38,359 nucleotides of DNA from positions 1 to 38,359 of the forward strand of contig JAJZIM010000027.1 in the NCBI GenBank assembly GCA_021810565.1. The letters run 5' to 3'. Every line of letters starts with the position of its first letter. The stretch's first letter is position 1. Shown here one piece after another: positions 1 through 38,359 of this stretch. This DNA is from Bacillota bacterium (GTDB lineage: Bacteria; Bacillota; Sulfobacillia; JAJZIM01). A program made the position numbers and the translations under genes. The notes under the pieces are model-generated. The model was not told the origin of the DNA. It was given only the letters and a program-made list of their open reading frames with translations, and did no database searches.

Positions 1-65
1 ACATCCCGCCACAGGCCATTCGCGGCCAGCCCGGGCAGCACCACGTCATGTCCGGGAAACAGGAA

Positions 66-91
66 GCCGCCCCATCGGGGGCGGCTTTTTT
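66..91 (+). terminator. Rho-independent terminator
   Basis: A perfect 8-bp stem (GCCGCCCC / GGGGCGGC) closes on an ATCG loop and is followed by six T on the plus strand. It would end a plus-strand transcript entering from left of the window, or insulate the CRISPR array that starts 20 bases later. No stop codon of a plus-strand gene is visible in the 65 bases before it, so the gene it serves is unknown. Confidence 0.75.
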
Positions 92-111
92 CTCCGCCGG
101 GTCAGCAGTGG

Positions 112-817
112 GTCTCAATCCCCTTCGATTCGGGGCATGGATTCTGACGGGGACGTTAGGGGTATATGCGGTGAAGCGGTATAGGTTGTCTCAATCCCCT
201 TCGATTCGGGGCATGGATTCTGACAAATAAAGAACGTTATCGCTGGTATCAGATATTTCGTCTCAATCCCCTTCGATTCGGGGCATGGATTCTGACGGGG
301 AATTGGCTGACCATTGCCGCCTGCAATGGGCAGGGGTCTCAATCCCCTTCGATTCGGGGCATGGATTCTGACAGGGCCTGTGGCAGATCGCCCAGGCTCC
401 CGAGCTGGCGTCTCAATCCCCTTCGATTCGGGGCATGGATTCTGACCGAAATGGCGGGAGTGATCGCCCAAAGCTCAACCCGGTCTCAATCCCCTTCGAT
501 TCGGGGCATGGATTCTGACTTCGGGGGAGGAGGTTGGTGGTGATTTACGAGGCTGGGTCTCAATCCCCTTCGATTCGGGGCATGGATTCTGACCAGGAGA
601 TGCTCCATCTCCTGCAGGACCTCCCGGATCCTGTCTCAATCCCCTTCGATTCGGGGCATGGATTCTGACGTTATATACGACCAAGGAATTCGCACCACGC
701 TCCGGTCTCAATCCCCTTCGATTCGGGGCATGGATTCTGACACCGCACTAGGGCGGGCCGTGGCGGCCGCCCTGGAGGCCGTCTCAATCCCCTTCGATTC
801 GGGGCATGGATTCTGAC
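112..817 (-). CRISPR. CRISPR array, 10 identical 37-nt repeats and 9 spacers
   Basis: Repeats begin at 112, 188, 260, 336, 410, 483, 557, 633, 705 and 781. Each is 37 nt, starts GTCTCAATCC, ends GGATTCTGAC and is identical to the others; the middle holds CCCC-TTCGATTC-GGGG, able to form a short hairpin. The nine spacers are 35-39 nt and differ from each other. Read on the minus strand, the repeat ends in GGGGATTGAGAC, which resembles the ATTGAAAC 3' handle of type I-A/I-B and type III repeats. I therefore infer transcription right to left, with the leader at 818 and beyond. No degenerate terminal repeat is present to confirm this. No cas gene lies in the window, so the subtype is not assignable and any Cas proteins must come from elsewhere. 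Confidence 0.97.
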
Positions 818-960
818 TGTACCCCCCACGAAGCCGCTTCCCAGGCGGCTCCGTGAGGCCATTTCCGCGGTACAGCAAATATCTCCCAAAAAACACCCCC
901 TTATGTAAACCCAAGGCCGAATCGCCGATTCGCCATAGCTCCGTCATGTTCCCGATTGCT
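818..960 (-). promoter_or_regulatory. Putative CRISPR leader
   Basis: If the array is transcribed on the minus strand, the sequence right of the last repeat is the leader. It includes an A/T-richer patch (about 865-910, with AAAAAACA and TTATGTAAAC), unlike the GC-rich surroundings, and a small inverted repeat (AGCCGC / GCGGCT) near 834-853. I find no convincing -35/-10 pair with correct spacing. The assignment depends wholly on the orientation inferred from the repeat handle. Confidence 0.4.
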
Positions 961-1430
961 CGCCCTAGCTCTTCCTAGCTCGTTTTCCGCTAATCGACCA
1001 CTTCAGAATCACTCGGACGTTGGGTTGGTCTTCAATTTTCCAAGGTACAAATTGGAGGCCGATCCCTCCTAGTTCTTGTCCAGTATTTCTACACCATGCT
1101 CAGGAATCCTTCAACGAAGGACCGCATCGGAGGATTTTCCCGAGGGAACAATGGGGCAGGGAATGTGGATTTGGACAGGGGTGGGAGAGGGGGGCAGGAT
1201 AAGGAGAGGTATCACACAAGCGGCAATGCCGCTTGGGAGTAAGGTTTTAAGCTGTACCTCTTTTCTTTTGACGATACCTCTTGGGGTATCGCGTTCGCCT
1301 TCGCGCCTTGGTGCGCCTGGGTTTTTCCCTGTACCTCCAGAGGTAGCCCAAGCTGCACCAGTGCATTTACCAGGCCCCGGCGGAGGTACTGCATGCCCGC
1401 CGGGGCCTTTGCATTGGGATGTTTTAGGGC
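961..1430. other. Non-coding stretch with dyad sequences
   Basis: No open frame here has a ribosome binding site or recognisable protein-like composition. Base composition is mixed. The right half carries the TACCTC/GAGGTA cluster described separately. A strong inverted repeat, GGCCCCGGCGG / CCGCCGGGGCC, at about 1373-1408 lies just beyond the 3' end of the minus-strand gene at 1431-1868. It lacks a T run on that strand, so it may be a weak terminator or an mRNA-stabilising hairpin. Confidence 0.5.
1206..1388. repeat. Cluster of TACCTC/GAGGTA sites with two 14-bp dyads
   Basis: Half-sites occur at 1206-1211 (GAGGTA), 1255-1260 (TACCTC), 1275-1280 (TACCTC), 1332-1337 (TACCTC), 1340-1345 (GAGGTA) and 1383-1388 (GAGGTA). 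Two form 14-bp dyads with the same layout: TACCTCTTGGGGTA at 1275-1288 and the perfect TACCTCCAGAGGTA at 1332-1345, 57 bp apart. They lie next to a ribbon-helix-helix-type gene, so an operator, centromere or iteron role is possible. GAGGTA also resembles a Shine-Dalgarno sequence, but the dyad geometry is not explained by that. Confidence 0.5.
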
Positions 1431-1868
1431 CTACCCCTGTTCGTCGTAATCTGGGTCGGCGGATAACTCGTCAGGGATGTCGATGCGATGCCGGAACATC
1501 TGCGCAACGGCTGCCCTTGCTTCACCGATGCCGTGCTCTATGTCGGCCAAGCTAACGGGCACCTCCTTGCGCACCGCCTGGAACAGAGCCTTCAGCACCA
1601 GCTGGTTGACGGCTGCCTCGAAGGCTCCACGAAACGCCAGATCCCGGGTTTGCTGCAACTCCTGCCGTAGGACGCGACGCACAATGGCTTCCACTGCGGC
1701 CTTCCCGTCAGAAGCCGCCTCCAAATCCAGGCCGCGCCGCAGCAGCCGCCTAGCCACTTCAGCCAGCGTTTCCCCCCGGCGTGCGGCCAGGGACCGCAAG
1801 GTATCGGTCGTCTCGGCGTCCAAGGCCAGGTGACAAGCCACAGGATACCGTTTTGTTGTTCTTGGCAT
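1431..1868 (-). CDS. Small protein with ribbon-helix-helix-like N-terminus
   Basis: This 145-aa protein starts at the ATG at 1868, preceded on the minus strand by AGGAGA; an upstream in-frame extension is rejected because it lacks a site and overlaps the divergent gene. Residues about 8-45 (LALDAETTDTLRSLAARR, then TLAEVARRLLRRGL) have the strand-helix-helix pattern of CopG/Arc-type plasmid DNA-binding proteins. The rest is helical and charged and ends in an acidic tail (DPDYDEQG). It lies beside a cluster of TACCTC dyads and divergent from a methyltransferase gene. A role as repressor, copy-control or accessory partition protein is inferred from fold and context only. Confidence 0.65.
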   Translation of the reverse strand: MPRTTKRYPVACHLALDAETTDTLRSLAARRGETLAEVARRLLRRGLDLEAASDGKAAVEAIVRRVLRQELQQTRDLAFRGAFEAAVNQLVLKALFQAVRKEVPVSLADIEHGIGEARAAVAQMFRHRIDIPDELSADPDYDEQG

Positions 1869-1953
1869 CTGTCTTCTCCTTTCGTTTAGGGAGGAAATTT
1901 GAGGAGCGATACCGAAATCCCTCCTGACCTGTTTCATGAAGGAGGCCATCTCT

Positions 1954-3489
1954 ATGGGTGCACAGTCCGAAGCAGCCAAAGCCCGGCTGATCGCTGCTTT
2001 TGAGGCAAGGCTCGGCAATCCTGACACGGTGGAGATGATCCGGCGGGCCATCGCCGCTGAGGTGGTCATGGACACGTGGCTCGCCGGCCGGCGCGAGGAG
2101 AGTTTCGAGCCGGAGGCCCTGGGTATCATCGAACGGGAGGTGGGATATCTCACGGAGCAGGCCAATGGCAAGGTGTTCCCCAGCTACAGGCTGTCGTCCC
2201 GGTACCTCACCACGGCCTTCCATGAACTGCTGGCATCCACGGCCTTGTTTCTTGCCAACAGGGCCAAGGGCAACCTGGAAGTGGACGAGGAGGAGGCTAT
2301 GGGAGCCGTCAAGCGGCTGGAGGCTTTCATCGCCGCCGAACGGGATGGCATCAATTCCCCAGTCGGGCTGTACTGGCTTCTGACGGCGTATGAGAGTTAC
2401 GGTGCACTGCTGCACTACGGCCGGATCAAGGAGAAGGACTTCCGTTTCGGCACCTTCCACCGGCCTTGGATCCGCTACGCCCTGGATGAGGAACTGAACC
2501 TCAGCCAACTGCTGGGCCATGTGGATGTCCGACAGCCGTGCCCGGAGGAGTGGTGCGTGCTCCTCACCCCGCAGGGCCGGAGGGTATACCAGGAGATACG
2601 GCGCATCTTGGTGGACTCGGGTGAGATGTCCTGGCGGCTTCAGCAGCAGCACCTGGCCCTCTTTAACGAGGTGCAGGAATATGATGACCTCTTCAACCGT
2701 GTTGCTTCCTCCTTTGCAACACATACAGAGCGCTTCTTGGACTTTTGTGGAATAGAACCCGGCATGTCAATCTTGGAGTTGGGCTGCGGCACGGGACGCA
2801 TGACGCTCAACTGCAGACTTTTCCGTCGCCTCCTTCCGGGTGGCCAGGTGGTGGCCACGGATCCTTCGGTCAACATGCTAGCCGCCGCCAGGGCCAAGGC
2901 AACTCGGATGGGGGTGGCCAACGTTGAGTTCGTGCAGGCTTCCGCAGAGGTCCTTCCCTTCCCGGATGCTTCTTTTGACGAGGCTGTGGGCTTCGCCTTC
3001 TTGCACTTCACCGATGCCCCCCGTGCCGTACGGGAGATATGCCGGGTGGTGAAGCCAGGTGGAACGGTAGCGATGGCGGTGGGGATGAAGCAGGACGCCG
3101 CCATGATGCCGGTGCTGCCCATTTGGTTCGAGCCGGTGTTCCGCGTAGCACAGAAGCGCGGCCTCTCTCAGCAGACGATGGGAAACCAGCCCGGAGAGGC
3201 GGCGACCCTCATGCAGACTGCCGGTCTTGTGGAGGTGGAGACTGTCCCCTGCGAGGCGGCGCTGGTGGCCGAGGATGCCATGTCCTTCGTGCAGTTCGTT
3301 CTCCGGGGAACGGGCGCCTTCCAGGAGGCGCTGGAGCCCTTGCCCTATGCGGAACGCATGCGCCTTGTGGAGGAGTTGGAGGAGGCCGGCAAGGACATCT
3401 GTGCAAAGACGACCCTGGAAGAACGCACGTGGCGCGGCAAAGGGGAGTTTGTCTCTGGTCGAGTACCATGTAGGGATAACCATTGCTAA
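1954..3489 (+). CDS. Class I SAM-dependent methyltransferase with novel N-terminal half
   Basis: The ATG at 1954 is chosen because AAGGAGG at 1939-1945 sits 8 bases before it; the earlier ATG at 1936 overlaps that site. The protein is 511 aa. Residues about 1-250 are largely helical and match no family I recognise. From about 265 there is a Rossmann methyltransferase: motif I ILELGCGTGRMT, an acidic motif II end (VVATDPS), a motif IV region (LPFPDASFDEAVGFAFLHF) and motif VI VVKPGGTVAMA. This is the UbiE/Methyltransf_11 pattern. The substrate is unknown; small-molecule methylation is more likely than DNA, because no DPPY or PC motif is seen. It is transcribed divergently from the ribbon-helix-helix gene, with only 85 bp between the starts. 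Confidence 0.85.
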   Translation: MGAQSEAAKARLIAAFEARLGNPDTVEMIRRAIAAEVVMDTWLAGRREESFEPEALGIIEREVGYLTEQANGKVFPSYRLSSRYLTTAFHELLASTALFLANRAKGNLEVDEEEAMGAVKRLEAFIAAERDGINSPVGLYWLLTAYESYGALLHYGRIKEKDFRFGTFHRPWIRYALDEELNLSQLLGHVDVRQPCPEEWCVLLTPQGRRVYQEIRRILVDSGEMSWRLQQQHLALFNEVQEYDDLFNRVASSFATHTERFLDFCGIEPGMSILELGCGTGRMTLNCRLFRRLLPGGQVVATDPSVNMLAAARAKATRMGVANVEFVQASAEVLPFPDASFDEAVGFAFLHFTDAPRAVREICRVVKPGGTVAMAVGMKQDAAMMPVLPIWFEPVFRVAQKRGLSQQTMGNQPGEAATLMQTAGLVEVETVPCEAALVAEDAMSFVQFVLRGTGAFQEALEPLPYAERMRLVEELEEAGKDICAKTTLEERTWRGKGEFVSGRVPCRDNHC

Positions 3490-3774
3490 CCAAGTAACAT
3501 CTCAAGCGCGACGAATATATCCGGGAATATGCGTGATCAGATAAGTCAGCCGGCAAATATTGGCGTCGCCGGAACGCCGGTTCCCGCTGCTTTCGCCTCT
3601 GCATCCCGCCGCTTCCTGTCCCTACTCCCGTCGATCCACGTGTGAGCCTCGTGCCGAGATCGACAAGTTACCCCGGCTTCCATGCCAGGCTGAGTTGTCT
3701 GGTCAGGCATATCCGGGAAAGATAACGACAGCGTTCTTGGCATATTCATATATCTTAAATGGGAGTGTTGCCAG
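3490..3774. other. Intergenic region, GC transition
   Basis: No gene is seen. The first part is GC-rich and contains short inverted segments such as GCCGGAACGCCGG. From about 3715 the composition drops to the A/T-rich level of the following OLD-type gene. GGGAG followed by 9 bases precedes the ATG at 3775, giving that gene a normal translation start. The composition change marks the likely left edge of an acquired segment. Confidence 0.5.
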
Positions 3775-5541
3775 ATGTACGTGAGAAAGGTCCGCATAGA
3801 CCAATTTAGATTATTTAAACGCCCACTTGAATTCTCTCTCGGAAGGCGTATCAATGTTATTATAGGACCAAATGATTCAGGAAACACGAGTATCTTGTTG
3901 GCAATTAACGGCATATTAAGAACTATGTCTGAGAGTGATATTAATGGGGCACGCTGGACAACAACGCATCTCGGAATTCCGAACAGGCCACAAAACCAAA
4001 AGCAAGAGCAGTTGCCTAATTTAGGAACAATATACTTGGACGTGGAACTTAGTGACAGAGAACTTCATACTGAGAACAACAATGAGTGGATGGGATTATA
4101 TAATGATCATAACAAGAACATGGTTCCTTTGGTAGTCTACCTAAATACCCTATAAGACCTTAACAACCCTACTTATAAGCCACAAGTGCCCTTAGACCGC
4201 AAAGAGTTTTCGAGGCGCTTGCATTCTCTTGAATCAGCAGTTGAGGGATTTAAGGCAACTCGTGGGCATATTGATCGGTATGCAAACGCAATTTCCAAAC
4301 TCAAAGTGTATTCTCCATTCATACCTGCCCTTAGAGTCACAGAATATCGCGATGTTAGTTCCAGCATGGACCATGCAGCGGCTATTGCGGCAAATTTGAG
4401 CGAAACTCCGCAGCAACTGATGCACTACATTCAATCAATGACGCAAGACAATGATAGGCGTCAAAGGGAATATAAGCCTTTTCTTAAGGATATGCAGGTA
4501 TTATTTCCAGGCATAGAAGCAATTGCCGTGCGCACCGCTATCAGCCCACCGAAGGATATATTTATCGACAGGAGATCTGGTCGCAGTATTCCTTTATCTA
4601 ACTGCGGTGCAGGGGTTGCCAACACATTGTATATCATAGGGCGCTTGATGCAACTCGAAAGACAAGACCTGAAAGAAAACATCGTTGTGTGCTTTGATGA
4701 ACCAGAAAGTGACCTCCATCCAGCGCTCCGAAAACGGCTAATGCAATATATTGCCACGATATCGTGTCGTTACGACAATATTCAATGGATCATTGCTACC
4801 CACTCGCCCTTTATCTTATCGTCCCTTGGTAAGGACGATGCAGTAGTGGTTTTGGATTATGATGAAAACACAATGTCATCAAACGCACGGAATATTGATG
4901 TTTGCAAGACCAATGATGCCTTGGCCGCTATAGGAGTGGAAGTACACGAACTCTTGTCCTCAAAGGCAGCCATATTTACTGAGGGTGCTATGGACACCGT
5001 GTTTTACAAATTGGCTCTTCAAAAAATTGCCGAAAAGGATGCCTTTATTAGGCGGTTATTACCTGACGTTTTATTGCTTCCGCTTACTGGCGGTGGCATA
5101 TTGAAATATATGCCTCCAGAAGAACTAGTTAGCCTCCATCCTAACATTGCCATTGTTTTGGATAGCGAAATTAGTGGTGTTCACAATGCAGCCGACTCAG
5201 AAGCAGCTATGCGTAAAGAGTATGCGGCAAAATGTAGTGACTGTGGACTGTCTTGCTTTATAGATAAGGAGCACCGCGCACTAGAAAATATTTACCCGGC
5301 GTCGGCGCTCGCGAGGGTGTGCGGGATAAATGCTGGGGATATTCTTCGCTGGCCGCCATATGGATCTACGAAGGAAATCATGGCTTTATTAAGTTCTGCT
5401 GGATGTACGGCTGTTCAGTCGGTGCATACGGTTCAATTTGCTCAGTTAATTGGGGGTAACTTAAATGTAGATGAGGCTAGGAGTATTTATGTTGTTGGCA
5501 AATTGACCGCATGGCTAAAAGAAAGGTGCCGACATAACTAG
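3775..5541 (+). pseudogene. OLD-family ATPase/TOPRIM nuclease, interrupted by in-frame TAA
   Basis: One frame runs from the ATG at 3775 to the stop at 5541, broken only by TAA at 4153-4155; the upstream (126 aa) and downstream parts are in the same frame. The N-terminus is an ABC/SMC-like ATPase start (YVRKVRIDQFRLF). Its P-loop reads GPNDSGNTS, with AAC (Asn, 3883-3885) where Walker A needs Lys. After the stop come a signature-like segment (LSNCGAGVANTLYI), Walker B (VVCFDEPESDLHP) and the switch His (IIATHSPFIL). Then follow a TOPRIM domain with EGAMD and VLDSE. OLD/GajA-type nucleases act in phage defence. The GTG at 4186 could restart translation, but the product would lack the P-loop. 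Both lesions argue for decay. GC is far below the neighbours, indicating transfer. Confidence 0.82.
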
Positions 5542-5595
5542 GACAAATGCCTAATTGTATTATAGGTTCTGTTTCAGGTAATAGTATGCACTACA

Positions 5596-6354
5596 TCACA
5601 GGCCTGGTTCGTGTTCCCAGTCCACCTCGCTCGGACGGTAGGCTGCCTGACTTGCCACCCGTGGCCTCCGTCCGCGGGCGTGGCGCAACCGAGGGTCCGG
5701 CCAGTCGCCCTGGATAGCCTTCACCAGCAGCGCCGCCGGATCAGCAGCAGTGCGGTGGGGAAGGTATTCGAGCTGCCGCGTGACGACTTCCCCGGGGTAC
5801 TCAGCAGCCAGCCGCTTAGCCACCGGGGCGTCCACCCCCGCGTCCACCATGGCTTGGGCGAGGGAGGTGGCAGCAGCAGCATCCGGTTCCGGCTCTTTCG
5901 AAGTGCGGGAATCTATCCTTGCTGCTGCTTCCCCTTTGTCTAATTTAACTTCGTCTATGTTAGGCGGTATTTTCTCCCGTTCTAGAACGGGAGGATTTCC
6001 CGTTCTAGAACGGGACTTTTTCCCGTTCTGGGCCGGCTCTAAGCGTGACTTCCCGAGAGGCAGCAAGTGGTAGATGTTCGTCAAACCCCGGCCTCGACGC
6101 TTGGCGGACAGGAGTTTCGCTGCGTACAGTTCCTGGAGGTACATCCGTAGCGTCTTTTCGGAGACCCCCATGAGTTCGCATAAACGCTCCTGGCCAGGCC
6201 ATGCTTGTGCCTTCTGCCACGCGAAGTCCATCAGGATCGCATAGAGGAGCCTGGCACCGGCGGACAGGGTGGCCGCGAGGAGCACAGATCGAGGGAACGA
6301 CACGAACCTGTGTTGCAGCGCAGGATCATCAATTAGCAGCGTTCGGTCATCCAT
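5596..6354 (-). CDS. Plasmid-type replication initiator, winged-helix
   Basis: The ATG at 6354 is 7 bases from GGAGG; a GTG at 6357 is too close to it. The 252-aa protein has an N-terminal winged-helix region (residues about 30-105: LLYAILMDFAW, then LCELMGVSEKTLRMYL and LYAAKLLSAKRRGRG). A proline- and charge-rich linker follows, then a C-terminal domain ending near LVKAIQGDWPDP. This architecture matches firmicute plasmid and ICE replication initiators with a DnaD/RepA_N-like layout. The linker is encoded by three 23-bp iterons, described separately, as expected if the origin lies in the gene. It is the last gene of the minus-strand train and converges on the OLD-type pseudogene. Confidence 0.72.
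   Translation of the reverse strand: MDDRTLLIDDPALQHRFVSFPRSVLLAATLSAGARLLYAILMDFAWQKAQAWPGQERLCELMGVSEKTLRMYLQELYAAKLLSAKRRGRGLTNIYHLLPLGKSRLEPAQNGKKSRSRTGNPPVLEREKIPPNIDEVKLDKGEAAARIDSRTSKEPEPDAAAATSLAQAMVDAGVDAPVAKRLAAEYPGEVVTRQLEYLPHRTAADPAALLVKAIQGDWPDPRLRHARGRRPRVASQAAYRPSEVDWEHEPGL
5976..6044. repeat. Three 23-bp iterons inside the rep gene (candidate origin)
   Basis: Three direct repeats start at 5976, 5999 and 6022, an exact 23-bp period. The first two contain the perfect palindrome CCCGTTCTAGAACGGG (5976-5991 and 5999-6014). The third keeps the left half, CCCGTTCT, and then diverges to GGGCCGGC. They fall in the linker between the DNA-binding and C-terminal domains of the rep gene. 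In RepA_N-type plasmids the origin is known to lie as repeats within the central part of rep, so I infer a replication origin or autoregulatory site. Confidence 0.65.
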
Positions 6355-6377
6355 CACACAACCTCCCTTCCGGTGCT

Positions 6378-6635
6378 CTATCCCACCCCAAAGTCCCTTA
6401 GCAGGGTCCCCAAGCTTGACGCATCAGTCCCCTCCCGGCCTACCCCACACGAGGGGCCGCGGCCCTGGCTCAGCAGTTGGTCCACCTTCGCCATCAGGTC
6501 CACGTACCCGCCCGGCAGCAGGTAGTGCCGCAGCGCACGGCGCACCATCTCGCCCCGCTGGCCAGGTGGCATCGCGGCCAGCACCTTGGCTAAATCCGAG
6601 TCCACGGCCTCGTTTACCTTCACGGTTATGGTCAC
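6378..6635 (-). CDS. Small ParR/ribbon-helix-helix-like DNA-binding protein
   Basis: This 85-aa protein begins at a GTG (6635) with GGAGG nine bases upstream. The N-terminus TITVKVNEAVDSDLAKVLAA, followed by a helix-rich GQRGEMVRRALRHYLL segment, fits a ribbon-helix-helix fold. A glycine-rich tail follows. Its start codon touches the first of six GGTATTAC repeats, and the repeat overlaps its Shine-Dalgarno spacer, so binding there would repress translation or transcription. With the actin-like ATPase gene just upstream, it is the best candidate for the ParR-type adaptor that links centromere DNA to ParM filaments. A ParD-type antitoxin is the alternative, but no toxin gene is adjacent. Confidence 0.62.
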   Translation of the reverse strand: MTITVKVNEAVDSDLAKVLAAMPPGQRGEMVRRALRHYLLPGGYVDLMAKVDQLLSQGRGPSCGVGREGTDASSLGTLLRDFGVG

Positions 6636-6868
6636 GGTATTACCCCTCCAGACCGCTCCCAGAGCGGTTTTCCCGCCTATACGGAGCGTTCCAGTAATAC
6701 CGCTGTCGGCCTTGGAGCCGGGGCGGTATTACCTTTGCCAACGAAACTGCCCCAAACCCGCACAGCACAAGGGCCGGAGCAGTATTACCGTCCTGGCCCT
6801 TGCGGTATTACTTGGCGCTGCCAAACAGCCCACGAGCCCTGTTCCCATACGGCTTCCTTCGGTATTAC
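6635..6868. repeat. Six CGGTATTAC repeats, candidate parC centromere
   Basis: CGGTATTAC occurs at 6635-6643, 6724-6732, 6803-6811 and 6860-6868. A one-mismatch copy (CAGTATTAC) is at 6780-6788, and an inverted copy (GTAATACCG) is at 6694-6702. Start-to-start distances are 59, 30, 56, 23 and 57 bp. The sites fill the only sizeable gap in this part of the operon, between the ParM operon and the small DNA-binding gene. The end copies overlap the start region of one gene and the stop codon of the other. The layout resembles centromere iterons of type II (ParM) partition loci, which also serve as operators. Confidence 0.7.
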
Positions 6869-7068
6869 GCCTCCCGCCGGCTCCGTTCGATCAAGGACAG
6901 ACAGGCACCCACCGCTTCCACCAGGCGGGCCAGGTCGCGGCGCAGGGTCGATGCCTCCTCGGGAGCGTTTGCCGCGCAGGTCCACAGGCTCTGATGCGCC
7001 TCGTTGAGGTGGCATTCCAAATAGGCCAGGGTGTCTCGGCCCATGGCGGTCAGTTCTTCGGCTAGCAT
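6865..7068 (-). CDS. Small helical protein coupled to parM
   Basis: A 67-aa protein starts at the ATG at 7068, which overlaps the parM stop in ATGCTAG, so translation is probably coupled; a longer in-frame start upstream is less likely. The sequence (LAEELTAMGRDTLAYLECHL, then TLRRDLARLVEAVGACLSLIE) is almost all amphipathic helix, without a recognised domain. Its stop codon lies inside the last centromere repeat. Position in the partition operon suggests an accessory segregation role, but this is inference. Confidence 0.6.
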   Translation of the reverse strand: MLAEELTAMGRDTLAYLECHLNEAHQSLWTCAANAPEEASTLRRDLARLVEAVGACLSLIERSRREA

Positions 7069-8012
7069 CCCAGCATCCGCAGGAAGCCCAGGGCGTTGGC
7101 CCACATCGGCTCGGGCACCACCCGGTGGGGTGCCTGCCCTATGCGCAAGCGCGGGGCCAGCTCCTGCCCGCCACCGCCGGCCAGCAGCACGGTGCGCAGC
7201 TTCGGCACCATGTCCCCCATGCGGACATGCACCGTGCGGGCAATCTCGTCCGTCAGGCCGGCCAGGGGAGCGTCACGGTAGGGGGTCAGATCCACCTCGC
7301 GCCCGTGCGCCACCACCGTGGCACCGGCCAGTTCGGCCTCCCGGAAGGATACCCCGGTGTCGGCCTCCAGGCCCCGGGCCGTCGCCAGGTGCACGTCATG
7401 GATACCCTGCTCCACCGTGCCGGCCAGGTCCGCCAGCCCATGCGGCGCGCCGTCGCGGTCCACCTCCACCACCAGCCAGTCGGTGGTGCGGTATCCCACG
7501 TCCACCACCAGGTGATACCCCGGCTCACCGATGGCCCCCGCCTGGAGCGCGTGCACCGCCGCACCCACCCCCTGCGGGCATACCACCACGCGCTCGCAGG
7601 CTATACTTGCCTCCCGGCCGGCGACCCGGACGCTGGCCTGCCGCCCCCAAAGCGCCTGCCGCAGCGCCTCGCGCTGCCGCCCAAACCAGGACAGGGGCAG
7701 CCCCACGGCAAGTTCCAGGGGCGCCTGCGCGTCCAGCATGGCCGTTGCCGCCAGCACCAGGGCCAGGGTGGCCGGGTCGGCCGCCTTGTCCTGGGTCCAG
7801 TTGTGCGTGGCCAGCCGGCTGGCCGCCTCGCCCATCAGGTACTTCTCTTCCCGACCGGTCTCCCGCACCACCACCCAATGCACGCCGTTCCCCAGGGGGC
7901 CTAGGTCCAGGCCAGCGGGTTCAGGCGCCAGAAGCGCCGGGAACATCTCCCGGCGCCCGTCGCTTGCCACCGCCTTGACCCAGCCGTGCCCCACATCCAC
8001 CGCTACTCTCAC
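7062..8012 (-). CDS. parM: ParM/StbA-like actin-family segregation ATPase
   Basis: The GTG at 8012 has AGGAGG nine bases upstream; the product is 316 aa. The N-terminus RVAVDVGHGWVKAV is the phosphate-1 motif of actin-like ATPases (DxGxG). The middle contains the second phosphate loop, LVVDVGYRTTDWLVVE, and the C-terminal LRTVLLAGGGGQ matches the adenosine motif. Size and motif order fit plasmid-type ParM/Alp proteins rather than MreB or FtsA. It would polymerise with ATP and push plasmid copies apart through an adaptor bound to centromere DNA. The candidate adaptor and centromere lie just downstream. It shows the element has, or had, a stable extrachromosomal phase. Confidence 0.85.
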   Translation of the reverse strand: MRVAVDVGHGWVKAVASDGRREMFPALLAPEPAGLDLGPLGNGVHWVVVRETGREEKYLMGEAASRLATHNWTQDKAADPATLALVLAATAMLDAQAPLELAVGLPLSWFGRQREALRQALWGRQASVRVAGREASIACERVVVCPQGVGAAVHALQAGAIGEPGYHLVVDVGYRTTDWLVVEVDRDGAPHGLADLAGTVEQGIHDVHLATARGLEADTGVSFREAELAGATVVAHGREVDLTPYRDAPLAGLTDEIARTVHVRMGDMVPKLRTVLLAGGGGQELAPRLRIGQAPHRVVPEPMWANALGFLRMLGC

Positions 8013-8034
8013 CCTACAGCTCCTCCTTTCCGTC

Positions 8035-8262
8035 TCAGCGCGTGCGGGGAATCCCCGAACGTTCCTCCAGCCGCGCCACCCGCCGCTCCAGCTCCTCGCT
8101 GCCCCGGGCCATCATGGCGGCCAGCAGTTGCCGCACTTCTGGGCTCGTCTCCAGGGCAGCCACCATCTCGCGTATGTTCCACTGCACCACCACGCCGCCG
8201 CGCTCCTCGGCCTTGCGCCCCCGCTCCCGGTCGGCGCGGCCGACGGGCTGTCTGCTGCGCAT
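8035..8262 (-). CDS. Small coiled-coil protein upstream of parM
   Basis: A 75-aa product begins at the ATG at 8262, eight bases after GAGGTG; upstream in-frame starts lack a site. The N-terminal third is basic (RSRQPVGRADRERGRKAEER). The rest forms two helices, ending in a charged heptad-like segment (EELERRVARLEERSG). No family is recognised. It sits 22 bp before parM on the same strand and may be a regulator or partner of the partition system. Confidence 0.6.
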   Translation of the reverse strand: MRSRQPVGRADRERGRKAEERGGVVVQWNIREMVAALETSPEVRQLLAAMMARGSEELERRVARLEERSGIPRTR

Positions 8263-8281
8263 TTCAACACCACCTCGCTTC

Positions 8282-9346
8282 TCAAACTCCAAGGAGCTTC
8301 CCCGGGGCCACTCCATCAGTCGTCACCGCGTCCACCCGCCAGCCCAGAGCCCTGGTGCGCGTCAGGACCACGGTGAACGTGGCCGGCGCACCGGACATGA
8401 GCGGCTTGCCCCCGACACCCAGCACCTCCAGGTCGGCCTGGACGGTGGCGGTGGCTCCGCGTACCCCCTCGTGCGTGAGCCGGATGGTGCCCTTGGTGAC
8501 CGTAGCCTCCGAGACGCCCCGGAGGAGCGGGAACGACCTGGCCGCCCAGCCGCTGTAGTCGGCGGGCTTCCCCGGATAGTCCAGCAGGGCCACCAACGTG
8601 CGGGCATGTCCTCCCGCCAGGAGGCGCACCGCTGTGGCGGCCGTGACTGCCGAACTGTTGGGGTTTTGCCACGCGGCGGACTTGGCCGTGGCCGTGCCTG
8701 CGCCAGCTGCCGCGGTCGGCGGCAGCTTGCCTTCCGGGGACAGGGGCTCGGCGGCCGGCTTGGCAAGCACCGTCACGGTGGTCTTCGGCTTGGTCTTGTG
8801 CCGTTGGGGCTTGGCCTTGGCAGCCGCCGCGTGGCGCACGGGCAGATGCAGGTGCAGCTGCCCGCTGCAGTACGCCAGGGCGCCTCCGCCGGCCAGAAGG
8901 GCCACGCCCAGGGCCACGGCCACCCACCGCAGAGCCTTCCGCCCCCTCCGGGGCGGCTTGGCCCCCAGGGCGGGGGCGCCCCCCACTTCCCCGTGGTGCC
9001 ACCTGGCGGCATCGGCGTAGGTGGCCCGCCGGGCCAGCACCTCCTTCAGTCGCGCCGTCTCCGGGGCTATGTCGTACACCCCCAGGCTGACCACCGCTGC
9101 CAGCACCGGGTCCCCGGGCCGGGTATCCGCCGGGTGGCTTACGAGCGCCCGCGCTTGGGGGTGGGCCACCCGGAACCGGCGTAGCTCATCCAGCTTCCCG
9201 GGCTGCCGGAGCATTCCCGCGTCTACCAGCAGCACGTCCACGGCCGCCTGGGTGTTGTCCAGGCCGTCATCAGCCACCACGTGGCCGGCGGTGGCCACTT
9301 GGTCCAGCCAGGGGTGGCCCTGGGGCAGGAGCGTCGTCACCAGCAT
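8282..9346 (-). CDS. Receiver-like domain + TM + periplasmic-type domain, VirB8/TcpC-like?
   Basis: The ATG at 9346 follows GGAGGTG by about ten bases; 354 aa. Residues 1-110 alternate strand and helix, with VDVLLVDAGML and QARALVSHPADTR, like the pseudo-receiver domain of CpaE-type proteins. No clear phosphoryl-acceptor set is seen. A basic stretch (KPPRRGRKALRW) and one transmembrane helix (about 140-162, VAVALGVALLAGGGALAY) follow. Next comes an Ala/Lys/Pro linker and an exported C-terminal domain (about 235-350) with alternating strands (ATATVQADLEVLGV, ATFTVVLTRTRALGWRV). That tail is compatible with the NTF2-like VirB8/TcpC fold of conjugation machines. I infer a T4SS scaffold protein linked to a cytoplasmic sensory-type domain. 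Confidence 0.55.
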   Translation of the reverse strand: MLVTTLLPQGHPWLDQVATAGHVVADDGLDNTQAAVDVLLVDAGMLRQPGKLDELRRFRVAHPQARALVSHPADTRPGDPVLAAVVSLGVYDIAPETARLKEVLARRATYADAARWHHGEVGGAPALGAKPPRRGRKALRWVAVALGVALLAGGGALAYCSGQLHLHLPVRHAAAAKAKPQRHKTKPKTTVTVLAKPAAEPLSPEGKLPPTAAAGAGTATAKSAAWQNPNSSAVTAATAVRLLAGGHARTLVALLDYPGKPADYSGWAARSFPLLRGVSEATVTKGTIRLTHEGVRGATATVQADLEVLGVGGKPLMSGAPATFTVVLTRTRALGWRVDAVTTDGVAPGKLLGV

Positions 9347-9497
9347 GTCGTTGTTTCACCTCCCTGCGTTTCGAGGCCTGGTTGGCGCATTCCCCGCTCA
9401 CCTCGTAGCCGTTGGCCTGCGCGAATTCCCGCCACGTCGTTTCGACCTCCTTATTCACCTCCGGGGAAGGGTATATTATCCTACCTGCTCGCACCAT
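9270..9497 (-). CDS. Small hypothetical protein overlapping the next gene
   Basis: A strong AGGAGG with a seven-base spacer precedes the ATG at 9497, and the N-terminal half (VRAGRIIYPSPEVNKEVETT) is protein-like. The 75-aa frame overlaps the start of the receiver-like gene by 77 bases, and its tail is of low complexity (DDAPAPGPPLAGP), typical of a frame read inside another gene. Its stop may therefore be fortuitous. No family is recognised. Confidence 0.45.
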   Translation of the reverse strand: MVRAGRIIYPSPEVNKEVETTWREFAQANGYEVSGECANQASKRREVKQRHAGDDAPAPGPPLAGPSGHRRPRGG

Positions 9498-9672
9498 TTC
9501 GCGCCTCCTGGGTATGTCCAAAATTCTGCAGGAGCCGCCCTAGCGTGGCCCTTCCTATGCCCATCGCCGCGGCTGCCCGCCGTTTGGACAGCCTGCCTGC
9601 CTCGATCTCCCTCCTGGCCGCCGCCAACTCCGCCGTGGCAACCTCCACTCTGGGCCGTCCGCGTTTCGCCAC
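9481..9672 (-). CDS. Small resolvase-type helix-turn-helix protein
   Basis: The GTG at 9672 has AGGAGG nine bases upstream; an upstream in-frame ATG lacks a site. The 63-aa product contains GRPRVEV, then helices ending in GRLSKRRAAAAMGIGRATLGRLL. This is the Hin/resolvase-type C-terminal HTH (HTH_7): the GRP lead-in is followed by a paired helix with the A..MGI..ATL recognition helix. Alone, without a recombinase catalytic domain, it probably acts as a transcription factor of the transfer operon. It overlaps the next small gene by 17 bases. Confidence 0.72.
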   Translation of the reverse strand: MAKRGRPRVEVATAELAAARREIEAGRLSKRRAAAAMGIGRATLGRLLQNFGHTQEARNGASR

Positions 9673-9789
9673 TTTGATCCACCTCCTCTGGTGCAGGGCC
9701 GGTGACACGAATTGCCCCGGCAGCGCCCGGATCAGCGCCGGTCGGAACCGAATCGTGTTACTGCTCCGGGCCGTGCCTACAAGCGGCGC

Positions 9790-10926
9790 CTACCCGGTCT
9801 TGGCGGGCAGCACCACCACCTGGCTGGTGGCATACCGACGGTGCCATACGCATGTCGGCGGCTTGCCGCTGCACGTCTGCCATTTCCATTCCGCGGTCAT
9901 GGTGTAGGTGCCGGGCTGGGTCACCTTGATCGCCCATACCTGCTGCCCGGGCTCCACCGGCGCCCCTGGCGGGTCCTCGCTCATGGGCACCCCGCTTCCC
10001 GGGTGGGGTCCCAGCCACACCATCGTGGGCGTGCTCGCCGGCGTCCAAGAGTAGGTCACCGGCGGGCAATTGGGGGCGCAAGGCTTGTGCTGCACCGCCG
10101 GCGCCCAAAGGACCGTTTGCGGTGCTCCGGCTGGCCAGGGCAGCGCAAAGCTACCCTGGGCCATGATCCACGTCGGTGCGTTCGCATACGGCTGGCGCCA
10201 CACGTAGGCACCCCAGTGCCACCAGAGAAAGCCACCCGACTGGCCCGTGTAGTTTCCGGTGGCCCAGGCCGACACCTCCGGGCCAGCCTGGTACGCCTGG
10301 ATGTACCCCAGCACCGACGCAGCGTAGGCCAGCCCTTTGGCGGACTGGCAGGCACCGGTGTTGTAGTCCGACAAGCCATATTCCAGGTAGCCGTTGCAGG
10401 TGGCCACGTCGGCGTTTAGTTCCCGGATTCCCTCCTGGATGTTGGGCGCTGGGCTGTAGGGGCTCTTGCCCCCGAATACCCGGGCCCACTTCGGGGTGGA
10501 CGGCCAGGGCGGCGGGGTGCCGCTATTTATCTCCATTAGCCCCGCGTCCACCGTCATGGTCCGCACGTTGGGACCGAACGCCAGGTTGCACGGGATCATG
10601 CCAGCCGGCTGGCCGTTGGAACAGTTATAATCCGTGGCGGTGGCCTTGCCGCCGGATTCCTCCCCCATGTCGCCCAGCTCCACCACGTTCGGGAAGTTGC
10701 TGCCCTGGATCAGCCCCAGCCATGTGACAGGCCGTGCCTCGGCACTGCCCAGGTACGTCGCCACCCCGGGCACACCGCCGCTGAGCCACGCCACCAGTCC
10801 CACCACGAAAATCACGACGAACAGCACCAGCCCGCCCGTGACCCCCAGCACGGCCCACACCGCCTGGCCGACCCGCCGCTTGCCCTCCTGCCAAAGCAGC
10901 TCCTCCAGCATGGATCGTTCGGACAC
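9790..10926 (-). CDS. Membrane-anchored lytic transglycosylase (VirB1-like)
   Basis: The GTG at 10926 has GGAGG seven bases upstream and follows the preceding small gene directly (TAGCGTG). The 378-aa product has one N-terminal TM helix (about 30-52, LGVTGGLVLFVVIFVVGLVAW) and a large exported part. The SLT-type signature is visible: a catalytic Glu in MGEESGGKATA and the later VDAGLMEINSG, equivalent to the GLMQ-N motif. The C-terminal third is strand-rich (WAIKVTQPGTYTMTAEW) and may bind cell wall. Eight cysteines, all outside the membrane, could form disulfides. In conjugation systems such enzymes open peptidoglycan for T4SS assembly. Confidence 0.82.
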   Translation of the reverse strand: MSERSMLEELLWQEGKRRVGQAVWAVLGVTGGLVLFVVIFVVGLVAWLSGGVPGVATYLGSAEARPVTWLGLIQGSNFPNVVELGDMGEESGGKATATDYNCSNGQPAGMIPCNLAFGPNVRTMTVDAGLMEINSGTPPPWPSTPKWARVFGGKSPYSPAPNIQEGIRELNADVATCNGYLEYGLSDYNTGACQSAKGLAYAASVLGYIQAYQAGPEVSAWATGNYTGQSGGFLWWHWGAYVWRQPYANAPTWIMAQGSFALPWPAGAPQTVLWAPAVQHKPCAPNCPPVTYSWTPASTPTMVWLGPHPGSGVPMSEDPPGAPVEPGQQVWAIKVTQPGTYTMTAEWKWQTCSGKPPTCVWHRRYATSQVVVLPAKTG

Positions 10927-10927
10927 G

Positions 10928-11080
10928 CTATCGCCTCCTCCCCTTGCCCCGGCGGCCATACACCACCAGGGCCGCTATCCCCATGGCAAGCCAGAAGGCC
11001 GACACCCAGGGGTGTCGGCCGAAGGTCACCAGGTCGTATATCAGGTATCCCAGTCGGTACAGCAGATACAGGTGGCTCAC
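10928..11080 (-). CDS. 50-aa membrane protein in the T4SS operon
   Basis: Translating the gap between virB4 and the transglycosylase gives a 50-codon frame. It starts at a GTG (11080), nine bases after the GGAGG that lies in the end of virB4, and stops one base before the next start. The product begins MSHLYLLYRLGYLIYDL, has a TM helix (WVSAFWLAMGIAALVVY) and a basic C-terminus (GRRGKGRRR). This predicts an N-out, C-in topology by the positive-inside rule. No family is recognised; tight packing between two T4SS genes suggests a small channel component. Confidence 0.72.
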   Translation of the reverse strand: MSHLYLLYRLGYLIYDLVTFGRHPWVSAFWLAMGIAALVVYGRRGKGRRR

Positions 11081-11086
11081 CCCGCG

Positions 11087-12883
11087 TCACCTCCCGTGCA
11101 TGAGCCTCGCCTCATGCGGCATGGTGTCCACAGTGACCCATGCCCGGCTGTTGCCCGCGATCAAGAGGCCTTCGCCTACCCTGGCGCTGGCCAACTTGTC
11201 CTGTTCTGCCTCCGACAAGCTGAAGAGTTGCGCCACCGTGGGCAGGTCCTTGGCTTCCTGGCGGAGCAGCAGCCGCGTGGAGGCGTTGGCCAACACCGGC
11301 TCGCCCTCCCTGGCGACCTCCGCGTGCAGAAAGTCGATAGGGTTCTGGGTCACGACATTCAAACTACCGTTGTACTTGCGGATGCGCTTGCTCATTTTCT
11401 TGAGAAACGACAATGCTTGGGGGACCTTGGGGTCCACCAGCATCCAGGCCTCGTCCACGACGAGCAGCTTCCGCTCGCCGCGGTCTTGCCGGATGATATC
11501 CCATGCGTACCCGAGCGCGGAGAAGTACTGCGCCCGCTGCACCTGGTCCTCGGCGCCCTCCAGGTCGTGAATGTCGATAACCAGGAAGTCCACGTCCGTG
11601 GGCGGGCTCTTCGTCCCGCTCCACAGCTTCGCGTCAAGGCCAGTGGCCGCGTCCTCCAGCAGGGCGGCCAGGGTGGCCCATTCGGAGGCTCCGTCCCCGG
11701 CGGCAGCCGCCGCCTTGCAGTGGGCGTGCAGGTCCCGGATGGTGGGCCACCCGCCCGGCGGCACCCTGGCCGGGTCCGTGTCGCGCTCGATGCCCCGCTC
11801 CTGGTTCACGGCCAGGATCGCCCGCCGCAGGAGCGCCTTCTGGATGTCGCTCAACTCCGGCAAGTACAGGTTCAAGAACGTGCGCACGCGCTGGATTTGC
11901 TGCGCTATGGCGGTCTGCCCCTCCTCCTCGTCCGCGAACTCGTCCACGTCCGGGGGCAGGGGCAAGGCCTCGAACGGGTTGATGCACACCTCGCCGCCGG
12001 CGGCGTTCACCCAGGTGCCCCCCAGCGCGTGGCACAGCCGCCTGTACTCCCGCTCCGGGTCGATCACCACCACCCGGGCGCCCTGCGCCCACTCCCGGAT
12101 CATGGCCAGGGTGGTGGTGTGGCTCTTGCCCGCGCCAGAGCCGGCCAGGATGGTCCAGTTCCGGTTGGTGACGCCGCTCTCCTCCGGGGGGTTCCAGCGG
12201 TCCAGCATGACCAGCCCGCCGCCGTCGTCGTGCCCTATCAGAACGCCCCGCCCGTGGTTTATGCCGCCGCTGCTGAAGGGGAACGCCGCCGCCACCGTCT
12301 CGCTGGGCACCTGGAACGGCGCGCCGCCCCGCAGCTCTTCGGGGCAGATGCCCCACGGACCTGTGGTCAAAAGACCCGCCTCCTGGCGGAAGGCCAGGGG
12401 ACGCGCCCGCATCCCCGCCGCCGCCAGCAGCCCCTCCACCCGCTTGGCCCGGCGCTGGCCCTCCGCCTCATTGGTGGCCGTAACCAAGAGCACCACTGTG
12501 AGGGTGAATATGGCCTGCTGCTCCTGGTCGATCTTGCGAAGCAGGGTCTGCGCGTCGGCTAACTGCGCTTCCGCCCGCTGCAGAAGCAGGGCGTTGCCCC
12601 CGGCGTGCAGGGTGCCCGCCGTGCGGGAGATGGCCCGGGTGAGGCTCATGGTCAGGTTGGTGGGGTCGGTGGGACTGCCGTGCACCGCCAGGGTCACGCC
12701 CGGCAGGTTCGCCGCGTGGGCGAGCCACGCCGGTGGCACCTTGGGCGGGAAGTTTAGCACTGCGTAAGCCCGCGCCCACCGCTCGCCGAGGGCCAGGTCC
12801 CGCGGTCCGAACCGCAGGGCCTGCGGCGCAAAGATGTTGCGCAGCGCTGCCCCCGTGGGCGCCGCCGCGTTGGTCTTGCTCAT
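11087..12883 (-). CDS. virB4: VirB4/TraE-type conjugation ATPase
   Basis: The ATG at 12883 overlaps the preceding stop (TAATG) and has a GGAGGAGG upstream. The 598-aa protein carries the VirB4 N-terminal region (about 1-220) and a RecA-like motor: Walker A AGSGAGKSHTT, an acidic VVVIDPEREY segment typical of TraE/VirB4, Walker B LLVVDEAWML and the sensor TQNP. VirB4 hexamers energise pilus/channel assembly on the inner face of the membrane. The gene is in the centre of the T4SS block. Length is usual for Gram-positive homologues. Confidence 0.93.
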   Translation of the reverse strand: MSKTNAAAPTGAALRNIFAPQALRFGPRDLALGERWARAYAVLNFPPKVPPAWLAHAANLPGVTLAVHGSPTDPTNLTMSLTRAISRTAGTLHAGGNALLLQRAEAQLADAQTLLRKIDQEQQAIFTLTVVLLVTATNEAEGQRRAKRVEGLLAAAGMRARPLAFRQEAGLLTTGPWGICPEELRGGAPFQVPSETVAAAFPFSSGGINHGRGVLIGHDDGGGLVMLDRWNPPEESGVTNRNWTILAGSGAGKSHTTTLAMIREWAQGARVVVIDPEREYRRLCHALGGTWVNAAGGEVCINPFEALPLPPDVDEFADEEEGQTAIAQQIQRVRTFLNLYLPELSDIQKALLRRAILAVNQERGIERDTDPARVPPGGWPTIRDLHAHCKAAAAAGDGASEWATLAALLEDAATGLDAKLWSGTKSPPTDVDFLVIDIHDLEGAEDQVQRAQYFSALGYAWDIIRQDRGERKLLVVDEAWMLVDPKVPQALSFLKKMSKRIRKYNGSLNVVTQNPIDFLHAEVAREGEPVLANASTRLLLRQEAKDLPTVAQLFSLSEAEQDKLASARVGEGLLIAGNSRAWVTVDTMPHEARLMHGR

Positions 12884-13161
12884 TAGTGCACCTCCTCCAA
12901 CTGTCGCAAAAGCTCCTTGGTTGCCGACAGCAATAGTTCCGCGTCCACCGCCACCGCCGTGCCTCGCTCGGTCTCCCCCAGGGGCTCGCCCCAGACACCG
13001 GGCAGCACCCGCATCCTCGCCTGCGTGGTCCACTCGGTGGCCACCAGCACCACCACCTCGGTGCCGGGACCGTCCTGGTCCAGCGCCGCCCGCGCCCACC
13101 GCCACAGCGCGGCCAGCTTGTCGCGCAGGTACGCCTTGGCCTCCTCAGTCAGCGGCGGCAT
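12883..13161 (-). CDS. Conserved-context hypothetical protein upstream of virB4
   Basis: This 92-aa product starts at the ATG at 13161, preceded by GGAGGAGG, overlapping the upstream gene by 17 bases and the virB4 start by one. It has an N-terminal helix (TEEAKAYLRDKLAALWRWAR), a strand-rich centre (TEVVVLVATEWTTQARMRVL) and a C-terminal helix. No TM segment or known motif is visible. Translational coupling with virB4 suggests a cytoplasmic assembly partner; the function is unknown. Confidence 0.7.
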   Translation of the reverse strand: MPPLTEEAKAYLRDKLAALWRWARAALDQDGPGTEVVVLVATEWTTQARMRVLPGVWGEPLGETERGTAVAVDAELLLSATKELLRQLEEVH

Positions 13162-13759
13162 GTCCGCGCACCTCCTCCAGCGCCGGCGGCAGCCGGGGCA
13201 GCCCGTCGGGTACCGTCTCCTGCGCTGCGTGGTGCCCCTGGAACGTCAGGAACAAAAGCTCCCGCCAGGCCGCGTCGTCCAGCACCCATGCCCGAAGGCC
13301 CCGAGCCCGCATGAGGTCCTGGGCCAGCTGCGGCAGATGCTGGCGGTGCTCCGCCGGGGCGTCCGCACCCTGACGCACCACCAGGACGTAGTAGCGCCGC
13401 TCCGTGGCCTCCCCTCCCGTTGCCAGCCGGTGCAGCTCACCGATGTAGTCGCGCAGCACGGGCTTGCGCCGGGGGTCCGCGTCCTCCAGGAGCCGGTCCA
13501 GGGTGCCCAGGTGGGCGTCCAGGTCCACCGGTCGGTAGGTGCTCAGTATTTGCCACGGCACCTGAAGTGCGTTGACCGCCTGGTGCACCGCCGCGATGAC
13601 CGCCCGGGTTTCAGACGCGCTCTTGAGGCTAAGATTGAAGGGGGCCACTCCCACGCCCCCAACGACCGCGCCGTCGCGCCGAAAAAGAAGGCCGCCGTGC
13701 AGATCCTGCAGCGGCAGCCAGTCCTGGGCCGAGCCTCCTTGCCGTTTCGTCTTGCCCAT
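13145..13759 (-). CDS. T4SS protein resembling a detached VirB4 N-terminal domain
   Basis: A 204-aa protein starts at the ATG at 13759 (weak GAGGG site, just after the previous stop). The sequence LPLQDLHGGLLFRRDGAVVG, then a strand VAPFNLSLKS, a helix, and LQVPWQILSTYRPVD matches the opening pattern of firmicute conjugation proteins related to the VirB4/TraC N-terminal domain. No Walker motif is present, so it is not an ATPase. Position directly before virB4 supports a structural role with it. A full VirB4 N-terminus exists in the virB4 gene, so this is a separate protein, not a split fragment. Confidence 0.6.
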   Translation of the reverse strand: MGKTKRQGGSAQDWLPLQDLHGGLLFRRDGAVVGGVGVAPFNLSLKSASETRAVIAAVHQAVNALQVPWQILSTYRPVDLDAHLGTLDRLLEDADPRRKPVLRDYIGELHRLATGGEATERRYYVLVVRQGADAPAEHRQHLPQLAQDLMRARGLRAWVLDDAAWRELLFLTFQGHHAAQETVPDGLPRLPPALEEVRGHAAAD

Positions 13760-13761
13760 GT

Positions 13762-14196
13762 CTATCCCTCTTTCTCGAAGTCGTGGAAGACCACGGCTTC
13801 ACTCCCGGCCAGGATCAGCCCCGGCATGTGCATCTGCATGGCCTCCGCGGCACCGGCCAGCCTTCCCGACAGCACCGCATCCGCCACGGACGCGCGCGGG
13901 GGCGTCCCTTTCGTGGTGCGCACCGGTACGATGCTTGCCGTCGGCACTTCCGTCGTCAGTGCCACGCGCAGGACCTCCTGGATCCAGCGAACAGACCGCC
14001 GCCTGGCCGTGGCGCTGGACCGCACGAGCCCCAGGGGATGCCCGGCGGCGTCCAGCAGCAGCGCGTGCATGCCCTCGGGAACTTTGGATGCGAACTCTGT
14101 CAGCAGCGGACGCAGCCGCTCCAAATCGTCCGGGCTGCGAAACACGGTGTCATCGGCGCACGTCAACGCCTCTTCCTCCACCAGAACCATCTTCAT
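13762..14196 (-). CDS. Degenerate RadC/JAB-like protein lacking metal site
   Basis: The ATG at 14196 has GGAGG eight bases upstream; 144 aa. The core MHALLLDAAGHPLGLVRSS parallels CLAVLLLDNRHRPLGVVEV of the next RadC protein upstream, and the following helix-strand order (IQEVLRVALTTEVPTASIVPV) also corresponds. The JAMM metal motif HNHPSGD with its later Asp is absent, replaced by RTTKGTPPRASVADAV. It is therefore likely a duplicated, catalytically dead RadC-fold protein. It lies 15 bp from the intact copy in the T4SS operon. Confidence 0.6.
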   Translation of the reverse strand: MKMVLVEEEALTCADDTVFRSPDDLERLRPLLTEFASKVPEGMHALLLDAAGHPLGLVRSSATARRRSVRWIQEVLRVALTTEVPTASIVPVRTTKGTPPRASVADAVLSGRLAGAAEAMQMHMPGLILAGSEAVVFHDFEKEG

Positions 14197-14211
14197 CTTC
14201 TCCGCCTCCTC

Positions 14212-14727
14212 TTAGCGATCCAGTCCTGTCCATTGGACTGCACGTTCTCCCAGTCGGAAGGGCGTACTGCCTTGGCTGCCGGGGCTTGCCGTGCAGGCCC
14301 GCCCGTGCCCTATCACCAGGTGGTCCAGCATCTGCACTCCCAGCAGGGTCCCGGCATCGACCAAGCTCTCCGTGAGGTGCCGGTCGTCGGGGCTCGGCGT
14401 GGGGTCCCCGCTGGGATGGTTGTGGGCCACGATCACCGCCTGTGCTCCCGACACCAGCGCGGGGGTGAACACGTCCCGCGGCTGCACATGCACCATGTTC
14501 ACGTTGCCTCTGGCCACCTCCACCACCCCCAAGGGCCGGTGGCGGTTGTCCAGCAGCAACACCGCTAGGCACTCCTGGGCCTGGTCGGCCAGCAGGGGGG
14601 CCAGGAACCGCGCAGCGTCTCCCGCCCCCTTCATGATCTTGGAGTGTGGCGGCGGCAGCGAGCCCTCCCTCACCAGCCGCACTCCGTATATCGGAACTCG
14701 TCGCAGGTCGATCACCTCCCGTGTCAA
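14212..14727 (-). CDS. radC: RadC-family JAB-domain protein
   Basis: The product (up to 171 aa) has the RadC/JAB1-MPN core: ECLAVLLLDNRHRPLG with the catalytic-type Glu, then VIVAHNHPSGDPTPSPDD with the His-x-His...Ser...Asp metal set, and a C-terminal LDHLVIG strand. It lacks the helix-hairpin-helix part of full-length RadC, as is common for mobile-element copies. The start is uncertain. TTG at 14727 lacks a site, while GGGAGG lies within the first codons, so an internal start a few codons later is possible. Mobile-element RadC proteins are widespread, with no settled biochemical role. Confidence 0.87.
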   Translation of the reverse strand: MTREVIDLRRVPIYGVRLVREGSLPPPHSKIMKGAGDAARFLAPLLADQAQECLAVLLLDNRHRPLGVVEVARGNVNMVHVQPRDVFTPALVSGAQAVIVAHNHPSGDPTPSPDDRHLTESLVDAGTLLGVQMLDHLVIGHGRACTASPGSQGSTPFRLGERAVQWTGLDR

Positions 14728-14748
14728 GGCCCGGGCTTTCCCCGGGCC
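14728..14748. other. Intercistronic hairpin before radC-like gene
   Basis: GGCCCGGG (14728-14735) and CCCGGGCC (14741-14748) form a perfect 8-bp stem around CTTTC. It fills the gap between the PrgI-like gene and the radC-like start. There is no T run, so an mRNA-stabilising, processing or translation-dampening hairpin is more likely than a terminator. Confidence 0.55.
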
Positions 14749-15075
14749 TCAGCAGTCGTCCAGGCTCCAGTCGTACAGGTACCGTTTCGGCCGCTTCAGC
14801 CACCCCCGGAACGCGCCCACCAGATCCAAGGGGGTGCTCCCGTCCGGCATGGGGCGGGCGGCCATGATCCCGATGCCTCCCACCACCAGGGCGGGCAGCA
14901 GCCGCCCCGGCACCGCCAGGTGCAGCGCACCGCCCCCTAGGAACCACCCGGCGCCCAGCAGCAGCCCCGCCGCCGCAGTTGCCGCCTGCACCAGCCCCCA
15001 CCCGGGGGCGAACTCGAAGCCCTGGTTGATCCGGCGCGGAATCAGGTACTCCAAGGCTGTTGGTGCTTCGTTCAT
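14749..15075 (-). CDS. PrgI/VirB3-like T4SS membrane protein
   Basis: A 108-aa protein starts at the ATG at 15075, overlapping the upstream stop (ATGA), so it is probably coupled. It opens with a short hydrophilic part (NEAPTALEYLIPRRINQGF). Two adjacent TM helices follow (about 27-47 and 52-73; ATAAAGLLLGAGWFLGGGAL, LLPALVVGGIGIMAA), then a basic cytoplasmic tail (GWLKRPKRYLYD). Size, double hairpin and position two genes from VirB6 fit the PrgI/VirB3 group. Sequence similarity is too weak to name a subfamily. Confidence 0.6.
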   Translation of the reverse strand: MNEAPTALEYLIPRRINQGFEFAPGWGLVQAATAAAGLLLGAGWFLGGGALHLAVPGRLLPALVVGGIGIMAARPMPDGSTPLDLVGAFRGWLKRPKRYLYDWSLDDC

Positions 15076-15344
15076 CTATCGTCGTCCTCTCTCACCAAGA
15101 CCCGACCGCAGCGGCGGGGGACAGGTATGCCTGCCATACCGAAAGCGAAGACACGGAACATCGATACCCGCTCTGCAAAGGGTCGGCTTACGGTTCTGCA
15201 TGCTGGGCAGGTGGCTACCCTCTTCCACACTTTGTCGCCGGGGTGTTCGGGATGGATACGCTGGCCGCAGCCGGGGCAGGTCTCCATGCGGTCTATTTCT
15301 ATGCTCTTCAATACAGCGACCTGGTGCATTTCGTCCCACCCCAT
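15072..15344 (-). CDS. Small zinc-ribbon protein in the T4SS operon
   Basis: The ATG at 15344 follows GGAGGTG at an optimal distance; an in-frame ATG at 15359 lies directly on the previous stop and lacks a site. The 90-aa product has a four-cysteine zinc-ribbon (ETCPGCGQRIHPEH, then TCPACRTVSRP). The C-terminal part may be weakly hydrophobic (FRVFAFGMAGIPV) and ends in a charged tail. Its stop overlaps the next start in ATGA. Function is unknown; a DNA- or RNA-contacting accessory role is possible. Confidence 0.68.
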   Translation of the reverse strand: MGWDEMHQVAVLKSIEIDRMETCPGCGQRIHPEHPGDKVWKRVATCPACRTVSRPFAERVSMFRVFAFGMAGIPVPRRCGRVLVREDDDR

Positions 15345-15359
15345 TATCAGCACCTCCAT

Positions 15360-16232
15360 CTAGCGTGTTCGTATTTGAGTCAAGACGTATTTGCCACCGG
15401 AGACAACTGCCCCGCCGATGCCCGTATGGTACGCCCACTGCTGGATGATATGCGGCCCGCGTATGGTGGCGATCACCATGCCGACGGCCAGCACCAGCCC
15501 CAGCAGCGCCCCCAGCACCGGACCGCTGGGACCTGGCACTGCCGTTATATTCTGCAAGCTCGCCAGAATTCCTTTTAAGCCCACGAGCTGCACGGCCTGA
15601 CTGAGGCCCAGCACCACCAGCCCCCTCCACCAGCCGGCCCACACGCCCCCGCCGGGGTTCATCTGGCCCAGGGCGGCAATGGGGCTGGCCACGATGTAGA
15701 AGATCAGCTCCGCACTCCGAATCGCCATCTGGATCGTGATTATCACCACGCCCACCACCAGGGCGGCCAGGCCTAGCGCCAGGATCAGCACGTCCTCGAT
15801 CACCAGCCCCGGCAGGCTGGTCAGGGTGCTCCCGGCGTTCTGCGCCGCAGTGGCCACCTGGTCCAGCGGCGCCGCCATCAGCGCCTGCCCGAACCACAAC
15901 CCCACGGTGAACACGTTGTAGGCCAGGTAGGTGCCCGCCGCGCCGTACACCGTCGTGCGCAGCAGCCCCTTCCACATCGCCCCCCCGTCGCTGCCGGCGG
16001 TGCCCTCGTTGTACAGGATGTATTCCTCCAGGGCCTTTCGGCCCACCATCAAACCCCACAGGGCCACGGCGAACATGGCCGAGTACTGCTCCACCTGCGA
16101 CACCCACGGCTGCTGCGCCGCCGCCAGGGCCTCCCCCTCGATGCCGCCCAGCACCGTGGCCAGCAGCCACAGCATGCCGTTCGCGGCGTCCTGGAGTATC
16201 GTGATCAGTCCGCCGGCTATCAGGGTTCCCAC
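15360..16232 (-). CDS. VirB6/TrbL-like polytopic membrane protein
   Basis: The GTG at 16232 is nine bases after AGGAGG. The 290-aa protein has about six TM helices, including VEQYSAMFAVALWGLMVGRKAL, VIEDVLILALGLAALVVGVV and VLGALLGLVLAVGMVIATI. The central loop SPIAALGQMNPGGGVWAGWWRGLVVLGLSQ resembles the conserved loop of VirB6/TrbL proteins. It would form the membrane channel of the conjugation machine. It stands between the pilin-like gene and the zinc-ribbon gene; a stem-loop lies just before it. Confidence 0.8.
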   Translation of the reverse strand: MGTLIAGGLITILQDAANGMLWLLATVLGGIEGEALAAAQQPWVSQVEQYSAMFAVALWGLMVGRKALEEYILYNEGTAGSDGGAMWKGLLRTTVYGAAGTYLAYNVFTVGLWFGQALMAAPLDQVATAAQNAGSTLTSLPGLVIEDVLILALGLAALVVGVVIITIQMAIRSAELIFYIVASPIAALGQMNPGGGVWAGWWRGLVVLGLSQAVQLVGLKGILASLQNITAVPGPSGPVLGALLGLVLAVGMVIATIRGPHIIQQWAYHTGIGGAVVSGGKYVLTQIRTR

Positions 16233-16259
16233 ACCTTGTCACCTCCTGTTAAAGAGAGG

Positions 16260-16288
16260 GGGGAGCCGCCCACGTGGACCGGCTCCCC
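16260..16288. other. Stem-loop between pilin-like and VirB6-like genes
   Basis: GGGGAGCCG and CGGCTCCCC form a 9-bp stem with an 11-base loop, in the gap after the pilin-like gene. The minus-strand downstream flank (CCTCTCTTTAAC) has only a short T tract. Partial termination or 3'-end protection would raise pilin mRNA over the later genes, a known strategy for abundant subunits; here it is inferred. Confidence 0.55.
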
Positions 16289-16301
16289 TGCCGCCTTCGG
16301 T

Positions 16302-16538
16302 CTAAAAGAACGTGGACAGCCAGGAGGCTATGCCTCCGGCCGCCACCACCACCGCCGTTCCTACCAGCACCTTCTTCATGCTGCTCGTGTGGTGGGCGAC
16401 CATTTGCGGATCGTCGTTGAGGTTGCGCATGAGCGCGTGGTACGCGAGCATCGCGCCGCCACCGGCGCCCCCCATGCCCGCAATCCAGCCTCCAGCCTGC
16501 TGGAGCAGGTTCTGGATATCCGTCAAGAAGGGCGGCAC
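16302..16538 (-). CDS. VirB2/TrbC-like pilin candidate
   Basis: The GTG at 16538 follows AAGGAGGTG by six bases; a longer frame upstream lacks a site. The 78-aa product has a short N-terminus, one glycine-rich hydrophobic segment (GGWIAGMGGAGGGAMLAYHAL), a polar loop (NLNDDPQMVAHHTSSMKK) and a second TM helix (VLVGTAVVVAAGGIASWL). Two hydrophobic helices joined by a charged loop, small size and a place directly before VirB6 fit the conjugative pilin group. There is no cleavable signal peptide, as in many Gram-positive homologues. Confidence 0.65.
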   Translation of the reverse strand: MPPFLTDIQNLLQQAGGWIAGMGGAGGGAMLAYHALMRNLNDDPQMVAHHTSSMKKVLVGTAVVVAAGGIASWLSTFF

Positions 16539-16583
16539 GTATATCACCTCCTTTCGTCTCACGAACTGCTGCGGCTTGTTGCC

Positions 16584-17606
16584 TCACCTCCCTTCTCTAG
16601 CCGGGCTCGCCCGCGCCCGCTGTCCCGGGGGCGGGTGAGCCTCCACCCATGCCTGGGCTTTCGAGATGCTGTAGCCCAAGTAGCGGTCGGGCTGTGGGTG
16701 CTCCCGGTACTTGGCCCCGATACCCAGGGCGAGGTGCGCGAACACCGCCCGGATGCGGTCGGGACTGGCCCCCGCCCGCACCAGGGCCACGATGGCCTTC
16801 ATGTCCGTCTCGCTTCGACGACCTGGCTCCGCCCCCGCGTGGATCAGCTCGCGCACCGGCCGGCTGATGTCCAGCCCCCGCAGCAGGTCCTGCGGGTCGG
16901 CGGGCAGCGTCAAACCTGGCGAGAATGACACCCATCGGCGCGTGCCAAGCTGCGCGGCAGGCCGCGGGTACGAGCGCACCAGCGGCACGAAGTCGGCCAG
17001 GTCGTACCGCCGCTCGGGATGCAGCTGCTCCACCATGCACAGTTGCGGGGTGCCATACTTGGCCTTGATGTTGAGCGTTTCGGGCACCCTGAGCAGCCGA
17101 GCCAGGTCACAGGCCACGTTGGCCCGCGCCGGTATGCCCACCCCCGCGCCCAAGGCCCACAGGGTGCTCCTCACCTGTTCGGCTGCGGAGGCGGTGTTCA
17201 GCTTCACCGGCTCCCGGAGGAGCCAGTAGGCATGCCTGCCGCCACCGCCGGAACGCACCACGGCGGTGGGGCCAAGCCCTATTGCCGACAGGTCGCCCAA
17301 CCGCACTTCAATCTCGGCCTCTCCTCGCACGAAGTCCTTCGCGTCGATGTCCGCGAAGAGAACCGGCACGGTGCGCACCGCGTCGGAGCCTCCGCGGGGC
17401 TCCGCCCGCGGCAGGGCGCTGAAGAACACGTGGCGCTGGCCGTCGTGGGCCATGGCGAACCGTTCTGCCGGGCCAATTCCCGCCGGCAATTCGTAAAACC
17501 GGCGCAGCGTTATCCCGTCACCCTCGGGCACCGCCCGCAGTTCCAGCCACCCTGCGCATCCGCGGTACAGGACCTGCCAGAAGAGACTCGGTGATGTTCT
17601 ATGCAC
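16584..17606 (-). CDS. Archaeo-eukaryotic-type primase (RepB/PrimPol-like)
   Basis: The GTG at 17606 is six bases after GGAGGTG; the upstream TTG lies on the site itself. The 340-aa protein has the AEP core: the metal-binding motif VPVLFADIDAKDF (DxD), a strand followed by VVRSGGGGRHAYWLL (the sxH motif), and a third acidic site near NVACDLARLLRVPETLNIK. The C-terminal region (about 240-330) is helical, like PriCT-type domains. Such primases start lagging or complementary strands on plasmids and ICEs. It precedes the pilin gene and follows two SSB genes, forming a DNA-processing group. Confidence 0.82.
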   Translation of the reverse strand: MHRTSPSLFWQVLYRGCAGWLELRAVPEGDGITLRRFYELPAGIGPAERFAMAHDGQRHVFFSALPRAEPRGGSDAVRTVPVLFADIDAKDFVRGEAEIEVRLGDLSAIGLGPTAVVRSGGGGRHAYWLLREPVKLNTASAAEQVRSTLWALGAGVGIPARANVACDLARLLRVPETLNIKAKYGTPQLCMVEQLHPERRYDLADFVPLVRSYPRPAAQLGTRRWVSFSPGLTLPADPQDLLRGLDISRPVRELIHAGAEPGRRSETDMKAIVALVRAGASPDRIRAVFAHLALGIGAKYREHPQPDRYLGYSISKAQAWVEAHPPPGQRARASPAREGR

Positions 17607-17655
17607 TGGTGCCACCTCCAAATAGGGGAGGAGGCTTTTCGCTCCCCCTCTGCTC

Positions 17656-17976
17656 CTACCGTTCCGCCGCCTCGTCCCTGTGCCGGCCCACGAACTTCAC
17701 CTTCACGGCTTCGACCTGGAGCTTCTCGTGCTCTTGGATGTTCGGATACCCGCGCACCAGGCACAGGCTCCCCTCGTCCAGCTGCCGGGCGACGGCTTCC
17801 GCCGTCCCCCCTTTGGCCGTGACCTGAAAATAGTCCGTGACCTTCTGCCCGCCCCTGGAGAGCCGGTCCACGGCTACCCAGTAGTTGGCCAGCCGCGTAC
17901 CGTTGGGCGCGGTCCACAGCTCCGGCTTGCCCGTGACCCGCCCCACCAGCAGGATCTCGGAATAGGTGCTTGCCAT
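17656..17976 (-). CDS. ssb: Single-stranded DNA-binding protein, copy 1
   Basis: The 106-aa product starts at the ATG at 17976, nine bases after AAGGAGG. An OB-fold is clear: TYSEILLVGRVTGKPEL, then LANYWVAVDR, KVTDYFQVTAKGGTAEAVARQL and GSLCLVRGYPNIQE, as in primary SSBs. It ends in RDEAAER, without the acidic DDDIPF-like tip that recruits repair proteins in host SSB. It is a tandem paralogue of the second copy (same start MASTYSEILLVGR and same AER end). It probably coats transferred single-stranded DNA in the donor or recipient. Confidence 0.9.
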   Translation of the reverse strand: MASTYSEILLVGRVTGKPELWTAPNGTRLANYWVAVDRLSRGGQKVTDYFQVTAKGGTAEAVARQLDEGSLCLVRGYPNIQEHEKLQVEAVKVKFVGRHRDEAAER

Positions 17977-18017
17977 CGGGTTCAGCCTCCTTCGTCAAAC
18001 GCGGCATCCAAACTTTA

Positions 18018-18042
18018 GGGGGGGAGCACCGCGCTCCCCCCC
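18018..18042. other. Perfect stem-loop between the two ssb genes
   Basis: Ten bases, GGGGGGGAGC (18018-18027), pair perfectly with GCTCCCCCCC (18033-18042) around ACCGC. It lies in the gap between the two ssb copies, without a T run on either strand. A related GGGGAG/CTCCCC inverted repeat occurs downstream of copy 1, near 17628-17647, so the hairpin may have been duplicated with the gene. It could stabilise the ssb mRNA. Confidence 0.55.
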
Positions 18043-18048
18043 TGTTGC

Positions 18049-18393
18049 CTACCGCTCCGCTGCCGCCTCGCTGGTCCGCTGCCGGTCCAGGAACTTCACC
18101 TGGGCGGCCTGGACCTGGAACGTCTCGTGCTTCTGCCCGTCCTTCTCCCACCGCTGGATCTCGGGATGCCCGCGCACCAGGCACAGGCTGCCCTTGTCCA
18201 GGTGCTCCGCCACGGCTTCCGCCGTCTTCCCCCAGGCCGTGGTGCGGAAGAAGTCCGTGACCTTCTGGCCCTCTGCGGGGCGGTCCACCGCCACCGTGAA
18301 ATGGGCCACCTGGGTCCCGTTGGGCGTCGCGCTCAGCTCCGGCTTGTGGGTCAGCCGCCCCACCAGCAGGATCTCCGAATAGGTGCTCGCCAT
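18049..18393 (-). CDS. ssb: Single-stranded DNA-binding protein, copy 2 (internal start)
   Basis: The ATG at 18393 is preceded by GAGGAGG with a nine-base spacer, a full-strength start, although the surrounding frame is open for 135 codons upstream. The 114-aa product is an OB-fold SSB (TYSEILLVGRLTHKPEL, KVTDFFRTTAWGKTAEAVAEHL, GSLCLVRGHPEI) ending in EAAAER without an acidic tip. It is closer to ordinary SSBs than copy 1 (KTAEAVAEHL, FFRTTAWG). I infer it is made as a free protein, whether or not the longer fusion is also made. Confidence 0.85.
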   Translation of the reverse strand: MASTYSEILLVGRLTHKPELSATPNGTQVAHFTVAVDRPAEGQKVTDFFRTTAWGKTAEAVAEHLDKGSLCLVRGHPEIQRWEKDGQKHETFQVQAAQVKFLDRQRTSEAAAER

Positions 18394-18798
18394 CGTGTCC
18401 AGCCTCCTCGCTATGCTTTTGGGCCCCTCGCGAATTGGGATGAAACGGGCCGGCAGAGCCACCCCGGGCTCCGTCCCGATGTGTCCGTCCTCGAACGCAA
18501 GCCGCCACAGCGGCCCCTCCTGGACGGCCATTACTGACAGTCCTGTGATGCTATCCTTATGGGTGGGCGTGAACACCTGCTCCCTGGTGCGAACGTGCTG
18601 ATCGGGCACGCAGGACTCATAAAGCCTGACGAAATCCCGCAGGTCGATCCCAGGCCGCAGGCACCGCGCCTTGACGAAATGGTTCCAGGCCAGCACGGGC
18701 TCAACGCCAGGATGTTCGGCCTTTATCCTCTCCGCCAACTCCCGGTTCGACAGCTCCGCATCCGATACGCGGGCGCAGATTGTCACTTTGCCCTCCAT
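18049..18798 (-). CDS. Unknown N-terminal domain in frame with SSB (249-aa fusion)
   Basis: From an ATG at 18798, after GGAGG, the frame runs without a stop through the SSB start at 18393 to the same end. Residues 1-135 (VTICARVSDAELSNRELAER, then a LAWNHFVKARCLRP region and a strand-rich SITGLSVMAVQEGPLWRLAF segment) match no family I recognise. The joint RRLDT-MASTYS is encoded by the SSB's own ribosome site. Either a true fusion is made along with free SSB from the internal start, or an ancestral stop was lost. Both products would share the C-terminal OB-fold. Confidence 0.65.
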   Translation of the reverse strand: MEGKVTICARVSDAELSNRELAERIKAEHPGVEPVLAWNHFVKARCLRPGIDLRDFVRLYESCVPDQHVRTREQVFTPTHKDSITGLSVMAVQEGPLWRLAFEDGHIGTEPGVALPARFIPIREGPKSIARRLDTMASTYSEILLVGRLTHKPELSATPNGTQVAHFTVAVDRPAEGQKVTDFFRTTAWGKTAEAVAEHLDKGSLCLVRGHPEIQRWEKDGQKHETFQVQAAQVKFLDRQRTSEAAAER

Positions 18799-18840
18799 CG
18801 TTGCCCCCCCCTCCGTGTCGTTCGGGTCGCCACCGCAGGG

Positions 18841-20904
18841 CTAGCGCCACGTTATCCCCCCTCTGGCCGCCCTTTGCTCCTTGGCCTCTACCGGAGGCAT
18901 GCTTTCCGGCGCCTCCACCCGTTGAGGGGGCGCCGGGCTTTTGTCCGCCGCCTCGGCTTCCTGCGAAGGCTCCTCAGCGGACTGCTCCTGCACCTCCAGC
19001 CCCGCCGGCAGCGGTATCTCCCACTCCTGGTCCGGCGGCCGCCACGAGGGGGGCGGCGTGACCGCCTTCGTCTCCGGGTGCTGCCGGGCTTCTTGGATGC
19101 CCGGGAACTCCCTGGCCCACGCCGAAAGGTCCGGCAGGGGCAGCCTGGCCGGGGCCTCCCTTCCCTGGAGAATCAGCGCCGTGTCCTGCGGCCAGCGCAA
19201 CAGCTCCTCCGCCGTGGCCAGCTCCCGGCCCATCAGCGTCGTGGTGTTCGTCGCGTGGCCCGGCATGGTGTAGCTGCTGGTCCAGTACACCTTCGGCATG
19301 GAGTAGGTCTCGCCCGTGGTGGTGTACTTGCCAAGCTTCGCTGCCACCTCCCGGGCGGTGTCCAGGTTCGCCGTCAGCAGATAGATCCAGGTGAGGCAGT
19401 TGCCTTTGATCGTCTCGGCCCCGTCGGCGTAGTGGCGCTTCAGCTGCGCCAGGTCCTGGAGCGCCAGGAGGAAGCGCATCCCCCGCGAGCGCGCCACCGT
19501 GATCGAGTGGTCGAAGTCTCTCAACTGCGGCAGGTTGCCGAACTCGTCCAGCAGACAGTTGACCGGCACCTCCAGCCGGCCTTCCCTCCGGCTGTCGGCC
19601 AGGGTGGTCAGCGCCTGCAGCGTCTGCTGCACGTACAGGGTGGCCAGGGGGTAGCGCGTCGATCTTTCGTCCGGGATCACCAGGAACACCGCCGTCGGCC
19701 GGCGCCCGGGTGCCGCCAGGTCGTGGTCCTGCGCGGAAGTGAGCCAGGCCACCTCCTGGTCCGCGAACAGCCGCAGTTCCGCCGCGGCGCCGGTGAGGAT
19801 GCTCGCCCTGGTGCGCTCCACGGACAGCCGCACCGGGCCGTACGCCTTGTAGGCCGGGTGGTCCGGCGGGAACTGGTCCATCCAGTCGTCAAGCCTCGTT
19901 CCGCCCTCCCCGCCGGCCAGCAGCGCGGCGTACACCGAGCCCATGTGCTGCTGCTCCGCCGATGGCCAGGCCCACGGTTCCCCCTCCGGGGGCGCCTTGC
20001 CGCCCGGGGGCGGCTCGCCCTGGGCCACCGCCAGGATCAGCGCCGCGATCAGCGCCTCCTGCGACTGCGGCCATATGGGGTCGGTGCCACGGTACTCCGC
20101 GCTGTAGGTCAGCACGTGGGCCACGTCCCAGGCCGCCGCGCTGGCCCGGTCCAGCTGGCCCGCCGCCAGGGCCTCGGCCACCGGCAGCACCGGGTTCCAG
20201 CGGTTCCCCGTGGCCGGCTGGCGCAAGTCGATGCGCACCACGTCGTAGCCCCTGGAACGCAGCCATTCGGCCGCGTGGGCGTACAGCTCCCCCTTGGGAT
20301 CGGTTACGATCAGGCTTTCCCGGGCTGCCTCTCCGATCACCCCGATGCTCGGCAGGATGATCCGCCGGCTCTTGCCCGCACCCGTGCTCCCGAGGAGCAG
20401 GGCGTGCCCGTCCCCCTTGAGCACCCAGGCCGTGCCCCGCCGGGGTCCGCGCCCCACCAGGACGCCGCTTGGGTTGCTCGGTTTGCTGGCTTGCCACTGC
20501 CACAGCGCCAGGCTGCGGGCCAGCTCCGCCGGCGTGCGCCACCTGGCCGTGCCGTGCTGGCCCTTGCCGGCAGCCGGAGGGCCGCCCCAGGTGCGCGTAC
20601 CCCGGCCCCTGCCGGACGCGTAGGCCAGGCCGCCGCCCGCGAGGGTCATCAGGCCCAGCGTCACGAGCAGGGCGTGGGGGTGGCGCAGCGCCAATGCGGA
20701 CCACGTGCGCCACGGCAGGTAGCCGCCGCTTGATACCCAGGCGTGCCACAGGGCCGCCACGCGGGCTGCCACCCGACCAGGGGGGGCCCCGGGATCACGG
20801 GCGGGGGCCAGCACCGCCAGATAGGCCACCGCCACCGGCGGGAACAGGACGGCGGCCAGGGTTGCCCCAAAGGCCGCCGCTACGCACATCCGCTTGCCTC
20901 TCAC
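18841..20904 (-). CDS. virD4: VirD4/TraG-type coupling ATPase
   Basis: GTG at 20904 overlaps the relaxase stop (GTGA), with AAGGAGG nine bases upstream; 687 aa. Two N-terminal TM helices (about 8-30 and 60-80) are followed by a linker with QHGTARWRTPAEL. The motor domain has Walker A LLLGSTGAGKSRRIILP, then the DPKGELYAHAAEWL motif diagnostic of VirD4/TraG, Walker B VNCLLDEFGNLP and a later LALQDLAQLK. The C-terminal 100 residues are acidic and proline-rich. The protein brings the relaxase-DNA complex to the channel. It is directly downstream of, and coupled to, the relaxase. Confidence 0.94.
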   Translation of the reverse strand: MRGKRMCVAAAFGATLAAVLFPPVAVAYLAVLAPARDPGAPPGRVAARVAALWHAWVSSGGYLPWRTWSALALRHPHALLVTLGLMTLAGGGLAYASGRGRGTRTWGGPPAAGKGQHGTARWRTPAELARSLALWQWQASKPSNPSGVLVGRGPRRGTAWVLKGDGHALLLGSTGAGKSRRIILPSIGVIGEAARESLIVTDPKGELYAHAAEWLRSRGYDVVRIDLRQPATGNRWNPVLPVAEALAAGQLDRASAAAWDVAHVLTYSAEYRGTDPIWPQSQEALIAALILAVAQGEPPPGGKAPPEGEPWAWPSAEQQHMGSVYAALLAGGEGGTRLDDWMDQFPPDHPAYKAYGPVRLSVERTRASILTGAAAELRLFADQEVAWLTSAQDHDLAAPGRRPTAVFLVIPDERSTRYPLATLYVQQTLQALTTLADSRREGRLEVPVNCLLDEFGNLPQLRDFDHSITVARSRGMRFLLALQDLAQLKRHYADGAETIKGNCLTWIYLLTANLDTAREVAAKLGKYTTTGETYSMPKVYWTSSYTMPGHATNTTTLMGRELATAEELLRWPQDTALILQGREAPARLPLPDLSAWAREFPGIQEARQHPETKAVTPPPSWRPPDQEWEIPLPAGLEVQEQSAEEPSQEAEAADKSPAPPQRVEAPESMPPVEAKEQRAARGGITWR

Positions 20905-22379
20905 CGTGCCATGCCTCCTTCGCGGCGTTTGCGCCTGGCCTCCTCCTCCGCCTCCCGGGCCTCGGCCCGCCGCTCCTCCCGGCGCACGTCCCGCATGAGC
21001 CCCGACCACCAGGCGACGGCCAGGGAACTGGCCAGCACCTCCCGGCGGTGCGCCGCGTAGTCCGCCGCGTGGGCTATGCTCCTGGCCAGGGAGGCGGCCA
21101 GCCGCTCTTCCCCGGCCTGGCGCCGCCTTGGCGGCAGGGCCTCCAGGTACCAGCGCACCTCGGACGCCAGGGCCGGCTCGGCCAGCAGCCGCCGCGCCAG
21201 GGCCAGGGCGGCGTCGGGCCGCAGGTTGGCTGGTAGCCGGGCCAGGGCCAGCACCTCCCGGTGCACCCGCTCGGCCAGCTCCGGCGGCAGGCCGGGTGCC
21301 CCCCGGCCGCGGATGGTGGCCAGGGCCACCTGCACCACCTGGTCACGCTTCGCCGCCCGGTCCAGGTCCGCCGCCCCGCGCAACACGTGTTGCGCCAGTT
21401 TCTGGGTCAGGTCCTCCCGCGCTTTCCGGGCGGCCTGGTCGTGCGCCGCCGGGTCGTCACTGTAGTGCCGGGCCATCTCCCGGGCCAGGGCGGCGTACCT
21501 GTCGGCAGCCTCCTGGTACTCGGGCACGCTGCTCAGCAGCCACTCCGCCCTGTCGTTGGCAGCCTGTTTGACGCCGGGGGGCATGTATGCCAGGGCCACC
21601 CGACCGCCGCCGGGCAGCATCGTGCGCAAAGCATCCAGCCGGGCAGCCAGCTCCCGGGACCGGCGGGGCGAGAGCCTCGGCGGGGTTGCGGGAGGCCTCC
21701 GCCCAGGCCCGGCCAAGGCGGTCGCCGCCGCCACCTCCACCCGGCCACCACCCACCACCGCGAGCTTCGCCGCCGCCATCTGCTGGCCCAGCCGTTCCCG
21801 CTCCGGGCGGTACAGCGCAGAGACCCACATGCGTTTGACCTGGCGCATCTCTCCCGGTGACCACCGGCCCTTGGTGCGCTTAGGGGGCACCTCCCAGGCC
21901 AAAAGGTGCAGGTGGGGGTGCCCCTCCTTGCGATGCACAGCGGCTACCCAGCGCAGGTGCGCCTCCGGGATGCCGAGCTCCCGGGCCATTTTCGGCAGCA
22001 GCGACCTGGCCGCGTCCTCCCACGCAGGGCGGTCCAGCAGCTGGCCGCCCATGGCACGGGCGTCAGCCTCCGTGACAGACACCACCAGCCGCCAAATCGG
22101 TCCCCGGTGGCCGCGCAGTTCCCGGTCCAGGGCCTCCGGGTCGGGCAGGTGCCGTTCGTCGGGGCCGAAGTAGCCCAGGGAACCCGGCCTGCCGGCCATG
22201 TACGCAGCGTGTATGGCCGCCTCCTCCCCGGGGTCCTGGCGCTGCCCGGCGCGGCACAGCTCCTCCTTTGCCGGGTTGCCCATGTACCGCAGGTGCCCCT
22301 GCGCCGCGCCCACGCCGCGGTCCCCCCTGGCGCCCGGCAGGTAGTAGTGCAGCCGAATCACCAGCGGGCGCAGGGCCAC
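20901..22379 (-). CDS. MobP/MobL-type relaxase
   Basis: The GTG at 22379 is eight bases after GGAGG; 492 aa. The N-terminal half carries the relaxase three-His metal motif in a strand context (VHRKEGHPHLHLLAWEVPP). It also has conserved features of the firmicute MobL/MobP group: LRYMGNPAKEE near the start and GYFGPDERHLPD, then WRLVVSVTEADARAMGG. The C-terminal half is a long, basic, helical region (AREAEEEARRKRREGG). It would nick at oriT and lead the single strand into the recipient. oriT was not found. Gene order relaxase-virD4 with overlapping codons is typical. Confidence 0.88.
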   Translation of the reverse strand: MALRPLVIRLHYYLPGARGDRGVGAAQGHLRYMGNPAKEELCRAGQRQDPGEEAAIHAAYMAGRPGSLGYFGPDERHLPDPEALDRELRGHRGPIWRLVVSVTEADARAMGGQLLDRPAWEDAARSLLPKMARELGIPEAHLRWVAAVHRKEGHPHLHLLAWEVPPKRTKGRWSPGEMRQVKRMWVSALYRPERERLGQQMAAAKLAVVGGGRVEVAAATALAGPGRRPPATPPRLSPRRSRELAARLDALRTMLPGGGRVALAYMPPGVKQAANDRAEWLLSSVPEYQEAADRYAALAREMARHYSDDPAAHDQAARKAREDLTQKLAQHVLRGAADLDRAAKRDQVVQVALATIRGRGAPGLPPELAERVHREVLALARLPANLRPDAALALARRLLAEPALASEVRWYLEALPPRRRQAGEERLAASLARSIAHAADYAAHRREVLASSLAVAWWSGLMRDVRREERRAEAREAEEEARRKRREGGMAR

Positions 22380-22391
22380 CCCCTCCACCTC

Positions 22392-23294
22392 CTACCGTTC
22401 GGCAGCTAGGTGCCGGCCAGCCCTGCCAGCCAGCCTTGCTGTGCGGTCGTCCACACCGTCGGCTCCCGTAAGGTGCGCCAGGTGACAATCCACCCCTCGC
22501 AGGTTGGTTCCGAGAAGGGATGCTCCCCGCAGGTCGGCCCGGCGCAGCACCGCGTTCGTCAGCACCGCATGGCTGAGGTTGGCCCCCTGCAGCTTGGCAT
22601 CCGTGAGGATGATCCCAGCGGCGCGGCAGGTGCGCAAACTGACGCCCTCCATCCACGCCTGGTCAAATCTGGCATGCTCCATGTGCGTAGTGTCGAAGGC
22701 GGCACCGGTCAGAGTGGCCCCGGAGAAGTTGGCCCCGTCGAGGCTGGCCCTGGCGAAGTTCGTTCGCCGCAGGTCGGCGTGCACGAAGCACACCGGTGCC
22801 TTGGCATTGGATTGGCACTCGCAGAACTCCGCTCCCAAGAACACGCTGTCCCGAAAATCGGCAGCGTGCAGCACGGCGCGGTACAAGGTCGCACCCTCTG
22901 CCTGGCACTTCTCGCCCTGGACCCCGCACAGGTCAGCCTGGTTGAAATCGGCGCGAAACAGGGAGGCGTGCGACAACGACGCCTGAGTGAACTGGCCCAT
23001 CTGGCAGTTGGCGTGATCCAAGCTTGCCTTGCTGAAGTCGGCTTTGGCGGCTCGGACGCCGACCATGCTGGCAGCGGTCAGGCACGCTCCACTGAGGCGA
23101 GCCTTCTCCACGCGGGCAAAGTCCAGGTTCGCCTCGGTCAGGTCGGACTTCTCCAGCAGGGCTTCGCCCAGATCCACGTGGGACAGGTCGAGTCGGGCCA
23201 GGTTCAAGCCGGAGAGGTTTAGGCCGTGCAGGTCCGGGATGGCTTCGGCTGCCCGAGCCTCCTCGATGCGGCGGACGACGTCTTCACGGGTCAT
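22392..23294 (-). CDS. Pentapeptide-repeat protein
   Basis: The ATG at 23294 has AAGGAGG upstream; the frame is open further but that part belongs to another gene. Of 300 aa, residues about 30-290 are A(D/N)LxX repeats: LNLSGLNLARLDLSHVDL, EANLDFARV, ADFSKASLDHANC, and so on, forming a right-handed quadrilateral helix. An N-terminal short helix (TREDVVRRIEEAR) and a basic C-terminal tail flank it. Several cysteines lie in the middle. Qnr/MfpA-type members mimic DNA and protect gyrase, but most have no known role. It lies beside the relaxase and a topoisomerase-type zinc-finger gene. Confidence 0.87.
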   Translation of the reverse strand: MTREDVVRRIEEARAAEAIPDLHGLNLSGLNLARLDLSHVDLGEALLEKSDLTEANLDFARVEKARLSGACLTAASMVGVRAAKADFSKASLDHANCQMGQFTQASLSHASLFRADFNQADLCGVQGEKCQAEGATLYRAVLHAADFRDSVFLGAEFCECQSNAKAPVCFVHADLRRTNFARASLDGANFSGATLTGAAFDTTHMEHARFDQAWMEGVSLRTCRAAGIILTDAKLQGANLSHAVLTNAVLRRADLRGASLLGTNLRGVDCHLAHLTGADGVDDRTARLAGRAGRHLAAER

Positions 23295-23362
23295 TCCAAA
23301 CGCCTCCTTCCCAGAATTACAGGGGCCCGGCACGGTTGCCTGATGCCCCCGATTTGAGAATG

Positions 23363-23576
23363 TTATCCCAGTCCTCGATCCAGGGTGTTCGGGTCCCACA
23401 GCCACGGCGTGCTCAGCTGTTCCAGCTCGTGTTCCAGGGCGGCGGCCAGGGCTGGTGTGGGACCATGCAGCCGTCCGGGCTTCAGCCCCCCTGGCCATGG
23501 CCTCACGCCGTTGGGCCGCGAGCACGGGAGCCGTCCGCTTTACCCAGGCCAGTTCCGACTCGGTGAGTTTCTCCAT
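23363..23576 (-). pseudogene. Small gene with frameshift in a G6 run
   Basis: An ATG at 23576, six bases after GGGGAG, opens MEKLTESELAWVKRTAPVLA, then a helix to MARG. The frame then changes quality: the better continuation is one base further (GLKPGRLHG, then ALAAALEHELEQLSTPWLWD and DPNTLDRGLG, stop at 23363-23365). Joining the two needs removal of one base from the C6 run at 23486-23491 (G6 on the coding strand). The intact product would be about 70 aa. Homopolymer indel, sequencing error or +1 frameshifting are all possible. No family is recognised. Confidence 0.55.
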
Positions 23577-23579
23577 GGC

Positions 23580-24203
23580 CTACTCCCCGTAGTCCGGGTC
23601 GTCGGCATCCTCTTCGTCCGGGAAGCCCATCTGCACCTTGTGGCCTTCCTCCGGGTTCAGCCGAAGGTATGCGGTGAACTCCTTGCCCTCCTGGCTGCGG
23701 AATGGATAGGGCCCGATGGTGGAGCCGGCCAGCAGCGCCAGGGCGTCCGCCTCCGTCAGGTTCCTCCCGGCGATGGTCTTCCAGATCACGAACCCGCACC
23801 TGCCGTCCGCTTCCCGCCACTTGGTGCAACTCCAGCTCTTCGGCTTTTCCACCACCTCCCCGTCGCACTCGGGGCACTTGCCGATCACCCTGGGGGCCTC
23901 GAACTCGTAGGCCACCTTGTACTCGTTCTCGGGGTCAAGGCGCAGCTTGGCCGCAAACTCCTTGCCGTCCTTCGACTTGAACCCGTGGAGCACCCGGGAC
24001 GTGATCCCGTCCTTGACCAGCTCCTCCGCCGCTTTCCGGGGAATGTGCCGGTGCCCCACCTCCCGCCAGATCACGAACCCGCACTCGCGGCCGCCGTCGC
24101 AGGCATATCCGAAGGGTGTCTGGTACACCGGCTCCCCGCACTTGGGGCACAGTCCCAGGGGCTGCTTCTCGGAACCGTTCTCCTTCCGCGCCGTTTCCAC
24201 CAT
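23580..24203 (-). CDS. Topoisomerase-type zinc-finger protein, two repeats
   Basis: The ATG at 24203 is nine bases after GGAGG; the earlier in-frame start has none. The 207-aa product holds two copies of the Topo IA C-terminal zinc ribbon. Copy one is LCPKCGEPVYQTPFGYACDG, then CGFVIWREVGHRHI and a DGKEFAAKLRL strand. Copy two is KCPECDGEVVEKPKSWSC, CGFVIWKTIAGRNL and EGKEFTAYLRL. No topoisomerase catalytic domain is present. The fold binds single-stranded DNA, and a stand-alone form could assist relaxase or primase. It is the first gene of the element's minus-strand train. Confidence 0.82.
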   Translation of the reverse strand: MVETARKENGSEKQPLGLCPKCGEPVYQTPFGYACDGGRECGFVIWREVGHRHIPRKAAEELVKDGITSRVLHGFKSKDGKEFAAKLRLDPENEYKVAYEFEAPRVIGKCPECDGEVVEKPKSWSCTKWREADGRCGFVIWKTIAGRNLTEADALALLAGSTIGPYPFRSQEGKEFTAYLRLNPEEGHKVQMGFPDEEDADDPDYGE

Positions 24204-24222
24204 CTTGATGCACCTCCGCTTC

Positions 24223-25197
24223 TTATCCGCCACCCACTTTGCTCTGCGCTGTCATCTGTACACATGGTTGCCCGTCGTCCATCGCCCCCACGGTGATGAT
24301 CTTCGGGTCGATGCCCGGGGTGCCCACGGTGCCCGCGCCGGGGCCCGAGTTCCCGGCGGCCGCCAGCACCACGATCCCCGCCGCCCAGGCCTGCTCCACC
24401 ATCCGGCACAGCGGATCCCGCGCGGCACCCAGCACCGCCTCGCCTCCCAGAGACAGGGAGACGATGCGGATCCCCAGCCGCTCCCGCTGCTCCACGCACC
24501 ACTGGATGCCCGCCATGATGGTGGAGGTCAACCCCGAGCCCAGCTTGTTCAGGACCTTCACCCCCACCAGCCCCGCCTCCCAAGCCGGTCCGCGGTAGCG
24601 TCCGCCGGACAGCTGGCCGTTGCCCGCCGCGTCGCCGGCGCAATGGGTGCCGTGTCCGTTGTCGTCGTAGGGATCCCGGCGCCTGCCCACGAAGTCGGCG
24701 AAGGCCAGGATGCGGTTCTTCGGCCGGGTCAGGTCGGGGTGGGGATAGATGCCGGTGTCGACCACCGCCAGGACCACGCCTCTCCCGTCCCCTCCCGCCG
24801 CCCACACCCGGTCGGCCAAGAGCGCCGGGGAGGCCACGTCCAAACAGGCCCGCACCTCGGCGTCCAGAAAGACCGCGCGCACCGCGGGATGGGACACCAG
24901 GGTGCGGAAGAAGCTCACCGGCAGCACGCAGGAGAAGCCGGCCAGGCGCGGGAAGCGAAAGCCCGCCCGCCCCCCGGCGCGCACCGCCCAGCGCATCCAC
25001 TCCCGCGTAAGGCCCGGCCCGTCCGCCAGCTCCACGATCACCGGCAGGCGATGCACCGCCTGCCAAGCGGCCAGGGTCGGCCGATATAGCACGCAGGGCA
25101 GGTTTCGGGGCGGTCGGTTAAAGGACACCAGCGCGTGGCGCAGCCGTCGGTCCAGCTTGTGCCCGTGCTCGCGCAGCCAACCCAGGTCCTCCAACAT
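24223..25197 (-). pseudogene. aprX: aprX-like subtilase, truncated before the catalytic Ser
   Basis: The 324-codon frame matches the AprX intracellular S8 protease closely. It has an N-terminal prodomain-like part (HKLDRRLRHAL), catalytic Asp in LAVVDTGIYPHPDL, catalytic His in DDNGHGTHCAGD, then YRGPAWEAGLVGVKVLNK, and the oxyanion Asn in VLAAAGNSGPG. Similarity ends just after IITVGAMDDGQ. In full-length AprX this is followed by FSSRGPT and the GTSMATP Ser motif. Here 11 unrelated residues and a stop follow, and no other local frame continues the family. The protein cannot be active. The break coincides with the start of the conjugative element's genes. Confidence 0.88.
24254..24275. other. 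Candidate right junction of the conjugative element
   Basis: AprX similarity (right) stops at about 24270, and element-type genes begin at 24203. At the joint is the near-palindrome ATCTGTACACAT (24254-24265). The matching left junction, which should carry the Ser-containing half of the protease gene, is not in the window. A recombination core at or near this point is inferred. Confidence 0.5.
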
Positions 25198-25456
25198 AAG
25201 GGCATCCCCCCGCAGCGGCTTTTCCGCAGCCTATGCGGGGGGCGCCCGGGCGGTGTCCCGTCACCCTCCCTCCCGGTGCCACATACGCTATGCCGAAAGC
25301 GCGACGGCCAGGAGACGCGGCGTCATCTGGCGAGGGGCCCCCCGGTGCCGCAAGGTGGGGGACGGCGGCGTGGGGCGTCCTGCTGGTCGGTTGCGGCGGC
25401 GGCTCTCCCCGGGCGCTCCGGGCCGCATGAGCTGGTGCGAAAGGAGGCGATTGCGC

Positions 25457-25618
25457 GTGGACCTGAAGCTACCAAGCCCCATCGCCGAGATCTCCCCCTC
25501 GGTGTGGGGCTGGCTGCTGATCTTCTTGGGGCTGGTGCTGGTGCTCTTCTTCCCTCCCCTGAGCCTGGTGGGATGGGGGCTGGTCGTCTTGGGCGTGCTG
25601 CTGCTGATCCTGGGCTGA
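25457..25618 (+). CDS. 53-aa membrane protein
   Basis: The GTG at 25457 is nine bases after AAAGGAGG. The product has a short N-terminus (DLKLPSPIAEISPS) and two tightly spaced hydrophobic helices (VWGWLLIFLGLVLVLFF and LVGWGLVVLGVLLLIL), ending in Gly. A terminator follows at once, so it is a single-gene transcript. Small double-helix proteins of this kind are common in Firmicutes and lack an assigned role. Confidence 0.75.
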   Translation: MDLKLPSPIAEISPSVWGWLLIFLGLVLVLFFPPLSLVGWGLVVLGVLLLILG

Positions 25619-25625
25619 GGACGCG

Positions 25626-25670
25626 AAAAGGGAAACCACCGGTTCCGCCGCCGGTGGCTCCCCTTTTTAT
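25626..25670 (+). terminator. Rho-independent terminator
   Basis: CCACCGG and CCGGTGG form the inner stem, extended by AAAAGGG with CCCCTTTTT. On the plus strand a run of five T ends it, right after the 53-aa gene. The A run on the other arm means it can also act on minus-strand transcripts. Confidence 0.8.
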
Positions 25671-25671
25671 G

Positions 25672-25962
25672 TCAGGAACCTCGCAAGAGCACCTTCAGGA
25701 GGCGCAGCACCTCCGGGGAGCGCAAGAGACGCAGGACCTGGGCCGCCTCCTCCAGGAGGCCCTCCCGGCCGTGACCCTCCCGCCGCTGCGGCCGCTCCCG
25801 CGCTCGCCGGGGAACGCGCCACTCCCCGACCACCCCCTCCGCCAGCCCCCCCAGGGCGTCCAGGTGCACCGCCACCCGCTGCAGGGCGTACCCCACCTCG
25901 TGGAGCCTCCCCACCGCCTCCCGGAACCGCCGCTCGTCGAAGACCGCCGCCGCCATCCCCAT
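25672..25962 (-). CDS. Hypothetical basic helical protein
   Basis: This 96-aa product is largely helical: FDERRFREAVGRLHEVGYAL, VHLDALGGLAEGVV, a basic middle (RRARERPQRREGHG) and EAAQVLRLLRSPEVLRLLK. There is no TM helix and no known domain. The start (ATG 25962) has only a G-rich upstream sequence, and another ATG follows two codons later. High GC makes long frames cheap, so moderate doubt remains. It converges on the 53-aa membrane gene, sharing the terminator. Confidence 0.55.
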   Translation of the reverse strand: MGMAAAVFDERRFREAVGRLHEVGYALQRVAVHLDALGGLAEGVVGEWRVPRRARERPQRREGHGREGLLEEAAQVLRLLRSPEVLRLLKVLLRGS

Positions 25963-26026
25963 CGCCCCCCATGCGCCATCTAGCGCCAGCGTATGCCGCC
26001 GGGGCGAACGAGGTGAGCACGCGAAA

Positions 26027-26048
26027 GCGGGACCCCGAAGAGTCCCGC
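26027..26048 (-). terminator. Hairpin downstream of tRNA-Pro
   Basis: GCGGGAC and GTCCCGC pair 14 bases past the tRNA 3' end on the minus strand, followed by a short TTTC tail. It probably ends or helps process the tRNA transcript. Confidence 0.55.
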
Positions 26049-26061
26049 CGCCTTGCGATCA

Positions 26062-26138
26062 TGGTCGGGTGGACAGGATTTGAACCTGCGACCCCAGCGT
26101 CCCGAACGCTGTGCGCTACCAAACTGCGCTACCACCCG
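26062..26138 (-). tRNA. tRNA-Pro (anticodon CGG)
   Basis: The minus strand folds as a cloverleaf of 77 nt with the CCA end encoded. Acceptor CGGGTGG pairs with CCACCCG; the D arm contains AGCGCAGTTTGGTAGCGC; the anticodon stem CAGCG/CGCTG holds the loop TTCGGGA (anticodon CGG); and the T arm is TTCAAAT-containing (GCAGGTTCAAATCCTGT). Discriminator A and CCA follow. It reads CCG codons, abundant in this GC-rich genome. Confidence 0.97.
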
Positions 26139-26146
26139 CGCCTCTC

Positions 26147-26175
26147 ATTATATTTTGCGGCCTCGCCCCTGTCAA
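26147..26175 (-). promoter_or_regulatory. Perfect sigma-A promoter of tRNA-Pro
   Basis: On the minus strand TTGACA (26175-26170) and TATAAT (26152-26147) are separated by exactly 17 bases, both perfect consensus. The -10 element ends 8 bases before the tRNA 5' end, so transcription starts close to the mature end. Confidence 0.92.
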
Positions 26176-26331
26176 TCTCGCGGCGGCTCGCCCGCCCGGC
26201 GGCCGCGGGTCCGGTCGCCGCCGGTCCGCCGCGGACCACGGCACGCCGCGTGCGGCCGCGCCACGCAGAGCCAGGGTGGGAAAGGAGGGATATTAAGGCT
26301 GGACAAAAGCCAAAACCACAACCTGTGATAG

Positions 26332-26360
26332 TTGGAGGTTGAAGCAGGCGGCAGTAAAAT
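26332..26360 (+). promoter_or_regulatory. Probable sigma-A promoter of the lipoprotein gene
   Basis: TTGGAG (26332-26337) and TAAAAT (26355-26360) are 17 bases apart, in an A/T-richer patch, about 70 bases before the lipoprotein start. The -35 matches four of six and the -10 five of six consensus bases. Confidence 0.6.
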
Positions 26361-26428
26361 ACGGGAAAGAGGCGGTGAGCCTGGGTCCACCGCCAGTTTC
26401 CGGGGTCCCAGCGGGAGGGGGAAGACGG

Positions 26429-27598
26429 GTGATTTCGAGGCGGACGGCGGGTCTGGTGACCCTCCTGTTCCTGGCCGCCGGATGCGGCCTGTTGCCGGGG
26501 AAGCCCTCGGCCGCGGCCATCGCGGCCAAAATCGAGGCGGCCCAGTCGGGGATCAAGACCCTGCACGGCACCCTGGTCACCACCATCTCCGGTCTTCCGG
26601 CGGGCGCGCCGGGTTCCTCCACCGTGGAGCTGTGGAGCCAGCGGCCGAAGCTCAGCCGCGTGGTGGCGGAGACGGGCGACAAGGAAACCCTGCTGATGGT
26701 GTCGAACGGCCAAAAAATATGGATCTACAATTCCCAGGCCAACACCTACTTCAGTGTCCCCGCGCCCCGGGGCGGCGTGTCGACCCTGGGAATGGCCGGC
26801 GGCTCCCTCCTGCCCACCATGATCTCTCACCTGCTCGAGAACCACCGCGTCTCCCTGGTGGGGCTGGGCACGGTGGCCGGCCGCGGCACCTACGAACTGC
26901 GGATCGTGCCCCGGAACAATGCGGTGGGCTTCGGTTTCGGCTCCATCGACCTTTGGGTGGACCGCCAGACCTTCCTGCCCCTGGAGTACCGGACGCGGTT
27001 GACCGCTCCCGGTACCGGCAAGACCGTGTCCATGACCATGCGCTACACTCAGGTGGCGTACAACGTGGCCGTGCCGCCCGGCACCTTCACCTTCACCCCG
27101 CCGCCCGGAGCCAAGGAGGTGGCGTCCCCCGGAGCCAACATCAAGATGCGCCGGGTGACCTTGCGCCAGGCAGCAAAGGAGACCTCCTTCCGCTTCCTGA
27201 AGCCCACCTCCCTGCCGCCGGGATACAAACTGATATCGGGTATGGAAGTGTTGAACGGCGGGCAAGTCCAATCCATAAACCTGATCCTCGGCGCAGCCCC
27301 GGGGACCAAAGGTTACCTGGCCATCTCGGAGCACTCCCAGCCTGGGGCAGGTTCCTTCGAATTCCAGGCGCCCCGCGGCACGGTGGTGAACGGTCACACC
27401 TACTTGGTCCAGCCCAAGGTGCAGCGAATAACCGTCGACGGGCAAAAGGCCCTGCTCACGACCTACCCGGCCATCAGCGGCTCCAGAGTCCTGGCCCAAG
27501 CCGACGTGCAATTCGTCCTGGACGGCACCCAGGTGACGGTCACCGGGTCATCGGCCCAGGTGGTGGAACAGGTGGCCCAGGGCATGCGGCCGAGTTAG
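26429..27598 (+). CDS. Lipoprotein, LolA-like fold / outer-membrane-lipoprotein-sorting family
   Basis: The GTG at 26429 follows GGGAGG; an upstream in-frame ATG gives an implausible leader. The 389-aa protein has a short basic N-terminus, a hydrophobic core and a lipobox LFLAAGC (Cys 19), so it is a membrane-anchored lipoprotein. Residues about 35-235 have the long strands of the LolA/DUF4367-type half-barrel (TVELWSQRPKLSRVVAE, KIWIYNSQANTYFSV, DLWVDRQTFLPLEY). The C-terminal 150 residues (SLPPGYKL, then QPKVQRITVDGQKALLTTYP) match the DUF4367 pattern. In Gram-positives such proteins act at the cell surface; some regulate sigma factors or spore processes. No specific role is visible. Confidence 0.75.
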   Translation: MISRRTAGLVTLLFLAAGCGLLPGKPSAAAIAAKIEAAQSGIKTLHGTLVTTISGLPAGAPGSSTVELWSQRPKLSRVVAETGDKETLLMVSNGQKIWIYNSQANTYFSVPAPRGGVSTLGMAGGSLLPTMISHLLENHRVSLVGLGTVAGRGTYELRIVPRNNAVGFGFGSIDLWVDRQTFLPLEYRTRLTAPGTGKTVSMTMRYTQVAYNVAVPPGTFTFTPPPGAKEVASPGANIKMRRVTLRQAAKETSFRFLKPTSLPPGYKLISGMEVLNGGQVQSINLILGAAPGTKGYLAISEHSQPGAGSFEFQAPRGTVVNGHTYLVQPKVQRITVDGQKALLTTYPAISGSRVLAQADVQFVLDGTQVTVTGSSAQVVEQVAQGMRPS

Positions 27599-28265
27599 AG
27601 TCGGCCTTCCGTTCGCTTCGATGCGCCTGGTCAGCCGCTCACCCGCAAACGATCGAGAAGAGTGCCGGGGGGCCGTGGCGCCTCGTCCGCAGGCAAGCGC
27701 AACCGCGGCTGCTATTCGCTGAAAGCATCCTTGGTTTCGCAGGAAGCCTCTCGAGTATGGGCTAGCTCGAGCCGGACGGGAAGGGCAGCGGTCCAACGGG
27801 CAGTAGCGAGGGGGGACTTTCAGGCAGGGATGGCGGTGGCATCGTGACGGAAACGGTGTAGGTATGCGGATTCCACGCGACCTCCACCGCGAAAACCTAG
27901 GCGATGAAGCGCAAGGAAAAGCATGCTGAAAGAAGTGAATGCCAAGGTGGGAGGTTTGGGGCGGGCCGCGGGGAATGGTTCCCCAGCCTTCGTGATGATA
28001 AGTGGTGGCCCCTTAACGGGCCAGGAGAGCAACCGATGGATCTTAGGGAACGGGCGGAGTAGGGGAGATGACAGCGAAGACGCTCGAGGATCTTTGCGGT
28101 AGAAGATATGCGAAGATTTCCTGACGAAGGACTTTCGTAAGACCCCGCCAGGAGATCTGCGTGGCATCACCGAATATTCACCGCCGGGGGATGATCCACT
28201 GCAAAGCAGCCAGGTTCAGGTTTATGCTGTGGCGGGACCAGCTTAGCAAAGGTGGTGTGCTAACG
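27599..28265. other. 667-bp stretch without an intact gene; decayed or structured
   Basis: No frame has both a start site and uninterrupted length. In the plus frame from about 27923 a protein-like run (MLKEVNAKVGGLGRAAGNGS, then VMISGGPLTGQESNRWILGN) is broken by TAG near 28100. It continues in frame as KICEDFLTKDFRKTPPGDLR to a stop before the next gene. The composition is lower in GC than the lipoprotein gene, and short GC hairpins occur (CGCGGGGAATGGTTCCCCAG). This may be a decayed gene or a structured RNA such as an intron remnant; I see no group II domain V. Confidence 0.45.
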
Positions 28266-29264
28266 ATGGAGACCATTAGGTATTATGAACAGCTTGACGG
28301 CAACGGAGCGGTGACTTTGCCGGAGAAAATCAGAGAAGCGCTTAAACTCGAGCCTAATTGCACGGTTTTGATCGAGCTGCAACCAGAAGGAAATCTCATT
28401 CGCATAAAACCGGCCTTTGACGGTACCGCTGCCCAAGAGGCAGAGGATTCATTTAAAGAGGTCAATACTCGCATGCTGGTTGAATTAGCGCATCCCCGCG
28501 AGCACCCAGAGGATAACATACGAAATCTTCCGAAACCTCTGACTACATTGCAAGCCTGGCTCAAAGAGGAATGTGGCAAGCTATCCTCTGTAGATAGTGC
28601 TTTTCGCACATTTATACCAGATATATTTCATTCGCTGGTGCATACTGGTGATGAGCTGATTTGGCATTACGATGATCAGGAAGAGGCTTTTATAGTATCG
28701 AAGCAGGCGATATTTATCCGCCCGGTTCTGGAAACTGACGAACTTTCCTTTTATCTTAGGGTCGTCAAACACCCGGCAACAATTGCCAGCCTGCTGTCAT
28801 CCACAACCGAAATGCCTGTAAAATATCCCTTGCTTTTGGACTTTTATCATCGACGCGAGCGCCTAGGATTGGCTGAACTAGCCGGTGTATTATTAAAGCT
28901 TCACGGACAACCTGACTGTTTCTATGATCCCTGGAAATGTTCCTTTAACTATACGTTCGAATTTGCCGCATCTTTTAGCGATAGCCCAATTAAGGAAGTA
29001 TCGCTTATTATGCGCCTGCAGGATTATAAAGGCCATGCAGATATCCAGTTTAGAAGATATAATGGGGTTAAACCGGACGAGTACGAGCCGATATATGACT
29101 ACCTTGGCAAAATCCAGATCATGCTCCAGAATTACTATTATGGATTCTTCGCGGGTTATGATAATCTTTACCCTGAATTTGCAAGAAAACAGCCTTATAT
29201 TAAATGTAATTACGGCTACGAAAACGGCAGCTTCTTTCTCCTGGATGCTGAACAAGCAAACTGA
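28266..29264 (+). CDS. AbrB-type N-terminal domain fused to an unknown C-terminal domain
   Basis: ATG 28266 is preceded by AAAGGTGG; upstream in-frame starts fall in the non-genic stretch. Of 332 aa, residues about 3-50 (ETIRYYEQLDGNGAVTLPEK, then IREALKLEPNCTVLIEL) form a SpoVT/AbrB swapped-hairpin DNA-binding domain. The remaining 280 residues, rich in Tyr and Phe (LIWHYDDQEEAFIV, YYYGFFAGYDNLYPEF), match nothing I recognise. GC is far lower than in the flanking genes, a sign of transfer. It converges on spoIIAB and occupies the place normally held by sigF. Confidence 0.7.
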   Translation: METIRYYEQLDGNGAVTLPEKIREALKLEPNCTVLIELQPEGNLIRIKPAFDGTAAQEAEDSFKEVNTRMLVELAHPREHPEDNIRNLPKPLTTLQAWLKEECGKLSSVDSAFRTFIPDIFHSLVHTGDELIWHYDDQEEAFIVSKQAIFIRPVLETDELSFYLRVVKHPATIASLLSSTTEMPVKYPLLLDFYHRRERLGLAELAGVLLKLHGQPDCFYDPWKCSFNYTFEFAASFSDSPIKEVSLIMRLQDYKGHADIQFRRYNGVKPDEYEPIYDYLGKIQIMLQNYYYGFFAGYDNLYPEFARKQPYIKCNYGYENGSFFLLDAEQAN

Positions 29265-29304
29265 TACCTTCGGCTTTCATACCTGGCGATGGAACTGATC
29301 AGCA

Positions 29305-29736
29305 CTACTGCCTCCCCGGGTTCCCGGTGGGGCGCTTGCGCATACGCACCCGGGTGCCTTGCCCCGGGGAGGAGGACACCTCCAAGGAGTCGCTGAAGGA
29401 CTCCATGAAGACGAACCCCAGCCCCATGCGCTCGGGGTCCGTGGAGAAGGCGGGCCTTCTGGCCTGCGCCACGTCCTCGATCCCCCGGCCCTGGTCCTCC
29501 ACCACCAGTTCCAAGGCGCCCTCCGCCGCCTCGGCCTCGATCCGCACGGTTCCCTCCGCCCCGAGGTAGCCGTGCAGGACCGCGTTGGATACCGCCTCCG
29601 ACACCGCCACCTTGATCTCCTCCAATTCCCCCAGGGTAAAGCCCAGGGGGCCGGCGAAGGCGGCCACCGCCACCCGCGCCACCCCCACGTTCTCCGCCCG
29701 GCTGGCCAGCTCCAGGCGCATCCGGTTGGCGCTCAC
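29305..29736 (-). CDS. spoIIAB: Anti-sigma-F factor / serine kinase SpoIIAB
   Basis: GTG at 29736 overlaps the spoIIAA stop (GTGA); 143 aa, normal length. GHKL-kinase boxes are intact: N-box EIKVAVSEAVSNAVLHGY, G1 LVVEDQGRGIEDV and G2 MGLGFVFMESFSDS. SpoIIAB binds and inhibits sigma-F in the predivisional cell and phosphorylates SpoIIAA; it releases sigma-F in the forespore. It is the last sporulation gene of the block. Sigma-F itself is not next to it. Confidence 0.95.
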   Translation of the reverse strand: MSANRMRLELASRAENVGVARVAVAAFAGPLGFTLGELEEIKVAVSEAVSNAVLHGYLGAEGTVRIEAEAAEGALELVVEDQGRGIEDVAQARRPAFSTDPERMGLGFVFMESFSDSLEVSSSPGQGTRVRMRKRPTGNPGRQ

Positions 29737-30086
29737 GACCGCGCTCCGACGGACAAAAGCCCCGTCGCCTCCCCCACCGATGCCGCCGCGGGCACCAGCT
29801 GCAGGATGCCGGCCAGCTCCAACACCGGTCGCAGCCGCTCCGGCGGCGCCACCAGGGCCATCCTCCCTCCCGACTCCCGGGTGCGCCGATAGCGTCCCAG
29901 GATCACCCCCACGCCGCTGGAGTCCAAGAAGCTCACCTCCGAGAGGTCCAACACCAGGTCGGACACGCCGTGGCGGGCCATGGCCCCATCCACCGCCCGG
30001 CGGACCTGATCCGCACTGTACAGATCCAACTCCCCGGCCAACCGACACACCAGGGCCCACCCCTGCCGCCACGTCACCACTTCCAA
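29733..30086 (-). CDS. spoIIAA: Anti-anti-sigma factor SpoIIAA
   Basis: A TTG at 30086 lies eight bases after GGAGG and gives 117 aa; nearby GTG codons at 30080 and 30077 are alternatives. The STAS fold is clear: WALVCRLAGELDLYSADQVR, LVLDLSEVSFLDSSGVGVIL with the phosphorylated Ser in DSSGVG, then LRPVLELAGI. Dephosphorylated SpoIIAA binds SpoIIAB and frees sigma-F. It is 46 bp after dacF, as in Bacillus, and translationally coupled to spoIIAB. Confidence 0.95.
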   Translation of the reverse strand: MEVVTWRQGWALVCRLAGELDLYSADQVRRAVDGAMARHGVSDLVLDLSEVSFLDSSGVGVILGRYRRTRESGGRMALVAPPERLRPVLELAGILQLVPAAASVGEATGLLSVGARS

Positions 30087-30132
30087 AACCGATACCTCCC
30101 GCCGGCGTACTGGCGGAAAACTTCGCCATGGC

Positions 30133-31305
30133 TCAGCCGTTTCCTGCCTGCAAACCCAACATGTTTAGAATGGCGCGCCGCCAGAGGCCCCAGAAGCTGA
30201 CCGCGCGCACCTGCTGGGCGGCCACCAGGGGCACCTCTCCCACCACCTGGCCCCCGGCGGTCACCCGCAGCTCCCCCAGGCGTTGGCCACGGCGCACCGG
30301 CGCCGCCACCCGGCCGGGCAGGCGCACCTGCCGGCGCAAGGCGGCCTCGCTGCCTCGGGGAACGGTGATCCAAAGCTCCCGGGCCAGGGCCGCCGCCACC
30401 CGCCGGCGCTCTCCCCGGGTCACCTCCACCGTGCCCACGCTTACCCCCCGGCGTGCCACCCCCAGGGTGCGGTAGTTGGCGAAGCCGTAGTTGAACAACC
30501 GGATCACATCCGCCCAGCGCGCCTGGCTGTTGGGCTCCCCCATCACCACGGCAATGAGCCGCATGTTGCCCCGCTTGGCCGTGGCCGCCACGCAGTAGCC
30601 GGCCTGGGAGGTGTAGCCGGTCTTCAGCCCGTCGGTGCCGGGATAAAGCTTGAGCAGGCGGTTGGGGTTGACCAGCCACAGGGTGCCCCCCTTGCCGTTG
30701 CGGATCGTGCGGTCCTCCCAGCGCCGGGTCAGGTCCAAAAGGGAGCGGTGGCGCACGGCCCGGCGCGCCAGCAGGGCCAGGTCGTAGGCGGTGGTCACGT
30801 GCCCCACCTGCTGCAAACCGTGGGCGTTGCGAAAACTGGTGTGGCGCATCCCCAGTTGCCGCGCCTGGAGGTTCATCTGCCGCACGAAGGCGGCCTCGCT
30901 GCCGGCCAGGGCCTCCCCCACCGCCACCGCGGCGTCGTTGGCCGAGCCCACCGCCACCGCCAGGAGCATCTGCCGCAGGGAGAGCTGCTCCCCCGGCTCC
31001 AGCCAGATCTGCGAGCCGCCCAGGCGCCAGGCCTCCTCGCTGACGCTCACCGGCTGCTCCCAGCCGGCCTTCCCCCGCCGGATGGCCTCCACCGCCAAGA
31101 GCAGGGTCATCAGCTTGGTCATGCTGGCCGGTGGGCGGGGCCGATGCGCCGCCTTGGCGAAAAGCACCTGGCCGCTGGCGGCGTCCATGAGCACCGCGGC
31201 GGGGGCCGTCACCTGGGGCACCGGAACCGTGGGCGCCGCCGCCAGGGTCGCCCCGGGCAGGGCCAACTGCAGGGCCGTCAGCAAAATCGCCGCCGTCTTG
31301 CGCAT
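30133..31305 (-). CDS. dacF: D-alanyl-D-alanine carboxypeptidase DacF
   Basis: ATG 31305; 390 aa with a signal peptide (RKTAAILLTALQLALPGATLA). The penicillin-binding motifs are SxxK (PASMTKLMTLLL), SxN (AVGSANDAAVA) and KTG (TDGLKTGYTSQ). A C-terminal PBP5-type beta domain (about 285-365) and an amphipathic anchor helix (ILNMLGLQ) follow. DacF trims peptidoglycan stem peptides, in Bacillus during forespore formation. Position directly before spoIIAA matches the dacF-spoIIA arrangement of spore formers. Confidence 0.94.
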   Translation of the reverse strand: MRKTAAILLTALQLALPGATLAAAPTVPVPQVTAPAAVLMDAASGQVLFAKAAHRPRPPASMTKLMTLLLAVEAIRRGKAGWEQPVSVSEEAWRLGGSQIWLEPGEQLSLRQMLLAVAVGSANDAAVAVGEALAGSEAAFVRQMNLQARQLGMRHTSFRNAHGLQQVGHVTTAYDLALLARRAVRHRSLLDLTRRWEDRTIRNGKGGTLWLVNPNRLLKLYPGTDGLKTGYTSQAGYCVAATAKRGNMRLIAVVMGEPNSQARWADVIRLFNYGFANYRTLGVARRGVSVGTVEVTRGERRRVAAALARELWITVPRGSEAALRRQVRLPGRVAAPVRRGQRLGELRVTAGGQVVGEVPLVAAQQVRAVSFWGLWRRAILNMLGLQAGNG

Positions 31306-31345
31306 CCAGATCCCCCCGGGAATATATACGCGGGGGGCGGCCGCC

Positions 31346-32514
<1,169 letters not shown>

Positions 32515-32518
<4 letters not shown>

Positions 32519-33402
32519 GCCCTGGGATGCGCCTTGTCGTAGATCTCCCGCACCTTGCCCTGGGTGATGTGGGTGTAGATCTGGGTGGTGGAGATGTCCG
32601 CGTGCCCCAGCATCTCCTGCACCGAGCGCAGGTCCGCTCCGTTCTCCAAAAGGTGGGTGGCGAAGGAGTGGCGCAGGGTGTGCGGGGTGATGCTCTTGTC
32701 CAGCCGGGCCTCCCGGGCGTAGCGCTTGATGATCTTCCAGAAACCCTGGCGGGTCAGGCGCCGGCCGTGGTGGTTGACGAAGAGGGCCAGCTCCCGGGGT
32801 TCCCGCAGGAAGCGCTTGCGGCCCCGGTCCAGGTAGGCCTCCACCGCCTCCAGGGCCGGCTGGCCCACCGGCACGATGCGCTCCTTCGTCCCCTTGCCCA
32901 CGCACCTTATGTACCCCGCCGCCCCGTTCAGATCACCCAGGTTCAGGGCCACCAGCTCCGAGACCCGGATTCCGGTGGCGTAGAGCAGCTCCAGCATGGC
33001 CCGGTCGCGCAGGCCCACCGGCTTGGTTAGGTCCGGTTGGCCCAGGACCTGCTCCACCTCCTCCACCGTGAGCACCCGCGGCAGGCGCTTCTGCAGCTTG
33101 GGGGATTCCAGGTCGGCGGTGGGATCCCGCTCCAGTCGGCCCTCCCGCACCAAGTACTGATAGAAGGCCTTCAGGGCCGCCAGGCGCCGGGCGACGGTGG
33201 CCGTGGCCTTGCCCTGGTCCTGCAGGGCCAGGAGGTAGGCGACGATGGTGCTGCGGGACACCCGGTCCAGGGACCGCCCCCCATCGTCCCCCAGGTAGTG
33301 GCGGTATTGCGCCAGATCCCGCCCATAGGACTCCAGGGTGTTGGCGGCCAGGCCCCGCTCCACCCCCAGATAGTTGAGGAAATCCCCGATCAGCCGTTCC
33401 AT
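32515..33402 (-). CDS. xerD: Tyrosine recombinase XerD
   Basis: ATG 33402 is eight bases after GAGGAGG; 295 aa, the usual size. The N-terminal SAM-like domain ([19 protein letters not shown]) is followed by the catalytic domain: Arg in [12 protein letters not shown], Lys region in [11 protein letters not shown], HxLRH in [15 protein letters not shown], second His in [11 protein letters not shown], and Tyr in IYTHI. It resolves chromosome dimers at dif and can serve mobile elements. Its place before deoB is that of the host gene, so it is not the element's own integrase. Confidence 0.95.
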
Positions 33403-33511
33403 CCCCTTCCCCTCCTCGCGCCGGTGACCGCCGGAAGGATGCTGCGTTTTTCCTTCGCCCACCTTCTCGGTCAGCCGCCGGTGTCTCTACCTTATGGCAA
33501 GCAGCCCCCCT

Positions 33512-34627
33512 TTAGAACGCCCCCCGCCGCCAGGGTGCCGCGGGCAGGCCGTGGGCCTCGGCCACCGCCGGGTACGCGACCTCTCCCCCCGCCACGTTCA
33601 CCCCCCGCCCCAGGGCCGGATCCGCCTCGCAGGCCTCCCGCCAGCCCCGGGCCGCCAGGGCCTGCACGTAGGGCAGGGTGGCGTTGGTGAGGGCGTAGGT
33701 GGAGGTGCGGGGCACCGCGCCGGGAATGTTGGCCACGGCATAGTGCACCACCCCGTGGCGCACGTAGGTGGGGCGGGAGTGGGTGGTCGGCCGGTCGGCC
33801 GTCTCCACCGCCCCGCCCTGGTCCACGGCCACGTCCACGATCACCGCCCCGGCCTTCATCCCCTCCACCATCTCCCGGGTGACCAGGCGCGGCGCCCGGG
33901 CTCCCGGGACCAGCACCGCCGCGATGAACAGGTCCGCCCGCCGGGCGGCCTCCGCCACGTGGGCCTCGGTGGACATGATGGTGACCGCGCGCCCGCCGAA
34001 AAGGTCGTCCAACTGCCGCAGGCGAGCAGGGCTGCGGTCCAGCAGGGTGACCTGGGCGCCCATCCCCAAGGCGACACGCGCCGCGTTGGTGCCCACCACC
34101 CCGCCGCCCAGGATGCTCACCTGGGCCGGGGGCACCCCCGGCACCCCGCCCAGCAGCACCCCGCGGCCCCCCGCCGGCTGCTCCAGAAACCGCGCTCCCA
34201 CCTGGGTGGCCATCCTTCCCGCCACCTCGCTCATGGGCAGGAGCAGGGGCAGGGCGCCGTCGGCGGTCTGCACCGTCTCGTAGGCGATGGCCGTCGTCCC
34301 GGCCCGGCACAGGGTCTCGGTCAGTTCCCGATCCGCCGCCAGGTGCAGATAGGTGAACAGCACCTGATCCCGGCGCAAAAAGGGATACTCCTCCGGCTGG
34401 GGCTCCTTCACCTTCAGCACCAGTTCGGCACCCCAGGCCTGGGCGGCCGCCACCGTTTCAGCCCCGGCCCTCCGGTACGCCTCGTCCGGGAAGCCGCTCC
34501 CCTCCCCCGCACCCCGCTCCACCAGAACCCGGGCTCCCCCGTGGGTGAGTTCCCGGGCCCCCTGGGGGCTCAGGGCCACCCGGTGCTCGTCCTCCTTGAT
34601 CTCCCGCGGCACTCCCACCGACTTCAA
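33512..34627 (-). CDS. ald: Alanine dehydrogenase
   Basis: TTG at 34627 has GAGGAGG eight bases upstream and gives 371 aa, the normal length. The N-terminus SVGVPREIKEDEHRVAL, substrate Lys in LVLKVKEPQPEEY, His in LFTYLHLAADRELTE, and the NAD-binding QVSILGGGVVGTNAARVA are all typical. So are IVDVAVDQGGAVET and TYALTNATLPYV. The enzyme converts L-alanine to pyruvate and ammonia; in spore formers it supports sporulation and germination energy supply. Confidence 0.95.
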   Translation of the reverse strand: MKSVGVPREIKEDEHRVALSPQGARELTHGGARVLVERGAGEGSGFPDEAYRRAGAETVAAAQAWGAELVLKVKEPQPEEYPFLRRDQVLFTYLHLAADRELTETLCRAGTTAIAYETVQTADGALPLLLPMSEVAGRMATQVGARFLEQPAGGRGVLLGGVPGVPPAQVSILGGGVVGTNAARVALGMGAQVTLLDRSPARLRQLDDLFGGRAVTIMSTEAHVAEAARRADLFIAAVLVPGARAPRLVTREMVEGMKAGAVIVDVAVDQGGAVETADRPTTHSRPTYVRHGVVHYAVANIPGAVPRTSTYALTNATLPYVQALAARGWREACEADPALGRGVNVAGGEVAYPAVAEAHGLPAAPWRRGAF

Positions 34628-34640
34628 GTGACGCACCTCC

Positions 34641-35288
34641 TCAAGCCCGCGCCAGCAGTCGCCCGGCCAGGTGGAGCAGGAAGGGGCCGGCGTAGCCGGC
34701 CAGGAGACCGGCTCCCGCCATGGGCACCCCCAGCATGGCCACCAGAACCGTGTAGCGAACCAACTCCCCGGCCAACCCGCCCCGTCGGCCCACCAGCAAC
34801 TGGTGCACCACCCGGCCGGAGAAGGACACGGCGGCGATCCCTCCCAACAGCAGCGCCGGCAACCGCAGGGCGCCGGGCAGGAGCACCAACGCGAAGCTCG
34901 CCACCGCGCCCCGCCCCTCCCCCAGTTCCTGCAGCAGGAAAGCCACGGCGAACCCGGTGGCAAACCCCTGCACCAGCATGATGAACAGCACCCCCGGCAG
35001 GCCCAGAACGGTTATTCCCAGGGCCCATAGTATCACCAAGGTGCGGGCGCCGCTGCCGAGGGTGGCCCAAGCCACCCGCCGCCCCTGGGGGGATCCCGCG
35101 CCGGCCGCCGTCAGGTAGCCGTGCAGGTAGGAGGTGAGCCCTGCGGCCTGCTCCGGGTCCAGCATCCGCACCGCCAAGGCGCCCAGCACAATCCCCAGTC
35201 CGAAGAGAGCCAGCACCACAGCCCCGGCTCCCGCATTGCGGCTCAGGCACTGGGCCAGCCACCCCTCCCAGCGGCGCAGGAAGAGCAA
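34641..35288 (-). CDS. spoIIM: Stage II sporulation protein M
   Basis: TTG at 35288 follows GGAGGTGG closely; 215 aa. There are five hydrophobic helices (VVLALFGLGIVLGALAV, TLVILWALGITVLGLPGVLF, and others) and a conserved G-rich turn before FIMLVQGFATGFAVAF, as in SpoIIM. It forms the DMP engulfment complex with SpoIID and SpoIIP in the mother-cell membrane. Its neighbours nudF, xerD and dacF are those found in other spore formers. Confidence 0.88.
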   Translation of the reverse strand: MLFLRRWEGWLAQCLSRNAGAGAVVLALFGLGIVLGALAVRMLDPEQAAGLTSYLHGYLTAAGAGSPQGRRVAWATLGSGARTLVILWALGITVLGLPGVLFIMLVQGFATGFAVAFLLQELGEGRGAVASFALVLLPGALRLPALLLGGIAAVSFSGRVVHQLLVGRRGGLAGELVRYTVLVAMLGVPMAGAGLLAGYAGPFLLHLAGRLLARA

Positions 35289-35320
35289 GGCGCCACCTCC
35301 CGGTGCATCCTCCCTCTTCC

Positions 35321-36496
35321 CTATGCCCCTTGTCCGCCTGCCATGCCGCGGACCCGCCCATATATCCCGCCACCCCCCGCCGCCACGGTCAGCTCGCCCC
35401 GCCGGGCGCGCAGCACGGTCGCGGCCGCCTGCGGCCCCGCCACCGCCCTCAGCGCCGCCTCGTCGGCCAGATGCAGCACCGCCAGCTCACCTCCCAGCGC
35501 CGCCGCCAACCGGGCCGCGGTGCGCGGGCCGATCCCGGGAAGGAACTCCAGGGGCAGCTGATGCCGGTAGGGGGGACGCGCCGGCGGCACCCCGGGCCCC
35601 GTCAGGCAGGCCACCCGGTCGGCCACCCCCACCACCACCTTCCCGCCGCAGACGGGGCAGGCCAGCACCGGCGGCGGCTCCGGCGCCGTGCGCCGGCACG
35701 CGGGGCAGAAGCTGCGGTGATATTTCCCCAGCCGCGGGTCCAGGCCGTAGTTGCCGACGATCCCCCGCCCGCCCCTACCGGCCAGGGCCGCCGCCAGCTC
35801 CGCGAAGCAGGGCCGCTCCCCGCGCAGGCGGTTCGCCTCCCGGCCCAGCTTCCCCAGGGAATGGGCGTCGGAGTTGCTCAGGAAGGGGAAGGGTTCCAAC
35901 TCCGCCACCCCGGCGGCCATCGCGGTGTCCGCCGACAGCCCCAGCTCCACCGCCGCCGGGGCGGGCCCCTCCTCCAGCACCCGGGCCAGACCGTCCGCCG
36001 CGGCATACAGCCCGCGATGGGGGGTGAAGACGTGGGCGGGAAACCAGATACCCCCCGCCGCCGTCGTGAGCCGGGCCAGCTCCCCGAGGCGGCCCGGGAA
36101 GCGGGCGGTGGACCGTTCCCCCCGGGTGCCCGCCGCCGCCAAGTCCCGGGCGAACCGCTCCAGGGCGGCCCGATCCGGGAGCAGGGCCACCACGTGATAG
36201 GGTCCCCGCGGCCCCTCCAAGGCCAGCTCCGCGCCGCCCAGCACGGTCACCCCGCCGCCGTCGGTGAACCCGCCCCCGGCCACCTCGCGCCAGCGTCCCG
36301 CTCCCAGGAGCCGGGCCAGCTCGTCCCGGGCGGGAGCGGTCCAAAGGTCCACCACCCCGACCAGCTCCACGCCCTTGTCCCGCCGGGCGGTGGCGGCGAT
36401 CCCCTCCAGGGTCAGCGCCGCCGACGCGCTCACCTTCACCCAGCGCCCCGCCGCGCGGCCCAGGTGCACATGCAGGTCCGCGAACAGTTCCCTCAA
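35321..36496 (-). CDS. PHP-domain nuclease, endonuclease Q-like (TIGR00375)
   Basis: TTG at 36496 overlaps the nudF stop (TTGA); 391 aa. The PHP metal sites are visible: FADLHVHLGRA, then AAGGIWFPAHVFTPHRG and FLSNSDAHSLGKLG. A zinc ribbon follows (FCPACRRTAPE...LACPVCGGKV), then a helix-hairpin-helix-type LEFLPGIGPRTAARLAAALG. EndoQ cuts 5' of deaminated or damaged bases (uracil, hypoxanthine, AP sites) in archaea and some Firmicutes. Genomic placement with nudF and xerD suggests a general DNA-maintenance cluster. Confidence 0.85.
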   Translation of the reverse strand: MRELFADLHVHLGRAAGRWVKVSASAALTLEGIAATARRDKGVELVGVVDLWTAPARDELARLLGAGRWREVAGGGFTDGGGVTVLGGAELALEGPRGPYHVVALLPDRAALERFARDLAAAGTRGERSTARFPGRLGELARLTTAAGGIWFPAHVFTPHRGLYAAADGLARVLEEGPAPAAVELGLSADTAMAAGVAELEPFPFLSNSDAHSLGKLGREANRLRGERPCFAELAAALAGRGGRGIVGNYGLDPRLGKYHRSFCPACRRTAPEPPPVLACPVCGGKVVVGVADRVACLTGPGVPPARPPYRHQLPLEFLPGIGPRTAARLAAALGGELAVLHLADEAALRAVAGPQAAATVLRARRGELTVAAGGGGIYGRVRGMAGGQGA

Positions 36497-37014
36497 GACC
36501 GCCCCAGGAGCAACAGTCCCAGGATGCTCTTGCCGTCTAGGATCCCTCCGGTGCGCAACAGCTCGGCCGGATCGGCCTCCACCACCTCCAGGAACTCGTC
36601 GTCGTCGGGACGGTGCCACCCAGGGACCAGCTCCCTGGCCAGAAACAGATGCATGATCTCGTCGGTGAAGCCGGGGGAGGTGAGGAAGGAGCCCAAGCGC
36701 TCCCATCGCCCGGCCCGGTAGCCCGTCTCCTCCTCCAGCTCCCGCCGGGCGCAGTCCAGGGGATCCTCCCCCGGGCCCAGCTTGCCCGCCGGCAGCTCCA
36801 GGAGCTCCTGCCCCACGGCGTGGCGGAACTGGCGCACCAAAACCACCCGGCCATCGTCGCGCTGCGCCACCACTGCCACCGCCCCGGGATGCCGGAGCAC
36901 CTCCCGGGTAGCCTCCCGCCCGTCGGGCAGCCGGACCCGATCCAGGAACAAGGTCAGCACCCGACCCCGGAACACCTCCCGACGCTCCAGCAGAGTCTCC
37001 TTGAGTTCCGCCAC
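36493..37014 (-). CDS. nudF: NUDIX hydrolase, ADP-ribose pyrophosphatase type
   Basis: GTG at 37014 follows GGAGG; 173 aa. The Nudix box is intact: GKLGPGEDPLDCARRELEEE (Gx5Ex7REUxEE), with LLELPA before it as in ADP-ribose pyrophosphatases. FTSPGFTDE-type residues appear as FLTSPGFTDEIMHLFLA. It hydrolyses ADP-ribose to AMP and ribose-5-phosphate. It stands directly before the PHP nuclease and near spoIIM, as in other spore formers. Confidence 0.93.
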   Translation of the reverse strand: MAELKETLLERREVFRGRVLTLFLDRVRLPDGREATREVLRHPGAVAVVAQRDDGRVVLVRQFRHAVGQELLELPAGKLGPGEDPLDCARRELEEETGYRAGRWERLGSFLTSPGFTDEIMHLFLARELVPGWHRPDDDEFLEVVEADPAELLRTGGILDGKSILGLLLLGRS

Positions 37015-37039
37015 CCGCACCTCCCCCCGGCAGATCGCC

Positions 37040-37693
37040 TCAATGGGACCGCCAACCCAGACGACGGTTGGCCGCCGCCAACACCGCCCGGGCGGCCGCC
37101 TCCAGCTGGTCACCGCCCATGCCGGCGCTGCCCACCAAAAACTCCTCCCGCCCCGTTCGGTCCCGGACGGCCAGACGCGCCAGGGCCACCTCGTCCTCGC
37201 CCATGGCCACCACCTTGAAGGCGTCCAGGATCACGGCGGCCTCCGGCTCGCACATCTGGTTCAAGACTTCCGCCGTGGCCGCGGCGGCCAACCAGGCCTC
37301 GCGCCGGCCGGTCAGGGAGCCCTCCGAGCGCCCCCGCAGCGGGGCGCCGCCCCGGCGGGCACCCACCTCCACCACCAGGCGGTTGCGCTGCAGATCCCGG
37401 GTAACCTCCACCTGCTCCAGCACCAGCCGCGCCCGGGCGGGAAGCTCCTCCTCCTCCTCGGCCCGGTAGGTGACGCTGACCCGCCGCGGGTCCAGGAAGA
37501 TGCCCAGGGGCGCGGTCAGGGTCTCCTCCACCCGCCGGATCACCTCCTGGGTCTGACGGTCCGGCTCGGACACCAGGTGCACCCCTTGGATCTCGCCCTG
37601 GGCCGCCATCTCCACGTGGGCGTCCAGGATGCCGGGGATCCCCCGCAGGAGCTCCTCCACCTCCTCCTTGCTGATCGGCTCCACCTCCGTCAT
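37040..37693 (-). CDS. Conserved hypothetical protein, two-domain
   Basis: ATG 37693 overlaps the upstream stop (ATGA); 217 aa. The first half has helix-strand-helix with EVEELLRGIPGILDAHVEM, a strand IQGVHLVSEPD, a helix and IFLDPRRVSVTYRAE. The second half repeats strand-helix patterns (RNRLVVEVGAR, AWLAAAATAEVLNQM, AAVILDAFKVVAMGE, DQLEAAARAVLAAANR). There is no TM segment or cofactor motif. I do not recognise the family. Coupling to the oxidoreductase gamma subunit suggests a metabolic partner or regulator. Confidence 0.75.
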   Translation of the reverse strand: MTEVEPISKEEVEELLRGIPGILDAHVEMAAQGEIQGVHLVSEPDRQTQEVIRRVEETLTAPLGIFLDPRRVSVTYRAEEEEELPARARLVLEQVEVTRDLQRNRLVVEVGARRGGAPLRGRSEGSLTGRREAWLAAAATAEVLNQMCEPEAAVILDAFKVVAMGEDEVALARLAVRDRTGREEFLVGSAGMGGDQLEAAARAVLAAANRRLGWRSH

Positions 37694-38238
37694 CGGCTCA
37701 CACCCCCTCCCAAACTTTCGCCGTGCTCCAGGGCCTGGCGGTTCAGATCCAAAAGGTGATGCCGCCGCGGCGGCAGCACCCGGCGCAGGGATTCCAGCAC
37801 CGACTCGGAGGAGACCGCCCGCGTGGCGGCCAGAAAGCCGCCCAGGATGATCATGTTGGCCACCCGCGGCTCGCCGAGTTCCTCCGCCAGCTCGTTGGCC
37901 GGGATGGCGAGCACCCGCAGGTCGCTTCGCCGCGGCTGGGTGCTGATCAGGGAGGCGTTCAACACCAGCACCCCCTGCGGCCGCAGCTGCCGCTCGTAGC
38001 GTTCCAGGGAGGGCTGGTTCATCACGATCAACCCCGTCGCCTCCTCCACCAAGGGGGAGGCCACCGGCGCATCGCAGATCACCACGGCGCAGTTGGCGTC
38101 CCCGCCCCGCATCTGCGGCCCGTAGGAGGGGATCCACGATACGTTGCGGCCCTCCAGCATGCCGGCATAGGCTAGGAGCATCCCCATGGACATGATCCCC
38201 TGCCCGCCGGATCCGGCCAGGAGCACCTCGTGCTTCAC
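37690..38238 (-). CDS. korC: 2-oxoacid:ferredoxin oxidoreductase, gamma subunit
   Basis: GTG at 38238; 182 aa. The KorC/VorC-type start KHEVLLAGSGGQGIMSMGML is followed by SWIPSYGPQMRGGDANCAVVI, LIVMNQPSLERYE, and ANMIILGGFLAA, all characteristic of the gamma subunit. It helps oxidise 2-oxoacids to acyl-CoA while reducing ferredoxin, an anaerobic step. The alpha and beta subunits should lie to the right, outside the window. No ribosome site is near its start; GGAAGGAGGG is about 50 bases upstream, with a hairpin between. Confidence 0.9.
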   Translation of the reverse strand: MKHEVLLAGSGGQGIMSMGMLLAYAGMLEGRNVSWIPSYGPQMRGGDANCAVVICDAPVASPLVEEATGLIVMNQPSLERYERQLRPQGVLVLNASLISTQPRRSDLRVLAIPANELAEELGEPRVANMIILGGFLAATRAVSSESVLESLRRVLPPRRHHLLDLNRQALEHGESLGGGVSR

Positions 38239-38244
38239 AGAATC

Positions 38245-38288
38245 GCGGCCAGGAAGCCCACCCCTTCAGGGGTGGGAGGAATGGCCGC
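38245..38288. mobile_element. IS200/IS605-like terminal hairpin (solo end)
   Basis: GCGGCCA (38245-38251) pairs with TGGCCGC (38282-38288), enclosing the perfect CCCACCCC / GGGGTGGG stem around TTCA. The pattern GAAGCCCACCCC...GGGGTGGGAGGA matches ends of TnpB-carrying IS605-type elements. No transposase gene is adjacent on its left. Read on the minus strand, an open frame from the window edge passes through it and ends at 38235 with TGA, overlapping the korC GTG. A coding origin therefore cannot be excluded. Confidence 0.5.
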
Positions 38289-38359
38289 CTCCCTCCTTCC
38301 GATTTGCCAGCCGTCGTTGTGCCGCAGGAGCTGAAAACACCGCCAGGGGATGCCCTGCG

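Follow-up and report, generated by a model that had tools for sequence, protein, structure and literature searches.

In the papers searched on actin-type partition systems, the usual place of parC is upstream of parM, and every ParR characterised up to 2022 bound direct repeats (PMC9426499). The ParMRC modules of R1, pSK41 and pCW3 share an actin-like ParM, a small ribbon-helix-helix (RHH) ParR and repeated sites nearby, with a parC made of direct repeats of 10-20 bp located upstream of parM (PMC9426499). The srpMRC module of SXT/R391 is of the ParM type and is carried by an integrating conjugative element, close to the transfer genes; in the part of the source available, srpC is placed upstream of srpM, consists of direct and inverted repeats and is described without a fixed 57-bp pairing (PMC4489591). 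The chromosomal Cb-cParCMR of Clostridium botulinum departs from this layout in having palindromic repeats and a parC that is not upstream of parM, its three palindromes being located after parR (PMC12270681). The closest plasmid ParM matches to the protein considered here (about 40% identity) are those of Sulfobacillus thermotolerans pL15 and pY0017, for which the genome paper names only a StbA family stability protein (PMC6803676).

The locus described here is found in a stretch of 38,359 nucleotides (the window) from a bacterium of the class Sulfobacillia, and its repeats very probably serve as the centromere of an actin-type system for plasmid segregation, carried by a conjugative element. 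The sites lie between parM and parR and form dispersed near-palindromes paired 56-58 bp apart, in contrast to the parC regions of R1, pSK41 and pCW3; the upstream parC with direct repeats that defines the R1/pSK41 layout is not present. pL15 and pY0017 show the same order of ParM, sites and RHH protein, but carry four sites (spacing 58-41-58) rather than six, of the sequence GTGACGGCAC, have no small ORF after parM and encode a relaxase directly downstream. No description of an internal parC or of a fixed 57-bp pairing was found in the open-access papers searched, and it is the internal position and the rigid spacing that set these sites apart from published parC layouts.

On the minus strand the genes are arranged in the order 93-aa ORF, ParM-type ATPase, small ORF, sites, 85-aa RHH-like protein and replication-initiator-like gene. 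The ParM candidate (7062..8012, minus strand, 316 aa) is an actin-like ATPase of the ParM/Alp family, as expected of a type II system; it matches PF17989 (8e-26), PF21522 (3e-18), PHROG 691 “partition protein” (8e-26) and pCBH ParM (3e-16), and its relatives in the PDB are Ta0583, pCBH ParM and Dh-cParM1. The 93-aa ORF upstream of it (8035..8316, minus strand) was assigned to no family. The region upstream of parM shows no repeat excess, and an R1-like upstream parC was therefore rejected.

Between parM and the sites lies a small ORF of 79 aa (6865..7104, minus strand), or 67 aa if read from the ATG at 7068, which overlaps the parM stop codon (ATGCTAG). Its GC content by codon position (0.69/0.50/0.78) is coding-like; family and PHROG profile searches matched it to no known family, and no counterpart was found in the parM-to-RHH gaps of the relatives. 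The original prediction had placed an actin-like ATPase and a small RHH-like protein on either side of the repeats, with the end copies touching the start and stop of these flanking genes. Both proteins are indeed nearby and both end copies do touch a gene, but in the window the small ORF separates the ATPase from the sites: the copy at 6860-6868 includes the stop codon of the 79-aa ORF, while that at 6635-6643 adjoins or overlaps the GTG with which the 85-aa ORF starts. Neither this small ORF nor the regular spacing of the sites had been part of that prediction.

The candidate parC (6636..6869, 234 bp, no strand assigned) consists of six near-palindromic GGTAWTACC sites, proposed from repeat counts and from a geometry common to its relatives. 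Six copies of the nonamer had been predicted in these 234 bp, a count that holds if one mismatch is allowed: exact CGGTATTAC occurs five times in 6635-6868 (four copies on the plus strand and one on the minus strand, at 6694-6702), and the sixth copy, CAGTATTAC at 6780, differs from it at one position. With up to one mismatch, CGGTATTAC is found nine times in the whole window, against 2.3 expected and a maximum of six in 100 shuffles. A count across the genome had been suggested as a check, and the nonamer proves not to be frequent elsewhere; five of the eight exact copies in the 3.18 Mb fall within 6635-6868, and the remaining three are single, each on its own contig. Because each repeat unit is a near-palindrome, the orientation of the copies has little meaning. 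In its exact form GGTAWTACC occurs at nine places genome-wide, two of them in the site segment. A type II parC is expected to have multiple specific sites beside the partition genes, and the segment holds six such sites, rare elsewhere in the genome.

The site centres (6640, 6697, 6729, 6785, 6808 and 6865) are spaced 57-32-56-23-57, that is, as three pairs of 57, 56 and 57 bp joined by linkers of 32 and 23 bp. Random placement of six sites would give three such pairs with a P of about 2e-5, an indicative value like the other geometry P values, which involve related loci and mononucleotide shuffles.

The ParR candidate (6378..6635, minus strand, 85 aa) has a C-terminal tail helix, LGTLLRDFGVG, and is probably an RHH-like adaptor, although its single-sequence HMM match to RHH_1 (0.026) is weak and falls under the curated cutoff. 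Profile matches to the ParR of pSK41 (2q2k, 0.029) and to ParR/StbB of pB171 (2jd3, 0.073) are also weak. The AlphaFold2 model (mean pLDDT 77.5) predicts four helices, at residues 13-21, 26-39, 44-56 and 73-81: an extended N-terminus precedes two RHH-like helices and a third one, after which a flexible linker leads to the helix at the C-terminus. No match was returned when the monomer model was used in a structural search, so the RHH assignment rests on the sequence pattern, the predicted order of helices and the weak profile matches. The C-terminal tail is conserved in an alignment of 20 homologues, for instance as LLRDFG, LLRQFGALDD, AMKDFGWDDDDE and LFKNFGAWDDDDE; known ParR proteins contact ParM through their C-terminal tail. 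One related locus (L052, 7770-8406) has a tandem pair of ParR-like genes whose products share an acidic tail (FGWDDDDE in one, FGAWDDDDE in the other). A type II system is expected to encode a small RHH adaptor in one operon with ParM; the adaptor here has an RHH-like strand-helix-helix order, and the two genes are linked in most of the relatives examined.

ParM homologues were collected from the class of the window, a genome collection and plasmids, and about two dozen related loci, including pL15 and pY0017, keep the order ParM, sites, RHH protein. The gene order that the original prediction called unusual is thus unusual against published ParMRC systems, but it is the rule within the clade of the window. 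In the closest relatives about 145-200 bp separate the parM stop from the RHH gene, and most of these gap-bearing loci belong to one family, presumably Sulfobacillaceae, since the same module is found on pL15 and pY0017. Among the more distant ParMs with an assignable downstream gene, most are followed within about 60 bp by a small gene. A quick ParM tree places the window and the gap-bearing loci in one half, together with a few members whose next gene is adjacent (L045-L047 and L118). A clear array was not seen in the relatives L050, L107, L109, L115 and L119, and searches of IMG/VR and of a phage collection found no relative.

Across these loci the sequence of the sites differs, while the spacing between paired sites stays at 56-58 bp. 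The sites read GGTAWTACC in the window, GTGACGGCAC in L052 and L112 as in the two plasmids, GTGACGTCAC in L105 and L094, ATGAYRTCAT in L096, GTGTSACAC in L104 and L106, ATGTCCCCAT in L103, GGTACGAT in L102, GGTGGACTC in L051 and ATGGWCCAT in L101. When repeat-to-repeat distances were counted in 28 loci with no motif chosen, peaks appeared at 57 bp (23 against 1.5 expected) and 41 bp (22 against 2.2), a shuffle-based significance that overstates independence because the loci are homologous. Further peaks lie at 99 and 156 bp, and the four distances together correspond to a four-site array, 58-41-58, typical of the relatives. Paired sites are 57.2 +/- 0.85 bp apart (n=25). L051 has three pairs (56-43-56-25-56), and the largest array, in L096 (G124 contig 2, 248,656 bases), has seven clear sites and a degenerate eighth in four pairs, spaced 58-13-58-44-58-24. 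The linkers, of 11-13, 23-25, 32 and 41-44 bp, approximate whole helical turns (Rayleigh P 0.01, again indicative, for the seven linkers not near 42). The hexamer GCAAGG/CCTTGC also recurs within the arrays of 13 of 23 loci, against 1.9 expected; it may be a second conserved element or merely reflect common descent, and it is kept out of the argument.

This geometry bears on whether the sites are only an operator, through which the RHH protein would repress parR and which has no role as a centromere. RHH proteins are commonly autoregulators, and the last of the sites adjoins the start of parR; yet the arrays comprise four to eight sites with a spacing held across unrelated motifs, which is more than an operator needs, ParM is always linked to the array, and no match to a sigma-70-type promoter was found in the site region, itself weak evidence. 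A purely regulatory role is improbable.

The adaptor and its sites also vary together. A T-x-R β-strand (TIRL, TLRI, TVRI or TIRI) accompanies TGA-type sites in eight of eight loci and in none of the 14 others (Fisher 3e-6), although the covariation was noticed first and tested afterwards; the adaptors compared are mostly 23-41% identical. Both proteins with an SVRIYF strand (L100 and L113, n=2) are found with TAGGTCGTC sites. Such covariation is the behaviour expected of an RHH β-strand that reads DNA. Together with the ParM family, the RHH-like adaptor and the order kept in relatives, it supports the type II partition locus that was originally predicted.

The gene next to parR raises a different possibility, that the repeats are replication iterons. 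A replication-initiator-like protein of 253 aa (5596..6357, minus strand), with a RepO/DnaD-like winged helix (HTH_36 2.5e-11; PHROG 270, replication initiation, 1.9e-12), is encoded starting 20 bp downstream of the parR candidate. However, the sequence of the sites tracks the RHH strand, and the iteron reading, which we consider very unlikely, was rejected because the rep gene has palindromic repeats of its own and no homologue of this Rep was detected in relatives that keep the array. The repeats within rep, in which a 23-bp palindromic unit, CCCGTTCTAGAACGGG, occurs two and a half times (5975..6029, no strand assigned), are candidate replication iterons or an internal replication origin, distinct from the GGTAWTACC sites.

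The window also encodes VirB4, TrbL, SSB, VirD4 and a MobP3 relaxase, and the element is therefore conjugative. A tRNA-Pro(CGG) gene at 26062-26138, its 3' end directed towards the conjugative genes, is a possible integration site of the element; a second att copy of this 3' end was not found in its own assembly, and the ORFs past the gene look chromosomal, judged by reading their sequence. Other features of the window include two adjacent SSB-like genes (17656-18798) whose products are 62% identical, a CRISPR-like array (109-817) at the contig's left end with the repeat GTCTCAATCCCCTTCGATTCGGGGCATGGATTCTGAC and unique spacers, and an AAA ATPase (4186-5541) resembling defence ATPases of the AriA/PtuA/GajA type. 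An upstream ORF at 3775-4155 resembles the N-terminal part of this ATPase, which points to a possible frameshift in the gene.

Inverted repeats on a conjugative element could in principle be an oriT or a site for site-specific recombination. This is extremely unlikely, and was rejected as the main explanation, since the array tracks ParM and ParR, not the relaxase, which in the window is 14 kb away; the array is also retained in L052, L096 and L112, where no relaxase was detected nearby, and no recombinase gene was found next to it. A more serious proposal is that the module serves mainly in conjugation, with ParM and ParR on the array recruiting or activating the relaxosome and coupling protein, and vertical partition being secondary. 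In R1, ParM and ParR stimulate the relaxase and promote plasmid transfer (PMC4949242). Loci of the pL15 type have the order ParM, array, ParR, RHH gene, NikA-like gene (not detected in every locus) and MobP3 relaxase, followed by VirD4 where the sequence reaches; TraD-like and MobC-like genes lie upstream in L096 and L052, and L095 has a TrwC relaxase downstream. Since pL15 also encodes a separate ParA and ParB (NC_025041.1, 5114-6927), the module is not necessarily that plasmid's principal means of partition. In the window, however, the module adjoins the rep gene, at 14 kb from the relaxase, and the arrays go with ParM and ParR, not with a single type of relaxase. It is also common for a conjugative element to have its partition module near transfer genes, as in srpMRC (PMC4489591). 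A shared or main role in conjugation is the leading alternative, less probable than partition. The relaxosome and coupling neighbours in many relatives, the ParAB of pL15 and the transfer role of R1 ParM and ParR are the reasons for which partition is regarded only as the probable main role.

We consider it likely, with good confidence, that the six sites function as parC in a type II ParMRC module carried by a conjugative element and that the 85-aa ParR binds them, a proposal based on sequence comparison. Dimers of the RHH-like ParR would bind the near-palindromic sites, placed in pairs 57 bp (about 5.5 helical turns) apart and joined by linkers near whole turns, and the paired sites would fold into one fixed ParR-DNA assembly. 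The C-terminal tails of this assembly may then take hold of a ParM filament at its end and stabilise it, and the filament would push sister copies apart. Through the site abutting the parR start, ParR could also regulate its own gene.

Whether these loci represent a distinct centromere subtype inside the parM-parR operon, with a conserved geometry but a recognition sequence and RHH strand that diversify freely, is for us an evenly balanced question. The same even weight is given to its proposed layout of two to four pairs, each 5.5 turns apart and joined by near-integral turns. If such a subtype exists, one architecture could be common to many compatible conjugative elements, and the module may serve conjugation as well, adding to the evidence that ties partition to conjugation. 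The folding of ParR and DNA into a filament-capturing complex is known from a few tandem-repeat centromeres. Loci with unlike sequences but equal spacing would offer a natural series in which the role of geometry can be separated from that of sequence, and a ready set from which to derive an RHH specificity code and to explain plasmid compatibility.
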